A DNA stretch of 64,000 bases from Oceanicaulis sp. (lineage in GTDB: Bacteria; Pseudomonadota; Alphaproteobacteria; Caulobacterales; Maricaulaceae). Within the stretch, counting starts at the first letter, position 1. Each line of letters begins with the position of its first letter. This document shows, one piece after another, positions 1 through 64,000 of the stretch. The notes beneath the pieces were generated by a model. That model made no database searches. It was not told where the DNA came from and saw only the letters and a list, made by a program, of their open reading frames with translations. The stretch covers positions 1 through 64,000 of the forward strand of contig JAFIEB010000047.1 of NCBI GenBank assembly GCA_020832735.1, given 5' to 3'. Position numbers and translations under genes: made by a program.

Positions 1-21
1 TCTCCCCTATATCGCCCACCC

Positions 22-345
22 ATGAGCGATGATCCCTTCTCCGATCCGAACCGTCCCATCAATCCGGCTGACCGCAAGAAGCGGCTGACCTTCCGCGCCT
101 GGCGGCGGGGGTTCAAGGAGGCGGATCTGATCATGGGAAGGTTCGCGCAGGCGCGGCTGGACACGCTGTCGCCCGAGGAGCTGGACGCGTTCGAGCGCCT
201 GCTCGATGCGCCGGACACCGATGTGTACGCCTGGATCACCGGCGCGGCCGAGACGCCGCGCAATTACGACACGCCGGTGCTGGATGCGCTCAAAGCCTTC
301 CGCTTCCATGCCGATGCGGCGCTGGGTGATGGGCCGTCCGTTTAG
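22..345 (+). CDS. sdhE: FAD assembly factor SdhE (succinate dehydrogenase assembly factor 2)
   Basis: A 107-residue protein of the SdhE/YgfY (DUF339) family. These proteins help attach FAD covalently to the flavoprotein subunit of succinate dehydrogenase in the cytoplasm. The diagnostic RRGxxEAD signature is seen as RRGFKEADLI at about residues 29-38. It is followed by the helical LDTLSPEELDAFERLLDAPD segment typical of the family. The length is slightly above the usual 85-100 residues because of an N-terminal tail rich in Asp, Pro and Asn. The ATG at 22 is the only sensible start. The upstream neighbour lies outside the window. Confidence 0.9.
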   Translation: MSDDPFSDPNRPINPADRKKRLTFRAWRRGFKEADLIMGRFAQARLDTLSPEELDAFERLLDAPDTDVYAWITGAAETPRNYDTPVLDALKAFRFHADAALGDGPSV

Positions 346-352
346 GCCACAC

Positions 353-376
353 CGAATCACCTGCGCAGGCGATTCG
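353..376. promoter_or_regulatory. Inverted repeat carrying two GANTC (CcrM) sites
   Basis: The arms CGAATC (353-358) and GATTCG (371-376) flank an inner palindrome, CCTGCGCAGG. Each arm contains a GANTC site, the methylation target of the cell-cycle methylase CcrM in alphaproteobacteria. The element lies between sdhE and the ftsB-like gene, about 70 bases before the latter's start. It could be a weak terminator hairpin for sdhE or a methylation-sensitive promoter element. The sequence does not decide between these. Confidence 0.4.
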
Positions 377-444
377 CCTAACGCTTCCTTTACCCTCCCC
401 CGATAGCGTTGCGCCTTGTACGATCCGCAAAAGGCGGACGGTGG

Positions 445-768
445 ATGGAGATGGCGGTGAACGCGCTAAAGCGCTTCAGCCTGACGGTGGGACTGGCGGT
501 GTTCATCGCCTATCTCGGCTATCACGCCCTGCACGGGGAGCAGGGCGTGCTCAATCATGCGCGCATCCAGGCCCAGATCGCCTCGACCGAGGCCGAGCTG
601 GCGAGCGTGCGCGCCCAGCGCCTGCGCATGGAAGACCGGGTCGCAAGGCTCGACGACCGCACCGGCGCGGTGGATGTGGATTACCTGGAAGAGCGCGCCC
701 GCGCCGTGCTGCGCTTTGCTCACCCCAGCGAAATCGTGGTGCTGACCGAGGCCCCGCGCGGCAACTAG
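445..768 (+). CDS. FtsB/DivIC-like septum formation initiator family protein
   Basis: A small bitopic membrane protein. It has a short cytoplasmic N-terminus, one membrane segment (about FSLTVGLAVFIAYLGYHAL), then a predicted coiled coil (IQAQIASTEAELASVRAQR...) and a conserved tail (VDVDYLEERARAVLRFAHP) typical of FtsB/DivIC-like proteins. Members bridge FtsL and FtsQ in the divisome. The ORF track opens at a TTG at 409, but the ATG at 445 is preceded by an AAGGCGG-like ribosome site and begins MEMAVNALKRF, so I chose it (107 residues). In relatives this gene often sits next to pdhA; here it stands alone between sdhE and an SDR gene. Confidence 0.8.
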   Translation: MEMAVNALKRFSLTVGLAVFIAYLGYHALHGEQGVLNHARIQAQIASTEAELASVRAQRLRMEDRVARLDDRTGAVDVDYLEERARAVLRFAHPSEIVVLTEAPRGN

Positions 769-778
769 CTCTGCGGAA

Positions 779-1555
779 TCAGGTCTTCAAAGCCCCGAAC
801 ACGTCGCGCGTCAGGCGCGGATCGAAATGCTGGCCGCCATCCACGCACACGATCTGGCCCGAGACTGACGGGGTCTCCAGGAAATAGCGCAGCGTGCGCA
901 CCAGATCCGCCGGCTCCGGCCCGCATTTGAGCGGGTTGTCGTGATGCAGGCGCTCAAATTCTTCTTTGGAGTGATAGGGGCTGGGCAAGGTGAGCCCCGG
1001 CGCGGCGGCGTTGACCCGCACCTTGGGCGCCAGCGCCCGCGCCAGCATCTGCGTCAGGGTCATCAGCGCGGCTTTGGACAATGTGTAGGAGAAGAAATCC
1101 GCGTTGATATTGAACAGCTTGTAGTCCAGGAGGTTGAAGATCATCGCGCCGTCCGGCGCCTGCTTCGCGAACGCCTGACTCAGAAGCGCCGGCGCCAGCG
1201 CATTGGCGTCCATATGCCGGCGGAAGCTGTCGGCGGTGATTGTGTCGTGGGAATCGTCCTCGAACACCGAGGCGGAATTGACCAGCACGCTCAGCGGCCC
1301 CAGCGCCGCGTGCGCCGCATCGATCAGGCCCGCCGCCGCGTCCGGGTCCGACAAATCCGCCCCCAGCGCCGCCGCCCGGCCGCCGCCTGCGCGGATCGCG
1401 TCTGCAAACGCCTCGGCCTCCTCGCGTGAGGTGTTGTAATGGACCGCAAGCGCGTAGCCGTCCTCCACCAGCGCCTGCGCGAGCGCGCGCCCGATGGGTT
1501 TTGTTGCGGCGGTGACCAGGGCTGCGCCCTTGTGCGTGTCATGTCTGGCTGGCAT
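779..1555 (-). CDS. SDR oxidoreductase, FolM-like dihydromonapterin/pteridine reductase
   Basis: A short-chain dehydrogenase of 258 residues. The usual TGxxxGIG nucleotide loop is altered to TAATKPIG near the N-terminus. The catalytic Tyr and Lys are in FSYTLSKAAL, and the segment before them (NLLDYKLFN) resembles FolM and pteridine reductases. It is transcribed divergently from a folB-type aldolase, which supports a role in pterin or folate metabolism (inference). I chose the ATG at 1555 because GAGGAGG stands five bases upstream; the longer ORF start at 1630 has no comparable site. It could also be an SDR of unrelated specificity. Confidence 0.75.
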   Translation of the reverse strand: MPARHDTHKGAALVTAATKPIGRALAQALVEDGYALAVHYNTSREEAEAFADAIRAGGGRAAALGADLSDPDAAAGLIDAAHAALGPLSVLVNSASVFEDDSHDTITADSFRRHMDANALAPALLSQAFAKQAPDGAMIFNLLDYKLFNINADFFSYTLSKAALMTLTQMLARALAPKVRVNAAAPGLTLPSPYHSKEEFERLHHDNPLKCGPEPADLVRTLRYFLETPSVSGQIVCVDGGQHFDPRLTRDVFGALKT

Positions 1556-1647
1556 GTGCGCCTCCTCGCGGGCGCCAAGCCTGGTGTTCACACGCGCCCG
1601 GAGCGGGCATATAGCGTGTTTGACGCGCAAGAAAGAGGCGCCGCGCC

Positions 1648-2061
1648 ATGAAACTCGAACCTGTCCGCCCCGGCGCCGCCCCGGCCGCCCGCCCCGCCCA
1701 CTCGCAAGAACGCACCTGCGTGCGCGTGCGCGGCCTGCGTCTGGACGCGGAAGTGGGCGTATATGACTCAGAGCGCGGCCGGCGCCAGCCCGTGCGCATC
1801 GACCTCACCGCCGAGGTGGATTCCGGCGCCGCCTGCCCCTCCGGGCGCCTCACCGATGCGGTCAATTACGCAGCGCTGGCCGAAACCGTGCGCCAGATCG
1901 TGCTGGCCCGCCATCACGACCTCCTGGAAGACCTCGCCCAGACCATCGCCGACACCCTCTTCACCGACCCGCGCATCACGCGCCTGGCGCTGAGCATCGA
2001 CAAGCTGACGGCGCTGGATGATGCGGACAGTGTGGGCGTGAGTTTGGAGCGGTGGCGGTAG
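1648..2061 (+). CDS. folB: Dihydroneopterin aldolase family protein
   Basis: A 137-residue FolB-type protein. The family cleaves 7,8-dihydroneopterin to 6-hydroxymethyl-dihydropterin in folate synthesis. Seen motifs include VNYAALAETV, which matches the D/N-Y-A segment of the active site, and LLEDLAQTIADTLF, corresponding to the E-x-(L/V)-A region. An Arg/Pro/Ala-rich tail of about 20 residues precedes the conserved fold. An AAAGAGGCG ribosome site precedes the ATG. It is divergent from the FolM-like SDR. A dihydromonapterin epimerase (FolX) is an alternative specificity. Confidence 0.8.
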   Translation: MKLEPVRPGAAPAARPAHSQERTCVRVRGLRLDAEVGVYDSERGRRQPVRIDLTAEVDSGAACPSGRLTDAVNYAALAETVRQIVLARHHDLLEDLAQTIADTLFTDPRITRLALSIDKLTALDDADSVGVSLERWR

Positions 2062-2115
2062 GGGGTTTGCGCCCTCATCTGGCTCGCGGGCCGCTCTTGC
2101 GGTAAACTCTCGTCC

Positions 2116-2439
2116 ATGACCGCGCTCTCGCCCGAAACCGCCGCCCGCCTCGACTCGCTCGTACGCTCAGGCCGCTTCGCCAGCGCGGATGAGGCTGTGG
2201 CGTATGCGCTGGACCTGATTGAACGGCGCAAGGACGCGCTGGACGCCGCGCGCATCACACTGGACGACCTTCTGGACGACCGCCTGTCAGACGCTGTCGA
2301 CACGGACGTGACGCTCAGCCTGGCGGAGGTGAAGACGAGGCTCGACGCCCGGCTGGACGCACTCAGCGCTTCACCGAGAGAGCATGACATCACGCTGACG
2401 CTGGGTGATCTCGAATCACTCTACGATGCCCGCAGCTAG
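2116..2439 (+). CDS. ParD-like type II antitoxin
   Basis: A 107-residue protein that starts like a ParD/CopG antitoxin: LSPETAARLDSLVRSGRFASADEAVAYALDLIERR, a ribbon-helix-helix-type DNA-binding segment. It has a long acidic C-terminal part (LDDLLDDRLSDAVDTD...) that would be the toxin-binding tail, longer than usual. The toxin gene expected downstream overlaps its end but appears decayed (see the pseudogene at 2426). The antitoxin is therefore probably an orphan. Confidence 0.65.
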   Translation: MTALSPETAARLDSLVRSGRFASADEAVAYALDLIERRKDALDAARITLDDLLDDRLSDAVDTDVTLSLAEVKTRLDARLDALSASPREHDITLTLGDLESLYDARS

Positions 2440-2629
2440 CCGCAGGCTGGTCTGGACGCCCCGAGCCGGGGGCTCATCTTTTTCACATCTACCGGCATTC
2501 GCGCGATCAAATGGGGCGAAGCCCATGCCGACCTTTAGATCCATCAACTGTTTGGCCGTTATGCTTCGCCTGAACGCAGCAAGCCCGTCTTGCCTGGATG
2601 CTGCGCCTTTGGGTTCTGGCGCCAGCTAA
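2426..2629 (+). pseudogene. Remnant of a ParE-like toxin gene
   Basis: An ATG overlapping the antitoxin end by 14 bases opens a frame starting MPAASRRLVWTPRA, the typical opening of ParE/RelE-fold toxins (R-L-x-W-T-P-x-A). The following residues (GGSSFSHLPAFARS) no longer match the family, and the frame runs on as low-complexity sequence to 2629. Another frame across 2470-2515 reads IRAIKWGEAHADL and then stops, so deletions or frameshifts have probably scrambled the gene. The call rests on only about nine recognisable residues plus its position. Confidence 0.4.
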
Positions 2630-3125
2630 ACTCCACCCTGACAGGGATGCGCCACTTTTTGGCAAGACGGTCAACTTCTTTCCAGCAGTCTTGCGCCGCC
2701 TGTCCTTGCACGGAAATTCCTAGGTCCGGGTGATATTTGAACCCTTCTTCGAGGTACTGTTCAGCTCTAGCTGGGATCGCGAGTTCGCGCACCAGCTTTT
2801 CTCCCTCCAAGCCCTTCGCTTTCACTTGCCCAATCATGGTGAGCAATATTGCCGACCAGTGCGGGCGGTGCAGCGCCTTTCCGTTAATCGAAGCGGCGAG
2901 CGGCTTGGTGAAGGACAGACCCGGTGCGCTGTCGAACACCATCGGGCCGCCGTTGGTCGTTATAGCCGCACTTTCCGGTACATCGTCGCGCTCCATGCCA
3001 AGCTGCTCCATAGCCTCTAACACGAGGCGGTCGATGGTCTCGCTAGGCGTTTTGGTCCCGAACCATGTCTTAAGGGTGCTCAGGTCAGCAAACGTTGCGT
3101 CGTTGATTCTAACTACTGGCATCAT
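2559..3125 (-). CDS. Hypothetical protein with ribbon-helix-helix-like N-terminus
   Basis: I do not recognise this family. From the chosen start it has 188 residues. The N-terminus (PVVRINDATFADLSTLKTWF, then TPSETIDRLVLEAMEQL) has the strand-helix-helix spacing of ribbon-helix-helix DNA-binding domains. The C-terminal half is basic and carries a motif-like stretch (GISVQGQAAQDCW, VEFSWRQNPKAQHPGKTG). I chose the ATG at 3125 because GGAG lies six bases upstream; ATGs at 3179, 3137, 3131 and 3122 are alternatives. Base composition is more AT-rich than its neighbours, which suggests transfer. Two palindromes just upstream could be its own operators. Confidence 0.6.
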   Translation of the reverse strand: MMPVVRINDATFADLSTLKTWFGTKTPSETIDRLVLEAMEQLGMERDDVPESAAITTNGGPMVFDSAPGLSFTKPLAASINGKALHRPHWSAILLTMIGQVKAKGLEGEKLVRELAIPARAEQYLEEGFKYHPDLGISVQGQAAQDCWKEVDRLAKKWRIPVRVEFSWRQNPKAQHPGKTGLLRSGEA

Positions 3126-3150
3126 ATCCATCTCCATATAGCCGCGATAG

Positions 3151-3169
3151 GCGATATGTAACATATCGC
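3151..3169. promoter_or_regulatory. Perfect palindromic operator-like site 1
   Basis: GCGATATGT and ACATATCGC form a perfect 9-base inverted repeat around a single A. It lies 26 bases upstream of the RHH-like gene start and shares the core ATATGTAACATAT with a second copy at 3188. The two centres (3160 and 3194) are 34 bases apart, about three helical turns, as expected for paired dimers on one face of DNA. Confidence 0.6.
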
Positions 3170-3187
3170 GCCAAAGCATTCAACTGC

Positions 3188-3200
3188 ATATGTAACATAT
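3188..3200. promoter_or_regulatory. Palindromic operator-like site 2
   Basis: ATATGT-A-ACATAT, the core of the upstream palindrome repeated. It ends on the first T of a TTGACA hexamer (3200-3205) facing uvrC, although no convincing -10 element follows at the right distance. Position and repetition suggest a binding site for a dimeric regulator that could affect both divergent genes. Confidence 0.5.
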
Positions 3201-3255
3201 TGACATCTGTGGTGCCCCGCTGACGCGGCGCGCGCAGCACCCTATCTTGGCGCCC

Positions 3256-5166
3256 ATGGTCAAAGCCGCCCGACCCGATGCGCCGCCCATGGATGCGCAA
3301 GGCGACGCCGCCCCGGCGGGGGCGGCGGACGATGCGCGTTCGGGGCCGCAGATCATCGCCGATTACGTGAAGCAATTGCCAATGAAGCCCGGCGTCTACC
3401 GCATGTATGGCGCGGACGGCGAGGCGCTGTATGTGGGCAAGGCGAGACGGCTGAAAAACCGTGTGGCCAGTTACGCCAAGACCGGCGGTCACACCAACCG
3501 CATCGCCCTGATGATCGCGCTGACGCGGTCCATGGAGTTTGTGGTCACCAGCACCGAGACCGAGGCGCTCTTGCTGGAGGCCAACCTTATCAAGCGGCTC
3601 AAGCCGCGCTTCAACATCATCCTGCGCGACGACAAGTCGTTTCCCTACATCCTCATCCGCAGCGATCACGCCGCGCCGCAGCTGACCAAGCATCGCGGCG
3701 CGCGCAAGGCCAAGGGCGCCTATTTCGGCCCCTTCGCCAGCGCGGGCGCGGTGAACAACACGCTGAACACGCTGCAGAAGGCGTTCCTTTTGCGCACCTG
3801 TTCAGACAGCGTGTATGAGAGCCGCACCCGGCCCTGCATGCTCTATCAGATCAAGCGCTGCGCGGCGCCGTGCGTGGATTATGTGGACGAGGCCGAATAC
3901 GCCGCCCTGGTGGCCGACGCCGACAGCTTCCTGCGCGGGCGCTCCAACCAGCTGCGCGAGCAGCTCCAGGCCGAGATGACCGAAGCGGCCGAGGCCATGG
4001 ATTTTGAACACGCCGCCAAGCTGCGCGACCGCATCCGCGCCATCGCCGCGGTGACCACCCGTCAGGACATCAATCTGGACGGGGTGGAGGAGGCCGATGT
4101 GGTGGCGGTGCATTCAGAGGGCGGACGCTCGTGCGTGCAGGTCTTCTTCTTCCGGGCGGGTCAGAACTGGGGCAATCGCGCCTTCTATCCGCGCCATGAA
4201 GCCGATGCGGGCGAGGCCGGCGTGCTCGCCGCCTTCATCGCGCAATTCTATGACGACAAGCCCGCCCCGCGCCTGATCCTGGTGAGCCATGCGCCCGACG
4301 AGGCAGCCCTCCTGTCCGAGGCGCTGGCCCTGCGCGCCGGACACCCGGTAGAAATCCGCCAGCCCCAGCGCGGCGACAAGAAACAGCTGGTGGAACAGGC
4401 CGCCCACAACGCCCGCGAGGCGCTGGCCCGCCAAATGGCCGAAAGCGCATCCCAGGCCCAGCTCCTCAAAGGCGTCGCGCGGGTGTTCGGGCTGGAGGCG
4501 CCGCCAACGCGCATCGAGGTCTATGACAACTCCCACATCCAGGGCACGAACGCCCAGGGCGCCATGATCGTGGCGGGGCCGGAGGGGCTTGAGAAGACCG
4601 GCTACCGGCGCTTCAACATGAAGGGCGATGATGCAGCCACCGATGATGATTACGCCATGATGCGCGCCATGATGCGCCGGCGCTTTGCACGGCTGAAACG
4701 CGAGCGCGATGACGGCGCGCCGGCCCCCGATCTGGTGCTGATCGATGGCGGTAAGGGGCAGCTGTCCGCCGTTGAGGGCGTGATGGAGGAACTCGGCCTC
4801 ACCGACATCCCGCTGGCCGCTGTGGCCAAGGGGCCGGACCGCGATGCGGGGCGCGAGGTGTTCTACCTGCCCGGCAAGGCGCCGGTGCGCCTGCCGCCCA
4901 ATGATCCGGTGCTGTATTACATTCAGCGCCTGCGCGATGAGGCCCACCGCTTCGCCATCACCGGCCACCGCGCCCGGCGCCAGCGCCAGATCCGCGAAAA
5001 CCCGCTGGACGATATTCCCGGCGTGGGCGCCACGCGCAAGAGCGCGCTCCTGAAGCATTTCGGCTCGGCGCGCGCCATCGCCCGGGCCAATCTGGCCGAT
5101 CTGGAAGCCGTCGAGGGCGTCTCCAAAACCCTGGCGAGGACGATTTATGACCATTTCAACGAATAG
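3256..5166 (+). CDS. uvrC: Excinuclease ABC subunit C
   Basis: UvrC makes the dual incisions in nucleotide excision repair with UvrAB. The protein has about 636 residues. The GIY-YIG nuclease domain opens with LPMKPGVYRMYGADGEALYVGKA, a UVR domain follows (MDFEHAAKLRDRIRAI), then the RNase H-like incision domain, and tandem helix-hairpin-helices at the end (IPGVGATRKSALLKHFG). I chose the ATG at 3256 rather than the TTG at 3247 in the track. An Ala/Asp-rich tail of about 30 residues precedes the nuclease. The 3' end overlaps pgsA by 20 bases, so the two are likely translationally coupled. Confidence 0.97.
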   Translation: MVKAARPDAPPMDAQGDAAPAGAADDARSGPQIIADYVKQLPMKPGVYRMYGADGEALYVGKARRLKNRVASYAKTGGHTNRIALMIALTRSMEFVVTSTETEALLLEANLIKRLKPRFNIILRDDKSFPYILIRSDHAAPQLTKHRGARKAKGAYFGPFASAGAVNNTLNTLQKAFLLRTCSDSVYESRTRPCMLYQIKRCAAPCVDYVDEAEYAALVADADSFLRGRSNQLREQLQAEMTEAAEAMDFEHAAKLRDRIRAIAAVTTRQDINLDGVEEADVVAVHSEGGRSCVQVFFFRAGQNWGNRAFYPRHEADAGEAGVLAAFIAQFYDDKPAPRLILVSHAPDEAALLSEALALRAGHPVEIRQPQRGDKKQLVEQAAHNAREALARQMAESASQAQLLKGVARVFGLEAPPTRIEVYDNSHIQGTNAQGAMIVAGPEGLEKTGYRRFNMKGDDAATDDDYAMMRAMMRRRFARLKRERDDGAPAPDLVLIDGGKGQLSAVEGVMEELGLTDIPLAAVAKGPDRDAGREVFYLPGKAPVRLPPNDPVLYYIQRLRDEAHRFAITGHRARRQRQIRENPLDDIPGVGATRKSALLKHFGSARAIARANLADLEAVEGVSKTLARTIYDHFNE

Positions 5167-5758
5167 CCCCCTGCGCCATCTGCCCAACGCGATCACGCTG
5201 GCGCGCATCGCCGCCGGGGTGTTTGGGGCCTATTGCCTGTTGCGCAGCGCGGGACAAGAGACCGAGAGCGCCGCGATGGCCTGGGGCGCGGCGGCGCTGG
5301 TGTTCTTTATCCTCGCCGCGCTGAGCGACTGGCTTGATGGCTGGCTGGCGCGGGTTCTGGATGCGCGCAGCGCGCTGGGCGCCCTCCTCGATCCCATCGC
5401 CGACAAGGTGCTGGTGGGCGCGTACTTGCTGGCCTTCGCCGCCATCAGCGGCTGGATGGTCTGGCTCGCCGCGCCGGTGGCGGTGATTGTGGGCCGCGAT
5501 GTGCTGGTCACGATCTTACGCTTCACCCGCCCCGCGCCCGCCACCCTCAACGTCACCGGCGAGGCGCGCACCAAGACAGCGCTGGCCATGATCATGACCG
5601 GCGCCCCCTTCGCCCTGGTGGCGCTGGACCTCTACACGCCCGTCACCCTGCCGCTGGACGCCTGGTTCTTCTACTGGGTGGGCGGGGTGTGGTTTATCGC
5701 CGTGCTGAGCGCCTGGACAGCGGTTCCGTATGTGCGGGGGGCGATGGGGCGGGGTTAG
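5147..5758 (+). CDS. pgsA: CDP-diacylglycerol-glycerol-3-phosphate 3-phosphatidyltransferase
   Basis: A 203-residue integral membrane CDP-alcohol phosphatidyltransferase that makes phosphatidylglycerophosphate for phosphatidylglycerol and cardiolipin. The family signature D-x2-D-G-x2-A-R-x8-G-x3-D-x3-D is complete: DWLDGWLAR, then G, D and D in LGALLDPIADK. N-terminal LPNAITLARI matches PgsA. Four or more hydrophobic segments are evident. It starts inside the uvrC end (20-base overlap), and no alternative in-frame start lies close downstream. Confidence 0.93.
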   Translation: MTISTNSPLRHLPNAITLARIAAGVFGAYCLLRSAGQETESAAMAWGAAALVFFILAALSDWLDGWLARVLDARSALGALLDPIADKVLVGAYLLAFAAISGWMVWLAAPVAVIVGRDVLVTILRFTRPAPATLNVTGEARTKTALAMIMTGAPFALVALDLYTPVTLPLDAWFFYWVGGVWFIAVLSAWTAVPYVRGAMGRG

Positions 5759-5768
5759 CCCCTACCCC
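5746..5768. terminator. Terminator-like GC hairpin between convergent genes
   Basis: Two GGGG runs (5746-5749, 5751-5754), the loop TTAG and two CCCC runs (5759-5762, 5765-5768) can fold into a stem between the convergent pgsA and carboxylase genes. It overlaps both stop regions and has no T tract, so it is a weak call. Confidence 0.35.
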
Positions 5769-7750
5769 TCCGCCTCGCTCAGCACGACCAGCGCGGCGCC
5801 GTCGCTCACCTGCGCGCCAGCGGCGGCGTTGACGGTTTCCACCACGCCGTCGCGCGGGGCGGCCAGGGCGTGTTCCATTTTCATGGCTTCGAGGACCACC
5901 AGGGTCTGACCCTTCTTCACCGTGTCGCCCGGTTTGACGGCGACGGAGAGGACCTTGCCGGGCATGGGGGCGAGGATGGCCGCGCCGCCTTCCAGCGCGT
6001 CGGCCTGGGCGGCGGGGTTGTATTCGGTGATGAGGTGGGTTTCGCCCTGGGCGGCCACCAGCGCGCCGCGCGATGGCCACAGCTCGAAGCGCGCGCTGAC
6101 CGGCTGGCCGTTCAGGCGCGCCGTGAACAGGCCCGGCTCAAAGCGCGGCTCGTCGAGCACCAGCGTCTCATCGCCCGCTTGCGCCTCCAGCGCGCCGTCA
6201 TTCAAGGTCAGGCGCACACCCACACGCGCGCCGGCGTGATCAAGGCCGACTTCAAACACCGGATCGCCATTGACCCGGAAGCCGTCGCGCACATCCCAGG
6301 GATCGCGCGCGGGCGCGGCCAGCGGCCCGCCGCCTGCGAGCGCCAGCGCCCCGGCGATCCAGCTCAGGGCCGGGGGTGATTTGGGGGCCAGCACGTCCAG
6401 GCGCTCGTCAATGAAGCGCGTGTCCACACGGGCCGCACGGAAATCGGGATGGGTCAGCGCGCGGCGCAGGAAGCCGGCATTGGTGCGCACAGGCCAGACG
6501 ACCGTGCGCTCATCCAGCCCCGCCACGAGCATATCAATCGCCGCCTCACGCGTGCCGCCATGGGCGATGAGCTTGGCGATCATGGGATCATAGTGCAGCG
6601 ACACCTCGCCGCCCTGCTCCACGCCGCTATCGGTGCGCACCCCTTCGGCCTCGCCCGGCAGGACCAGGCGGTCCAGCGGGCCGATGGAGGGCATAAAACC
6701 GGTGGCCGGGTCCTCGGCATAGAGGCGCGCCTCCATGGCCCAGCCCTTGATGGCGATGCGGTCCTGTTCGGGAACCGATCCGCCCGCGGCCACGCGCAGC
6801 TGCAGCTCCACCAGATCATAGCCGGTGATGGCCTCGGTGACCGGGTGCTCCACCTGGAGACGGGTGTTCATCTCCATGAAATAGAAGCCGTCTTCGCGCA
6901 AAGGCCCGGACCCGTCGACGATGAACTCCACCGTGCCGGCTCCGACATAGTTCACGGCCTCGGCCGCGCGCACGGCGGCCGAGCACATGGCGGCGCGCAC
7001 ATCGGGCGTCATGCCTGGCGCCGGGGCTTCCTCGATGACTTTCTGGTGGCGGCGCTGCAGCGAGCAGTCGCGCTCGAAGAAGTGCACTACGCGCCCGCGC
7101 CGGTCGCCGAACACCTGCACCTCGATATGGCGCGGGCTGGTGATGAATTTCTCGATCAGCACGCGCTCATCGCCAAAGCTCGACGCGGCCTCGCGCTGAC
7201 AGCTGGCGAGCGCCTCGGCGAAGGCGCCGGGCGCGTCCACCTTGCGCATGCCCTTGCCCCCGCCCCCGGCGACGGCCTTGATCAGGACCGGATAGCCGAT
7301 CTTGCCCGCTTGCTCGGCCAGAAAGTCCGGGTCCTGATTTTGCCCGTGATAGCCCGGCGTCACCGGCACCCCGGCCTTTTCCATCAGCGCCTTGGCGCGG
7401 TCCTTGAGGCCCATCGCATCGATGGCTTCAGGGTCGGGACCGACGAAGATGATCCCGGCCTTCTGGCAGGCGCGGGCGAAATCGGCGTTCTCCGACAGAA
7501 ATCCGTAGCCGGGATGAATGGCGTCGGCGCCGGTCTGTTTGGCCGCCTCCAGAATCGAATCGGCTTTCAGATAGCTCTCGCGCGCCGGCGCGGTGCCCAG
7601 GCGCACCGCCTGCCCGGCCATGCGCACATGGGGGGCGCGCGCATCAGCGTCGGAATACACCGCCACCGTGGCGATGCCCATGCGGTGCGCGGTGCGCATG
7701 ATGCGGCAGGCGATCTCGCCCCGGTTCGCGATAAGCAGCGTCTTGATCAT
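5762..7750 (-). CDS. Acyl-CoA carboxylase biotin subunit, probably 3-methylcrotonyl-CoA carboxylase alpha
   Basis: A 662-residue biotin carboxylase/biotin carrier fusion. The N-terminus (LLIANRGEIACRI) starts the biotin carboxylase domain, GGGGKGM is the ATP-grasp glycine loop, and FMEMNTRLQVEHPVTE is the carboxylase signature. The C-terminal carrier domain holds the biotinylated lysine in EAMKMEH. Length and layout match MccA/PccA/AtuF. The methylglutaconyl-CoA hydratase immediately upstream points to leucine breakdown (inference). The partner carboxyltransferase gene and isovaleryl-CoA dehydrogenase are not in this window. Propionyl- or geranyl-CoA carboxylase are alternatives. Confidence 0.85.
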   Translation of the reverse strand: MIKTLLIANRGEIACRIMRTAHRMGIATVAVYSDADARAPHVRMAGQAVRLGTAPARESYLKADSILEAAKQTGADAIHPGYGFLSENADFARACQKAGIIFVGPDPEAIDAMGLKDRAKALMEKAGVPVTPGYHGQNQDPDFLAEQAGKIGYPVLIKAVAGGGGKGMRKVDAPGAFAEALASCQREAASSFGDERVLIEKFITSPRHIEVQVFGDRRGRVVHFFERDCSLQRRHQKVIEEAPAPGMTPDVRAAMCSAAVRAAEAVNYVGAGTVEFIVDGSGPLREDGFYFMEMNTRLQVEHPVTEAITGYDLVELQLRVAAGGSVPEQDRIAIKGWAMEARLYAEDPATGFMPSIGPLDRLVLPGEAEGVRTDSGVEQGGEVSLHYDPMIAKLIAHGGTREAAIDMLVAGLDERTVVWPVRTNAGFLRRALTHPDFRAARVDTRFIDERLDVLAPKSPPALSWIAGALALAGGGPLAAPARDPWDVRDGFRVNGDPVFEVGLDHAGARVGVRLTLNDGALEAQAGDETLVLDEPRFEPGLFTARLNGQPVSARFELWPSRGALVAAQGETHLITEYNPAAQADALEGGAAILAPMPGKVLSVAVKPGDTVKKGQTLVVLEAMKMEHALAAPRDGVVETVNAAAGAQVSDGAALVVLSEAEG

Positions 7751-7832
7751 GGCGTTTCCCGGTCAGGAGAGAAGGCAGGCTTCAGACTGGGCGCGGTTTT
7801 GGGCGATGCGCCCGCCAGGTGCAAGCGCGCGG

Positions 7833-8630
7833 TCAGTTCTTCACCCACCAGGGCTTGCGCTTCTCCAGGAAGGCGGCCAGCCCCTCGCGCCCCTCATCGC
7901 TGACGCGGCGGTCGGCGATTTTGTGGGCGGTCTTGCGCATCAGCCCGTCATCAATGTCCTCGCCCGCCACCATGTCGATCAGCGCCTTGGCGTCGCGCAC
8001 CGCGCCCGGAGCCGCGTCGAAGGCCAGCTTGGCGATGTGCTCCATCATGTCGTCCAGGTCCTCGGCGCTGTCGACAACATACTGGGCCAGGCCGATTTTA
8101 TGGGCGAACTCGCCGTCAAACCCCTCGCCGGTGACGAACAGGGCGCGGGCGTAGCGCGGCCCGATGGCGCGCACCACGAAGGGCGAGATGGTGGCCGGCG
8201 TAAGGCCCAGGCGCACCTCGGAGAAGCGGATTTTCGCGTCCTTGACCGCCACGGCCATGTCGCAGGCGGCCATCAGCCCGGCGCCGCCGCCCATGGCCGC
8301 GCCATGGACCAGCGCCACGGTGATCTGGGGCAGGTCGTAGAGCCGGTGCAGCATGCGCGCCAGGCCCAGCGCATCGTCCTCATTATCTGCGCGCGTCCAG
8401 TCGGCTGCCGCCTTCATCCAGTCGAGGTCGGCGCCGGCCGAAAAGCTGCGCCCGGCGCCGCGCAGGAACACGATGCGGACCTGGGCGTTGGTGCGCAGGG
8501 TTTCGAAGATGTCGGACAGCCGTGCGATCACATCGGCGTTGAAAGCGTTGTGCTTGTCAGGCCGGTTCAGTGTGATGATGGCCGCGCCGCCTGGCGTGAC
8601 ATTGAGCAATACGTCTTGAACATCGGCCAT
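7833..8630 (-). CDS. Enoyl-CoA hydratase family, probable methylglutaconyl-CoA hydratase
   Basis: A crotonase-fold protein of 265 residues. Seen motifs are ITLNRPDKHNAFN, the oxyanion-hole segment SAGADLDWMK, and MGGGAGLMAACD. SAGADLxWM is characteristic of LiuC/AUH-type methylglutaconyl-CoA hydratases. These convert 3-methylglutaconyl-CoA to HMG-CoA directly after the methylcrotonyl-CoA carboxylase step, which fits the gene just downstream. An 82-base gap separates the two genes on the same strand, so they probably form one operon. Confidence 0.82.
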   Translation of the reverse strand: MADVQDVLLNVTPGGAAIITLNRPDKHNAFNADVIARLSDIFETLRTNAQVRIVFLRGAGRSFSAGADLDWMKAAADWTRADNEDDALGLARMLHRLYDLPQITVALVHGAAMGGGAGLMAACDMAVAVKDAKIRFSEVRLGLTPATISPFVVRAIGPRYARALFVTGEGFDGEFAHKIGLAQYVVDSAEDLDDMMEHIAKLAFDAAPGAVRDAKALIDMVAGEDIDDGLMRKTAHKIADRRVSDEGREGLAAFLEKRKPWWVKN

Positions 8631-8723
8631 GGCGAGCTCTCCTTGTTTGAAGGCAGAGCTTTAGCGCGCCCCCGGCGCAAGGCCAAGGCGCGTGACCAAG
8701 GAGACCTGCGCGCCGGACGCACA

Positions 8724-8758
8724 GGGACCGCCAGGGCGCTCTGGCGCCCGGCGGTCCC
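8724..8758 (-). terminator. Strong terminator-like hairpin
   Basis: GGGACCGCC and GGCGGTCCC form a perfect 9-base outer stem, with GGGCGC/GCGCCC as an inner stem around a TCTG loop. It follows the stop of the minus-strand membrane gene at 8782 and precedes the liuC-like gene. No T tract follows on either strand, so it may be Rho-assisted or only an mRNA-stabilising hairpin. Confidence 0.5.
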
Positions 8759-8781
8759 GTGGTAACGGCGCGAAGGCCTGC

Positions 8782-9159
8782 CTAGCGCGGCAGGACGATC
8801 GACTTGAGGATGAACAGCACCGTAATGCCGATCAGATAGGCCACAGCCGCAAAGGCCACGTATTGCAGATAGGCCATGTCGGTGACGGGGGGCATTTCAA
8901 ACCCGGCGCCCGCACGCACCATGGGCAGCGCGATATCGACCACGACATGGACGATCGTGCCAACCACGGTGAAAATCAGAATGGCGCCGAACTGCTGCAT
9001 AAGCAGCGCCATGACCAGGGCGATCACGCCCATTTGCAGGCCCAGGAACATCCAGTTGATTTCCCCGCCCGCCGTATGCGGTCCGTAAGCCGCCACGCCT
9101 TCCAGAAGCCAGCTCCAGATCGGCGCGACATAACCCCAGATCATATCCACGATTTCCAT
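8782..9159 (-). CDS. Small membrane protein, paralogue of the next upstream gene
   Basis: A 125-residue protein of unknown function with about three hydrophobic segments. The segment FTVVGTIVHVVVDIALPMV and the C-terminal ILKSIVLPR parallel VAATLVHLVVDTLLPVL and ALLKRVLLRR in the gene at 9323. The two therefore look like tandem duplicates. An acidic and aromatic N-terminus (MEIVDMIWGYVAPIWSW) probably lies at the membrane surface. No catalytic motif is visible. Confidence 0.7.
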   Translation of the reverse strand: MEIVDMIWGYVAPIWSWLLEGVAAYGPHTAGGEINWMFLGLQMGVIALVMALLMQQFGAILIFTVVGTIVHVVVDIALPMVRAGAGFEMPPVTDMAYLQYVAFAAVAYLIGITVLFILKSIVLPR

Positions 9160-9322
9160 AATATTCCCCTCGCTCCACGGCCTCCCTCGGACCGTTCACA
9201 CGGTGGCAGACTGCCCGAAGCTTAACAGAATGCAAGGAAAAATAAACCTGTTCACCTTCCGTTAAGGAAGCTTGCGTGACCTGAACAACACGGTTTGGGC
9301 CCCATCCGGCAAGGCTTCATGG

Positions 9323-9640
9323 TTAACGCCGAAGCAGCACACGCTTGAGCAAGGCGAGGATCAGGATCACCACCAGATAGCCCGCCAGCAACACAGCCAC
9401 ATAGCGCCAGAACGGCAATTCCAGCACCTGAGGCAGGACCAGCGGCGAGCGCCCGGTGAGGACCGGAAGCAGCGTGTCGACCACCAGATGGACCAGCGTG
9501 GCGGCCACCACGAACATGGGGATGCGCGCCAGATTGGGCAGCAACACCGCCGCGACCAGGGCGATGATCAGCCCCTGAACCGCATTGACTTCATTGAATC
9601 CGGTACGGAAAAAATTCAGCAGATCCTGCAGCAGTTCCAT
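9323..9640 (-). CDS. Small membrane protein, paralogue of the 8782 gene
   Basis: A 105-residue protein of unknown function. I chose the ATG at 9640 (MELLQDLLNFFRTGF) because a GAGGGGAGGG ribosome site precedes it; the track start at 9700 adds a basic stretch without such a site. There are three hydrophobic segments and the shared motif LVHLVVDTLLPVL. It lies 163 bases upstream of its paralogue on the same strand, and that gap shows no other gene. Confidence 0.68.
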   Translation of the reverse strand: MELLQDLLNFFRTGFNEVNAVQGLIIALVAAVLLPNLARIPMFVVAATLVHLVVDTLLPVLTGRSPLVLPQVLELPFWRYVAVLLAGYLVVILILALLKRVLLRR

Positions 9641-9715
9641 CCGGCCCTCCCCTCGCCTTTTGGTTAACGCCAGCATTGCCGGTTTGGCGGGCCGGATCAA
9701 GACTGATCCAGGGCA

Positions 9716-10297
9716 TTATCGCGCCTGTGCACCCAGTTTGCGCGCGTCCTCCAGCATGCGGGCGCGGCGCTCGGCGCTGCCCTCGACCATTCCGAAGACG
9801 GTGCTGCGCACCGGGCTGAACCCGGCCAGGCCCAGAATGCCGGTCTCCAAAGCTTTCAGCGAGTGAGAGCGAAAAAACAGGCGGTATGCGAATTCCGGCA
9901 TGCCCATGGTGACGATCACGCGCGCCGACTTGCCCCTCATCTTGCGCGCCGGCCATTGCGAGGAGTCCGAACCGGTGTCGAGGAAGAAATTCTCCCGGCC
10001 CAGTTGCTCCAGCAGCGCCTTGGTGCGCGCAGGCATAGTACCCAGCCAGAGCGGATAGATCAGCACCAGATGATCCGAAGCGCTCAGCGCATCCTGCACG
10101 GCGCGCACGGCGTCCGGCGCAGGCGTGGAAAAATCATGCGCCCGGGTCAGGAAGCCGTAATCGATGGCGCCGGCGTCGAACCGGCTGACCGTATGGCCAG
10201 CGCTTTCCGCCCCTGCCTGACAAGCGTCCGCCAGAGCGTGGCAAAACCGCTCGGGCGCGGGGTCGGGATGGGCGTTGATCAGACAGATCCGGGTCAT
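9716..10297 (-). CDS. NAD(P)H-dependent oxidoreductase, flavodoxin-like fold
   Basis: A 193-residue protein of the NQO1/KefF/MdaB-like quinone reductase family, which reduces quinones or similar compounds with bound FMN/FAD. The N-terminus ICLINAHPDPAPERF matches the phosphate-binding loop of the family. DHLVLIYPLWLGTMPARTKALLE is the second flavin-contacting segment, and VIVTMGMPEFAYRL is the third. The substrate cannot be told from sequence. It sits between a valine-catabolic gene and the membrane paralogues, with short gaps. Confidence 0.82.
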   Translation of the reverse strand: MTRICLINAHPDPAPERFCHALADACQAGAESAGHTVSRFDAGAIDYGFLTRAHDFSTPAPDAVRAVQDALSASDHLVLIYPLWLGTMPARTKALLEQLGRENFFLDTGSDSSQWPARKMRGKSARVIVTMGMPEFAYRLFFRSHSLKALETGILGLAGFSPVRSTVFGMVEGSAERRARMLEDARKLGAQAR

Positions 10298-10343
10298 GGG
10301 CGCGGCTCCTGCAGCAAGCCTTCAGTCTACACCACGTACGCCC

Positions 10344-11390
10344 TCACTGCGCCAGGAAGCTCATCTCCTGATCATCCGCCAGCGGGGCGAACCACCCTGA
10401 CGTGTCGTGAACCGGCTCGGCCCAGCGCGGCGCGTTGTCCTTGTCCATGATGACTGCGCGCACACCCTCATAGAAGTCCGAACCGTCCGCGAGAAAACGC
10501 ATGGAGACCCGAAGGTCCTGGATCATCACATCGCGGAAGCTCAAGTCCGCGCCGCGGCGCAGGGCGGCGAGCGTCACCTGGCAGGCGGTGGGTGATTTGG
10601 AGGCCAGCACCTGCAGCTGGCGATGCGACCAGGCATCGCCGGCCGACTGGAGCCGCGCGGCGATGGCGCTGAGCTCATCTCCAGCGAACGCGATATTGAT
10701 CAGGCCGCGCGTCAGCGCCAGATCGCTGGCGCCCGCATCGCCGCCGAACCGGTCCAGCAACGCCTCGATCTGCTCGCCGTCATTATCCAGCGCGGAGCCC
10801 TCCAGAGCCTCGATCAGCGCGCCTTGCTGATCGCTGGGCACATAATGGGTCGCCACGCCGGTGAGGATGCAGTCGGCCGCTTTGAGGCGCGCGCCGGTCA
10901 GGCCCATCCAGGTCCCGATCTCGCCGGCCAGGCGCGGCAGGAAGTACGCGCCGCCCACATCGGGATGAAAGCCGATGCCGGTCTCGGGCATGGCGAAAGT
11001 GGTCTTGTCGCCCGCCACGCGGAAATCGCCATGCACAGAGACGCCGACCCCGCCGCCCATGGTGATGCCGTCGATGAGGGCGATATAGGGCTTGGGATAT
11101 TCCTGTATCAGCGTGTTGAGCCGGTATTCGTCGCGCCAGAAGCGCCAGGCGCGCCCGTCGCCCGCCTTGCCGCTTTCGGCCAGCATGCGGATATCGCCGC
11201 CGGCGCAGAACCCCTTCTCGCCCGCGCCGTCCACCACCACGGCCTTCACCGACGCATCCTCGCGCCAGTCCAGCAGCGCCGATATCATGCCATCGACCAT
11301 GTCCTGATTGAGGGCGTTGAGCGCCTTGGGGCGGTTCAGCGTGATGCGGCCGCAATCGCCGGCGCGGCGGATGATCAGATCATCGGTCAT
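10344..11390 (-). CDS. 3-hydroxyisobutyryl-CoA hydrolase
   Basis: A crotonase-superfamily thioesterase of 348 residues, the usual HIBCH length. Motifs are ITLNRPKALNALN, GFCAGGDIRML (the long CAGGD form typical of HIBCH), MGGGVGVSVHGDFRVA and MPETGIGFHPDVGGAYFLPRL. The last carries the catalytic Glu and Asp. The enzyme frees 3-hydroxyisobutyrate from its CoA ester in valine breakdown. The acyl-CoA dehydrogenase that would act earlier in the pathway is nearby, separated by a toxin-antitoxin pair. Confidence 0.9.
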   Translation of the reverse strand: MTDDLIIRRAGDCGRITLNRPKALNALNQDMVDGMISALLDWREDASVKAVVVDGAGEKGFCAGGDIRMLAESGKAGDGRAWRFWRDEYRLNTLIQEYPKPYIALIDGITMGGGVGVSVHGDFRVAGDKTTFAMPETGIGFHPDVGGAYFLPRLAGEIGTWMGLTGARLKAADCILTGVATHYVPSDQQGALIEALEGSALDNDGEQIEALLDRFGGDAGASDLALTRGLINIAFAGDELSAIAARLQSAGDAWSHRQLQVLASKSPTACQVTLAALRRGADLSFRDVMIQDLRVSMRFLADGSDFYEGVRAVIMDKDNAPRWAEPVHDTSGWFAPLADDQEMSFLAQ

Positions 11391-11403
11391 GGGTCAGTCC
11401 TGT

Positions 11404-11826
11404 TCAGCGCAAATCCAGACATGGCGCGCCCGCAAGCGCAGACGCCTTGACCAGCCCCGCATCGCGCGTCGCCAGCGGGGCGTCAAGGTCCAGCGCGAGG
11501 GCGAGATAGGCGGCGTCGAAGAGGGAGAGGTTTTCAGTCAGGCCCAAGTCTATCAGCCCGGCGATCTGGCGCCGTGTCAGGCAGGGCCATGTCTCAACAT
11601 CCAGCAAATCGAGAGCATCAACCAGGGGCGCGGCATTTGTCTTGTGAGCGCGCGCATAGCGGACCACCAGATTATAGGTTTCCCAAAGAAAAATGTCTGG
11701 CGCCACGAAGCGCGCGCCGGAATTCGGGTCCAGCAGCGCGCGGGACGCGGGCGTCTCCTGAGACGGCAACACAAGAGACGCCGCAGCCGATGCGTCCAGC
11801 ACAATTACGCCAGACCGCCCGGTCAC
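11404..11826 (-). CDS. vapC: PIN-domain ribonuclease toxin, VapC family
   Basis: A 140-residue PIN-domain protein. The acidic active-site residues are visible: D11 in VLDASA, E49 in LWETYN, D104 in SLFDAAYLAL and D122 in LATRDAGL. VapC toxins cleave RNA, often tRNA, and are held inactive by the antitoxin encoded just upstream. The start overlaps the antitoxin stop by four bases (ATGA), the usual coupled arrangement. The pair interrupts a valine-catabolic gene series. Confidence 0.88.
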   Translation of the reverse strand: MTGRSGVIVLDASAAASLVLPSQETPASRALLDPNSGARFVAPDIFLWETYNLVVRYARAHKTNAAPLVDALDLLDVETWPCLTRRQIAGLIDLGLTENLSLFDAAYLALALDLDAPLATRDAGLVKASALAGAPCLDLR

Positions 11827-12257
11827 GAGCGTATCAGCTCCTTAAGTTCCTCCCAGCTCATCGCATCAAGTTCGGGATCGGGTTCCATCTGGGCCTGCAG
11901 CGCCTTGATCTTCTCCAGCAGCTCCGGCCCCGACAGCTTGCGCGGCCGCGGCTCGGGACGTTTGGCGCCGGACAGGCCCATCAGGCTGGCGCGCATGCGA
12001 TCACGCAGGCCGGGATCGGCCTTGAGCATCGCTTCGGCCTCGGCATAGGGATCGGCCCCGGGGACGGGTTCATTCCCGAAAGCAGCCTGCCGGTCGCCAT
12101 CGGCCACGCCGCGAGCGGCGCCGGGCGCCTGCGCGCCGTAGATCGTCGCCACCGGCTTGCCGTGGCGGGTGATCACCAGCGGCTCGCCGGTCTCCTCCAG
12201 CTCGTCGAGCAGGCGCGACAAATGGGTTTTGGCTTCCAGCACGCCGACATATTTCAT
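11823..12257 (-). CDS. Phd/YefM-family antitoxin
   Basis: The N-terminus KYVGVLEAKTHLSRLLDELEETGEPLVITRHGKPVATI is a clear Phd/YefM DNA-binding fold. A long C-terminal part follows, ending in an acidic helix (PELDAMSWEELKELIRS) that probably wraps the toxin. From the ATG at 12257 the protein has 144 residues, longer than typical antitoxins of about 80-90. The track start at 12326 is rejected because its extra 23 residues (SGQNSGQTSDQN...) are simply translation of the operator repeats. It is probably autoregulated through those repeats. Confidence 0.85.
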   Translation of the reverse strand: MKYVGVLEAKTHLSRLLDELEETGEPLVITRHGKPVATIYGAQAPGAARGVADGDRQAAFGNEPVPGADPYAEAEAMLKADPGLRDRMRASLMGLSGAKRPEPRPRKLSGPELLEKIKALQAQMEPDPELDAMSWEELKELIRS

Positions 12258-12272
12258 GAGCCTGCGCTCCCG

Positions 12273-12322
12273 ATTCTGGTCAGATGTCTGACCAGAATTC
12301 TGACCAGAATTATGGTCAGAAT
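12273..12322. promoter_or_regulatory. Operator of the Phd/VapC pair: nested inverted repeats
   Basis: The arms ATTCTGGTCAGA (12273-12284) and TCTGACCAGAAT (12287-12298) form a perfect 12-base inverted repeat with a TG spacer. A second pair follows, ATTCTGACCA (12297-12306) and TGGTCAGAAT (12313-12322), with a six-base spacer. The motif TCTGACCA/TGGTCAGA thus occurs four times just upstream of the antitoxin start. That is the arrangement expected for conditional autorepression by Phd-type complexes. Confidence 0.75.
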
Positions 12323-12334
12323 ACACGCAAGACG

Positions 12335-13471
12335 CTATTTCAGCAATTCGCGCGCAATGATCACGCGCATGATCTCGTTTGTCCCTTCGAGGATCTGGTG
12401 GACGCGCAGATCGCGCACGATGCGCTCGATTGGGTAGTCTTTCAGATAGCCGTACCCGCCATGGATTTGCAGCGCGTCATTGGCGATGCAAAAGCCCAGA
12501 TCGGTGGCGAAGCGCTTGGCCATGGCGCAATACATCGGCGCGGACGGGTCCTTGCGGTCCAGCGCGTCGGCGGCGCGCAAGAGCATGAGCCGGCTGGCGT
12601 CGAGCTCGGTGGCCATGTCGGCGAGCTTGAACTGGGTGGCCTGGAACTCGGCCAGCGCCTTGCCGAACTGGCTGCGCTCTTTCGCGTAGGCGATGGCCAG
12701 ATCCGTGGCCTCCGCCGCCCCGCCCAGCGAACACGCGCCGATATTGATGCGCCCGCCATTGAGACCGTTCATGGCCAGCAGGAAGCCCTGCCCCTCCTCG
12801 CCCAGACGGTTGGCCGCCGGCACGCGGCAATCTTCGAACGACACCACAGCGGTGGGCTGGGAGTTCCAGCCCATCTTCTTTTCATTCGCCCCGAAAGACA
12901 GCCCCGGCGTCCCCTTCTCCACCACGATGGCCGAGACGCCCTTGGCGCCGTCGCCGCCCGTGCGGCACATGACGATGTAGAGATCGCTCACCCCGGCCCC
13001 TGAAATGAAGGCTTTCGCGCCGTTGATCACATAATCATCGCCGTCGCGCACGGCTTTGGTGCGCAGGCTCGCCGCGTCCGAGCCCGAGCCCGGCTCGGTC
13101 AGACAATAGGAGCCGATCATGTCCATGGCGGTGAGGCTTGGCAGCCAGCGCTGGCGCTGGTCCTCATCGCCCCAGGTGTCGATCATCCAGCTGACCATGT
13201 TGTGGATGGAGATGAAGGCGGCGGTGGACACACAGCCGCGCGAGAGCTGTTCGAAGATCAGCGCGGCGTCCACACGGCTCAGGCCCGATCCGCCCACATC
13301 CTCGCGCGTATAGATGCCGGCGAAGCCCATGGCGGCGCTGTCTTTGAGCACAGCGACGGGGAAATGCTTCTCCTCATCCCAGCTGGCGGCATGGGGTTTG
13401 AGCCGGTCGCCGGCGAACTTGCGCGCGGCGTCCTGGATCATCGCCTGTTCTTCGGTGAGTTCGAACCGCAT
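12335..13471 (-). CDS. Acyl-CoA dehydrogenase, probable isobutyryl-CoA dehydrogenase
   Basis: An FAD-dependent acyl-CoA dehydrogenase of 378 residues. It starts [20 protein letters not shown] and carries the family signatures [14 protein letters not shown] and the C-terminal [40 protein letters not shown] supplies the catalytic-region Glu in many members. The ATG at 13471 has a strong AGGAGG site; the track's extension to 13930 overlaps hemB on the other strand and is rejected. The nearby HIBYL-CoA hydrolase makes isobutyryl-CoA the likely substrate (inference). Other short branched acyl-CoAs are possible. Confidence 0.87.
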
Positions 13472-13550
13472 GGGAAAACCTCCTAGACAAGGGGCGCGCG
13501 GGCGGGTGTGGTGCGCCAGCAAGACCTTACGCAGCGCGAGATACAACGTC

Positions 13551-14534
13551 ATGGCCCAGTTTCCCACCACCCGTCTGCGCCGGATGCGCCAGCATGACTG
13601 GTCGCGCCGCATGATGCGCGAGAACAATCTGACCCCCGATGACCTGGTCTGGACGCTTGTGGTCACCGACAAGGCGCACAGCGAACCGGTGGCCTCCATG
13701 CCCGGCGTGACCCGGCTCACAATCGCCGATGCGGCCAAAGCCGCCGTGGAGGCGCGCGCCCTTGGCATTCCGGCCATCGCGATTTTTCCCCATGTGGACC
13801 CGTCGCTGAAAAACGCGCACGGCAGCCAGGCGGATAATCCGGACGGGCTGGTGGCCCAGGCCATCAAGGCCATGAAGGACGCCGCGCCGGAAGTGGGAAT
13901 TATCTGCGATGTCGCCCTCGATCCCTTCACCGATCACGGCCATGACGGGCTGATCGAGAATGGCGTCATCCTCAATGACGCCACGGTGGAGCGCCTGTGC
14001 TCACAGGCCCTCACCCAGGCGCGCGCGGGCTGCGACGTGATCGCCCCGTCCGACATGATGGACGGGCGCGTGGGCGCCATCCGCGCGGCGCTGGACGCGG
14101 AAGGCTTCCAGCACGTGATGATCCTGTCCTACGCGGCCAAATACGCCTCGGCCTTCTACGGCCCCTACCGCGACGCCATCGGCAGCGCCGCAGCCCTCCA
14201 GGGCGACAAGAAGACCTATCAGATGGACCCGGCCAACACCGATGAAGCCCTGCGCGAGGTGGAACTCGACATCGCCGAGGGCGCAGACATGGTGATGGTG
14301 AAACCCGGCCTGCCCTATCTCGACATTGTGGCGCGGGTGAAGACCGCCTTCGCCCTGCCCACCTTCGTATTCCAGGTCTCGGGCGAATACGCCATGATCG
14401 AGGCGGCCGCCGCCAATGGCTGGATCGACGGCGAGCGCGCCATGCTGGAAAGCCTCTTGGCGTTCAAGCGCGCAGGCGCGGACGGGGTGCTGACCTATTT
14501 TGCGCCAAAGGCGGCGAAAATCCTGAATGGCTAG
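13551..14534 (+). CDS. hemB: Porphobilinogen synthase (delta-aminolevulinate dehydratase)
   Basis: HemB condenses two 5-aminolevulinate molecules into porphobilinogen for haem synthesis. The protein has 327 residues. The Schiff-base lysines are in [13 protein letters not shown] and [11 protein letters not shown]. The metal loop reads [15 protein letters not shown]: it lacks the three-cysteine zinc site and has aspartates, so this is the Mg-type enzyme. The ATG at 13551 gives the normal N-terminus ([12 protein letters not shown]). The end overlaps metC by eight bases. Confidence 0.96.
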
Positions 14535-15663
14535 GCGCCCCGAAACCCTCGCCGCCCAGGCGCTGCACCGGATCGACGCGCAGACCGGGGCGGTCATCCC
14601 GCCCGTCCACACGGCGACCACCTATGCGCGCGGCGCCGGCAACGCCCTCATCGGCGCCCATGATTATCTGCGCCCGGAAGGCCCGACCCAGGCCCATGCC
14701 GCCGACATCCTCGCCGCGCTGGAAGGCGGCGCGGGCGCGCGCCTGTTCGCCTCGGGCCTCGCCGCCGCCATGGCGGTGTTCGCCACGCTCAAACCCGGCG
14801 CCCATGTGGCCGCCCAGACCAAGATGTATTACGGCGCAAAGAAGCTCCTGCATCATCTTGAATCCAAGGGCGTTATCGCCCTCACCCTGTTTGATCCCGA
14901 TGACCCGGACGCGCTGGCGCGCGCCGTGCGTCCGGGCGCTACGGAGCTTGTCTGGATCGAAACGCCCGCCAACCCGCTCTGGTCGCTGGTGGATATCGCG
15001 CGCGCTGCAGAGATCGCCCATGGCGCCGGCGCTGTGCTGGCGGTGGACGGCACCTGCGCCCCGCCCTGCACCACGCGCGCGCTGGATCTGGGCGCGGATA
15101 TGGTGATGCATTCGGCGACCAAATACCTCAACGGCCACAGCGATGTGCTGGCCGGCGCGGTGATCACACGAGACATCAATGAACGCTGGCAGGCCCTGTG
15201 CGATCACCACGCCCTCACCGGCGCCGTGCCCGGCCCGTTTGAAGCCTGGCTGCTGATCCGGGGCCTGCGCACCCTGTTCGTGCGATTTGAGCGCCAGAGC
15301 GCCAATGGGCTGAGGGTGGCTGAGGCGCTAGAGGGACACCCGGCTGTGTCCCACGTGCTCTATCCCGGCCTGCCCGATCACCCCGGACACGAAATCGCCG
15401 CGCGCCAGATGACCGGCGGATATGGTGGGCTGCTGTCGATCCGGCTCAACGGCGGGGCGCCAGCAGCCGCGCGCCTGTGCGCCGCCACGGACGTTTTCAT
15501 CCAGGCCACCTCCATCGGCGGGGTGGAAAGCCTGATCGAACACCGCAAACCCATCGAAGGGCCATTGAGCCCCACCCCGGACGATCTGGTGCGCCTGTCC
15601 TGCGGCATCGAGGCGGCGGACGATCTCATTGATGATCTTAACGAGGCACTTGGCCGGATCTGA
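14527..15663 (+). CDS. metC: Cystathionine beta-lyase
   Basis: A PLP-dependent trans-sulfuration enzyme of 378 residues that releases homocysteine from cystathionine. Seen are the substrate-loop TATTYARGAG, VWIETPANPLW, and the PLP-lysine segment MHSATKYLNGHSDVLAGA. FIQATSIGGVESLIEHR near the end matches MetC rather than MetB. The ATG lies inside the hemB stop region, so translation is likely coupled to hemB. Cystathionine gamma-lyase or a related Cys/Met lyase cannot be fully excluded. Confidence 0.88.
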   Translation: MARRPETLAAQALHRIDAQTGAVIPPVHTATTYARGAGNALIGAHDYLRPEGPTQAHAADILAALEGGAGARLFASGLAAAMAVFATLKPGAHVAAQTKMYYGAKKLLHHLESKGVIALTLFDPDDPDALARAVRPGATELVWIETPANPLWSLVDIARAAEIAHGAGAVLAVDGTCAPPCTTRALDLGADMVMHSATKYLNGHSDVLAGAVITRDINERWQALCDHHALTGAVPGPFEAWLLIRGLRTLFVRFERQSANGLRVAEALEGHPAVSHVLYPGLPDHPGHEIAARQMTGGYGGLLSIRLNGGAPAAARLCAATDVFIQATSIGGVESLIEHRKPIEGPLSPTPDDLVRLSCGIEAADDLIDDLNEALGRI

Positions 15664-15669
15664 TCTTCC

Positions 15670-16302
15670 TCACACCTGCCCGCTCGGCCTTGCTCGGCAC
15701 GCCTCACGCCAGGCCGCCAGCGCTTTGAGTTCGGGTTCAGGCTCCATCTTCACCCACCCAGCAAAGTCGACGAAGACCAGCGCGGAGATGTCGGCGAAGC
15801 TGAAGGCGTCGCCGGCGAGCCAGGGGGTTTCACGCAGGCGTTCGTCCATCACCTTGAAGAATCGCTCGCCGCGCGCGCGGCCGCGTTCGGCGAGTTCGGG
15901 GATTTGCGGGACGGGGTCGGGGCCGGGCAAGGCGCGGTCTTTCAGGGCTTTGGAGGAGTTGCGCAACACCTCCATGATCGCCATCAGCCCCTCGCTTTCC
16001 ACCCGCCAGACCCATTCGGCCGTGCGCGCCTGCTCCAGCGGGGAGCGGCCGAGCAAAGGCGGGTCGGGGTAGAGCGCTTCGAGATAGCGCACGATAGACG
16101 CGTTATCGCACAGCGCCTCGCCGTCTTCGGTGACCAGCACCGGCACGGTGCAGCGCGGATTGAGGGCGCGGAAGCTTTCGGAGAAATGCTCGCCGGCGCG
16201 CAGATCGATCTCCACCCGCTCCACATCCACGCGCTTTTCCGCGATCACCATGCGGGCGCGGCGCGGCGAGGGGGCGGTGGCGCAGTCATAGAAAGTCATC
16301 AT
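15670..16302 (-). CDS. Glutathione S-transferase family protein
   Basis: A 210-residue GST. The N-terminal thioredoxin-like domain (TFYDCATAPSPRRARMVIAEK, then NPRCTVPVLVTEDGEALCDNASIVRYLE) contains the cis-Pro and the glutathione-binding segment. The all-helical C-terminal domain carries WLAGDAFSFADISALVFVDF. I chose the ATG at 16302 (MMTFYD); the longer track start overlaps the amidase gene. Convergent with metC at a six-base distance. The substrate is unknown. Confidence 0.88.
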   Translation of the reverse strand: MMTFYDCATAPSPRRARMVIAEKRVDVERVEIDLRAGEHFSESFRALNPRCTVPVLVTEDGEALCDNASIVRYLEALYPDPPLLGRSPLEQARTAEWVWRVESEGLMAIMEVLRNSSKALKDRALPGPDPVPQIPELAERGRARGERFFKVMDERLRETPWLAGDAFSFADISALVFVDFAGWVKMEPEPELKALAAWREACRARPSGQV

Positions 16303-16321
16303 GGGGCCGGGTTTCCTGATG

Positions 16322-18058
16322 TCATGAGAATTGCGGCGGGCGCTCGTCCGCGACGCCCAGGCGCGCTTCAATCGCCGCGCCCAGCGCCAGGATCACGCCT
16401 TCTTCATAGAGCGGCGCCCACAGGCTGGTGGCGTAAGGCACGCGGTGCAAGACCCCGCTGTCGTCGGCCGGCTGGCCGAAGATGGTACGGGTGGGCGCCT
16501 CGATAAAGCCGGAGCGGAAGGCCAGCTGCGGGTGGCCGGTATAGTTGGTGATGAGCAGCATGGACCCGGCGAAATTCGGCCCGATCACCGCGTCGAGGCC
16601 GGCAAAACGCGCGTCCATCATCTCCATCGCCTCGCGGCGCAGCCGGTCGGCATTGATCAGGTCCACCGCCGAGAGGAAGCGCGTGCGCCGCCATGTATTG
16701 GGCCAGGCCGCATCGTCCTGCCAGCGCAGGCGTTCATCAAGGCCCTCCAGGGTCAGATGCTCGAACGCAGCTGCGGCTTCGGCTTCAAGCTGCATCAGCA
16801 TGGCGTCCCAGGGCCGGTCGTCGACCTCGAACGGGACCAGCTCCACGCCCAGGCTGCGCGCCGCCTCCAGCGCGGCGCGGTCGGGATCGGCGCCGTTTTC
16901 AAACCAGTCCGGATTATAGCCCACGCGCAGGCCCGTCAGGTCGCGGGTGAAGTCGGCTTCAAAGCCGTGATTGCGGCTGGCCGGATCGCCATCATCGCCG
17001 CCATTGAGGGCCGCCAGCACCAGGGCGGCGTCGGGCGCCGAGCGCACGATGGGCCCGATCTTGTCGAGCGACCAGCACAGGGCCATGGCGCCCGTGCGCG
17101 CGACGCGCCCGAAAGTGGGCCGCAGGCCCGTGGATCCGCAGCGGTGGGAGGGCGAGACGATGGAGCCCAGCGTTTCGGTCCCGATGGCAAACGCGCACAG
17201 GGCCGCCGCCGTGGCCGAAGCGGGACCGGCGGACGAGCCGGAACTGCCTTCGGCCGGATTGAACGGATTGCGCGTCACCCCGTCAAACCAGATGTCTCCG
17301 TAAGCAATCGCGCCGCTGGTGGCCTTGCCCAGCAGCACCGCGCCGGCCTCTTCCAGGCGCCGGGCGATCACGGCGGTCTCATCCGCGACACGGTCTGAAT
17401 AGACGGTCGCGCCCCAGGTGGCGGGCAGGCCCTCCACATCGATAATGTCTTTGAGCGCATAGGGGATGCCGTGCAGGGGGCCGCGCACCCGGCCTGCGGC
17501 GCGCTCGGAATCGCGGGCGGCGGCTTCGGCGCGGGCGCGGTCCGCGCTGACATGGACGAAGCATTCCAGCTCATCGGCGTGCGCCTCGATGCGGGCGAGA
17601 TAAAGCTCGGTCAGCTCGGCGCTGGTGATCGCGCCGCGGTTCATCCAGGCGGCCAGCCTCCACACCGGCGCATAGGCGATGTCGACAGGATTGGAGGGCA
17701 GAGCCCCGGGATCAGCGGGCAGGCCGGTGACTGCATCGCTCTGCTCGCGGAAATCACGGCCAGGCAGGCGCGGATCGAAGATCAGGCCGGGGTGCAGCCC
17801 ATTGGGCTTTTCAAGCGCGCGCAAACGCTCGGCGCGCGCCTGCCAGGCTTCGAGACCCGACATCATCTGCTCGCGCTGGGCCGGGGTGTAACTCACCCCT
17901 GCCAGCGTCTCGGCGCAGGCCAGCGTGTTGGCGCTCAACCCTTCAGGGCGGGCGGCCGGCGGCGCGCACGCGGCCAGCGCGCTTCCGGCCCCGGCGCCGG
18001 CCATCAGGGCGAGCACGCCGCGGCGCGTCGCGGGCGGGAATGGCGTTTGACGTGTCAT
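16322..18058 (-). CDS. Amidase, exported or lipoprotein-like
   Basis: An amidase-signature hydrolase of about 578 residues. The catalytic elements are the Lys in YALKDIIDV and the serine-rich loop GSSGSSAGPASATA, with GTETLGSIVSPS supplying the remaining serines of the Ser-cisSer-Lys triad. The N-terminus has twin arginines (TRRGVLALMAGAGAGSALAACAPP) and a lipobox-like AAC, which suggests Tat export and lipidation. The ATG at 18058 starts this leader; the track's extension to 18343 crosses the upstream promoter region and is rejected. The substrate is not evident. It is not GatA, which is present at 34.5 kb. Confidence 0.83.
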   Translation of the reverse strand: MTRQTPFPPATRRGVLALMAGAGAGSALAACAPPAARPEGLSANTLACAETLAGVSYTPAQREQMMSGLEAWQARAERLRALEKPNGLHPGLIFDPRLPGRDFREQSDAVTGLPADPGALPSNPVDIAYAPVWRLAAWMNRGAITSAELTELYLARIEAHADELECFVHVSADRARAEAAARDSERAAGRVRGPLHGIPYALKDIIDVEGLPATWGATVYSDRVADETAVIARRLEEAGAVLLGKATSGAIAYGDIWFDGVTRNPFNPAEGSSGSSAGPASATAAALCAFAIGTETLGSIVSPSHRCGSTGLRPTFGRVARTGAMALCWSLDKIGPIVRSAPDAALVLAALNGGDDGDPASRNHGFEADFTRDLTGLRVGYNPDWFENGADPDRAALEAARSLGVELVPFEVDDRPWDAMLMQLEAEAAAAFEHLTLEGLDERLRWQDDAAWPNTWRRTRFLSAVDLINADRLRREAMEMMDARFAGLDAVIGPNFAGSMLLITNYTGHPQLAFRSGFIEAPTRTIFGQPADDSGVLHRVPYATSLWAPLYEEGVILALGAAIEARLGVADERPPQFS

Positions 18059-18282
18059 CGGTTTCCCCCTCGTCTGACCGGGCGCATTCAGATCAGGTTC
18101 ACCCGCGCCCGCGTTAAGCTTCATGAACGGGTGCGCCGCACGGCGCGTCAAGCCGGACAATGGACAGACCAATTGTGGCGAAGCAGCCCCAAATGTCCTC
18201 CAAATCGCCCTTGTTCCGGACCAATCGGCTGCTTGGTTAACACAAAGGGCTGAAGACTCACTTTGTACTGAAGGGGCTGAAC

Positions 18283-19266
18283 ATGCGTGACGCGATCGGA
18301 AACAGAACCGCCATGAGAAGCGAATACCGCCTGCGCCGTCCATTGGCCGGAGCGCAAGGCGAGGATGGCGAGGTGCTGGAGCAGAAACCCGGCGTCGACA
18401 ACCGGCTCGATGCGGCGTGGAAAAACGCGGCGGCCGCGTTTTCCGCCTACACCGATTTTCGCGCGCGCCACAAAGTCCAGCGCGCCGCGTCCTATCCCGA
18501 CAGCCACATCATGCATTTCTCGATCCTGGCGGCCCTGGTGCTGTTTGAGGGTCTGGCCAACGCCTACTTCTTCTCCAAGGGCTCTGATCTGGGCCTCCTG
18601 GGCGGCTGGATCCAGGCCATCACGGTGGCCTTCACCAATGTGATCGCCGCCTTCTTCCTGGTCGGGTTCCTGGGCCTGCGCCTGTTGCAGAACCCGGTCA
18701 GCCGGCCGTTCTCCTTCTGGGCCGCCGTGGTTGGCGTGCCGCTGGCGCTGGCCTTCATCGTGTTTTTGAACTTCTCTGCCGCGCACTATCGCGACCTGCT
18801 GGAAGTGCAGGCGGCGATGATGACGATGAACGGGGAGTTCGCGCCCAATGGCGAGGTCCTGACCCCGGTCACCCGCGCCCTGACCTTCCAGCCTTTCGAG
18901 ACGCTCGAAGCGCTGCTCTTGTTCATCCTGGGCATCACGTTTGCGGCCATCGCCGCCTTCAAGGGCGCTACTTTCGATGATTCCCTGATCGGGTACGGCG
19001 CGGTCCAGCGCCGGGTGGTGGCCGCTTCGGCCCATCTGTCCGAGCTGATGAAGCGCCAGTACCGCAAGGACGACGCCGACGAGGTGACGCTGGCCAAGGC
19101 TGAAGAGCTCAAAGAGCGGATGGATGAATTCTTCGCCCGCGATTACGAACACTCCGCGGCCCGCTATGACGCCATGGCCAGCCGCCGCTCGAACGGCGCT
19201 GGCGGCGCGGATGCGGGCTATGACCCGGCCTATGATCACGAGCCGCCGCCTTACGCGCGCAGCTAG
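18283..19266 (+). CDS. Multi-pass membrane protein of unknown function, partner of a VWA-like protein
   Basis: A 327-residue protein that I do not recognise. A hydrophilic N-terminus of about 75 residues is followed by four predicted membrane segments: FSILAALVLFEGLANAYFF, ITVAFTNVIAAFFLVGFLGL, FWAAVVGVPLALAFIVFL and ALLLFILGITFAAIAAF. A charged, helical C-terminal tail (LSELMKRQYRKDDADEVTLAKAEELKERMDEFF) follows. A gene for a membrane-anchored VWA-like protein starts 77 bases downstream on the same strand, so the two probably work together. AAGGGG precedes the ATG. Confidence 0.72.
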   Translation: MRDAIGNRTAMRSEYRLRRPLAGAQGEDGEVLEQKPGVDNRLDAAWKNAAAAFSAYTDFRARHKVQRAASYPDSHIMHFSILAALVLFEGLANAYFFSKGSDLGLLGGWIQAITVAFTNVIAAFFLVGFLGLRLLQNPVSRPFSFWAAVVGVPLALAFIVFLNFSAAHYRDLLEVQAAMMTMNGEFAPNGEVLTPVTRALTFQPFETLEALLLFILGITFAAIAAFKGATFDDSLIGYGAVQRRVVAASAHLSELMKRQYRKDDADEVTLAKAEELKERMDEFFARDYEHSAARYDAMASRRSNGAGGADAGYDPAYDHEPPPYARS

Positions 19267-19343
19267 GGTCTCTTGGCCGGGGGTGGCGCGCGCGGCTCCG
19301 GCGCGGCACACTATGGTTAACGCCAGCGGAGGGGGAGCACGCC

Positions 19344-20135
19344 ATGCGATCGAAGGACCTGATAGGCCTGTTCAATATTCTGGTGGTGATCGCCGTGCTG
19401 GGCGCCATCAGCTATGCGGCCATCTCCCTGCAGCCGGCCGAGTATGATTCGGACACGCTGTGCCTGGCCGGAGAACAGCCGCCCCATGTGGTGGTCATGA
19501 TCGACCGCACCGAGGTGATCTACACCCCCGCCCAGGCCAACCAGATTCGCCAGACCATCATCGATGCGCGCAATGCGCTGGAGATCGGCGAGCGGCTCTC
19601 GGTCTACGAGCTCAATCATCGCGGCGAGATCCGCAACACCAACCGGTTCTCGGTGTGCAATCCGGGCCGGGGCGACCAGATCAACCCGCTCTACCGCAAT
19701 CCCCAGCGCGTGCAGGCGCGCTATGACGCCCTGTTCGAGCGCCCGCTGGATCAGGCGCTGGAGGGGTTGTTCGACCTGATCGACTCCCCCGTCACCCCGC
19801 TGCTGGAATCGCTGGCCGAGCTAGGCACGCGGCCCGAATTTGACCGCACCACGCCGCGCCGGCGCGTGGTGCTGATCTCCGACATGTTCCAGAACACGCG
19901 CCTCTACACCGTCTATGGCTGGACGCGCCAGGATCTGGAAAACCGTTTGCCCCATCCGGTCGAGGTGGCCAACGCGATCCGCGACCAGTATGGCGAGGTG
20001 CTGCGGGGCGTGGAGCTGGACGTGTATTATGTCGACCAGCCCGGCTGGAGCGCACGCGAACGCGCCGTCATCCGCGCCCACTGGCGCGAGATATTCCGCG
20101 AGCTGGGCGTGCGCGACCGCTGGACGGAATTCTAG
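19344..20135 (+). CDS. Membrane-anchored VWA-like protein of unknown function
   Basis: A 263-residue protein with one N-terminal membrane anchor (LIGLFNILVVIAVLGAISYAAI) and a globular part. A strand ending in VVVMIDRTE (D54, T56) followed by a helix, and a later strand VVLISDMFQ (D180), resemble the Rossmann-like core of von Willebrand A domains. The MIDAS DxSxS is reduced to D-R-T-E-V, so metal binding is doubtful. A GGAGGGGG site lies upstream of the ATG. It is paired with the preceding membrane protein. No relative of known function is recognised. Confidence 0.68.
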   Translation: MRSKDLIGLFNILVVIAVLGAISYAAISLQPAEYDSDTLCLAGEQPPHVVVMIDRTEVIYTPAQANQIRQTIIDARNALEIGERLSVYELNHRGEIRNTNRFSVCNPGRGDQINPLYRNPQRVQARYDALFERPLDQALEGLFDLIDSPVTPLLESLAELGTRPEFDRTTPRRRVVLISDMFQNTRLYTVYGWTRQDLENRLPHPVEVANAIRDQYGEVLRGVELDVYYVDQPGWSARERAVIRAHWREIFRELGVRDRWTEF

Positions 20136-20152
20136 AACGGTTTCAGCAAAAC

Positions 20153-21121
20153 TCAGTCATTCGCGCTGGCGGCGGCGTCGATCTCGCTGGCGGTGAAGGA
20201 CCATTCGCGATTGCAATACTCGCAGGTCATCGCCACCGAGCCGTCGGCGCGGCTCATATGCTCGCGATCATCGCTGGGAAAGCGCGCCAGCAGGCGGGCC
20301 AGCGCCGCGCGCTCGCAGCTGCACCGGCGCGGCGCGGGGCGGCCTGGCTCCACGCGCACGCCATCCTCATGAAACAGGCGGAACAGGACCTGACCGGCGG
20401 TGAGCCGGGGATCGAGCAATTCATCATCGCCCAGCGTGTCGAACAGGGCGCGGGCGTGGTCGAACGCGTCCTGGGTGTCGCCGCGCGCATCGTCGCCGGC
20501 GATGCGCTGGATCAGCGCGCCGCCCGCGCGCCACACCGTGCGCCCGCCTTCGAGCATCTCACGCCCCACCGCCAGGCGCAGGCGCGTGGGCGTCTGTTCG
20601 GACTGGACGAAATAATGCGCGGCGCTGTCGGCCAGCGTGCCGCTGGTGATCGCGGTGACGCCCTGATAGCGCTCCATGCCCGGACCGGGATCGATGGTCA
20701 TGGCGAAATGGCCTTCGCCCAGCAGATCGCGCGCGCCGGTGCGGCCGGCGGCCTCGAGCGCCGCCACCGCGCCGGCGTCAAACTTGGCGTAGGCGCGCAC
20801 GCCCTGGCCGGGCACGAAATCGGCCACCACGAACGCCACCGCGCCCGTGCCCTCGATCTGGCGCCCGCCTGAGTCCGGGCCGCTGGCCTGGATGATCAGC
20901 TTGCCGTCGAATTTGAGCGAATCCCCGATCAGCACCGCCAGCAGCGCGGCCTCGCCCACCAGGCGCGCCACGCTGTCGGGATAGGCGTGCGCGGACAGGA
21001 TCGCGTCAGCCGCCGCGCCCAGGCGGGCCAGGCGCCCGCGCACGGGGCGCCCTTCCAGCTGGAAGCCGGTGACGCGGTCATCGCCCGCGCCGGTCTCGTC
21101 AGGCGCGCCTGCGGGCGTCAT
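20153..21121 (-). CDS. hslO: Redox-regulated chaperone Hsp33
   Basis: A 322-residue Hsp33 chaperone that becomes active on oxidation and protects unfolding proteins in the cytoplasm. The zinc/redox switch cysteines are in CSCERAALARLL and MTCEYCNREW. The catalytic-looking core (GEGHFAMTIDPG, YFVQSEQTPTRLRLAV) matches the family. Its ATG overlaps the argD stop by four bases. In many alphaproteobacteria argF lies between argD and hslO; here it is absent. Confidence 0.94.
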   Translation of the reverse strand: MTPAGAPDETGAGDDRVTGFQLEGRPVRGRLARLGAAADAILSAHAYPDSVARLVGEAALLAVLIGDSLKFDGKLIIQASGPDSGGRQIEGTGAVAFVVADFVPGQGVRAYAKFDAGAVAALEAAGRTGARDLLGEGHFAMTIDPGPGMERYQGVTAITSGTLADSAAHYFVQSEQTPTRLRLAVGREMLEGGRTVWRAGGALIQRIAGDDARGDTQDAFDHARALFDTLGDDELLDPRLTAGQVLFRLFHEDGVRVEPGRPAPRRCSCERAALARLLARFPSDDREHMSRADGSVAMTCEYCNREWSFTASEIDAAASAND

Positions 21122-22302
21122 TGCGGCTCCAGCGCGCCCAGCGCGGCGTCCAGGGCCGCCACCGCCTCGCGCACATGGGTCTCGTCAATGATCAGCGGCG
21201 GCGCCAGACGGGCCACATTGTCCCCGGCCGCGCCCATCAGCAGGTGATGCTCGCGCGCCTTGGCCGCCAGCGACTTGTTGACATAGCCGTCCTTGAGCTT
21301 GAGCCCGATCAGCAGGCCGCGCCCGCGCAGCTCGGCCACCTTGCCTGAATGGGCGTCGACCAGCCCCGACAATTGCTGGCGCAGCGTGTTGGCGATCGCT
21401 GTGACGTGATCGAGAAAGCCCGGGCGGGTCAGTTCGTCATAGACCGCATTGCCCACAGCCATGGCCAGCGGATTGCCGCCGAAGGTCGATCCGTGCGTGC
21501 CGATCTTCATGTGCGCGCCGGCCGCGTCGGTGGTCAGGCACGCGCCCATGGGGAAGCCCCCGCCCACGCCCTTCGCTACGGCCATGATATCGGGCTGGGC
21601 TGACCCCGCCCACTCATGGGCCCACAGCTTGCCGGTGCGCCCGGCGCCGCTTTGCACCTCGTCATAGATGAGTAAAAGGCCATGTTCGTCGCACAGCTCG
21701 CGCAGGCCCCGCAGGCAGACGTCCGGCACGGCGCGTACGCCGCCCTCGCCCTGCACCGGCTCGATCAGAATCGCGGCGGTTTCCTCGGTGACCGCGGCCT
21801 TGAGCGCGTCATGATCGCCGAACGCGACCTGATCAAAGCCCTCCATGCGCGGGCCGAAGCCTTCGAGATAGGCCGGATTGCCGCCCGCATTGATCGCCCC
21901 GAACGTGCGCCCGTGAAACGCGCCGGTGAAGGTGATGATGCGGTAGCGGTCCGGCCGGCCGTTGGCGAAGTGATAATGGCGCGCGGTTTTCAGCGCGCAC
22001 TCCATCGCCTCGGTTCCCGAATTGGTGAAGAACACCCGGTCAGCAAAGCTGTCGCGGCAGTATTTCTCCGCCAGCTCGATCTGGCCGGGAACCCGGAACA
22101 TGTTCGACGTATGCCACAGCGTTTCAGCCTGGGCTTTCAGCGCGGCCACCGCGGCCGGGTGGCAATGGCCCAGCCCGTTCACTGCGATGCCGGAAATGAA
22201 GTCGAGATAGCGCGCGCCGCCGCGCGCGTGCAGGTAGGCGCCCTCGCCGCGCTCGAAATCAATGTCCGGCGGCGAATAGGTGTCCATCAGCGGTCTGGCC
22301 AT
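21118..22302 (-). CDS. argD: Acetylornithine aminotransferase
   Basis: A class-III PLP aminotransferase of 394 residues that converts N-acetylglutamate semialdehyde to N-acetylornithine; ArgD can also serve lysine synthesis as a succinyl-DAP aminotransferase. Motifs are FTNSGTEAMECALKTAR, FHGRTFGAI, IYDEVQSGAGRTGKLWA and the PLP lysine in DIMAVAKGVGGGFPMGA. I chose the ATG at 22302 (MARPLMDTYSPPDIDFERGEG) over 22314. It overlaps hslO by four bases. Confidence 0.94.
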   Translation of the reverse strand: MARPLMDTYSPPDIDFERGEGAYLHARGGARYLDFISGIAVNGLGHCHPAAVAALKAQAETLWHTSNMFRVPGQIELAEKYCRDSFADRVFFTNSGTEAMECALKTARHYHFANGRPDRYRIITFTGAFHGRTFGAINAGGNPAYLEGFGPRMEGFDQVAFGDHDALKAAVTEETAAILIEPVQGEGGVRAVPDVCLRGLRELCDEHGLLLIYDEVQSGAGRTGKLWAHEWAGSAQPDIMAVAKGVGGGFPMGACLTTDAAGAHMKIGTHGSTFGGNPLAMAVGNAVYDELTRPGFLDHVTAIANTLRQQLSGLVDAHSGKVAELRGRGLLIGLKLKDGYVNKSLAAKAREHHLLMGAAGDNVARLAPPLIIDETHVREAVAALDAALGALEPQ

Positions 22303-22351
22303 GCATGCCCCCAAAAGGTGTGCGACAGACCCTGATCTAGGCCCCTTTGGT

Positions 22352-23212
22352 TCAGCTCTTCAAGCGCCAGCCGGAGCGCAATAGCAGATAGCACGCGGTG
22401 ATGAGCCCCAGATTGAGCGCTGCGGTGACCGCCACGCCGATGAGAAGATTGCTGTCGCCCGCCCCGATAAAGCCGTAGCGGAAGCCGTCGATCAGGAAGA
22501 AGACCGGGTTGACGTGGCTGATCATGTAGAAGGGCTCGGGCAGGATTTCCACCGAGTAGAACGTGCCCGACAGGAAGGCCAGCGGCATGATGATGAAGTT
22601 GGTGATCACGGCCAGATGGTCGAACTTCTCCGCCCACAGCCCGGCCATCACCCCGATCACGCCCATCATCAGCGCCGCCGACAGCCCGAAATAGGCCACC
22701 GCCCAGGGGTGCGCCACGCTCATATCGACAAACGGCGCAATGCAGATCGCCGTGGCCAGCCCCACCAGCACGCCGCGCGTCACCGCCCCGCCGATGAAGG
22801 CCGCCGCCAGCTCCGACGGCGACAGCGGCGGCATCAGGAAATCGACGGTGTTGTTCATCATCTTCGCCCCGATCAGCGAGGAGGATGAGTTGGCGAAGGC
22901 GTTGTTGAGCACGCCCAGCATGACCAGGCCCGGCGCCAGGAAGCTGGAATAGGCCACGCCCAGAATCTCGCCGCGCTGGGCGCCGATGGCGATGGAGAAC
23001 ACGATCATGAACAGGAGCGAGGTGACCACCGGCGCCAATACGGTCTGGAAATGCACCTTCAAAAAGCGGCGCACCTCCTTCTTGTAGAGCGTCCACAGCC
23101 CCAGCCAGTTGACCGGCCCGAAGGCGCGCGGGCGCAGGGAGGCGTGCGAATCGACGGGCGTATCCTGCTGCGCGGCGCCGGGCCGGGATGCTGGCGCGTT
23201 CAGATCATCCAT
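22352..23212 (-). CDS. ABC-2 type transporter permease
   Basis: A 286-residue permease of the YadH/NodJ type. It has a cytoplasmic tail of about 40 residues and then six hydrophobic segments (for example FQTVLAPVVTSLLFMIVFSIAIG). The family hallmark NPVFFLIDGFRYGFIG lies before the last segment, and MPLAFLSGTFYSVEILP matches ABC-2 exporters. The ATPase partner expected next to it is not adjacent; lolD at 30 kb belongs to a different class. The cargo is unknown. Confidence 0.88.
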   Translation of the reverse strand: MDDLNAPASRPGAAQQDTPVDSHASLRPRAFGPVNWLGLWTLYKKEVRRFLKVHFQTVLAPVVTSLLFMIVFSIAIGAQRGEILGVAYSSFLAPGLVMLGVLNNAFANSSSSLIGAKMMNNTVDFLMPPLSPSELAAAFIGGAVTRGVLVGLATAICIAPFVDMSVAHPWAVAYFGLSAALMMGVIGVMAGLWAEKFDHLAVITNFIIMPLAFLSGTFYSVEILPEPFYMISHVNPVFFLIDGFRYGFIGAGDSNLLIGVAVTAALNLGLITACYLLLRSGWRLKS

Positions 23213-23342
23213 GAAGCCTCTCCTTGCCCGAAGCGCGCAGGCGCGGCGCGCCCAGCCGGGATGGGCCCCTGTCTAGCATGGCGCGCGCAGGCGCGGCGCC
23301 CCCGGGCCGCAGACGGGCGGGAAGCCGGACGTCCGGGTGCGA

Positions 23343-26300
23343 TCAAATCAGCTCCACCTGCGCCACGCCGTCGAGCCCTTTGAGCGCGGCGCGCGCCACC
23401 GGATCGACGGCGTGATCGCCCGGCAGGCGCAGCTCGGCCTGGCGGCCGTCGGCCAGCGCCATCACCAGATGCACCCGCCCGCGAGGGCCGGGGCGCACGC
23501 GCGCATGCTCCAGGCGCGCGCGCACGCCCTCGAGCGGCTCGGGTCCGTCAAGATGAATGCGCAAGGCCCGCCCGTCCGCCTCGAAGGCGGCGGTGTCGAT
23601 GGCCTCGGCGCTCTCCATGATCAGGCGCAGCCCCTCCTCCTGCTCCTCGATCTTCATCGCAGCCAGCACCGCCGCGCCCGGCTCCAGCCGGTCGCGGACG
23701 GAAAACAGGATTTTGGGCGGGACCAGCGCCTCGAACTCGCCAGACGGGTCGGACAGGGTGAGGAAGGCGAATTTCTCGCCCGAGCGGCGCGACACCTTCT
23801 CCTGGCGCCGGCGCACGATGGCCGCCATGCGCGCGGCGCGCACGCCTTCCGCGGCGCGCGCGGGCAGATCGGCGAACAGCACCACGCCGCGCCGCGCCAG
23901 CCCGTCACGCAGATCATCGAGCGGATGACCTGACAGATAGAAACCCACCGCAGACAATTCCTCGTCAAGCCGGCGCACCGGGTCCCATATCTCCCCGTCG
24001 GGCAGGCGCGGGCGCTGCAGGCCGGGCGCTGCGGCGCCCGGGCTGGAACCGCCGAACAGGGAGGCCTGCGCGCTCTCGCGCTCGGTCAGGGCGTGCTGGG
24101 AGAAGGCCAGAAGCGTCTCGGCGGCGGCCAGCGCGCGCGCGCGGTCCGGCTCGATGCTGTCGAACGCGCCGGCCCGGGCGAGGTTTTCAAACCCGCGCTT
24201 GTTGACCTGGCGCGGATCGACCCGCTCGGCGAAATCGAACAAATCGCGGAACGGCCCGCCCTCCTCGCGTACGCGCGCCACGTGCTCCATGGCCGAGAAG
24301 CCGACATTGCGCACGGCGCCCAGCCCATAGCGCACCGCGCCGTCCTCCACCGAGAAATCGGCCTGGGAGCGGTTGACGTCAGGGGGCAGCACCGCGATCC
24401 CCATGCGCCGCGTCTCCTGGAAGAACACGGCGAGCTTGTCGGTATTGGTGCGGTCAAGGCTCATCAGGGCGGCCATGAAGGCGACCGGATGATTGGCTTT
24501 GAGCCAGCCGGTGCGGTAGGCGATGACGGCGTAGGCGGCCGCGTGGGACTTGTTGAAGCCGTAGCCGGCGAACTCGTTGACCAGATCGAAAATGGTGGCC
24601 GCGCGCACCGGCGGCACGCCGCGTTCCTTCGCGCCCTCGAGGAAGCGGACGCGCTGCTGATCCATCTCCTCTTTCTTCTTCTTGCCCATGGCCCGGCGCA
24701 ACAAATCCGCCTCGCCCAGCGAATAGCCCGACAGGATCTGGGCGATCTGCATCACCTGTTCCTGGTAGATGATGATGCCGTAGGTCTCTTTGAGCACCGG
24801 CTCCAGATCGGGATGGAGATAGTCGAGCTCGGCCCGTCCCGCCTTGCGGTCGACGAAGCTGTCGATGTTCTTCATCGGGCCGGGACGGTAGAGCGAGATC
24901 AGCGCGATGATGTCCTCGATCGTGTCAGGCTTCACCTTGCGCAGCGTGTCGCGCATGCCCGAGCTTTCCAGCTGGAACACCCCGATGGACGAGCCTGCGG
25001 CGAGCAGTTCAAACGTGGCCGGATCATCAAAGGTCAGGGTTTCGAGATCGGGACGCGGCGCGCCGGCCGCCTCGATATAATCCAGCGCGCGCTCGATCAC
25101 GGTCAGGGTTTTCAGGCCCAGGAAGTCGAACTTCACCAGGCCCGCCGGCTCGACCCATTTCATGTTGAACTGGGTGGCGGGCAGGTCGGCGCGCGGGTCC
25201 TGGTAGAGCGGCACCAGCTCGGTGAGCGGCCGATCGCCGATCACCACCCCGGCCGCATGGGTGGAGGCGTTGCGGTTGAGCCCCTCAAGCTGCAGCGCCA
25301 CCTCGATCAGGCGCGCCACCATGGGATCGCCGTCGCGCAGCTCCTGCAGCCGGCTCTCGCTCTCCAGCGCCTGGGCCAGCGTGACCGGGGCGGCCGGATT
25401 GGCCGGCACCAGCTTGGCGATGCGGTCCACCAGCCCGAAGGGCAGCTGCAGCACCCGGCCGACATCGCGCACCGCCGCGCGCGCCTGCAGCGTGCCGAAC
25501 GTGATGATCTGGGCCACCCGGTCCGCGCCATAGCGCTGCTGCACATAGCGGATCACCTCTCCCCTGCGGTCCTGGCAGAAATCGATATCGAAGTCGGGCA
25601 TCGACACGCGTTCGGGATTGAGGAAGCGCTCGAACAGCAGGCCGAACCGCAAGGGGTCGAGATCGGTAATGGTCAACGCCCAGGCCGCCAGCGAGCCCGC
25701 CCCGGAGCCGCGCCCCGGCCCGACGGGAATGCCCTGGGACTTGGCCCACTGGATGAAGTCCGACACGATCAGGAAATAGCCGGGAAAGCCCATGGACTCG
25801 ATGACGGAGAGCTCGAAATCGAGCCGCGCCTCATAGGTCTCGCGCGGCGCGGCCGGCTCGTTGCGCTCAAGGCGCGCCTCCAGCCCGGCGCGGGCGCGCG
25901 CGCGCAGCTCTTCAGCCTCGTCACGTCCGCCTTCGGTGGGAAAGCGCGGCAGGATCGGCGCGGCGGTGCGCACCCGCACCGCGCAGCGCCGGGCGATCTC
26001 CACCGTAGCGTCCAGCGCCTCGGGCAGATCGGCGAAGCGTTCGGCCATCTCGGCGCCGGACTTGAAATAGTGCTCCGGCGTCACCGTGCGCCGGTCGCTC
26101 TGGCTGACATAGCTGCCTTGCGCGATGCACAGAAGGGCGTCATGGGCGCCGTGCTGTTCGGGCCGGGCGAAGAAGGGCTCGTTGGTGGCCACAAGCGGCA
26201 GGCCGCGCGCATAGGCGCGGTCGATGAGATAATCCTCCGCCGTCAGATCATCGGGGCGGCCATGGCGCTGAAGCTCGAGATAGAGCCGGTCGCCGAACGC

Positions 26301-26795
26301 CGCCGACAATCGGTCCAGCAGCGCATCGGCGGGACCTGTGCGTCCGGCGCAGACCAGGCGGTTGATCAGCCCGTCATAGCCGCCGGTCAGGCAGATCAGG
26401 CCGCCCGCGCGCTCCAGCACTGCGTCCAGGCGCACATGGGCCGGGTCGGAGGGCTGGATATCCAGCCAGGCCGAGGAGGCCAGCGCCATCAGATTGGCGT
26501 AGCCCTCTTCGGTCTGCGCCAGCAGGACCAGCGTGCCGTCAGGCCCGCCGCGCTCGCCGGTGCGGGCCGGCTCGATCTCGACCGAGAGCGTGCATCCGAT
26601 AATGGGCTGCACCCCGGCGTCCGAGAGGTATTCGGAATACTCCAGCGCGCCGAACAGATTATTGGTGTCGGTCAGCGCCGCGGCGGGCATGTCATGGGCG
26701 CGGCACAGCTCGGCGATCTCGCCGATGCGCAGCGCCCCTTCCAGCAGCGAATAGGGCGAGCGCACACGCAAATGGATGAAGGGGCGCTGGCTCAT
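23343..26795 (-). CDS. dnaE: DNA polymerase III alpha subunit
   Basis: The replicative polymerase catalytic subunit, about 1150 residues. The PHP domain opens with [19 protein letters not shown]. The polymerase active site has [16 protein letters not shown] with the catalytic aspartates, and [16 protein letters not shown] and [23 protein letters not shown] are palm and fingers motifs. The helix-hairpin-helix and OB regions follow. I chose the ATG at 26795 ([11 protein letters not shown]), with GGAG upstream. In the PHP motif the usual second His (HLRVHS) is Arg, so the PHP metal site is probably inactive. In relatives lolD follows directly upstream. Confidence 0.96.
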
Positions 26796-26889
26796 GGGAC
26801 GGGTCTCCGCGCGGCGGGGGGATTCGCTCACCGCGCAACTCTAGCCGAGGCCGGGCGCCGGGGTCAGCCCGCCCGGTCAGCCCGCACCC

Positions 26890-26982
26890 TTAAGCGGCCA
26901 TGGCCGCCGAGACGGGCAGGGCGAGCGTGACGAAGCCGGCGATCACGGCGGCCGAGGCGATGTCTTCAATGAGGCTGCGCAT
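26890..26982 (-). CDS. Candidate 30-residue hydrophobic membrane peptide
   Basis: A short ORF missed by the track encodes MRSLIEDIASAAVIAGFVTL plus a ten-residue Ala-rich end (ALPVSAAMAA). A single hydrophobic segment follows a short charged start. An AAGGA ribosome site lies eight bases before the ATG, which is good support for so small a gene. Upstream on the same strand is TTGACG with a weak AAACAT at 17 bases, and two copies of GAACAAAA 25 bases apart. The function is unknown. A chance ORF is possible. Confidence 0.5.
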   Translation of the reverse strand: MRSLIEDIASAAVIAGFVTLALPVSAAMAA

Positions 26983-27265
26983 GGCGGATGTCCTTCAGAT
27001 AACGCCGCATAGCGCGGCTATTCCTGTTTTGTTCCGCTGCATGTTTTCCCTTTTTGTTCTCCACGTCAAGCGCGAATCGTGCGAGCGCCATGATGATTCT
27101 CAAAGCTGTGGAAAATCGGGGGCTTGGCCGACAGCGCGCCCACGCAGCCCACCTGTGCATGGCAATGGCCGACTGATCCACTTGCATATCGGTCGATCAA
27201 ATAGAACGGGTTGAAAACAGCTCAACTCGTCAGATATAGCCCGCGTAGAATACCGAATCTATAAA
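26983..27265. other. Intergenic stretch with candidate promoter elements
   Basis: No further gene is convincing here. The AT content rises toward 27265, marking the left edge of the AT-rich island. The stretch contains a minus-strand TTGACG (27064-27069) that could drive the 30-residue ORF, and two plus-strand TTTTGTTC copies (27027-27034 and 27052-27059). No clear terminator hairpin with a T tract follows the DUF6414-like gene. Confidence 0.4.
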
Positions 27266-28630
27266 TTACCAGTATATCGCAACGACCTCGACATCCAAAA
27301 GATGCGCATCATTTGGCTTAGGGTTTTCTCTAAAGTGTTCTTGTGGCTGACCACTTGGCTCGCTATCCACCGGAAATAGGGGCAGATCAAGCGCCGTTCT
27401 GACTTTCTCACGGATGGATAGGTCATCAGTAGCGCTAATTTTTAATTGAACAAACGACGACACAATATCTCTGGTTTGCGCGAATGCGATTCTCTGCCCT
27501 TCAGCAGTGTCGTTATTAACCTTCATTTGCGCAATTAACCTATCTATCTCATTTGAATCACCATCAGAGATGGTGAGCTCGCAATGAGAAATTAAATTGT
27601 CCTTGTATCTGGCCAGCGCAAGCCTCAGCTGAGACTCTTTGGGGTCAGTCTTCGGTTCTGCGTGACCTGATTGGATCATTGCATTCCGACTCGCAGATTC
27701 AATTTGTGACGCCAGATCCGGAGCGAATTCACGAAAAATATCTGCTACTTTAATTGGATTCCAATCAGCCTGGAGCCCCGTCTTAGAGATCCTGCACAAC
27801 ATAGTAAATTCATTCTCCGCAAAAAGTATTCTTCTCAAATCCTTCCAATAAGCCAGATGCTCTGTCACCCCAACAATTTTAAGCGGTCTTGATATTATAT
27901 CGGTTAAATCAATTGCGTCGTTATGAACAATGCAATATTGATCTTGATGATTAATTACCGAGTATTGCGAGACCTCACCATCTATTGGAATTAGGCCGGC
28001 GAGCAATTTACTTATCAACTTATTCGCGTTCTTTGCATTATAAACGTCCGAAAATCGCACTTGATTCATGAATAGCGTCGGGCTTTCATCAAACATTTCT
28101 GAGAACTCCGCAATCATAGTGCTTATCTGAAAAATGTATGAAGCGGAAAGCTTAACTTTAAACTCTACTAAATCGCCCCTTATTAGATCTGACGAGATAT
28201 AAATTGAGCCCTCAGGTTTTTCATTGAAAAGCTGATCAATAGTTGGGTATTTTTTGTTCACTTCAATCGGATGAATGCGTTTCAGATCTCTTATTTTATG
28301 AAGTTCGCGAAATAACGATTGCGCGTTCGCTTTGCGAACTGTCTGGAGTGCGCTGCTATTGGAAGTTTGAAATCTCGAATTGAGCTCTGCCGACGGGAGT
28401 GCCGGGGCTCCAGTCGAAACTTTGCTGCCGACTTCTGCAAGGAATTCCTGCTCCGATTGAGCGACAATATTTTCAGTTTGCTCCCCTTTTTGAGATGCCA
28501 AGAGGCTAGCTAGGCTGACCTCATCCAAATAGACGAACTCTCGTAGAGGCTCTTTCGCCCTTTCTTGGGTGATGCCAGCCGACGACGGACCAAAGGCAAT
28601 CCAAGGAGCCCTTCGAGTAAATCTAATCAT
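27266..28630 (-). CDS. DUF6414-like protein of an AT-rich two-gene island
   Basis: A 454-residue protein. The segment REFVYLDEVSLASLLASQKGEQTENI and the later NSRFQTSNSSALQTVRKANAQSLFRELH match what I remember of DUF6414 proteins, which have a conserved N-terminal YLD motif and a VxRKxxxQxxFxEL block. The function of that family is unknown to me. The gene is markedly AT-rich compared with dnaE and lolD on either side. I chose the ATG at 28630, which overlaps the end of the AAA+ gene by eight bases; the track's 28708 start would run deep into that gene. It is likely co-translated with the ATPase and may be its substrate or effector (inference). Confidence 0.7.
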   Translation of the reverse strand: MIRFTRRAPWIAFGPSSAGITQERAKEPLREFVYLDEVSLASLLASQKGEQTENIVAQSEQEFLAEVGSKVSTGAPALPSAELNSRFQTSNSSALQTVRKANAQSLFRELHKIRDLKRIHPIEVNKKYPTIDQLFNEKPEGSIYISSDLIRGDLVEFKVKLSASYIFQISTMIAEFSEMFDESPTLFMNQVRFSDVYNAKNANKLISKLLAGLIPIDGEVSQYSVINHQDQYCIVHNDAIDLTDIISRPLKIVGVTEHLAYWKDLRRILFAENEFTMLCRISKTGLQADWNPIKVADIFREFAPDLASQIESASRNAMIQSGHAEPKTDPKESQLRLALARYKDNLISHCELTISDGDSNEIDRLIAQMKVNNDTAEGQRIAFAQTRDIVSSFVQLKISATDDLSIREKVRTALDLPLFPVDSEPSGQPQEHFRENPKPNDAHLLDVEVVAIYW

Positions 28631-29819
28631 CTCTTCTCGCCCGCACCTTGCTACGCTCAGGCCGACGTGCAACTCGTTCATAGGCTTGCGCAAAATCCTC
28701 TGAGGCAATCAACTTGCGCCCATCCCCCGCCGCAATCAGAGCGGCTTCTGTCCAAATTGAAGAAAGTCGAGCGGCCGACCAGTTATGAGTTCTCAGCGCA
28801 ACATCCCATAATGGAAGGTCTGCGGCACAAGATATCTTGCGGGTTCCTGTCTTCAGTATCTCCCAACGATCAACGACAGTCGGAAGGCCAAATTCAATCT
28901 CCCAGTCGAACCGGCCTGGCCGCATCAGTGCCGGGTCAAGCGCCTCAGCTCGATTTGTTGCGGCGATAACGATTGTAGCATTCTTACTGGAATCGAAACC
29001 ATCCATTAGTGTAAGGAATTGAGCCACAAGCCGCCGCGACGACTCATGCGTATCACCTGCCCTGCTTTCACCAATGCTATCAATTTCGTCAAAGAATATG
29101 ATCGCCTTTCCCGCTTCAGATTTGTTTGCATGCTCGAAAATTTTTCGCAGAATATCCTCTGTATCGCCAACCCACTTAGTGACTATTTCCGGGCCGCTAA
29201 TATCGTAAAAGTCTGCGCCAGATTGCTGCGCAATAATTCTCGCTAAATGCGTTTTACCAGTTCCGGGCGGACCGGTAAAAAGAATTCCTTTGATTGGACG
29301 AGCGCCAATCTCGTCCAATTCTGCTCGACGCTCTAGCTGTGTTTCGATTAATTGCTTAGCTCTAGCAACAACATCGCGATACCCACCAAAATCGTCGAAC
29401 GTTAATCCGTCTTCTTTCGGCTTAAATAAGAAGGAGGCAGGAGAAACGTCTTCGTCTGATGGATGTAACCGCACACGTATCGGCTGATCAGAGAGAATTC
29501 GCTGAATTACTGACGCACCATCGACCTCGACGGTCGCATTTTTCTGCACTGGGAAGCCCTCAGGATTGGACAGCGGTAGCAAGGTGCTCCCGAATTCCCC
29601 TAAAATTGTACCATTCTCCAAAATATCCCTCACAACAGAAACATGTAAACTGCGCGGCCAAGCATCATTGGATACCTGTTTCCATCTCCCGCCAGACGAA
29701 AATATTACATCGCCCTTCTCTAATGCATCCGAATCTACACCACTTATTTTAGCTGTTCGCCCATCTGTTAAACGCAAGAAAACCGTTCCAGTTTCCTCAT
29801 CAATGTACGTGACCTTCAT
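28623..29819 (-). CDS. CDC48-like AAA+ ATPase of an AT-rich two-gene island
   Basis: A single-module classical AAA+ ATPase of about 398 residues. Counting from the track start at 29864, Walker A GPPGTGKT is at 198-205, the pore loop KWVGDTED at 230-237, Walker B IIFFDEID at 255-262, and the second region of homology ATNRAEALDPALMRPGRFD has arginine fingers near 315 and 318. The N-terminal 130 residues look beta-rich and OB-like, as in ARC/Mpa unfoldases, so a hexameric unfoldase or remodeller is likely. There is no protease domain. I prefer the ATG at 29819 because AGGTGA precedes it; 29864 has no visible ribosome site. It overlaps the DUF6414-like gene. Confidence 0.82.
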   Translation of the reverse strand: MKVTYIDEETGTVFLRLTDGRTAKISGVDSDALEKGDVIFSSGGRWKQVSNDAWPRSLHVSVVRDILENGTILGEFGSTLLPLSNPEGFPVQKNATVEVDGASVIQRILSDQPIRVRLHPSDEDVSPASFLFKPKEDGLTFDDFGGYRDVVARAKQLIETQLERRAELDEIGARPIKGILFTGPPGTGKTHLARIIAQQSGADFYDISGPEIVTKWVGDTEDILRKIFEHANKSEAGKAIIFFDEIDSIGESRAGDTHESSRRLVAQFLTLMDGFDSSKNATIVIAATNRAEALDPALMRPGRFDWEIEFGLPTVVDRWEILKTGTRKISCAADLPLWDVALRTHNWSAARLSSIWTEAALIAAGDGRKLIASEDFAQAYERVARRPERSKVRARRDD

Positions 29820-29955
29820 CAGGTCACCTATTTCTTTCTCTTCTAACTCTACATCTGGGTTCATAATTGCATCATGGTCGTGATATCGGAAGAAAAATTC
29901 TTGGCCAACGCTTATTCAATTTTTCCGTGCATCCAAGGTGCCGTAACGGGTCGGA

Positions 29956-29973
29956 TGTCATACCTATATGACA
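29956..29973. promoter_or_regulatory. Operator-like palindrome upstream of the AAA+ island
   Basis: TGTCATA and TATGACA form a 7-base inverted repeat with a CCTA spacer, in the AT-rich gap between the AAA+ gene and lolD. It is about 135 bases upstream of the chosen AAA+ start and may bind a dimeric regulator of the island. No regulator gene is present in the cassette. Confidence 0.4.
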
Positions 29974-30025
29974 GGCGTGCCGATCGCTATAGTCGCGTCG
30001 AAGAAATTTGGCTGACTGAACCCAC

Positions 30026-30718
30026 TCACCCCTCCGCCACCCACGGCGTCAGCCGGCCGTTTTCCACCGTCACCACCCGGTCCATGCGTGCGGCGAGCGC
30101 GAGGTTGTGGGTGGCGATCAGGGCGGCGGCGCCGGCCTCGCGGCAGGCGGCGGCGAGCGCGTCGAAGACCTGGTCGGAATGGGCCGGGTCGAGATTGCCG
30201 GTGGGCTCGTCGGCGAGCACCACGCGCGGATTGTTGACCAGCGCCCGGGCGATCGCCACGCGCTGCTGCTCGCCGCCCGACAGCTGGCCCGGACGGTGGG
30301 TCAGCCGCCCGCCGAGCCCCAGCGATTCCAGACGCGCGCGCGCCGCGTCGCGCGATGCGCGCACCCCCTGCCCTGCAATGCGCAGCGGCAGGGCCACATT
30401 CTCCAGCGCGTCGAGCTCGGGCAGGAGATGGTGGAACTGGTACACAAACCCGATCTCGCGCCGGCGCAGCGCGGTGCGCGCGCGCTCGCTCAAGGCCAGC
30501 CCGTCCTGCCCGGCGATGAAGACCTGGCCGGCCGTGGGCGTCTCCAGCAGGGCGGCGGCATGCAGCAGCGAGGACTTGCCCGAGCCTGACGGCCCGACCA
30601 GCCCGACCAGCTCGCCGGAATAGAGGTCAAGCTCGGCGCCGGTGAGCACTTCCAGGCGCTCGGCCCCGGTCTCGTAAATGCGCGTCAGGGCGCGGATGGA
30701 CAGGACCGGCTCACTCAT
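30026..30718 (-). CDS. lolD: Lipoprotein-releasing ABC transporter ATPase
   Basis: LolD powers the release of outer-membrane lipoproteins from the inner membrane by LolCE. The protein has 230 residues. Walker A is GPSGSGKSS, the Q-loop region is FVYQFHHLLPELDALENV (characteristic of LolD), the signature is LSGGEQQRVAIARAL, Walker B is VVLADEPTGNLD, and the switch His is in IATHNLALA. It overlaps the permease gene by eight bases. In relatives it lies directly next to dnaE; here the AT-rich island separates them. Confidence 0.95.
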   Translation of the reverse strand: MSEPVLSIRALTRIYETGAERLEVLTGAELDLYSGELVGLVGPSGSGKSSLLHAAALLETPTAGQVFIAGQDGLALSERARTALRRREIGFVYQFHHLLPELDALENVALPLRIAGQGVRASRDAARARLESLGLGGRLTHRPGQLSGGEQQRVAIARALVNNPRVVLADEPTGNLDPAHSDQVFDALAAACREAGAAALIATHNLALAARMDRVVTVENGRLTPWVAEG

Positions 30719-32042
30719 TGCGCAGCGCCTCCACCGGGTCGATGCGCCCGGCCCGCCAGCTGGGGAAGAGCGTGGCCAGCAGCGCCATCGTAAAGCCCCA
30801 CACCGAGACGAACGCCACTTCGGTCCAGTCCACCCGCGCCGGCAGGCGGTAAAGCTTGTAGACGGTGGGGTCGAAGATATTCACGCCGGTCATAAGCGCG
30901 ATGCCGTCCTGGATCGGGCCGATGAACGCCACGAAGATCAGGCCCAGAATAATCCCGCAGGCGGTCCCGAACGAACCGATGGCGGCGCCCGCGATCAGGA
31001 AGATGCGCATCACCGCGCCGCGCGTCGCGCCCATGGTGCGCAAAATGGCGATGTCGCGGGTCTTGTTCTTCACCAGCATGACCACGCCGGAAATGATGTT
31101 GAGCGCCGCAATCGCCACGATGATCGACAGGATGAGGCGCATGGCGATGCGCTCCACCTGCAGCGCGTTCCAGAAGGCGGCGTTCTCGGCGCGCCAGTCA
31201 TAGACCACGGTCCCGGGCGGCGCGATGGCGTGGATGCGCGCCATCGCCGCTTCGGGCGCGTCGGGATTGTTCAGGCGCACGTCGATATAGTCGCCCGCCA
31301 CAGAGCGGTTGAAGAACAAGGCGGCCTGTTCGATGGGCATGTAGATCAGGATGGAATCGAGATCCTGAACCCCCACTGTGATCACCGCGCCCACCAGATA
31401 GGATTTCGAGCGCGGCGCCACGCCCAGCGCCGTCTGGGCGCCGCGCGGCGTGACCAGGGTCACCTCGTCGCCGGCGCTCACGCCCAGGCGCGCCGCCATG
31501 GCCGTGCCGATGGCGATGATGTCGCCGCCATGGCGCCCCTCGCCGAAGCCCTCGGCCGATCCGGCCACGATGCCGCCGCCCGCCTCGGCCACGCCGCCCG
31601 CGCCGGTGACAATGTCAAAATTGACGAAATCCGAGGCGCGTACCCCGTTGACCTGGGCAAAGGCGGCCTGGCCGCTCGCCGAGGTGACCAGCGCCTGGCC
31701 CAGCGTCACCGGTCCGGCCTGGCGCACGCCTTGAAGCGCGGCGATGGCGTCGGCCAGATCGCTGGTCTGGCTGTTGAGATCATGGGGCAGCTGGACATAG
31801 ACATGGGGCTGCACGCCCAGAAGCCGGGTCAGAAGCTCGTGGCGGAAGCCGTTCATGATCGACATGACGGCGATCAGCGCGGTGACCGCCAGCATGATGC
31901 CGATGAAGGAGATGGTCGCCACCAGGGTCACGCCGGCCTGCTGGCGCCGGGCGCGCAGGTATCTGAAGGCGAGCATGAACTCAAAGCCGCTGAACGGCCT
32001 GGCCCCGCCTGCCTGCTTGGCTGCGCGCCCGGCCTTGCTCAT
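30711..32042 (-). CDS. Lipoprotein-releasing ABC transporter permease, LolC/LolE family
   Basis: A 443-residue MacB/FtsX-like permease. One membrane segment is near the N-terminus ([22 protein letters not shown] after [12 protein letters not shown]), then comes a large periplasmic domain, and three membrane segments follow at the C-terminal end. The closing motif [16 protein letters not shown] is typical. Alphaproteobacteria usually carry this single LolC/E-like permease, probably acting as a homodimer (LolF-like). It overlaps proS by four bases. Confidence 0.93.
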
Positions 32043-33370
32043 GCCGGACGCCCCGCCGCGGCGCGCGCCACCGCGTCAGACAAGCTCAGCTCCGCGCGCT
32101 CTCCGGTGGCGCGGCGCTTGATCTCCACCTTGCCCTCTTTGAGCCCGCGCGGCCCGATCACCAGCTGCCAGGGCAGGCCGATCAGGTCCATGGAGGCGAA
32201 TTTCGCGCCCGGCCGGTCGGCCGTGTCGTCCAGCAGCGGATCAAGCCCGGCCAGCGACAGCGCCTCATAGGCCGCCGCACAGGCCGCATCGGTGTCAGGA
32301 TCGCCGGGTTTGAGATTGATGATCCCCGCCCCGAACGGCGCCACGGCGTCCGGCCAGATAATGCCCGCCTCGTCGTGATGGGCCTCGATGATCGCGCCCA
32401 TCAGGCGCGACACGCCCACGCCGTAAGAACCCATATGCACCGCCCGGTCCTGACCGTCGGGATGGGTGACGAAGGCTTTCATGGGCTCAGAATACTTGGT
32501 CCCGAAATAGAAGATATGTCCCACTTCGATGCCGCGCGCCGACAGGCGGCGCTCTTCAGGCGTTTCGGCCTCGAAGCGCGCCTGGTCATGCATTTCCTCG
32601 GTGGCGGCGTAGAGCGCGGTGCGCTGATCGACCAGAGCCTGCAGATCGCTGTCAAAGTCCACGCCCGGGCCGGGCGCGCCCATGTCGATCAGATCGCTAT
32701 CGCAGAACACCTCGCTCTCGCCGGTCTCGGCCAGGATGATGAATTCATGGCTGAGATCGCCGCCGATGGGCCCGGTGTCGGCGCGCATCGGCACGGCTTT
32801 GAGCCCCATGCGCGCGAACGTGTTGAGGTAGGCCACGAACATGCGGTTATAGGCCGCGCGCGCCGCCGCCTCGTCCAGATCAAACGAATAGGCGTCCTTC
32901 ATCAGGAACTCGCGCCCGCGCATGACGCCGAAGCGGGGCCGGATCTCGTCGCGGAACTTCCACTGGATGTGATAAAGATTCTTGGGCAAATCCTTGTAGG
33001 ACTTGCAGTAATTGCGAAAGATGGCGGTCACCATCTCCTCGTTCGTGGGTCCGTACAGGAGGTCGCGCTTGTGGCGGTCGGTGATGCGCAGCATCTCCTT
33101 GCCATAGGCGTCATAGCGCCCGCTCTCGCGCCACAGATCGGCAGGTTGAAGCGTCGGCATCAGAAGCTCGATGGCGCCGGCGCGGTTTTGCTCCTCGCGC
33201 ACGATCTGCTCGATTTTCCTGAGCACTTTCAGGCCCATGGGCAGCCAGGCGTAAATCCCCGCCGCCTCCTGGCGGATCATGCCCGAACGCAGCATCAGCC
33301 GGTGCGAGACGATCTGGGCGTCCGCAGGGGTTTCTTTCAGGACGGGAAGCAGAAATCGGCTGAGGCGCAT
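32039..33370 (-). CDS. proS: Prolyl-tRNA synthetase
   Basis: A class II aminoacyl-tRNA synthetase that charges tRNA-Pro, 443 residues. It is the short form without the editing insertion, common in alphaproteobacteria. Motif 1 lies in [23 protein letters not shown], motif 2 in [26 protein letters not shown], and motif 3 in [25 protein letters not shown]. The anticodon-binding domain ends the protein. It is the first gene of the proS-lolC/E-lolD transcript. Confidence 0.95.
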
Positions 33371-33456
33371 GGCGGCGGACGGTCCGTCTGGAGGTCTGGT
33401 TCAGCGTCGAGCATTAGACCGGCGCGCCCGCAAGAACAAGGCGCGCGCGTACGTCT

Positions 33457-33672
33457 TCAGCGATCCTCGCCCTGCTCCTGCGCCATGCGGTCCAGCGACG
33501 CTTTGAGGCGCCGGAAAAAGATGACGTTGAGCACCCCCACCGCGCCGATCACGATCAGCGTGATCCCCACCGCCGTCAGCCAACCCGCCTCGCCCAGGCG
33601 CCCGCTGGCCATAAGTGCGCCGAAAATGGCCAGAAGCCCGAAGGCGGGAATGAGGAGGCGTACGAGGGTCAT
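33457..33672 (-). CDS. Tiny membrane protein, last gene of a four-gene set
   Basis: A 71-residue protein with two hydrophobic segments (LLIPAFGLLAIFGALMAS and AVGITLIVIGAVGVLNVIFF) and a charged C-terminal helix (RRLKASLDRMAQEQGEDR). It overlaps the preceding gene by four bases. No function is recognised. It lacks the (I/L)EYxxRI motif shared by the others of the set. Confidence 0.65.
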   Translation of the reverse strand: MTLVRLLIPAFGLLAIFGALMASGRLGEAGWLTAVGITLIVIGAVGVLNVIFFRRLKASLDRMAQEQGEDR

Positions 33673-33938
33673 GAGGATTGGTCCTTCTCATCCACGCCCA
33701 ACACGCCGGGCTTGTCCAGCGCGTCAGCGATGCGCGACAGGTATTCGATGAGAACGGCGAGGAACAACAGGATCAAGGAGTATGGCAGGACCAGAAAGCT
33801 GAACCAGGCCGTGCTCGTTTGACCGGCCAGAAGAACGTATCCGATCTCACCCAGAACGAAGAGCACGCTCAACAAGGCTATGAAACCCGCGACGCGTGCG
33901 ATCGAATTGGTGAAGAACCGCCTGAATGCCGCTTTCAT
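33669..33938 (-). CDS. Tiny membrane protein, third gene of a four-gene set
   Basis: An 89-residue protein with two or three hydrophobic segments. After the last segment it reads LAVLIEYLSRIADAL, which parallels [15 protein letters not shown] in the first gene of the set and IIFHLARISARL in the second. ATGA overlaps join it to both neighbours, so the set is a tightly coupled operon. The function is unknown. Confidence 0.65.
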   Translation of the reverse strand: MKAAFRRFFTNSIARVAGFIALLSVLFVLGEIGYVLLAGQTSTAWFSFLVLPYSLILLFLAVLIEYLSRIADALDKPGVLGVDEKDQSS

Positions 33939-34210
33939 CGGGAGCCCTCCTTGGCCTCGACTAGCGCTCTCAGCCGCGCCGAAATCCGCGCCAGATGGAA
34001 TATGATCACGCCTGTCATGATCAGACCCGCCCCGGGAGCGAGAAACCGGACGAGGTCACTTACTTGGTGGATCGGCCCCCAGCCGACCACAAGCCCGGTC
34101 CGACCGAGATCGACAAAATACAGAGCATAATCTAATAGATAGGCCACAAAGCAAGCCAGCCCCGCCAGCACAAAGACACCGCCTGGAGGTTTGAGGAGGG
34201 GATGAGTCAT
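33935..34210 (-). CDS. Tiny membrane protein, second gene of a four-gene set
   Basis: A 91-residue protein with two hydrophobic segments (VFVLAGLACFVAYLLDYALYF and FLAPGAGLIMTGVIIFHL) and a basic end HLARISARLRALVEAKEGSR. It overlaps both neighbours by four bases. Unknown function; distantly similar in layout to its neighbours. Confidence 0.65.
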   Translation of the reverse strand: MTHPLLKPPGGVFVLAGLACFVAYLLDYALYFVDLGRTGLVVGWGPIHQVSDLVRFLAPGAGLIMTGVIIFHLARISARLRALVEAKEGSR

Positions 34211-34530
34211 TCGCCCTCGCTGCGCTCAAGTTCACGCTGGGCGCGGATGCGGTGGAAGTCCGATGATATACGCGCGGCATACTCCACGATCACCGCCAGA
34301 GCCAAAACGAAAAACGCGAGGGCCAGCGAATTGACGATGCCGAACACGGTGAATTGCGCCGGGCCCATACCGCTCCAGTTTTCAGGTTCCGTATTGAAAT
34401 AGGTGACCAGGTCAATAACCTGAATTGTGACCGCAAACAGGCTGTATAAGAACTGAAGGAGCGCAATCACCGCTCCCACCCGCGCCAGCGGATGGTTGAA
34501 GAAAGCGAGCGCTCTCGCCATCACCACCAC
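34207..34530 (-). CDS. Tiny membrane protein, first gene of a four-gene set
   Basis: A 107-residue protein with two main hydrophobic segments ([22 protein letters not shown] and [20 protein letters not shown]), ending [25 protein letters not shown]. The ATG at 34530 lies inside the end of gatA. An internal ATG at 34521 forms a TGATG junction with the gatA stop and is an equally good start. The set is therefore probably read through from the gat operon. Confidence 0.65.
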
Positions 34531-35999
34531 TTCTCCGGCCTCGCCGTAAACCCCGCGGCGCGTTCCAGTGCGCCGGCGACGGCGAACATGGTTTCCTCGT
34601 CCAGCGCCGGGGCGATCACCTGCAGGCCCAGCGGCAGGCCGGACTTGTCCAGTCCCGCCGGAACGCTCATGGCCGGAATGCCGGCGATATTGGCGGTGAC
34701 GGTGAAGATGTCGTTGAGATACATCTCGATCGGGTCGGCCTTGGCTTTCGACCCGATCTCGAACGCGGCGCTGGGCGTGGCGGGGGTGAGGATGGCGTCC
34801 ACCTTCTCAAACGCAGAGGTGAAGTCTTCATAGATGCGCCGGCGCACTTTCAGCGCCTTGAGATAGTAGGCGTCGTAATATCCCGCCGAGAGCACATAGG
34901 TGCCAATGAGGATGCGGCGCTGCACCTCCCGGCCAAAGCCCGCGGCGCGGGTCTTTTCATAGGTTTCGGTGAGGTCGCCGCCCTCCACCCGCGCGCCAAA
35001 GCGCAGGCCGTCATAGCGCGCCAGATTCGACGAGGCCTCGGCCGGCGCGATGATGTAATAGGCTGGCAGGGCGTACTTGGTCATGGGCAGGGAGATATCG
35101 ACGATCTCGGCGCCCTGCGCTTCCAGCCATTTGGCGCCCTCGCGCCACAGCGTCTCGATCTCGCCGAGCATGCCGTCGACGCGGTATTCCTTGGGGATGC
35201 CGATGCGCAGCCCCTTCACCGGCCGGTCCGCGGCGGCGGCGAAGTCCGGGACCTCGCCCTGATAGGAGGTGGAATCCTTCGGGTCATGGCCTGACATGAC
35301 CTGGGTGAGCAGCGCCGCGTCCTTCACCGTTTTGCCAAACGGCCCGGGGTGGTCCAGCGAGCTGGCGAACGCCACCACGCCCCAGCGCGAGCAGCGGCCA
35401 TAGGTCGGCTTCACGCCCACAAGGCCGGCGAACGCGGCCGGCTGGCGGATCGAGCCGCCTGTGTCCGTGCCCGTGGCGCCATAGCTGATCCCGGCGGCCA
35501 GCGCCGCGGCCGACCCGCCCGAGGAGCCGCCCGGCGTCAGCTTGGCGTCAGAGCCTGTCGCCCGCCACGGATTGACCACCGGCCCGGTGGCCGCGGTCTC
35601 GTTGGACGAACCCATGGCGAATTCGTCCATGGCGGTCTTGGCGAAGAACACCGCGCCCGCGTCCCACAAATTCTGCGTGACGGTGGATTCGTATTCCGGC
35701 TTGAAGCCCTTGAGGATGTTGGACGAGGCCGTGGTCTCCACGCCCTTCACCGCAAACAGATCCTTGATCGCGACCGGCACGCCCTCCAGCGCCCCGCCCT
35801 CGCCTCTGGCCAGGCGCGCATCGCTGGCCCGCGCCATGTCGAGCGCGCGCTCACCATCAATCACGGTGAAGCAATTGAGCGGACCTTGCGCAGCCTCCGC
35901 CGCCGCCACCGTCGCCTCAGCCAGCTCCACGGCGGAGAATTTTTTGGCGCGCAGGCCGTTTACGGCTTCGTGCAGGGAGAGAGAGGAGAAATCAGTCAT
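34521..35999 (-). CDS. gatA: Asp-tRNA(Asn)/Glu-tRNA(Gln) amidotransferase subunit A
   Basis: The amidase subunit of GatCAB, which converts misacylated Glu-tRNA-Gln (and Asp-tRNA-Asn) to the correct amide. 492 residues. The Ser-cisSer-Lys triad is visible: Lys in [13 protein letters not shown], serines in [17 protein letters not shown] and [16 protein letters not shown]. The C-terminus ([24 protein letters not shown]) matches GatA. An unknown gene separates it from gatC and overlaps its start by eight bases. gatB is not in the window. Confidence 0.96.
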
Positions 36000-37089
36000 C
36001 TGTTTTGCTTTCGTCCGGTTCGGCGCTGGCTGGAAGCTTGATGTTTAAAGCGTCCGTTATATCGGGCGCAGGCATCGGCGTTGCTGGCGTGCGGATCGCC
36101 GCTTCCAGTGCCGCAAGGGCTTTGGCAGGGAATTCCTCTTCATAGGTCTCATAAAAGGCGTCAACGCCCATCTCGTCTCGTATCCCGGCCAGCATTGAGC
36201 ATACGGCGCAGACGAATACGTTCGTGTTCACGCTGAAGGAAGCCATGTTCCCATAGTGGGTATGCTCGATACTAACACGCAGCACACAGCGCCTCTCATA
36301 AAAGGTGGAATGTTCAATATCCTCAGTCTTGATAGCAATCACAGTGTGTCCGGGCTCATGCTCCGCTGTGATATCGACAGGCGCATCGCGTCCCGTGGCA
36401 ATGGCCAGAGCGGCTGCAGCGAAATCATTGAACGTAGCGCGTATATGGCTAACGCCTTCGATCCGGGTCACGCCGGCATCGGTATGGATGTCAATGTCAA
36501 CCCAGCCGAAATCAGAAAATTCGCAGCGGATTTCAAAACGATCCGTGTCTGACGGTGGCGTTTGTGTTGTAAGACGCCGAAGATGGACAGCGGGCGCTTC
36601 GCGAGCCGCCATTATGGCGCGGACAGCGCGATAGGGAAAATTCAACCATAGCGGTGCCCCGTTGTCGCTGGCGTCCAGCTCCTGCGCCGCCAGGATGGCG
36701 TCCACCACAGAACCGGCAAGGACGTCGCGCGTCATGCTAATGCGCGTCACCGGCTCCGTTTCAAGGGTCTCCTTGCGCCAGGGGTCCCCCTCCAGAATGT
36801 CGATTTGCATCCGGTCCAGCGGCGCTCTGGAGTCATGGCGGGACCGGAGCACCCATCCGCCTGGTTCGATATCGAGCCTCACCAGCGGCGGGTTATTTGT
36901 GCTGTGGGTCACCGTAGCGGCGTAAACCCCCAGCAGCGCGAGCGATTCAAATGGCAGAGCCGCATTGGTGAAGTCATCAAGCACGATCGTCTCGCCGCCC
37001 GCCTCAATGGTGAGCGTCCAGCCTGTAGTTCCCACGCGGGAGAAGCGCATGAGCGGGACGTGTCCGTCTGGAAGGTCCAGAACCCGCAT
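35992..37089 (-). CDS. Unknown protein with internal duplication, inserted between gatC and gatA
   Basis: A 365-residue protein that I do not recognise. Two halves look related. In the first, [20 protein letters not shown] is followed by [20 protein letters not shown]. In the second, [20 protein letters not shown] is followed by [18 protein letters not shown]. Both have strand-rich segments around a helix. No signal peptide or membrane segment is visible. The gene is somewhat less GC-rich than gatA and gatC and overlaps the gatA start by eight bases, so it lies within the operon. The function is unknown. Confidence 0.65.
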
Positions 37090-37199
37090 CAGCCCTGCGC
37101 CCGGAGTGCTGCCACATACGGCTCAGGACACGGCCGGTTCGTTGCGCTCCCGGCGGCGGTGAGGACGCCAATGAACCACCAGAGCCGCGCCATTTGCCC

Positions 37200-37487
37200 C
37201 TACTCCACGCTCTTGGGCACCACGAAAAAGCCTTCCTCGGCCTTGGGCGCATTGGTCAGGATCGCGTCGCGCACGCCGCCGTCTGTCACCGCGTCCTCGC
37301 GCAGCGGCAGGGCGCTGAGCACCGGCGTGGTCATCGGCTCGGCGCCGGCCACATCGACCTCGTCGAGCTGCTCGACCCATTTGAGAATGCCGTTGAGCTC
37401 AGCCGTAAGGGCGGCGATGCGGTCGGCAGGCTCGGCGATGCGCGCCAGCTTGGCGATGCGGCGCACGTCGTCAGGGGTCACCGGCAT
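37200..37487 (-). CDS. gatC: Asp-tRNA(Asn)/Glu-tRNA(Gln) amidotransferase subunit C
   Basis: GatC stabilises GatA in the tRNA amidotransferase. It has 95 residues and starts MPVTPDDVRRIAKLARIAEP. ILKWVEQLDEVDVAGAEPMTTP is the family core, and the end DAILTNAPKAEEGFFVVPKSVE is typical. The track reports it only as the tail of a 683-residue ORF (37200-39251) whose remainder is a shadow of plus-strand genes. The ATG at 37487 is clear. Confidence 0.95.
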   Translation of the reverse strand: MPVTPDDVRRIAKLARIAEPADRIAALTAELNGILKWVEQLDEVDVAGAEPMTTPVLSALPLREDAVTDGGVRDAILTNAPKAEEGFFVVPKSVE

Positions 37488-37661
37488 GGGCGGGTCTCCG
37501 GAAAAATAAGGGCGGGCGTCAGTGAACAGGCTCTCGCGTCGAGTAGCAATCGCCGTGTTGCGGCGCAAGGCGAAGCGTCGGCGCCGGACGGGTTTGCGCT
37601 CTGGCTGCGGCGCTCTAGGTTGTCGCCTGACATAAAGACCAAAAACCAAGGGGAGGCGGGC

Positions 37662-38537
37662 TTGGCCCATACGACAATCACGCTGGAGCGCGACGGGCCG
37701 CTGGCGGTCATCACGCTGAACCGGCCAGAGGCGATGAACGCCTTCACGCTTGCAATGGGCGAGGAGCTGCGCGCCGCCTTTGACGAGACCGACGCGGACG
37801 CCAGCGTGCGCGCGGTGATCGTGACGGGATCGGGCAAGGCGTTTTGCGCCGGCGCCGATTTGTCCACGGGGGCGGAAACCTTCAACGCGGTGTCCCAGGC
37901 CAATGCCAGCGGCACGCTGGACGACCGAGATCCGCAATGGCGCGATTCCGGCGGCATGCTGAATTTGCGCATCTTTGACAGCCAGAAGCCGGTGGTGGCC
38001 GCCATCAACGGCGCTTCGGTGGGCATTGGCGCCACCATGATCCTGCCCATGGATGCGCGCATTGGCCTCAAGGGTGCGAAATTCGCCTACCCCTTCACAA
38101 AGCGCGGCATCGCCTGGGACGGCTGCGCCAGCTGGTTCCTGCCGCGCATTGTGGGGGTGGAGACGGCGCTGGACTGGGGCCTGTCGGGGCGGACCTTCCT
38201 GGCTGAAGAAGCGCTGGAGGCCGGTCTGGTCAGCGCGCTGGCCGATACACCCGAAGGCGTGATGGAGCTCGCGCGCGAGCGGGCGATGCGCTTTACGGAT
38301 GGCGCCGCGCCGGTGTCGGTGGCGATGAACCGGCGCCTGTTGTGGCGGATGCTGGGCGCGTCTCATCCCATGGACGCGCACCGTCTGGAAAGCCGCGCGA
38401 TATTGCACCGGGGCATGAGCCCGGACGCGGTGGAAGGCGTGATGAGCTTTCTGGAAAAGCGCGCCGCGGCGTTTCCCGGCGAGGTTCCAGGCGGCTATCC
38501 GCCGGGCTGGCCCTGGGACGCGGATCCGGACTACTGA
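37662..38537 (+). CDS. Enoyl-CoA hydratase/isomerase family protein
   Basis: A crotonase-fold protein of 291 residues with ITLNRPEAMNAFT, the oxyanion segment KAFCAGADLS and INGASVGIGATMILPMDARI. Length and sequence resemble fatty-acid or xenobiotic enoyl-CoA hydratases of unassigned specificity. The likely start is a TTG at 37662 preceded by GGGGAGGCGGG; no ATG or GTG lies near the conserved N-terminus (AHTTITLERDGPLAVITL). It is divergent from gatC. Confidence 0.82.
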   Translation: MAHTTITLERDGPLAVITLNRPEAMNAFTLAMGEELRAAFDETDADASVRAVIVTGSGKAFCAGADLSTGAETFNAVSQANASGTLDDRDPQWRDSGGMLNLRIFDSQKPVVAAINGASVGIGATMILPMDARIGLKGAKFAYPFTKRGIAWDGCASWFLPRIVGVETALDWGLSGRTFLAEEALEAGLVSALADTPEGVMELARERAMRFTDGAAPVSVAMNRRLLWRMLGASHPMDAHRLESRAILHRGMSPDAVEGVMSFLEKRAAAFPGEVPGGYPPGWPWDADPDY

Positions 38538-38651
38538 CCCGGGGCTGCTGACCTTTTGACGCAGCGCGGTGCAAAACATTTTGATTGCCGAACGCATATC
38601 CCTACAACCGCACATGGCGCATTGACGCGCTCCAGCGGAGGCTGAGTTCCC

Positions 38652-39896
38652 GTGCGCCTGACCTCTCCTGACCCGAAGCGGCCGTCCCTGACGACGGTCG
38701 AGCTGATCGCCATGGTTGGCGCGCTGATGGCGCTCAATGCGCTGTCCATCGACATCATCCTGCCCGCGCTGGGCGTGACCGGCGAGGCGCTGGGCGCGCC
38801 GGGCAATGAGCGCCAGCTGATCATCACCGCCTATGTGTTCGGCTTCGGCGCCGCCCAGATCCTGTTCGGCCCCCTCGCCGACTCGCTGGGCCGCCGGCGC
38901 GTCCTGCTGGGCGCGCTGATCGCCTATCTGGCCGCCACGGCGCTGTGCATCGCCGCGCCCGACATGACGCTGATGGTGATTGCCCGCTTCCTGCAGGGCG
39001 TGGCGGCGGCCGCGACGCGCGTGGTGGCGGTGGCGGTGGTGCGCGATCTGGTCTCGGGCCGGCGCATGGCCGAGATCATGTCGTTCGCCATGACCGTGTT
39101 CATGATCGCGCCGATTCTGGCGCCGGGGATCGGCCAGCTCATCCTGTTCGTGGCGCCCTGGCCGGCGATCTTCGCGGCCCTGTTCGTCATGGGCGCAGTG
39201 CTGACGGTCTGGATGGCGGTGCGCCTGCCTGAAACCTTGCGCGTCGAGCACCGCATTGCGCTGAGCTGGGCGTCAGCCTGGCGCAATTACGTGCTGGCCG
39301 CGCGCCACCGGATAACGCTGGGCTATATGATGGCCGCAGCGCTGATCTTCGGGGCGCTGTTCGCCTTCATCGCCACATCCGAACAGGTGATGGCCGAGCT
39401 TTATGGCCTGGGCGTCTGGTTTCCGGTAGCGTTCGGCGCGGTGGCGCTGGGGCTGGCGGGGGCCAACATCATCAATGCGCGCATCGTGCGCCGGCTGGGC
39501 ATGCGGCGCATCTCCCACGCCGCGCTGGCCGCCTTCACCGCGATCAATCTCATCCATCTTGTCATCGCGCTGGCGATGCACCCGCCCTTCTGGCTTTTCT
39601 ACACGCTTCTGAGCGCAGCCCTGATGCTGTTTGCGATGATGGGCGCGAACTTCTCCGCCCTGGTCATGGAGCCGGCCGGCGAGCGCGCGGGCGTCACCGC
39701 AGCGCTGTACGGATCGGTCACGTCCATGTCCGGCGCCGCCCTCGGCACGGTGATCGGCCTGGCCTATGACGGCACGGTGGCGCCGCTCATTCTGGGCTTT
39801 GTGGTGATGGGCGCGGGCGCGATGGCGATCGTATTCTGGACCGAGCGCGGCGTGATGTTCGGCGTGGGCGATCCGCTGGAGGACCGCGAGCCCTGA
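38652..39896 (+). CDS. MFS transporter, Bcr/CflA drug exporter family
   Basis: A 414-residue protein with about twelve hydrophobic segments. IDIILPALGVTGEALG after the first segment, GPLADSLGRRRVLLGA between segments 2 and 3, and FLQGVAAAATRVVAVAVVRDL match the Bcr/CflA group of drug/proton antiporters. Substrates cannot be read from sequence. A GTG at 38652 is the start, preceded by a GGAGG-like site. The gene stands alone. Confidence 0.85.
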   Translation: MRLTSPDPKRPSLTTVELIAMVGALMALNALSIDIILPALGVTGEALGAPGNERQLIITAYVFGFGAAQILFGPLADSLGRRRVLLGALIAYLAATALCIAAPDMTLMVIARFLQGVAAAATRVVAVAVVRDLVSGRRMAEIMSFAMTVFMIAPILAPGIGQLILFVAPWPAIFAALFVMGAVLTVWMAVRLPETLRVEHRIALSWASAWRNYVLAARHRITLGYMMAAALIFGALFAFIATSEQVMAELYGLGVWFPVAFGAVALGLAGANIINARIVRRLGMRRISHAALAAFTAINLIHLVIALAMHPPFWLFYTLLSAALMLFAMMGANFSALVMEPAGERAGVTAALYGSVTSMSGAALGTVIGLAYDGTVAPLILGFVVMGAGAMAIVFWTERGVMFGVGDPLEDREP

Positions 39897-39922
39897 TCAC
39901 GCCGGGCCCGGCGCCCCGGCGT

Positions 39923-40813
39923 TCAGATTCCGTCTGTCAGGGACTCTGGCGTCAGCGCGCCATCCAGGCGCCAGCCCGCCCCCTCGCCCTGCGCCAGCAG
40001 ATCGCTGAGCCAGGGCAAAAGCGCCAAGAGATCGCCTTCCAGCGTATGGGGCGGATTGACCACCACCACGCCGGCGCCCGCCAGCTTGCCCTCTGTCTCC
40101 AGCTCACGCACCCACAGATCGGCGCGCAGGATTTTGTCAGGATCAAACGCCTGCTCAAACAGCAGCCATTGCGCCAGGCCGGTGTCGAAGCGCTCGCTGG
40201 ACCACAAATCCTTGAGCGGACGCCAGAAAATATAGGTCCCGGTCGGCCATCGCTCCAGCCCCGTGCGGGCGGCGCGCGCCATCGCCACGAACTCGTCGCG
40301 CTGCTCGAACGGTGGATCGATCATCACCAGCCCGCGCCGTTCGCGCGGCGGGACCAGAGCGCTCACCGCCCTGTAGCCGTCGCGCCGCTCGGCCTTGACC
40401 CGCGCATCGCGGACATAGCGCTGATCGAGCGTGCGGCAGTCGGCCTCGTGCAGTTCGCACAGATGCATCCTGTCGTGGGGGCGCAGGATCGATGCGGCAA
40501 TGTCGGGCGAGCCGGGATAGGCGCTCAGCGCGCTGTCAGGGTTGGCGGCGCGCACCGCGGCGAGCCAGGGGGCCAGCGCGGCTTCAACCGGCGCGGGACG
40601 CTGCGCCTCCATGACGCGCGCCACGCCGCCCTGCCATTCGGGGCTGCGCCGGGCGGCGTCGCAGGTGAGATCATAGCGCCCGATCCCGGCATGGGTGTCG
40701 ATAAAGCGAAACGGTTTGTCCTTGCGGGTGAGATGGGTCAGGCACAGCGCCAGCGCGGCGTGCTTGAGCACGTCGGCGAAATTGCCGGCATGAAAGGCGT
40801 GGCGATAATTCAT
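39923..40813 (-). CDS. rlmJ: 23S rRNA (adenine(2030)-N6)-methyltransferase RlmJ
   Basis: A 296-residue methyltransferase. The N-terminus [21 protein letters not shown] is diagnostic of RlmJ. DTHAGIGRYDL binds SAM, and the catalytic N6-adenine motif is seen as VMIDPPFEQRDEF. It modifies A2030 of 23S rRNA. The ATG overlaps the stop of the upstream kinase gene by four bases. Confidence 0.94.
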   Translation of the reverse strand: MNYRHAFHAGNFADVLKHAALALCLTHLTRKDKPFRFIDTHAGIGRYDLTCDAARRSPEWQGGVARVMEAQRPAPVEAALAPWLAAVRAANPDSALSAYPGSPDIAASILRPHDRMHLCELHEADCRTLDQRYVRDARVKAERRDGYRAVSALVPPRERRGLVMIDPPFEQRDEFVAMARAARTGLERWPTGTYIFWRPLKDLWSSERFDTGLAQWLLFEQAFDPDKILRADLWVRELETEGKLAGAGVVVVNPPHTLEGDLLALLPWLSDLLAQGEGAGWRLDGALTPESLTDGI

Positions 40814-42297
40814 GACGCCCGGTTTACCGGGTCCGCGCTACGCTGTGGAGGCTCTTGAGCGGCGCGCAGGGTGACTTCAAACACCGCGCCCGCCGCACCT
40901 GAATCGGCCAGAATCACATCCCCGCCCATGGCCCGCGCCAGTTCGCGCGCGATCGACAGGCCCAGCCCTGCGCCGCCCTTGGCGCCGCTGCGCCCGAAGG
41001 GCTCGAACAGCGTTTCCCGCACGTGATCGGGCACGCCCGGCCCGGTGTCGCTGACGGCGATCACCACATGACCGCCCTCTTCGCGCGCCAGCGCAGCGCT
41101 CACCGCCCCGCCGCCCTCCATGGCCTGAATGGCGTTGCGGAACAGATTGAGGAAAATCCGGTGCAGGTGATCGGGATCGGCCTGGACGGCCAGCGCATCA
41201 TCGATCCGGTTATCCCAGTCCGCACGGCCCGTGGCGGCCATCGCGTCGCCCGCCGCCTCGTCCAGCGCCGGGCGCAGCTGTATCCGGCTGAATACCGGCG
41301 CGCGCTCCTGCGCGCGGCCGAATTCCAGCGTCTCCTGGCACAGGCGCACGCCCCGGTCGACGGCCCGCACCAGGCGCGCGCCCATATTGGCCACACGCGA
41401 ATCCTGGCTCATCGCCAGCCGGTCGGACACCAGCTGGGCGCTGGCCAGCACATTGCGCAGATCGTGATTGATGCGCGCCACCGCCCCGCCCAGGGCCGCC
41501 AGGCGCTCGCGCTGGCGGAAGGCGGCGCGCACTTCGTCCTGCATGGCGGCCAGCGCGGTTTCCGCCTCGCCGATCTCGTCGCGCCGCCCCGACGGGGTGA
41601 AGGCCAGCGCCGGATTGCCGGGGTCCTTCTGGAACGCCGTGATGGCCATGGCCAGACGGCGCATGGGGCGCACGAAAATGACCATCAGCACGCCGTACAG
41701 CAGCACCCCGGTAACGCCCGCGATAAACAGGGACAGCCAGAAGATCCGCACCGAGAACGCGATCAGATCATCGCGCAAGCCCGCCTCGGGCACGATCACG
41801 CTGATCTGTTCGTCCGGCCGGGTGCGCGGCGCGGCAACGATGCGGATATGGCGCCCCTCGGGCGCGAAAAACGTGCCCCACAGGGCGATCTGGCGCTCGA
41901 TCAGCGTCTCGCGCATCAGGTTCGCGACGATCAGGTTGGACACCTCGACCTCGCCGCCCAGCACCAGCTCGTTGACCCCGCCATAGACGCGCGCCACCGC
42001 CACGGCGTCAGCACCGGCCAGAAGCTCGCGCACCCGCGCCTCGCTCAGCCCGTCGGCTTCAGCGGTCTCGGCCGCCAGCGCGGCCAGATGGGCGGCCTCG
42101 GCGCGCACGGCCAGCCATTCGGTGCGGAAACTGGACGCGGAGGGGAAGAAGATCATCACCTCGGCGACCATCACGAACAGCACCGAGAAGATCAGGAGCT
42201 TGCCCGGCAGCGAGCGCACTGCGCCCACAGCGCGCGCCGCGCCCGCCTGCATCCAGGCGGCCGGGCCGGTCGTGCGCCGCTCGCGGTCAGTGCTCAA
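40810..42297 (-). CDS. Membrane sensor histidine kinase without an adjacent regulator
   Basis: A 495-residue kinase. The first membrane segment ([18 protein letters not shown]) is followed by a periplasmic sensor part of about 130 residues, a second segment near residue 190, and a HAMP linker ([15 protein letters not shown]). The H-box reads [20 protein letters not shown] with H278, the N-box [13 protein letters not shown], and the G boxes [10 protein letters not shown] and [14 protein letters not shown]. The HDLRN H-box belongs to a less common subgroup. No response regulator lies next to it; rlmJ follows with a four-base overlap. Confidence 0.9.
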
Positions 42298-42320
42298 TAC
42301 GCAGGCCTCCTTGCGCGGCC

Positions 42321-43742
42321 TCAGTGAAACACGGTCAGCACGCCCGCCAGCGCCTTGGCGAACGGGCCGAACACGGTTGGCTCATAATACTTGCCCGCGG
42401 CGCGTTTGAAGACCTCTCCGCGCGTTGGATACGGCGCCACCACGCTGGTCAGGTCGCGCACCGTGCCGCCGCGCGCCATAACGGCGCTGGCGATCTGGAT
42501 GAGATCATCGGCGCGCGCGCCGGCCGCATGGGCGCCAAGAAGCTTCGCTCCCTTGCCGATCACCAGCTTCACGCCGCCGCGCGTATCACTCTCTGCAATC
42601 GCCCGGTCATTCTCGGAAAACGGCCAGCTCGACACCTTCACCTTATCGCCATGGGCGGCGCGCGCTTCGGCCTCGGTCAGGCCGACGCCCGCCAGCGGCG
42701 GATCGGTGTAGACCGCCTGCGGGATGGGCTGGGAGGACTGGCGCGTGAGCAGGCCGAAATAGAGATTGCGGATGATCACCGAGCCATGCCAGCCGGCCAG
42801 GTGGGTCAGCCCGCCCTTGCCCGCGATATCCCCCGCCGCCAGCACGCGCTTGTTACTGGTGCGCAGCCGGTCATCCACGATCAGCCCGCGCTCGTCTGTC
42901 TCGACGCCCGCCGCTTCCAGATTGAGGCCGTCGAGTACCGGTTCGCGCCCGGCGGCGACAAGAAGATGGCTGCCGCTGACAGTCCGGCCATCGGCAAGCG
43001 TGAGCGTGATGGCGCCCGCTCCGCCCGAGGCGCTGACCGCCGCCTGGCCGGCGATCACCGTCACGCCGTCCTCTTCCAGCGCCTCCAGCGCCAGCGCGGC
43101 GTGGTCAGGCTCAAACCGGGCGAGCGGCGCTCCCGCCTCGATCAGCGTCACTTGCGAGCCCAGCCGGACAAAGGCCTGGCCGAGCTCGGTTCCAATGGGG
43201 CCGGCGCCCAGAATGATCAGGTGTTCAGGCAGGCTCTCCAGCGACCAGATGGTTTCATTGGTCAGGTAGGGCAGGTCTTTCAGTCCCTCGATGCCCGGAA
43301 TGCGCGCGCGCGTGCCGCTGGCGATGACGATGCGCCTGGCGGTGACTGACACGGTGTCGGATTCCAGCGTGCGCGGCCCGGCGAAGCGGGCGCGCTCGCG
43401 CACCACGGTCACGCCAAGTCCCTCAAACCGCTCCTGGCTGTCATTGGGTTCGATGGCCGCGATGGCGGCGCGAATCGTCTCGCGCACGCGGGCGAAATCG
43501 ATGCGCTTTAATTCAGCCTCGACGCCCCAGCGGGCGGCTTCGCGCACGCCGTGGGCCTTGTGAGCGGCGGTGAGAATCGCCTTGGACGGCACGCAGCCGT
43601 AATTGAGGCAGTCCCCGCCCATCTCGCCGGCTTCGAACAAGACCACCTTGCGCCCGAGCATGGCCGCGCCCGCCGCGGTGACCAGCCCGCCTGCGCCCGC
43701 GCCGATAATGGCCAGATCGGCCTTCATATTATTGCGGCTCAT
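42321..43742 (-). CDS. FAD-dependent pyridine nucleotide-disulfide oxidoreductase, mercuric-reductase-like
   Basis: A 473-residue class I disulfide reductase. The FAD site is DLAIIGAGAGGLVTA and the redox pair is C45/C50 in GGDCLNYGCVPSKA. The NAD(P)H site follows LIILGAGPIGTELGQAF, and a second FAD motif is VLAAGDIAGKG. There is no N-terminal heavy-metal domain and no C-terminal vicinal cysteine pair as in true MerA, so mercury reduction is unlikely. The TVP38-type membrane gene upstream overlaps it by four bases, a pairing also seen as fusions in other bacteria. Confidence 0.88.
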   Translation of the reverse strand: MSRNNMKADLAIIGAGAGGLVTAAGAAMLGRKVVLFEAGEMGGDCLNYGCVPSKAILTAAHKAHGVREAARWGVEAELKRIDFARVRETIRAAIAAIEPNDSQERFEGLGVTVVRERARFAGPRTLESDTVSVTARRIVIASGTRARIPGIEGLKDLPYLTNETIWSLESLPEHLIILGAGPIGTELGQAFVRLGSQVTLIEAGAPLARFEPDHAALALEALEEDGVTVIAGQAAVSASGGAGAITLTLADGRTVSGSHLLVAAGREPVLDGLNLEAAGVETDERGLIVDDRLRTSNKRVLAAGDIAGKGGLTHLAGWHGSVIIRNLYFGLLTRQSSQPIPQAVYTDPPLAGVGLTEAEARAAHGDKVKVSSWPFSENDRAIAESDTRGGVKLVIGKGAKLLGAHAAGARADDLIQIASAVMARGGTVRDLTSVVAPYPTRGEVFKRAAGKYYEPTVFGPFAKALAGVLTVFH

Positions 43743-44497
43743 GCCTGGTCCCCATTAGCCGCCGGCGGCGCCTTGCCGGTCAGGCGTTTGTAGATGAAGG
43801 GCGCGAAGCCCACGACCGCAAACACCGCCATGGCGGCGAGCAGTTCGGGCGTCAGCAGATCAAAGAGGCTCGGCACGCCGCCCGCCACCTGGTTGATGGT
43901 CGAGCCCAGCGTCGCGTAGACATAGCCCAGCGGAATCACCCCGATCAGCGTGCCCAGCACGTAGGCGCGCAGCGGCACGTTCAAGAGCGCGGTGGCCAGA
44001 TTGATGCCGAAAAACGGCAGCACCGGAATCAGACGCAGGATCAGCACATAGGTGAAGGCGTCACGCGAAAACCCCTTCTGCAGCCGCGCCACATAGGAGG
44101 GGAATCGCTCGCGCACCCAGTCGGCGAAGGCGTAGCGCGCGGCCAGGAAGATGATCGTCGCGCCGATGGTGGAGCCGATCACCGCCACCGCCGTGCCCGC
44201 ATACGGACCGAACAAAAAGCCCGCCCCGATGGTGAACCAGACCGCGCCGGGCACCGAGATCGACACCGCCAGCGCATAGACCACCCCGTAAATGAGGAGC
44301 GCAATCAGGAAATTGGCGCGCACCCAGACATCCAGCTCGCGAAGGAGCGCCTGCGCCGCCTCCGGGTTGAGATAGCGCCCTCCCCCCGCCAACAGGAACA
44401 CGGCCAGGCCCGCAGCCAGCACGGCCAGCGGGATGAGACGGCGCCAGAGCGGCGTGCGCACGCGCTGAACGGGTTCGGCGGGGTCTATCTCTGTCAT
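43739..44497 (-). CDS. TVP38/TMEM64 (DedA-like) membrane protein
   Basis: A 252-residue multi-pass protein of the VTT/TVP38 group. The hallmark GAGFLFGPYAGTAVAVIGSTIGATIIFLAARY and LRLIPVLPFFGINLATALLNVP contain the conserved G and R-x-x-P motifs. Related proteins move lipids across membranes. I chose the ATG at 44497 (MTEIDPAEPVQRV) rather than the track's 44593, which reaches toward the rpmH promoter. It overlaps the flavin reductase gene by four bases. Confidence 0.87.
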   Translation of the reverse strand: MTEIDPAEPVQRVRTPLWRRLIPLAVLAAGLAVFLLAGGGRYLNPEAAQALLRELDVWVRANFLIALLIYGVVYALAVSISVPGAVWFTIGAGFLFGPYAGTAVAVIGSTIGATIIFLAARYAFADWVRERFPSYVARLQKGFSRDAFTYVLILRLIPVLPFFGINLATALLNVPLRAYVLGTLIGVIPLGYVYATLGSTINQVAGGVPSLFDLLTPELLAAMAVFAVVGFAPFIYKRLTGKAPPAANGDQA

Positions 44498-44616
44498 GGC
44501 GGTCGAAATTCCTTGAGCAATGCCTGAATGCACGCTCGCATATAGAGGCATTTGCTGACACAAGAGAGTCACTCGCACGCGCGCCGCCATCACCGTCGCG
44601 TGAAGCGCCGCCCGGC

Positions 44617-44645
44617 TTGACTTGGAACCCGCTCACCCGTATCAA
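44617..44645 (+). promoter_or_regulatory. Sigma-70-type promoter of rpmH
   Basis: TTGACT (44617-44622) and TATCAA (44640-44645) are separated by exactly 17 bases. They lie 59 bases upstream of the rpmH GTG, leaving a leader of about 50 bases. This is the best-matching promoter in the window and probably drives rpmH, rnpA and yidC. Confidence 0.7.
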
Positions 44646-44704
44646 CCGCGGCTCGCATTTGGACGCCGCCGACGCGCGGCCGTCCCTGTTACGGAGCAGG
44701 ACCC

Positions 44705-44839
44705 GTGAAACGTACATTCCAGCCTTCCAAACTGGTGCGCGCGCGCCGTCACGGCTTCCGCGCCCGCATGGCCACCAAGTCGGGCCGCCTGGTCATTGCG
44801 CGCCGCCGCGCCAAGGGGCGCAAGCGGCTGTCCGCCTGA
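44705..44839 (+). CDS. rpmH: 50S ribosomal protein L34
   Basis: A 44-residue protein too short for the ORF track. It reads [20 protein letters not shown], then [24 protein letters not shown], the complete L34 sequence pattern with its many Arg and Lys residues. The start codon is GTG with GGAGCAGGA upstream. Its TGA overlaps an in-frame CTG for rnpA. Context rpmH-rnpA-yidC is conserved across bacteria. Confidence 0.96.
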
Positions 44840-44883
44840 TTACCCTGACCAGGCTCCCGGCCTATCCCGATCGCGCCGCACGG

Positions 44884-45237
44884 GTGACCGAGCGGCGCGA
44901 TTTTTTACGTGCGCGCGACGGCGTGCGCGCCGCCCGTCCGGGCGTTGTGGTGCAGGCCTTCGCCCGCCCCGGCGACCCGCAAGGACCGGCACGCGCGGGC
45001 TTCACCGCCACGCGCAAGATCGGATCGGCGGTGGTGCGCAACCGCGCCCGGCGCCGTCTGCGCGAGGCGGTGCGGCTGCTTCTGCCCCTCCACGGCGCGC
45101 CGGGAACCGATTATGTGTTCATCGCGCGCGCCGCTACACCTGCGCGGGCCTGGACGTCATTGCTTGACGATGTCGAAAGCGCGTTGATAAGCCTCGCCCC
45201 GCGCGTGCGGGCCGTCCGGAGTTCCGATCCGGCCTGA
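44884..45237 (+). CDS. rnpA: Ribonuclease P protein component
   Basis: RnpA assists the RNase P RNA in 5' maturation of tRNAs. The RNR motif appears as SAVVRNRARRRLREAVRLLL, with FTATRKIGSA before it and ERRDFLRARDGVRAARPG as the N-terminal signature. The start is unclear. A GTG at 44884 gives 117 residues but begins right at the conserved region and has no ribosome site. An in-frame CTG at 44836 overlaps the rpmH stop as CTGA and would give 133 residues. There is no in-frame ATG, GTG or TTG between them. Confidence 0.9.
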   Translation: MTERRDFLRARDGVRAARPGVVVQAFARPGDPQGPARAGFTATRKIGSAVVRNRARRRLREAVRLLLPLHGAPGTDYVFIARAATPARAWTSLLDDVESALISLAPRVRAVRSSDPA

Positions 45238-45261
45238 GGCGCCATACTGGCCTGGAAAAGG

Positions 45262-47340
45262 ATGTCCGCGCCCATGGGTGACCCGAGCAACACGCGCAAT
45301 CTGATCCTGTTTTTCGTCTGCATCATGGGCGTGCTGCTGCTGTACGACCTGTTCGTGATGCAGCCGGCCTCGCGTGAACGTGCGGCGCGCGAACCCGCCC
45401 AGGTGTCCGAACAGGCCGCGCCCCCCCGCGACGACGCGCCCGAAGCGCCCGATGCGGACTTCGCCGTGGACACCCCTGCGGTCGGCCTGACGCGTGAAAG
45501 CGCGCTGTCGCGCTCTGAACGCATCGAGATCCGCACCCCCGCCCTGTCCGGCACTCTGGGCCTGACCGGCGCCCGGCTCGATGACCTGCAGCTCCTGCGC
45601 TACGACACCGAGGTCAATAGCGGCGTTCCGATCACCCTGCTGAACCCGGAAGGCGCGCCGAACGGGCATTACCTGTTTTCCGGCTGGATCGGCGGATCGG
45701 ACGCCCCGTCCGGCCTGCCCGCCCTCAACACGCGCTGGCGCCTGGTTGAAGGACGCCAGCTGACGCCAGACACACCGGTCGTGCTGGAGCACCGCGCCGG
45801 CGATCTGGTGTTCCGACGCACCATCTCGGTGGACAACGATTATCTGTTCACCTTCACCGACACCGTCACCAATACCGGCGCCAGCGCCGTGTCGCTGCGC
45901 CGTTTCGGCGTGGTCAGGCAGGAGGACAGACCACCGGGCCTGTTGAACTTCTTCATCCTGCATGAAGGCGCGGTGGGCGTGGTCGGCGACCGCCTGGTGG
46001 ACCGCAAGTTCAACAATCTGGAAAGCGACCGTCTGATCGAGCGCACCGGCGCAGGCGGCTGGATGGGCTTCACCTCCAAATACTGGCTCGCCGCCACGGC
46101 GCCCGAAGGCCAGCCGGAGATTCGCGGCCAGTTCCGCGTGCTCGACCGGCCCGGCCCGCCGGTGTTCGAGGCCAATTATCTGGGCGAACCGGTCGCGGTC
46201 ATGCCCGGCCAGACCCTCACCGACACCAGCTTGATGTTCGCCGGGGCGAAATCCTCCTCGCTGCTGTCGCGCTATGAAAACGAGGCGGGCATTCCGCGCC
46301 TCTCTCAGGCCATCGACTGGGGCATGTTCTGGTTCCTGACCCGGCCGTTCTTCGCGATCATCCATTATTTCTACGGCCTGATCGGCAATTACGGCCTGGC
46401 GCTGATGTTGTTCGTGCTGCTGATCAAAATCCCGCTCTTCCCGCTCAACAACCGCGCCTTCGCCTCCATGGCCAAGATGCGCGCCGTGGCGCCGAAGATG
46501 ACCGAGATCCGCGAGCGCCATAAGGACAATCCCCAGGCCCAGCAGCAGGCCATGCTGGAGCTCTACAAGCGCGAGAAGATCAATCCGCTGGCCGGCTGCC
46601 TGCCGATCCTGCCCCAGATCCCGATCTTCTTTGCGGTCTACAAGACCGTGTTCATCTCGCTGGACGCTCGCCACTCACCCTTCTTCGGCTGGATCCAGGA
46701 CATGTCGGCGCCTGATCCGACGACGATCTGGAATTTGTTCGGCCTCTTGCCCTACGACCCGTCGGGCGTGCCGATCATCTCCAATCCCTATCTCTCAATC
46801 GGCGTATGGCCGATCATCATGGGCCTGACCATGTGGGCGCAGATGAGCCTGAACCCGCCCCCGCCTGACAAGATCCAGCGCCAGATCTTCGCCTTCCTGC
46901 CGGTGGTGTTCACCTTCGTACTGGCGCCCTTCGCCGCCGCGCTGGTGATCTACTGGGCCTGGAACAACACGCTGACAGTGGCCCAGCAATACATCATCAT
47001 GCGCCGCCAGGGGGTCCAGACCGAGCTGGACAAGGCTATCGCCCGCCTGCGCGCCAAGATGAAGGGCGAGCCCGAACCGGACTTCTCCGAACCCGCCAAG
47101 GCCGGCGCCTCGCTGCCTGAAAAGGCCGCCGCGGCGACGTCCACAGCGCTCAAGACCGCCCGCCCCGCCGATGTGTCTGAAACTGATGACATGCCTGAGG
47201 ACGATGACGCGCCCGACGGGGACAGCCCGGCGAAACCGGCGCCGGCCAGGCCTTCGGGCGGCGCGCGCACCCGCTCCAATCCCGCCGCCAAGAAAAAGCG
47301 CTCGGGCGCATCGCGGCGCAAACCGGGGGGCAGGCGCTGA
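45262..47340 (+). CDS. yidC: Membrane protein insertase YidC
   Basis: YidC inserts and folds inner-membrane proteins alone or with SecYEG. 692 residues. An N-terminal membrane segment (NLILFFVCIMGVLLLYDLFV) is followed by a large periplasmic domain to about residue 370 and the conserved core MFWFLTRPFFAIIHYFYGLIGNYG, with PLFPLNNRAFASMAKM and INPLAGCLPILPQIPIFFAVYK. The C-terminal tail of about 110 residues is long and ends strongly basic (KKKRSGASRRKPGGRR), probably ribosome-contacting. A second ATG at 45274 is a possible start. yidD, often between rnpA and yidC, is absent. Confidence 0.96.
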   Translation: MSAPMGDPSNTRNLILFFVCIMGVLLLYDLFVMQPASRERAAREPAQVSEQAAPPRDDAPEAPDADFAVDTPAVGLTRESALSRSERIEIRTPALSGTLGLTGARLDDLQLLRYDTEVNSGVPITLLNPEGAPNGHYLFSGWIGGSDAPSGLPALNTRWRLVEGRQLTPDTPVVLEHRAGDLVFRRTISVDNDYLFTFTDTVTNTGASAVSLRRFGVVRQEDRPPGLLNFFILHEGAVGVVGDRLVDRKFNNLESDRLIERTGAGGWMGFTSKYWLAATAPEGQPEIRGQFRVLDRPGPPVFEANYLGEPVAVMPGQTLTDTSLMFAGAKSSSLLSRYENEAGIPRLSQAIDWGMFWFLTRPFFAIIHYFYGLIGNYGLALMLFVLLIKIPLFPLNNRAFASMAKMRAVAPKMTEIRERHKDNPQAQQQAMLELYKREKINPLAGCLPILPQIPIFFAVYKTVFISLDARHSPFFGWIQDMSAPDPTTIWNLFGLLPYDPSGVPIISNPYLSIGVWPIIMGLTMWAQMSLNPPPPDKIQRQIFAFLPVVFTFVLAPFAAALVIYWAWNNTLTVAQQYIIMRRQGVQTELDKAIARLRAKMKGEPEPDFSEPAKAGASLPEKAAAATSTALKTARPADVSETDDMPEDDDAPDGDSPAKPAPARPSGGARTRSNPAAKKKRSGASRRKPGGRR

Positions 47341-48005
47341 CCGATCCTTCGGACTCAGATGCGGATCTGGACGCCGCCGCGCGCATCGAGGCGGGCCGGC
47401 GCCTGTTCGCAGGCCCTTGCGACTTCATGCTGGGCGTGACGGCGCTTGACGTCCTGCCGCCCGCCGACCTGCCCGAAATCGCGTTTGCGGGCCGGTCCAA
47501 TGTGGGCAAGTCGTCGCTGATCAATGCGCTGACCGGGCGCAAGTCGCTGGCGCGCGCCTCCAACGAGCCCGGGCGCACGCGCGAGCTCAATTTCTTTGAT
47601 CTGGGCGGCCGGATGCGCATCGTCGACCTGCCCGGCTACGGCTTCGCCAAGGCGCCCAAGCCGGTGGTCGAGCGCTGGACCGCGCTGACGCAGGATTATC
47701 TGCGCGGCCGGGTCAACCTCAAGCGCGTGCTCTTGCTGATCGACGCGCGGCACGGCATCAAGCCTGTGGACGAGGGCGTGATGAAAGCGTTCGACATAGC
47801 CGCCGTGATCTATCAGCTGGTGCTGACCAAGGCTGACAAGCTCAAACCGGGCGAGGCCGCCGCGCGCCAGGCCGAGACCCTGAAGCGCGTGGAGCGCCGC
47901 CCCGCGGCCCATCCTTATGTCGCGCTGACCTCCAGCGCCAAGCAGGACGGCATCCCCGAACTGCGCGCCGAACTGGCTGCGCTGGCTCTGGAGGCGCGGC
48001 CATGA
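47337..48005 (+). CDS. engB: Ribosome biogenesis GTP-binding protein EngB/YsxC
   Basis: An EngB GTPase needed for 50S assembly. G1 is GRSNVGKSS, G3 DLPGYG and G4 TKAD. The ATG at 47427 (track) would cut into the conserved N-terminal block GRRLFAGPCDFMLGVTALDVLPPADLPEIAF. The frame stays open back to a CTG at 47337 that overlaps the yidC stop as CTGA, with GGGGGGC upstream. No ATG, GTG or TTG occurs in between, so I propose the CTG start (222 residues); 47427 is the conservative alternative. The end overlaps the next gene by four bases. Confidence 0.9.
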   Translation: MTDPSDSDADLDAAARIEAGRRLFAGPCDFMLGVTALDVLPPADLPEIAFAGRSNVGKSSLINALTGRKSLARASNEPGRTRELNFFDLGGRMRIVDLPGYGFAKAPKPVVERWTALTQDYLRGRVNLKRVLLLIDARHGIKPVDEGVMKAFDIAAVIYQLVLTKADKLKPGEAAARQAETLKRVERRPAAHPYVALTSSAKQDGIPELRAELAALALEARP

Positions 48006-48982
48006 GAGTCGCTCTGGCTGCGCTGATCCTCGCCGCATCGCTCGGCGCGCCGGCCGCGGCGGGCGAGGTGTGCAATGAAACCAGCTTCATGCTCGACGTC
48101 GCCAAGGCCTGGCGCACGCCCTCTGGCCTGGCCGCCGAGGGCTGGACGCGGATCGCGCCGGGCGGCTGCGCGCAGATCGGGCCGGGCGCTGAAACCGACC
48201 AGTTTCTGTATGCGCGCTCCACCAACGCCTATCTGGGCGGCGTGCGCGAATGGCGCGGCTCGCTCGAGGTGTGCGTCGACGATACCGATTTCGCCTTCGA
48301 GGGCGTGGCCGACTGCGCCGCACTGGGCCTGCACAGCCGCCCGTTCCGCCGCCTGAGCGAGGCCGAACGCTCCCGCGCCGTGCTGGTGGAGCTGGACGAT
48401 TTCGGCGACCGGGCCGAGGAGGCCGGGCTGCAGCGCCTGTTGCAGGCCAACGGCTATGACATCCGCCTGATCGACGGCTTCGCCGGGCGGCGCACCCGGC
48501 GTCAGGTCGCCGCGTTTGAGGCCGATTATGGCCGCGAGTTCGGCGCGGACCGGGCCGGATTGATCGAGACCCTCCACGCCCGGGCGCTGGAGCGCAATAA
48601 CCGCGCCGGGCTACGCGTGTGCAATGACGCCGCCGAGCCGATGGCCGCGGCGTACGCCCGCCAGCAGGACGATGGGGTTCAGGTGCGCGGCTGGTGGCGC
48701 ATCGAGCCGGGCGCGTGCGCGCGCCTGATCTCCGAGCGCATCGAGCCGGGCCAGACCCATGTGCATGTGCGCCTGCTCGACGATCGCGGCGAGCGCCTGC
48801 TCAGCGGCGCCAACACGCCCTTCTGCGTCGCGCCGGGCCGGTTCATCAATGACAATCCCGAAGGCTGCGAGCGCCTGGGCTTCCAGCTTGCCGGCTTCCG
48901 GCCGGTCCCCGCCCCGGACGCTGAAACCGGCGGCGTGACCCTGCGCCTGACCGGCCCGGATTTCGAGGAGAGCGGACCATGA
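48002..48982 (+). CDS. Secreted protein with two DUF1036-like domains
   Basis: A 326-residue protein with a signal peptide (MRVALAALILAASLGAPAAA). Two copies of a DUF1036-like domain start at VCNETSFMLDVAKAW and VCNDAAEPMAAAYA, each continuing to GW.RI.PG.C (EGWTRIAPGGC; RGWWRIEPGAC). Between them, LQRLLQANGYDIRLIDGFAGRRTRRQVAAFE resembles a peptidoglycan-binding-1 helix set. The function is unknown; cell-envelope location is likely. In relatives argB often occupies this position. Overlaps of four bases tie it to engB and to the nucleotidase gene. Confidence 0.75.
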   Translation: MRVALAALILAASLGAPAAAGEVCNETSFMLDVAKAWRTPSGLAAEGWTRIAPGGCAQIGPGAETDQFLYARSTNAYLGGVREWRGSLEVCVDDTDFAFEGVADCAALGLHSRPFRRLSEAERSRAVLVELDDFGDRAEEAGLQRLLQANGYDIRLIDGFAGRRTRRQVAAFEADYGREFGADRAGLIETLHARALERNNRAGLRVCNDAAEPMAAAYARQQDDGVQVRGWWRIEPGACARLISERIEPGQTHVHVRLLDDRGERLLSGANTPFCVAPGRFINDNPEGCERLGFQLAGFRPVPAPDAETGGVTLRLTGPDFEESGP

Positions 48983-49692
48983 GCGCCCGGCCCGGCCCGG
49001 GCGCGCCCGCGCTGGGCGCCAAGGACGCCTGGGTGTTCGATCTGGACAACACGCTCTACCCCGCCGACACGGCGGTGATGAGCCAAGTCGATATTCGCAT
49101 GACGCAGTTTGTGATGCGCCTGCTGGACGCAGACCGCGAGACGGCGCGCGCGGTGCAGAAACGCTACTGGCGCGAATACGGCACCACGCTCAACGGGCTG
49201 ATGAGCAATCACGACGTCAATCTGGGCGAATTCCTTGATTTCGTTCATGATGTCGACCACTCGGTCATCACCCCCAACCCCGAGCTCGCCGGCCATGTGG
49301 CGGCGCTGGAAGGCCAGCGTGTGGTGTTCACCAACGGCTCGCGCAAGCACGCCGAGAAGGTGATCGACCGGCTGGGCCTGAACGGCTTGTTCGACGATCT
49401 CTATGACATCGAGGCGGCGCAATACCTGCCCAAGCCCCACCGGGCGAGCTTTGAGCGCTTCACGCGCCATTTCGCCATCACGCCGCACAGCGCGGTGATG
49501 TTTGAAGATTCACCGGCCAATCTTGAAACGGCTGCCGATATGGGCTTCACCACCGTACTCATCCGCGCGAGCGCCGAAGACCCGGACGGCCACACCGCCG
49601 GCCCCGGCGCGCATCCGCCCCATGTTCACTACGCCGCAGACTGCCTGACCGGGTTTCTCGGCCAGCTCCGCGCCGCCAGCTCCAGAGCCTGA
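48979..49692 (+). CDS. Pyrimidine 5'-nucleotidase (HAD superfamily)
   Basis: A 237-residue HAD phosphatase. The nucleophile motif is [10 protein letters not shown], motif II is [13 protein letters not shown], and motif III/IV is [15 protein letters not shown]. Its position before dapD is typical of the alphaproteobacterial pyrimidine 5'-nucleotidase, which removes phosphate from UMP/CMP or damaged pyrimidine nucleotides. The start overlaps the preceding stop by four bases. Confidence 0.88.
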
Positions 49693-49696
49693 TCCC

Positions 49697-50524
49697 ATGA
49701 CCCAAGCCCTCAAAGACGCCATCGACGCCGCCTGGGAGGCGCGCGCCGCCCTTGACGTGAACACGAAGGGCCCCGAGCGCGAGGCGGTGGAGACGGCGCT
49801 GGCCCTGCTCGACAGCGGCGCCGCGCGCGTGGCATCACGAGAGGGCAATGGCGACTGGATCGTACATGAATGGCTGAAGAAAGCCGTGCTCCTGTCCTTC
49901 CGGCTCAACCCCAACACCCTCATCGCCGGCGGGCCCGGCGAGGGGCCGTGGTGGGACAAGGTCGCTTCAAAGTTTGAAGGCTGGGGCGAGGCGGAATTCA
50001 CCGCGGCGGGCTTCCGGGCCGTGCCGCCGGCCGCCGTGCGCCGGGGCGCGCACATTGCGCGCGGCGCCGTGCTGATGCCCTCCTTCATCAATTTCGGCGC
50101 CTATGTGGACGAAGGCGCGATGATCGACACCTGGGCCACGGTCGGCTCGTGCGCCCAGATCGGCAAGAATGTGCACATCTCCGGCGGCGCCGGGATTGGC
50201 GGCGTGCTCGAACCGCTGCAGGCGGCGCCCGTGATCATCGAGGATGACTGCTTCATCGGCGCCCGCGCCGAGGTGGCCGAAGGCGTGATCGTGCGCGAGG
50301 GCGCGGTTTTGTCCATGGGCGTCTATATCGGCGCCTCGACCAAGATCGTGGACCGCGCCACCGGCGAGGTGATGCGCGGCGAGGTGCCGGCCTATTCGGT
50401 GGTGGTGCCCGGCGCCCTGCCCGACCCCAAGGGCGGCCCGTCGCTCTACTGCGCCGTGATCGTCAAGCGAGTCGACGCTCAGACAAGGTCAAAGACGAGC
50501 ATCAACGCCCTGCTCAGGGATTGA
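49697..50524 (+). CDS. dapD: Tetrahydrodipicolinate N-succinyltransferase
   Basis: DapD adds succinyl from succinyl-CoA to tetrahydrodipicolinate in the lysine/meso-diaminopimelate pathway. 275 residues with a left-handed beta-helix of hexapeptide repeats ([40 protein letters not shown], broken by short loops). [18 protein letters not shown] and [12 protein letters not shown] are family motifs. It starts four bases after the nucleotidase stop. dapE, the later step, follows at 51.6 kb. Confidence 0.95.
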
Positions 50525-50553
50525 GGAGGGGGCGGCGTCCGCCTCCCCCCTCA
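50522..50553. terminator. Bidirectional terminator-like hairpin after dapD
   Basis: TGAGGAGGGGGCGG and CCGCCTCCCCCCTCA can pair around a short CGT loop, with a small bulge. The element spans the dapD stop and faces the convergent gene at 50557. There is no T tract. Confidence 0.45.
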
Positions 50554-50556
50554 GCC

Positions 50557-51291
50557 CTAGCGCCGGAAATACTCGAAATTGTCTCCCCTCAGGCCGACAA
50601 AGCATCTTTGCGAGTAGCCATAACGCCGCAGCACGCCCAGCGCCTGCCGGGCGCCGGCTTCATTATCGCCGAAATCGATCCGGCGCGTGTTTTCGTTGAT
50701 GCGCCTGGTGCTGCCGAAGGGCGGGGTCGGATTTCCCAGCACCAGCTGCCAGCCGCCGCCAACGCGCCGGACAGCGGCGGTTTCAGCGCTGAAGGCCTGG
50801 CAGTACTCGCCTCTGAGCTGCCCCTCCGGGGCTTCCTGGCCTGCCAGATGATACGTCATGGGCGGATTGGGCCTGCCGATATAGCAGGTCCGCGTGAAGC
50901 CGTAGTGCTGAATGATCTCCAAAGTGCGGTTGGCCCGGGCCCGGGCATTCCCCAGATCCCACAGCCATCGATCCCCATCCACGATCTTCCAGCGTCCATC
51001 ACGGCGCGCCACCGCCAATCGGTCCGGACGCACCGGCAAACAATCCTCACGCTGAAGGACGGGAATCTCCAACGGCTGCACCGTCGGGCGTTGAACTTGC
51101 GGCAGCGGGCGCATGGCCTCTTGCTGAGCGCTCTGCAGCACAAACATTTGTCCGCTGCGCTCCTGATCACCGCCGGCGGCTTCAGGGTCGGCCCATGCCC
51201 CGGCTGCAAACGCCACGAAAGCTGTGGCGGTCACGCACAATATCCTGTGAACAAAAATGGCGCTTCTCCCTCTGTCGCGCGGCCATCTCAA
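50557..51291 (-). CDS. Secreted protein with two related domains, unknown function
   Basis: A 244-residue protein. The N-terminus has a basic stretch followed by a hydrophobic leader (LCVTATAFVAFAAGAWA) that looks like a signal peptide. Two repeats of about 65 residues are visible. One has GRWKIVDGDRWLWDLG, then LEIIQHYGFTRTCYIGRP. The other has GGWQLVLGNPTPPF, then LGVLRRYGYSQRCFVGLR. Each repeat has one conserved Cys. I recognise no function. It is convergent with dapD. Confidence 0.7.
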   Translation of the reverse strand: MRWPRDRGRSAIFVHRILCVTATAFVAFAAGAWADPEAAGGDQERSGQMFVLQSAQQEAMRPLPQVQRPTVQPLEIPVLQREDCLPVRPDRLAVARRDGRWKIVDGDRWLWDLGNARARANRTLEIIQHYGFTRTCYIGRPNPPMTYHLAGQEAPEGQLRGEYCQAFSAETAAVRRVGGGWQLVLGNPTPPFGSTRRINENTRRIDFGDNEAGARQALGVLRRYGYSQRCFVGLRGDNFEYFRR

Positions 51292-51602
51292 GGACGTGAA
51301 CGGCCTTAAGTTAAAAGCTATTATGCGCTACATCTCCGAGTCAATCGCAAAGCGATTTATTGTTATTCCATGATGCTTGATGGGCTTTTTATTTGCCTGA
51401 CCTCTATTATCGGAGGTTGCGCTCCGCTAGATTTCAGCGCCGACAACTATACAGGGATGCAAGCCTGCGGGCGGGGTTTGCGCGGCCCGGTTCGCCCTCG
51501 ACAGGCTCAAGGCCCCGTCCCGTCGCCCGCGCGCCTCAACGCCGCAGGCCGGACACGCAAGCCCCATGGCGCCACGGCGCGTTTCGCCCTAAATCTGCGC
51601 TC
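51292..51602. other. Intergenic region between a secreted-protein gene and dapE
   Basis: No convincing gene. On the left it is AT-rich and contains a small hairpin, ATCGC-AAA-GCGAT (51344-51356), next to a minus-strand TTGACT that may belong to the promoter of the 50557 gene. The spacing to CATAAT is unusually short. On the right it is GC-rich and carries a short dispersed-repeat-like sequence (51489-51512). The track ORF at 51370 shows no recognisable protein. Confidence 0.4.
51489..51512. repeat. Fragment of a common dispersed GTTCGCCCT..GACAGGCTCA repeat
   Basis: GGTTCGCCCTCGACAGGCTC followed by AAGG resembles half of the small palindromic repeat (TTCGACAGGCTCAGGGCGAAC-type) that is scattered in many proteobacterial genomes. 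Only one arm is seen here. Recognition is from memory. Confidence 0.4.
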
Positions 51603-52766
51603 ATGTCACAACCGCCCGCTCCGCCCGACCCCATCCCCCTCGCCCGCCGCCTGATCCAGGCGCCGTCGGTGACGCCCGCTGACGCCGGCGCGCTGGACGT
51701 GCTGGAAGGCGCGCTGACCGCGCTGGGCTTTGCCTGCACGCGCTATCCCTTTGGCGATGTGAACAATCTCTACGCAAGGCTGGGGACAGCCGAGCCGGTG
51801 TTCTGCTTTGCGGGTCATACAGACGTGGTGCCCCCCGGCCCCGATGCGGCCTGGACCCACCCGCCATTCGCCGCCGAGATCGCCGATGACCAGCTGTGGG
51901 GGCGCGGCGCGGCGGACATGAAGGGCGCGATCGCGGCCATGACCGCAGCGGTGGAGGCGTATCTCGCCCTCCACGGCGCGCCGAAGGGCTCCATCGCCTT
52001 CCTGATCACCGGCGACGAGGAAGGCCCGGCGATCAACGGCACGAAGAAGCTGCTGGAAGCCGTGCATGCCCGCGGCGAGCGCTTTGATCACTGCCTGGTG
52101 GGCGAGCCCACCAATCCTGCCCATGTCGGCGACACGATCAAAGTGGGCCGGCGCGGCTCGCTCAATGGCGTCATCACCGTGACCGGGCGTCAGGGCCATG
52201 TCGCCTATCCTGAACGCGCCGACAATCCGATCCCGCCCTTGCTGGCGCTATTGAACCGCCTCACCGCCCGGCGCCTGGATGACGGCGCGCCCCACTTCCA
52301 GCCCTCCAATCTGGAGGTGACCAGCATTGATGTGGGCAACGCGCCCCATAACGTGATCCCGGAAGCGGCCCGGGCGAAGCTCAACATTCGCTTTAACATC
52401 GCCCACCAGGGCGCTGATCTAAAAAGCTGGATCGAGGATGAAGCTGCTGCCGTGCGCGCCGGATTCAACGGCCGGATTGATCTGGACCTGACCGTCACCG
52501 GCGAGGCCTTCCTGACCGACCAGCCCGCCTTCACCGACCTGCTGAAAAGCGCCGTCATCGAGGTGACGGGCAAGGCGCCCGCGCTGACCACAGGCGGCGG
52601 CACGTCGGACGCGCGCTTCATCAAGGATTACTGCCCGGTGGCAGAATTCGGCCTTGTCGGCGCGACCATGCACCAGATCGACGAACGCGTGCCGGTGGCC
52701 GACATCACCCTGCTGGCCGCCATCTACACCCGCATTCTCGAGCGCTATTTCGAGGCTTTCGCCTGA
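51603..52766 (+). CDS. dapE: Succinyl-diaminopimelate desuccinylase
   Basis: A zinc-dependent M20 hydrolase of 387 residues that removes succinate from N-succinyl-LL-diaminopimelate, supplying lysine and cell-wall DAP. Metal and catalytic motifs are [35 protein letters not shown] and the C-terminal [24 protein letters not shown] near the end is the DapE signature. I chose the ATG at 51603 ([25 protein letters not shown]); the track's extension is unsupported. The TGA and the next ATG overlap by one base. Confidence 0.94.
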
Positions 52767-53341
52767 TGCGCTCCATGCTGGCCGAGACGAATCTGCGCGT
52801 GCGCGGCGTGTTCGCCATGCTGGCTTTCCGCCCAGGCTGGCGCGGTCATTTCGATATCACGCCGCTGGGCGTCGGGCGCTCGTTCAACGGCGTCATCCTG
52901 GCCCTGCCGGCCTTCTATCTGATGGTGGCGGGCATCAATGCGCTGGTCAGCGCCAATCCGGCCCTCTACGGCCCGGATGCAGGCACCGGCTTTGGCGAAG
53001 CTGCACTCGCCTGGCTGCGCATCTGGGGGCTGTTCCCGCTCACCGCCTTCCTGACCGTCGCCATTCTCGGCATCCGCGAACGCCTGGGCGCCTGGGTGGC
53101 GGTGCATAACTGGGCGGTCTTCGTGCTGTTGCACATTCAGGCCCTGATATGGGTACTGCATCTGGCGGGCCTGGCCAACGCGGCCGCCGTTCAGGGCCTG
53201 CTCGGGATTTACGGGCTGGCGCGCTATTACGTGCACTGGCGCGTGGCCCATGGCGCGCTGGGCCTGCCGCCGGTGATGGCGGGGGCAGCAGCGGCCATCC
53301 CGCTGGTGATCGAAGCGATGGTGCTGGCGATGCTGGCTTAA
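52766..53341 (+). CDS. Multi-pass membrane protein of unknown function
   Basis: A 191-residue protein with about five hydrophobic segments (ILALPAFYLMVAGINALVSA, FPLTAFLTVAILGI, WAVFVLLHIQALIWVLHLAGL and two near the end). An amphipathic N-terminus (FRPGWRGHFDITPLGVGRSF) precedes them. It is coupled to dapE by a TGATG junction. No family is recognised. Its stop overlaps that of the convergent truA by four bases. Confidence 0.7.
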   Translation: MRSMLAETNLRVRGVFAMLAFRPGWRGHFDITPLGVGRSFNGVILALPAFYLMVAGINALVSANPALYGPDAGTGFGEAALAWLRIWGLFPLTAFLTVAILGIRERLGAWVAVHNWAVFVLLHIQALIWVLHLAGLANAAAVQGLLGIYGLARYYVHWRVAHGALGLPPVMAGAAAAIPLVIEAMVLAMLA

Positions 53342-54078
53342 GCGTAGCGCACGAACGCCAGATACAGCCCGTCCGGCGGCGCCACGGGCCCGCAGCGCGT
53401 GCGGTCGGCGGCGGCCAGCGCACCGGCGAAATCGCCCACCGACCATTTGCCATTGCCCACCTCCACCAGCGAGCCGGTGATGGAACGCACCTGGCGGTGC
53501 AGGAAGCTGATCGCCTCCACATTGATGCGCACTTCCCCGTCCACTTCGCGCACGGCGATGGCGTCAATGGATTTGACCGGCGTCTCCGCCTGGCAGCGTG
53601 CATCGCGGAAGGTGGTGAAATCGTGCATCCCCACCAGCGACTGGGCCGCCTCATGCATCGCCGCCACGTCCAGCGCGCGCGGCGTGCGCCAGGCCCGGCC
53701 CGCCTCCAGCGCCAGGCGCGCGCGGCGCGGAATGATGCGATAGACATAGCCGCGCCTGACCGCCGAGAAGCGCGCGTGAAACCGGTCATCCACGCGCCGC
53801 GCCGACAGCACCGAGATCGGGTCGGGGCCCAGATAATGGTTCAGCGCATCGCGCACCTTGCCTGGCGCCAGATCCTTTTCCAGATCCACATGGGCGCTCT
53901 GGGCCAGCGCATGGACCCCTGAGTCTGTCCGCCCGGCGCCGTACACCTCGCGCGGCCCCCCGTCGAGCGCCGCCATAGCCCGCTCCAGCGCCGCCTGAAC
54001 CGACGGGCCGTTATCCTGACGCTGCCAGCCCACAAAGGGCCGGCCGTCATATTCTATGGTGAGGTGATAGCGCGGCAT
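53338..54078 (-). CDS. truA: tRNA pseudouridine(38-40) synthase
   Basis: TruA makes pseudouridine at positions 38-40 of the tRNA anticodon arm. 246 residues. The catalytic aspartate lies in VYGAGRTDSGVHALAQ. LTIEYDGRPFVGWQRQ is the N-terminal signature, and RQVRSITGSLVEVGNGKW the C-terminal one. It follows fmt at a one-base distance on the same strand. Confidence 0.96.
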   Translation of the reverse strand: MPRYHLTIEYDGRPFVGWQRQDNGPSVQAALERAMAALDGGPREVYGAGRTDSGVHALAQSAHVDLEKDLAPGKVRDALNHYLGPDPISVLSARRVDDRFHARFSAVRRGYVYRIIPRRARLALEAGRAWRTPRALDVAAMHEAAQSLVGMHDFTTFRDARCQAETPVKSIDAIAVREVDGEVRINVEAISFLHRQVRSITGSLVEVGNGKWSVGDFAGALAAADRTRCGPVAPPDGLYLAFVRYA

Positions 54079-54079
54079 G

Positions 54080-55012
54080 TCAGCTCAACCGCGTTCCGGC
54101 CGGCACAGCTGTCCCGCGCAGGAACTCATCCGCCTCCATCACGCCCCGGCCCTCGCGCTGCAGCCGGGTCAGGCGCACCGCGCCGCGCCCGCAGGCGATC
54201 AGCAGGCGGTCATCCAGCACCGCGCCAGGCTCGCCCTCGCCGCGTTCGGGAACAGCGAAATGGACCTTCACCCGCACCTCGCCCTTCGCGCCCGGCAGCG
54301 CGAACCAGGCGCCGGGAAACGGCGACAGGCCGCGAATCATGTCGGCGATCTCGCCAGCCGGGCGCGCCCAGTCGATCCGGGCCTCCTCGCGCGTGATCTT
54401 GCGCGCGTAGGTGACGCCATCCTCAGACTGCGGCGCAGCGCTCAAAGAGCCGCGCTCCAGCGCCGCCAGCGTGCGCGGCCACAGCATCGCGCCCACCTGC
54501 ATCAACCGGTCGTGCAACGATCCGGCGGTGTCGGTCTCATATATCGGCACGGTCTCGCTCATCAGGACCGGCCCGGTATCGAGCCCGGCCTCCATCTGCA
54601 TGATCTGCACGCCGGTCATCTCGTCGCCAGCCATGATGGCGCGCTGGATCGGCGCCGCTCCGCGCCAGCGCGGCAGCAGCGAAGCATGCAGGTTGAGGCA
54701 GCCCAGATGCGGCGCATCCAGCGCGCGCCGGGGCAATATCTGGCCATAGGCCACCACGCACGCCGCATCGAGATCGAGCGCCTCGAACGCCGCCAGCACG
54801 TCACCGTCACGGAAGCTGTCTGGCGTAAAGACCGGCAATCCCAGCTGCTCTGCCAGCTCATGCACCGGCGTCTTCGCGCTCGCCTGGCCGCGCCCGCGCG
54901 GGCGCTCGGGCTGGGTGTAGACCGCCACGATTTCGTGGCCCGCCCCGGCGATTTCCGCCAGGGAGGCGGCGGCGAAGGCGGGCGTTCCCATGAAGGCGAG
55001 GCGAAGGCTCAT
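54080..55012 (-). CDS. fmt: Methionyl-tRNA formyltransferase
   Basis: Fmt formylates initiator Met-tRNA using 10-formyl-tetrahydrofolate. 310 residues. The formyl-folate site is [18 protein letters not shown] with the N-x-H pair, and the N-terminus [18 protein letters not shown] is typical. I chose the ATG at 55012 ([13 protein letters not shown]); the track start at 55078 adds unrelated residues. def, often next to fmt, is not here. Confidence 0.95.
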
Positions 55013-55203
55013 ATTTCTCGGTATCGCTCTGTCTGGCAGGTCGCCGAACTGATAGCCGCGCGCGCGGCCTTTGGCCACCGGATGGGGCGAGACGTACTGC
55101 GCCCAACGCCTGGCCGTTCGTTCCTGCTCTCATTCGCCACCGTCGGCACTTGTGCCAACATGACGGATTTGGCAATGTTCCGGAAAGCAACGAGGGGAAC
55201 ATC

Positions 55204-56298
55204 ATGTCACTGATCCGGCCTGCCGCCGCCGCCGCCTTAATCATCGCCGCACCCATAGCCGCGCATGCATTGTATAATTCAGAGAACGACACCCAAACTC
55301 CGGTTGTTTCATCTTCTTATTTTGAAAATCACACAACCGGCGCGGCGAAAAGCCTGTCGGGCGCACTGACCCAGCCTGATTTCACTTTACAGCCAACTTA
55401 CGGAACGGTGTCGCTCCGGTCGGGTTTCACACCGGACCCCCATGTCGTTGACATTGCGGCGGGTGGTGAAGTTCAGGCGCGGCGTGCGCTGGAAGGCTAC
55501 ACGATCGGGCACGCAGGCGACCGGCGGTGCCGGGGACATATCCACGAAGCGCCCGATTTGCGCCTGCGCTTCGAAGCCGGCCGGACGCTGCCACTGATCA
55601 TCCGGGCCAATGCCGAGTTTGATACCACGCTGGTGGTCAATGGTCCCGACGGCACGTGGTATTGTGACGACGATAGCGGTCCGGGCGTGCAGGCCGAACT
55701 CCATTGGGACAATCCGCAATCGGGTCAGTACGATATCTGGGTCGGCGCCTTCACGTCGGCGCGCAATTTCGATCCTGCGGTTATCGAGATCTCCGAACTG
55801 GCGCGCAGCGGCGGTTCCGGCGGCGGAGGATTTGGCGGCGGGTTTGGCGGCGGCTCGGCCAGCGGCCTGGACTTCACACGGCCGGCCCTGAACGGCGTCA
55901 TCAGCCTGCAGACCGGCTTCACGCCGGATCCGCGTACGGTCAATGTGACCGCGCGCAGCCAGGTCTCTGTCTCAAGTGCGTTATCCAACGCCAATGTGGG
56001 CAATACCGGCGATGGCCGCTGCCGCGGGCACACCGGCCAAGCGCCTGACCTGTCCGTCCAGTATACGGCGGGCGACTTCTTCCCCCTGGTCGTGCGCGCC
56101 ATCGCCAGCTACGACACCACGCTGGTGGTCAACGCGCCGGACGGCAGCTGGCACTGCGACGACGATAGCGGCCAGGGCGTGCAGGCCGAGCTGGTGTTCG
56201 ACCGGCCGCGCAGCGGACGCTACGATATCTGGTTCGGCAGCTTCTCATCCAACCGTGACGGGCAGCGCGGCCGGATCGAGATTTCAGAACTCGACTGA
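55204..56298 (+). CDS. Secreted protein with two tandem repeat domains
   Basis: A 364-residue protein with a signal peptide (SLIRPAAAAALIIAAPIAAHA). Two domains of about 120 residues are closely similar: RSGFTPDPHVVDIAAGGE, CRGHIHEAPDLRLRFEAG, TLVVNGPDGTWYCDDDSGPG and YDIWVGAF in the first; TGFTPDPRTVNV, CRGHTGQAPDLSVQYTAG, TLVVNAPDGSWHCDDDSGQG and YDIWFGSF in the second. A Gly-rich linker (GGGGFGGGFGGGS) separates them. The DDDSG loop could bind calcium, and each domain has two cysteines. The pattern recalls pre-peptidase C-like beta domains. No enzyme domain is attached. Confidence 0.72.
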   Translation: MSLIRPAAAAALIIAAPIAAHALYNSENDTQTPVVSSSYFENHTTGAAKSLSGALTQPDFTLQPTYGTVSLRSGFTPDPHVVDIAAGGEVQARRALEGYTIGHAGDRRCRGHIHEAPDLRLRFEAGRTLPLIIRANAEFDTTLVVNGPDGTWYCDDDSGPGVQAELHWDNPQSGQYDIWVGAFTSARNFDPAVIEISELARSGGSGGGGFGGGFGGGSASGLDFTRPALNGVISLQTGFTPDPRTVNVTARSQVSVSSALSNANVGNTGDGRCRGHTGQAPDLSVQYTAGDFFPLVVRAIASYDTTLVVNAPDGSWHCDDDSGQGVQAELVFDRPRSGRYDIWFGSFSSNRDGQRGRIEISELD

Positions 56299-56334
56299 GC
56301 CCGGCCGGGCGTCTCGCCCGGATGGGAGACTTTG

Positions 56335-56365
56335 GAGCCGGGCGCACGACACGTGCGTCCGGCTC
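56335..56365 (+). terminator. Terminator-like hairpin after the repeat protein
   Basis: GAGCCGG pairs with CCGGCTC, and CGCACG with CGTGCG, around an ACA loop with a single G/T pair between the two stems. It lies 37 bases after the stop. The tail TGTACGTTTG is only weakly T-rich. Confidence 0.5.
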
Positions 56366-56460
56366 TGTACGTTTGGGCCAGGCGTTTCCCCCCTCAGCCT
56401 TGACGCAGGCGCGTCCGGGCGGCCAACTGTCGCCTTCATGTCTCGGGGAGGGGCTCCATC

Positions 56461-58563
56461 GTGATTCATCTCATTGCAATGGCCGGCGCGGCTGTTTCGC
56501 TCATGGCTGCGGCCCAGGACGCGCCTGATCTGCCGGCTTCACCGGAAATCGCCCCAGTTACACCGTATGAGGACCCGATTTCACCAGATGAAACGGGGTT
56601 TGAACCAGATGAAAGCGGGGTCAATCCCCGCCTCACCCCCCTCGTCTGTCCCTTCAAGGGCGAGATCGAGTATGAGCCCGGCGAGATCAGCTGCGGCGTG
56701 ATCACCGTCCCTGAAAACCGCGAGCGGGCCGGTACGCGCCTGATTCAGCTGCACTATGTGCGCATCGCCCCCACCGGTGAGGACGAGAGCGAGCACCGCG
56801 AGGACCCGGTCATCTACCTCACCGGCGGCCCCGGCGTGGGCGTGGACGCCTATGTGGGCCGTCTCAAGGACCACCCCGTCGCCGAGACGCGCGCGCTCTA
56901 CATACTGGAACAGCGCGGCATTGGCGCCAGCACGTCTTTCTGCCTGCAATTCAATGCGATAGACCCCGGACTTAATGCGGCGCGCGATCTTGATGAAATG
57001 TCGATCGCCAATGCCGAGCGCACCGCGCTGTGCTTCCGCGAGGCCGCCGAGCAGGGGATAGACCTTTCCGGCTACAACACGGTGGAGAACGCCCGCGACG
57101 TGCGCGCCCTGCGCGAGGCGCTGGGCTATGAGGCCTGGAATGTCTGGGGCATTTCCTACGGCTCGCATCTCGGCCAGATGCTGCTGCGCACCGATCCCGA
57201 CGGCGTGCGCGCCCTGGTGCTGGACGCCATCGTCCCCAACGATCTGGCGGGACTGTTTGATTGGACACGGATTTTCGACACGCTGGTGGCGAATTTCACC
57301 GGCGATTGCTCCGGCGCGAAAGCGTGCGACGACCTTGAAGCGCGCCTGTTCGCCGCCATGGATAGCCTGCGCGACGACCCGGTCATCCTGCCCGCCGCCG
57401 ACAGCGAAATGGCCCCCGGCGGAGAGGTGTGGCTGCCGCCCGCCCTTTTGGTCTATCTGCCCTTCTCACTAGCCTATGAGGAGGCGACCTATCCCTTCAT
57501 CCCGGCAGTGATGTCCAACCTCTCCGACGCCCTCACCCGGCGGGACCAAGTGGTGCTCGACGGCCTGGCGGTCGCCTTGTCCGGCGGCATGGGGCCAGGC
57601 GGCGGGATGTCTATGTCGCCTGGCATGTCGGCGGCCGTGCAGTGCAATGACGGCTATGTGCAGGGCGAGTTGGCCGCCGCCGAGGCCAGCGCCGGCAGCC
57701 GCTGGCATGGCCTGGTGGTGTCGCTCCCCGGCGCCCAGCGCGCCGTTCAAGTGTGTGAAGAGGCTGGGCTTTCCCCGCGTCCGCGCGATGAGTACGCGCT
57801 GGTCCAGAGCGATGTGCCGACCCTGATCGTGAACGGCGCGTGGGATCCGATCACCCCGCCCTCGCTGGCGGTCTACATCCATGGAGCCATGCCCGGCACG
57901 CGCTATGTGGAAGTGCCCTATGCCGGTCACGGCCCCACCCGCTCCATGCCCGAATGCAGCGCCCAGGTGATGCGCGACTTCTTTGATACGCGCGATCTCG
58001 ACGGCCTCGACGCATCCTGCCTGGAAGAAGGCCCCGGCGCGCCGGCCTATGAGGATCTGGTCTGGAGCACGGCCCTGTATCGCGCCCTCGCGCGCACGCC
58101 GGACGCGCCCGGGTCCTTTACCGCGCCGGCGATCTGGGCGGGCCTGCCCATGCTGATCCTGCTGCTGGGCGTCCTGATCATCCCGCTTGCCGTCATCGCC
58201 CGCATGATCGACCGGCGCCCGGCGGCCGAGCTTGGCGCCCTGACCGGCGGCGCCCGCCTGACCGCCTGGCTGGCCGGGCTCAGCGCCCTGACCGGAGCGG
58301 GCCTGATCGGCGCGGGCGCGGCGCGACTGGCCGAAGACGCCGACGCCGCCCTGATCGCCGGATTCGCCGCGCCAGCAGGCGCGGGGATGTGGCTGTTGCT
58401 GGCCTCCGGGCTTCTGGGGCTGGCCAGCCTTGGCCTCCTGGCGCGCACGGTTCTGACCGGCGACCGGGTGCGGGTCGGCTCGCTGACCGGCCTGTTTGCC
58501 ATGGGCGCAAGCGCGCTTGCGGTCACCGCCTTCGCCCTGGCCTGGGACCTGACCCCGTTCTAG
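56461..58563 (+). CDS. S33-family alpha/beta hydrolase with a C-terminal membrane domain
   Basis: A 700-residue protein. A signal peptide or anchor is followed by an acidic linker with a short repeat (PDETGFEPDES) and an S33/TAP-like hydrolase: YLTGGPGVGVDAYV oxyanion region, nucleophile Ser in VWGISYGSHLG, LIVNGAWDPITPP with the acidic residue, and the His in YAGHGPTRSMPEC. After about residue 555 come four to five hydrophobic segments, an unusual fusion for this peptidase group. It probably acts on peptides outside the inner membrane. The start is GTG at 56461, with GGGGAGGGG upstream. Confidence 0.8.
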   Translation: MIHLIAMAGAAVSLMAAAQDAPDLPASPEIAPVTPYEDPISPDETGFEPDESGVNPRLTPLVCPFKGEIEYEPGEISCGVITVPENRERAGTRLIQLHYVRIAPTGEDESEHREDPVIYLTGGPGVGVDAYVGRLKDHPVAETRALYILEQRGIGASTSFCLQFNAIDPGLNAARDLDEMSIANAERTALCFREAAEQGIDLSGYNTVENARDVRALREALGYEAWNVWGISYGSHLGQMLLRTDPDGVRALVLDAIVPNDLAGLFDWTRIFDTLVANFTGDCSGAKACDDLEARLFAAMDSLRDDPVILPAADSEMAPGGEVWLPPALLVYLPFSLAYEEATYPFIPAVMSNLSDALTRRDQVVLDGLAVALSGGMGPGGGMSMSPGMSAAVQCNDGYVQGELAAAEASAGSRWHGLVVSLPGAQRAVQVCEEAGLSPRPRDEYALVQSDVPTLIVNGAWDPITPPSLAVYIHGAMPGTRYVEVPYAGHGPTRSMPECSAQVMRDFFDTRDLDGLDASCLEEGPGAPAYEDLVWSTALYRALARTPDAPGSFTAPAIWAGLPMLILLLGVLIIPLAVIARMIDRRPAAELGALTGGARLTAWLAGLSALTGAGLIGAGAARLAEDADAALIAGFAAPAGAGMWLLLASGLLGLASLGLLARTVLTGDRVRVGSLTGLFAMGASALAVTAFALAWDLTPF

Positions 58564-58570
58564 CGCGGGA

Positions 58571-59332
58571 TCAGGCCTCACTCAGGCCGGTTGAGGTCCC
58601 AGTCATAGGCATGGCGAACAATGCGCGGATTGGCCGAGATCGCTGCGCCAGCTCCGGCTCGGCGTAGGCGAGCAGGTGCGCGATGACCCCTGAATCATCG
58701 CCGCCAAAATCCTCCTGATACCATTTGTAGATCCGTGAAATGACGAGACCCTGATCGGTAACGGTGACGCCGCGCGGATGGTTCACATAGGCGCGGGCGG
58801 CGGCGTCCAGGTCCTCATCCAGAGTATGCGCCCGCCAGGCGCGGGTGCGGATGTCCGGACAGCCGATGGAGGCGCAATTGACCGCGTAGTGCACCAGCGC
58901 CGCCTCGAATTGCGGGCGCATGATTGCATGCTCGATGTCATCGAGCGACAGCGCTATGCCCTCCACCGTCACCCGTTCGGCGCCCCAGGGCCCGATGGAG
59001 AACAGGGTCGGCCGCACCTGCCGGATCGACCGCGACGGGTTTTCGTCCACGATCAGCCGCACGGTCACGGCATTGTAAAGATTGGCCCAAAACGCAAATT
59101 GCGCGTCAGGCTCCTGAGCGCTCACCTCCATCGCCTCCAGCCTGGCGATATACGCCTCCAGCGCCGTGCGGTCCGTTTCATCCCCGCGCAGCCGGTCATA
59201 ATCGAAGCGCTCCACCCCGTCCGGACCGGGCGTCACATAGGCGCCCAGAATCCGGTCCCAGGGGGCGTGGACATCATCGGCCAGGGCCGGCGCGGTCATG
59301 AACAGGGCCATCATAAGGGCGATCAGGCGCAT
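58571..59332 (-). CDS. DUF547 domain secreted protein, C-terminus probably frameshifted
   Basis: A DUF547 protein of unknown role. From the ATG at 59332 it has a signal peptide (MRLIALMMALFMTAPALA) and the family core FAFWANLYNAVTVRLIVDENP, with VHYAVNCASIGCPDIR and VISRIYKWYQEDFGG. The last residues (RSRPIRALFAMPMTGTSTGLSEA) do not fit the family. In the next frame the same DNA reads ISANPRIVRHAYDWDLNRPE and then a stop at 58578, which has the expected YDW-LN ending. A one-base deletion near 58636-58645, or a sequence error, is the likely cause. Confidence 0.8.
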   Translation of the reverse strand: MRLIALMMALFMTAPALADDVHAPWDRILGAYVTPGPDGVERFDYDRLRGDETDRTALEAYIARLEAMEVSAQEPDAQFAFWANLYNAVTVRLIVDENPSRSIRQVRPTLFSIGPWGAERVTVEGIALSLDDIEHAIMRPQFEAALVHYAVNCASIGCPDIRTRAWRAHTLDEDLDAAARAYVNHPRGVTVTDQGLVISRIYKWYQEDFGGDDSGVIAHLLAYAEPELAQRSRPIRALFAMPMTGTSTGLSEA

Positions 59333-59461
59333 GGGGTCTCCAGTCTGCCGGGCCATCACCCCGAAGATAGGACGTCAACCGCCCTTCGGTCTTGCCAGAG
59401 CGCGCAATCTCGCCAGTTTGTGCATCAGGCTCACGCCCCCGGCATAGCGAGGGACCCCGTC

Positions 59462-60334
59462 ATGACCGACCCTGTCCGGCGAAGCATCGCCCTGCCCGGC
59501 GGCGAGATCGCCGTGCTCGCCTGGCCGGCGCCGGAGCGCCCGCGCCTGCTCGCCGCCCATGGCAACGGCCTTAACGCCATGAGCCTGAAAGCCATGCTCG
59601 GCCCGCTGGCGGGCCGGTTCGACATCGTGGCGGCTGATCTGCGCGGCCATGGCCGGACGACCCTGCCCGCCAATCCTGAAACTCACCACAGCTGGGAGAC
59701 TTACGCGAGAGACCTGCAGCAGCTGATGCAGACTCTGGACCGGCCTGCCGATCTCCTCGCTGGCCACTCGATGGGCGCGGTGAGCCTGTTGCTGGCGGCC
59801 GGGGCCATGGACGATCCGCCCCCACTGGCTCTGATCGAGCCGGTGGTGCTGGCGCCATATATCTACTGGGCCGCGCACACGCCGGCCTGGCCGGTGTTCC
59901 GCGCCCGCATCGGCCTGGGCGACCGCGCCCGGCGGCGCACCAATGCCTGGCCCTCGCGCAAGGCGGCTCTGGACCGCTACAGCGCCAAGGCGCCGTTTGA
60001 CGCCTGGGCGCCGGGCGTCCTGGAGGACTATCTCGAAGACGGGCTGACCGAGCGCGCGGATAGCTGGCGCCTGGCATGCGACCCGGCCTGGGAGGGCGCC
60101 AATTTCGAAGCCTGCCGCCATGATCTGATGGCCGCGGCGCGGCGCGCGGGAAGCCGCCTGCACGTGCTCAAGGCCGCCCGGGGCTCCACCGTGATCAATG
60201 CGCGCGGGCTGGAGCGGCGCGGCGCACGGATCAGCACGCTCGACGCCGTCAGCCATCTGGCCCCCATGGAGGCGCCCGCCCGCTGCGCCAGCTGGATCGC
60301 TGATGTCGCCCGGAGCGAAGGCGTTCTGGACTGA
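59462..60334 (+). CDS. Alpha/beta hydrolase family protein
   Basis: A 290-residue hydrolase. LLAAHGNGLNAMSL supplies the oxyanion hole, the nucleophile Ser is in LLAGHSMGAVSLLLA, and the His near the end is in DAVSHLAPMEAP. Between the core strands sits a helical lid (residues about 130-210). The substrate is unknown. The ATG at 59462 fits the conserved start; the track's long upstream extension is antisense to the DUF547 gene and is rejected. Confidence 0.83.
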   Translation: MTDPVRRSIALPGGEIAVLAWPAPERPRLLAAHGNGLNAMSLKAMLGPLAGRFDIVAADLRGHGRTTLPANPETHHSWETYARDLQQLMQTLDRPADLLAGHSMGAVSLLLAAGAMDDPPPLALIEPVVLAPYIYWAAHTPAWPVFRARIGLGDRARRRTNAWPSRKAALDRYSAKAPFDAWAPGVLEDYLEDGLTERADSWRLACDPAWEGANFEACRHDLMAAARRAGSRLHVLKAARGSTVINARGLERRGARISTLDAVSHLAPMEAPARCASWIADVARSEGVLD

Positions 60335-60407
60335 GGCGCCGGACGGCGGGGAGGCTCCGGCATGGCCCGCCGCCTGCGCCGATCCCGGGCTATTGGCTGG
60401 TGGGGAT

Positions 60408-61718
60408 CTAATCGCCGCGGCGCGCCTTGCGCAGCGTGCGCCAGCGCTCCAGGCGCTCTTTGAGCTGTGCTTCGCGGCCGTGCTCGCCGGGGCGGTAAAA
60501 GACCGGGCGCTCGGTCATGTCTTCGGGAAAATAGTCCTGGCCCGACACCCCGCCGGCCGCGTCGTGATCGTATTCATAGCCTGCCCCATAGCCTTCAGCC
60601 TTCATCAGCTTGGTCGGGGCGTTGAGGATGTGCTTGGGCGGGCTTAGCGAGCCCGTGTCCCTGGCGCTGCGCACCGCCGCTTTCCAGGCTTTGTAGACGG
60701 CGTTGGATTTGGGCGCGCAGGCGAGATGGACCACCGCTTGCGCCAGCGCCAGCTCTCCTTCAGGGCTGCCCAGAAAATCATACACGTCCTTGGCCGCCAG
60801 CGCGGCGTGGACGGCGCCGGGATCGGCCAGGCCGATATCCTCATTGGCCATGCGCACCAGGCGCCGGGCGAGAAACAGCGGGGCCTCGCCCGCCTCCAGC
60901 ATGCGCGCCAGCCAGTACAACGCCGCATCCGGGTCCGAGCCGCGGATCGATTTGTGCAGCGCGGAGATGAGATTGTAATGCCCGTCGCCGGTCTTGTCGT
61001 AGATCGGCGCGCGGCGCTGCACGAGCTGGCCGAGCCCGGCCGGGTCGAGCGGCGCATCGGGATCGGCGGCAAACACCTGTTCGGCCAGGTTCAGAAGAAA
61101 GCGCCCGTCCCCGTCGGCCATGGCCATCAGCGTCTGGCGCGCCGCATCATCCAGCGGCAGGGTGCGGCCCTCCTTGCTTTCAGCACGCGCCAGCAACAGC
61201 TCCAGTGCAGGCGCGTCCAGGCGCTTGAGCACCAGCACCTGACAGCGCGACAAAAGCGCGGCGTTCAGCTCAAAGCTCGGGTTTTCGGTGGTGGCGCCCA
61301 CCAGCGTGACCACGCCTTCCTCCACCACGGGCAGGAAACCGTCCTGCTGGGCGCGATTGAAACGGTGAATCTCGTCCACGAACAGCAATGTGCCCTGCCC
61401 CGCCGCGCGCCGGGCGCGGGCGCGCTCGAACGCCTTTTTGAGATCGGCCACGCCGGAAAACACCGCCGAGAGCGGCTCGAAGGCCAGCCCGGACGCCTCG
61501 CTCAACAGGCGCGCAATGGTGGTCTTGCCCACGCCGGGCGGCCCCCACAGGATGATGGAGGAGAGCTGGCCGCGCGCCAGCATGCGCCCCAGCGGCGCAT
61601 CGGCGGCCAGCACATGGTCCTGGCCCACCACCTCGTCCAGCGTCTGCGGCCGCAGGCGGTCGGCCAGCGGGCGCGGGGCGGCGGCTTCAAGACCGGCGGA
61701 CTGGAACAGATCGCTCAT
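60408..61718 (-). CDS. rarA: Replication-associated recombination protein A
   Basis: A AAA+ clamp-loader-like ATPase (RarA/MgsA/WRNIP1) of 436 residues that acts at stalled replication forks. [15 protein letters not shown] is the N-terminal box, Walker A is GPPGVGKTT, Walker B is [11 protein letters not shown], and sensor 1 is [12 protein letters not shown]. The C-terminal tetramerisation part includes [20 protein letters not shown] and [16 protein letters not shown] chose the ATG at 61718 (MSDLFQSAG) over 61781. Confidence 0.95.
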
Positions 61719-61807
61719 GGGTGCGACTATGGCGGCGCGCTGCTGCGGCGACAATGCGCCCGGCACAGGAGCGCCGGACATTGCAGCGCCAGACCATGGG
61801 GGACGCC

Positions 61808-62227
61808 ATGCCGCAACCGGATGCGAAGCGCTCTGCGCTGGCGCCCTATCTGTCGGTGAGCGCCGGCAAGAAGGCGCTGGCGCTATACCGCGCAGCCTTC
61901 GACGCCGAGATCGTCTATGTCTACGAGCATGAAGGGCGGATCGGCCATGCGGAGCTGAGGATCAATGGCGCCGGACTATATCTGGCCGACGAGTACGCCG
62001 AGCTGGAGGCCGAGATCGGCATGGTCGCCCCGCCCACGCTGGGCGGGCGCACCACGGTGACGATCCATCTTGATGTGGACGATTGCGACGCCTGGCACGC
62101 ACGCGCCACAGGCGCGGGCTGCACGACAGTGCGCACGCCAAGCGACGAGTTTTACGGCCGCCACGCCAAGGTGCGCGATCCGTTCGGCCATGTCTGGGCG
62201 TTTGTGACGCCGGCGCAGCGCGGATAA
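61808..62227 (+). CDS. VOC family protein, PhnB/glyoxalase-like
   Basis: A 139-residue vicinal-oxygen-chelate fold protein. It has two beta-alpha-beta-beta-beta halves (APYLSVSAGKKALALYRAAF and TTVTIHLDVDDCDAWHARATGAG) and the end RHAKVRDPFGHVWAFVTP typical of PhnB-like members. There is an Asn/His-poor metal site, so an enzymatic role is uncertain. The ATG at 61808 has GGGGGAC five bases upstream; 61796 is an alternative. Confidence 0.82.
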   Translation: MPQPDAKRSALAPYLSVSAGKKALALYRAAFDAEIVYVYEHEGRIGHAELRINGAGLYLADEYAELEAEIGMVAPPTLGGRTTVTIHLDVDDCDAWHARATGAGCTTVRTPSDEFYGRHAKVRDPFGHVWAFVTPAQRG

Positions 62228-62232
62228 CCCCC

Positions 62233-62427
62233 TCAGCCGCGCACGCCGAAATGCTCGCTGGCCAGCATGAGCGCGCCCAGCCCACCGGCGATCACGGCGG
62301 CATAGCCGAACCAGGGCTCCCAGTTCATCGCAAACGCCAGCGCCAGAACGCCCAGCCCCGCCAGCACAGGCAGGGCCCATTTGAGCAGGGTGAATGGCGT
62401 GATCGGCTTGCGCGTCGGGGTGGTCAT
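62233..62427 (-). CDS. Small membrane protein
   Basis: A 64-residue protein with two hydrophobic segments (LLKWALPVLAGLGVLALAFAM and FGYAAVIAGGLGALMLAS) after a basic N-terminus (TTPTRKPITPFT). I chose the ATG at 62427, which has GGAG six bases upstream. The function is unknown. It is convergent with the VOC gene. Confidence 0.62.
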   Translation of the reverse strand: MTTPTRKPITPFTLLKWALPVLAGLGVLALAFAMNWEPWFGYAAVIAGGLGALMLASEHFGVRG

Positions 62428-62515
62428 CAAAAGCTCCGCCTTCTTGCAGCGCGGCGCGGTTTCCAATCGGCGCGCCTTTTGTGTATATGGCGCGCCACGC
62501 TCAGGTCAGGAAGCC

Positions 62516-62890
62516 ATGTCTGCACTCGTTCTGGAAATCTCGAAGGACTTCGCCTTCGACGCCGCGCACCATTTCACCCATAAGGATGCGTCCCATCCGT
62601 TCTCGCGGATGCACGGCCATTCCTTCGCCGGCACAGTGACGCTGGCGGGCGCGCCTGCGGCCGAAAGCGGCATGGTGCTTGATTTCTGGGAGATCGACGC
62701 CGAGATCGCCAAGCTGCGCGACCAGCTCGACCACCGCCTGCTCAACGAGGTGGAGGGGCTGGAGCATCCATCCCTCGAAGCCATCGCGCGCTGGGTGTTC
62801 GAACGCCTCGACCCGGTCCTGCCGGGCCTGGTGAGCGTGGAGATCCGCCGGCCCAGCTGCGGGGAAAAAGCGCTGGTGCGCCGCGCCTGA
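62516..62890 (+). CDS. queD: 6-carboxytetrahydropterin synthase-like protein
   Basis: A PTPS/QueD-family protein of 124 residues, normally making 6-carboxytetrahydropterin for queuosine from dihydroneopterin triphosphate. The zinc histidines are in FDAAHHFTH and MHGHSFAG. MVLDFWEIDAEIAKLRDQLDHRLLNEV is the family core. The catalytic Cys of E. coli QueD (HKCGRLHGHSF) aligns with Phe here (HPFSRMHGHSF). A variant activity or an alternative nucleophile is possible. The ATG at 62516 has AGGAAG upstream. Confidence 0.85.
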   Translation: MSALVLEISKDFAFDAAHHFTHKDASHPFSRMHGHSFAGTVTLAGAPAAESGMVLDFWEIDAEIAKLRDQLDHRLLNEVEGLEHPSLEAIARWVFERLDPVLPGLVSVEIRRPSCGEKALVRRA

Positions 62891-62915
62891 AACGCGGCCT
62901 CATTCACCACCGCAA

Positions 62916-62950
62916 AGCAAAAAGCCCCGCGCGATCGCTCGCGCAGGGCT
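62916..62950 (-). terminator. Rho-independent terminator of rpmF
   Basis: On the minus strand AGCCC-TGCGCGA and TCGCGCGGGGCT form a GC-rich hairpin with a four-base loop, directly followed by TTTTTGCTTT. It lies 25 bases after the rpmF stop. This is the clearest intrinsic terminator in the window. Confidence 0.85.
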
Positions 62951-62974
62951 CCCAGGCTCCCCGGCTTGGCCGGA

Positions 62975-63157
62975 TCAGTCTTCTTTCGGCGTCAGTATCT
63001 GCTTGCCGCGATACATGCCGGTTTTCAGGTCGATGTGGTGCGGGCGGCGCAGCTCGCCGGTGTCCTTGTCCTCGACATAGGCCGTCGTGGAGATGGAATC
63101 GTGCCCGCGGCGCATATTGCGCTTGGACGGAGAGGTTTTGCGCTTGGGGACCGCCAT
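62975..63157 (-). CDS. rpmF: 50S ribosomal protein L32
   Basis: A 60-residue L32 protein starting [20 protein letters not shown], the standard alphaproteobacterial form. The zinc-ribbon cysteines found in some L32 proteins are absent. The track gives it as part of a longer frame; the ATG at 63157, preceded by a GGGAGAG site, is the real start. It has its own intrinsic terminator. Confidence 0.96.
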
Positions 63158-63334
63158 GGGTCTCTCCCTTGAATTCGTCAGTGAACCGGGTTTCGCCCGC
63201 GCCTTGAAAAGGCATGCGCGAATGAGCGGCGGGTCATACCGGTTTCGCGCCGGGCTGGCAATGGGGACTGTGCGGATGGGGATCACGCAAGCGGCTATCT
63301 GAGAGGCCTTCGACAGCGGCCCGCACCCCTCACC

Positions 63335-64000
63335 CTAAACCAGCCTCGAATGCTCGATCGCCGCCGCCACGAAGCTTGCAAACAGCGGATGGGGTTCGAA
63401 GGGCCTTGATTTGTATTCGGGGTGGAATTGCACGCCGATGAACCAGGGGTGGTCGGCGTATTCCACGATTTCGGGCAGCACGCCGTCGGGCGACAGGCCG
63501 GAGAAGATGAGGCCGGCGGCTTCCAGCTGCTCGCGCCAGGCGATATTCACCTCATAGCGGTGGCGGTGGCGTTCCTGGATTTGCGCTTCCCCATAGATTT
63601 CGCGCACGCGCGAGCCGTCTTTGAGCGCCGCAGGAAAGGCGCCCAGGCGCATCGTGCCGCCTAAGTCCCCGCCGGCATAGCGGCGCACGGTCTCGTTATC
63701 CTTCACCCATTCGGTGAGCAGGCCGACGACCGTCTCCTTGGGCGCGCCGAACTCCGACGTGCCGGCGCCTTCGACGCCGGCCAGATGGCGCGCCGCCTCG
63801 ATGACCGCCATCTGCATGCCGAAACAGATGCCGAAATACGGAATTTTCCGCTCGCGCGCGAACTTCGCAGCGGCGATCTTGCCTTCGGCGCCGCGCTCGC
63901 CGAACCCGCCAGGCACCAGAATGGCGTGGACATCCTCCAGCGCGGCGAAATTGTCAGGCGTCTCGAACTGGCTGGCGTCGAGCCAGCGCACGCGCACCTT
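63335..64000 (-). CDS. pyrG: CTP synthase, C-terminal part (runs off the window)
   Basis: The glutaminase half of CTP synthase, which aminates UTP to CTP with glutamine nitrogen. The frame is open to the window edge, so the N-terminal synthase domain lies beyond it. The oxyanion segment is [14 protein letters not shown], the nucleophile Cys is in [17 protein letters not shown], and the His/Glu pair is in [19 protein letters not shown]. The ATG-like start in the track at 63997 is only internal. Confidence 0.96.

Follow-up and report, generated by a model that had tools for sequence, protein, structure and literature searches.

A conserved gene pair for a four-helix membrane protein and an anchored VWA-like protein in Maricaulaceae, and its relatives with motor-like partners

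The pair and its two proteins

What is the business of two neighbouring genes that travel together from genome to genome and belong to no named family? The genes considered here, A and B (Table 1), lie in the window, by which we mean the whole 64,000-nucleotide stretch of an Oceanicaulis contig that was analysed. Both reading frames appear in the list of open reading frames where a first, sequence-only reading of this DNA had placed them; they share the + strand, are separated by 77 bases, and are both scored as coding by a simple codon-usage gene caller. That reading recognised no family in either protein, and the searches agree: Pfam and NCBIfam return no family for A or B, the PDB searched by sequence returns no relative, and no PADLOC model claims either. 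Tblastn of the pair in phages gave nothing usable, and viral contigs scanned with the B profile held no relative. LeoBC and LmuB models of PADLOC do pick up members of the A family, which we read as coiled-coil matches, not as kinship. The closest named B, from Alkalicaulis satelles, is 92% identical to the window's.

A is a four-segment membrane protein, as first described: hydropathy gives four transmembrane (TM) segments. Members of the A family range from 320 to 545 aa, the window's A being a short form, and its helical N- and C-terminal ends are predicted to be cytoplasmic. The first TM segment carries an invariant glutamate and an asparagine, Asn93, that is kept in 41 of 45 homologues. 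An AlphaFold model, which had three to four near-identical sequences as input, reaches a mean pLDDT of 41. Kinship with MotA/ExbB was considered and rejected: hhalign of A against the profile of C (the motor-like protein of distant relatives, below) gives a probability of 24%, over the tail stretch only. As judged from its sequence, A is not clearly kin to any known channel or sensor.

B is bitopic, with a single TM segment by hydropathy; what follows this anchor? No single B member matches Pfam VWA in individual-sequence searches. The B profile retrieves VIT-VWA proteins at E values of about 1e-4 to 2e-5 per genome, and these carry Pfam VWA_3 (down to 2e-21); the alignment spans strand 1, the metal loop, helix 1 and strand 2, and sets D54-R-T-E57 of B against DNSGS of a VIT-VWA protein. 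The proposed VWA core is thus matched, at the profile level, to genuine VWA domains. Structure prediction, suggested as a check, points the same way at low model confidence: a model built from four close sequences (mean pLDDT 56) has the order E-H-E-E-H-H-E-H-E-H-E, as expected of VWA topology, and Foldseek with this model returns mostly VWA domains (E to 5e-5; TM-scores of 0.3-0.4 by query), with Rpn10, Sec23, inter-alpha-inhibitor, VWF A1 and integrin I domains at the top.

The sequence-only reading went astray in calling the metal site (DRTEV) degenerate. In an alignment of 34 diverse B homologues, D54, T/S56 and S179-D180 are each present in all 34, position 57 is acidic in 28, and the loop lacks the third Ser of DxSxS; given this invariance, D-x-[T/S]-[D/E] reads as the B family's own signature, not as MIDAS decay, and we take it for a family-specific form of the MIDAS with putative metal binding. 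Cys40 and Cys105, the sole cysteines of the window's B, are conserved, which would place the head of B in an oxidising compartment and implies that it is probably periplasmic and disulphide-bonded. In keeping with a periplasmic head, Proteobacterial relatives of B have a signal-peptide-like N-terminus in place of the TM anchor.

Upstream of A, the amidase and GST genes form a conserved neighbourhood: synteny, examined in six further Maricaulaceae genomes, puts the same two genes opposite the short A-B pair. Elsewhere in the window, a gene for a PIN-domain-like toxin accompanies one for a Phd/YefM-like antitoxin, and a 3-kb, two-gene island of 46-48% GC (against 64-71% in its surroundings) has the look of a horizontal acquisition, perhaps a small defence module of two genes.

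Table 1. Features of the window around the A-B pair and elsewhere (positions are those of the window)
Feature	Positions	Strand	Remarks
PIN-domain-like toxin and Phd/YefM-like antitoxin genes	11404-12326	-	
GST gene	15670-16371		With the amidase gene, conserved neighbour of A in Maricaulaceae
Amidase-family gene	16325-18058	-	Divergent to A; N-terminus twin-arginine-like/lipobox-like; outside the proposed complex
Gene A	18283-19266	+	327 aa; inner-membrane protein, four TM helices (ORF list, codon usage, hydropathy, homologue alignment)
A TM1	18517-18573	+	Residues 79-97; carries Glu89 and Asn93
A Glu89	18547-18549	+	Inside TM1; invariant, 45/45 homologues
A TM2	18616-18672	+	Residues 112-130; carries Asn119 (41/45 homologues)
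A TM3	18712-18768	+	Residues 144-162; then Arg170 (43/45 homologues)
A TM4	18904-18960	+	Residues 208-226; followed by conserved G-x8-GY motif
Gene B	19344-20135	+	263 aa; bitopic, N-terminal TM and predicted periplasmic VWA-like domain
B TM anchor	19368-19424	+	Residues 9-27; GLFNILVVIAVLGAISYAA (hydropathy)
B Cys40	19461-19463	+	32/34 homologues; presumed disulphide with Cys105
B D54-R-T-E57 metal-site-like motif	19503-19514	+	DRTEV at 19503-19517; family form D-x-[T/S]-[D/E]
B Cys105	19656-19658	+	32/34 homologues; presumed disulphide with Cys40
B Ser179-Asp180	19878-19883	+	Invariant second VWA loop, [V/I]SD-M/L-x-Q-N/H-S
Low-GC island	27266-29864	-	Two genes
480-aa protein	27266-28708	-	Low-GC island
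AAA+ ATPase-like protein	28623-29864	-	413 aa; low-GC island

Distribution and linkage of the pair

Do A and B keep company elsewhere? A co-occurrence check, also suggested at the outset, finds them side by side in many other genomes: among 61 relatives, 29 carry B and 28 carry A, the two genes lying next to each other. B occurs in 65 of 137 genomes of the family, in 18 of 385 genomes of a class sample and in 20 of 399 of a phylum sample. An A-like gene lies directly upstream of B in the readable loci of all genera examined (two loci, L100 and L103, are less clear), and the most distant B relatives, from beta- and gammaproteobacteria plus a few alphas, have a weakly A-like protein with 4-6 TM segments in this place; hhalign of the beta/gammaproteobacterial protein against A gives a probability of 79%. 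One genome (G005) carries, as its second locus (L186, 1983-4097), a natural A-B fusion of 704 aa that matches both profiles: four TM segments, a charged helical stretch, a fifth TM segment and a VWA-like domain with DESD and FSDGLENS follow one another. Pairwise distances of A and B are correlated (r = 0.89 over 42 loci, permutation p 0.001), a value to which shared species history contributes. Strict adjacency, the natural fusion and co-evolving distances support a real, functionally linked pair. Neither of the two findings named beforehand as refuting the first reading came about: the genes do stay neighbours elsewhere, and the model of B does resemble VWA domains, at low confidence. The pair is ancient, and it is what stays the same throughout a family found across Alphaproteobacteria and, in a weaker form, in other Proteobacteria.

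Several loci have settings of their own. The VWA part of the L186 fusion carries SDG, a loop of more canonical form. In the beta- and gammaproteobacterial loci L171-L177, which are chromosomal, genes for an OmpA-domain glycine-zipper lipoprotein, a protein with 4-6 TM segments and a secreted VWA-like protein stand in a row. One A-B clade (L062, L101, L183 and L187) adjoins large serine recombinases, and in L062 and L101 the pair also adjoins a VirD4/TraG-like coupling protein, a neighbour that suggests integrative conjugative elements.

The Maricaulaceae form is the short one, with an A of about 325 aa as against about 480 aa in the long form; in the B tree, which has a midpoint root only, the short B proteins are a single clade nested among the long forms. 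All of the 49 or so short copies listed have intact reading frames, the signature motif and the cysteines are retained, and dN/dS values of 0.13-0.24 for the window's A and B against close relatives show that both genes are under purifying selection. No match to C was found in the window's genome, and no motor gene lies beside the pair. Shortened and without a motor, the window's pair is probably a vertically inherited core locus.

The larger cassette of distant relatives

To what is the pair joined elsewhere? Apart from the core locus of Maricaulaceae, there are 22 distinct loci (16 from genomes, 6 from plasmids) where A-B runs straight into a third gene, C. A fourth, D, comes after C in 21 of these, and the contig of the remaining one ends after C. 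Fourteen of the 22 also have a thermonuclease gene, E, either beside D or the cassette or fused to it; at the AB-only loci it is absent. The carriers of ABCD loci are spread across Alphaproteobacteria, the cassette-bearing plasmids including those of Rhizobium, Sinorhizobium, Microvirga, Paracoccus and Tistrella, and G002, the sole genome in the genus to have the full ABCDE cassette too, keeps it apart from its short pair. All four proteins A to D co-vary pairwise (r 0.88-0.92, 20 loci).

C is ZorA/MotA-like: a MotA/ExbB-like TM region, which holds two invariant blocks (N-YY-G-T-L-S and FG-A-T-G-R), leads into a long coiled-coil tail. It matches Pfam MotA_ExbB weakly, ZorA in PADLOC, and the ZorA structures 8qyd and 8vvn in the PDB, with scores that are partly coiled-coil; many relatives match C over the coiled-coil tail alone and, G002 excepted, were left out of the counts, and the coiled coil also explains the spurious matches of C to apolipoprotein, syntaxin and tape-measure proteins. 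D has a TM segment, marked by the invariant motif GLTxAE, and in most members an OmpA-like domain behind it; ZorB2 of PADLOC is matched by two members, at 7e-32 and 2e-33 (1.7e-33), and the D profile matches MotB, PomB and ZorB in the PDB. By alignment only, an invariant Glu of D stands at the position of the MotB/ZorB aspartate; the ion-site aspartate of ZorB is D24/D21, and MotB likewise has an aspartate (PMC11890865).

In L091 (2714-4726) and L094 (5295-6929), single proteins combine a ZorB-like TM segment, an OmpA peptidoglycan-binding domain and a thermonuclease domain; the nuclease of these fusions is apparently anchored to the cell wall. Since it lies behind a peptidoglycan-binding domain in the fused forms, a periplasmic location is suggested for thermonuclease E.

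The surroundings of the two forms differ. The flanks of ABCD loci contribute 74 proteins (the number of distinct ones is not given), several of which reach 1e-10 or better against PADLOC models: PD-Lambda-1, OLD/GajA-like, AbiEii, type II methyltransferase, mad3 and HNH. Integrases, resolvases and transposases are also present, and the defence-like genes are only part of these flanks. Around the short core pair, none of 45 flanking proteins has such a match; any tie to defence belongs to the distant ABCD forms and not to the window's form. PADLOC matches of A, B, C and D members include no ZorC/ZorD, ZorE or ZorF/ZorG, and, among the 25 families of matches listed first, the top matches of the 74 flank proteins include none of ZorC-ZorG. 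The literature on Zorya with thermonuclease, VWA or OmpA yielded no description of the cassette, most subscription papers lying outside the search; both the ABCD(E) cassette and the A-B pair, which is without a Pfam entry, appear undescribed.

What the pair may do

How could such a pair work, with a motor and without one? The account that we prefer, tentatively and at slightly less than an even chance, has A-B as an inner-membrane complex that acts as an envelope sensor or tether in the window's genome, and ABCD(E) as its Zorya-like, motor-coupled counterpart directed against phages or plasmids. A would serve as the subunit within the membrane, its helical ends in the cytoplasm and its invariant glutamate buried; B would hang its disulphide-bonded VWA head in the periplasm from one TM helix and, through the modified metal site, bind or monitor a periplasmic or outer-envelope partner; A would then relay the state of the head across the membrane. 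In distant relatives, A-B would sit on a ZorAB/MotAB-like ion-driven motor, C-D, often with thermonuclease E, and C would most naturally be contacted by the long cytoplasmic parts of A, which the short form lacks. In Maricaulaceae, A has been stripped of most of these parts; since the window's genome has no C and the locus is core, the window's pair is most likely a stand-alone sensor or tether. For ABCD(E), the motor, the frequent thermonuclease and the mobile, partly defence-rich DNA make Zorya-like anti-phage or anti-plasmid envelope systems the most likely reading. Mobile location, thermonuclease and defence neighbours would favour a defence role there, just as core location and selection would point to a resident role in the envelope for the window's pair. 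Of the "stress-sensing or envelope complex" first suggested, it is the envelope part that holds, in general terms, by virtue of the ZorAB/MotAB-like and OmpA-family partners of the relatives.

A mobile plasmid cassette, however, need not mean defence. A and B could instead be a housekeeping tether or integrity complex of the envelope with no defensive role, a somewhat unlikely reading in which the VWA head takes hold of peptidoglycan or of a partner in the outer membrane, while in relatives a motor or OmpA partner gives force or a peptidoglycan anchor, in Tol-Pal-like fashion. The core, syntenic and selected state of the pair in Maricaulaceae suits this reading, as do the lipoprotein gene upstream in the chromosomal beta- and gammaproteobacterial relatives and a survey in which other TM-tethered vWA proteins are proposed as motor-driven force transducers (PMC12204202). 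It sits poorly with the patchy presence of B in the class and family samples, with the plasmid and island sites and the thermonuclease of the ABCD form, odd for housekeeping, and with the anchor itself: the TM helix of B has neither the SxHxLxS motif of published vWA transducers nor an intramembrane acidic residue, and neither that motif nor their intramembrane Asp is present in the TM helix of the B homologues inspected.

A bolder scheme, which we consider unlikely, has the VWA head and a four-TM gate of ABCDE sense a breach at the point of DNA entry and drive a Glu-site ZorAB-like motor, while a periplasmic thermonuclease cuts the crossing DNA; the Maricaulaceae pair would be a domesticated sensor module. 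Quite improbable is that A-B, rather than being part of an energised machine, serves a toxin or conflict system for immunity or as a sensor, its VWA head recognising or neutralising an incoming protein in the periplasm: the strict two-gene linkage, often without C-D, and the coupling-protein and recombinase genes beside the pair in the four loci named above would fit, but no toxin recurs as a neighbour, the genes that do recur there are motor-like ones and nucleases, and the short core pair is without such neighbours. That the short pair is a functionless remnant of ABCD, as the shortened A, the absent C-D and the nesting of the short clade might suggest, is very improbable and is rejected in view of the strong purifying selection, the intact frames and the retained cysteines and catalytic-like signature.

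Why do these genes matter? In the larger form, VWA-type recognition shares a single operon with a ZorAB/MotAB-like ion-driven motor and a nuclease. If the defence reading is true, a sensing module has been added to motor-driven immunity and the trigger of Zorya-like motors becomes testable; if the tether reading is true, the result is a motor-linked envelope complex of a new class. Pair and cassette merit family names.

Which known systems come closest? Like Zorya, the ABCD relatives carry a ZorA/MotA-like C with conserved polar TM residues and a coiled-coil tail, a ZorB-like D with an OmpA domain, and a nuclease. Unlike Zorya, they have A and B at the head of the operon and, among the extra genes tested, no match to ZorC, ZorD, ZorE, ZorF or ZorG; D has Glu, not the Asp of ZorB (PMC11890865), as its acidic TM residue, the nuclease is a thermonuclease, and the window's pair lacks ZorA and ZorB altogether, A and B matching neither. 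With MotAB/PomAB stators, C and D share a profile-level kinship and an OmpA-like peptidoglycan-binding domain but differ in their non-flagellar context, VWA and thermonuclease partners and the Glu in the TM segment of D. The VWA domains of VIT-VWA proteins, Rpn10, Sec23 and integrins share with B the strand order of its low-confidence model, the D-x-[S/T] loop and the SD of the second loop; in B, by contrast, the fifth-position Ser is gone, the acidic fourth position is family-specific, two extra cysteines are present and there is no VIT domain. The vWA force transducers (PMC12204202) resemble B in its predicted layout, one TM helix ahead of a periplasmic vWA domain, and, in the case of the distant ABCD relatives only, in their link to a MotA/TolQ-type motor; B differs in lacking SxHxLxS, the proline-rich linker and the TM Asp, and the published families have no obligate four-TM partner such as A. 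These transducers and Zorya are the nearest known kinds; the window's pair fails those of their defining features that were tested, and we file it as a probable motor-less branch of motor-linked, VWA-headed envelope systems.
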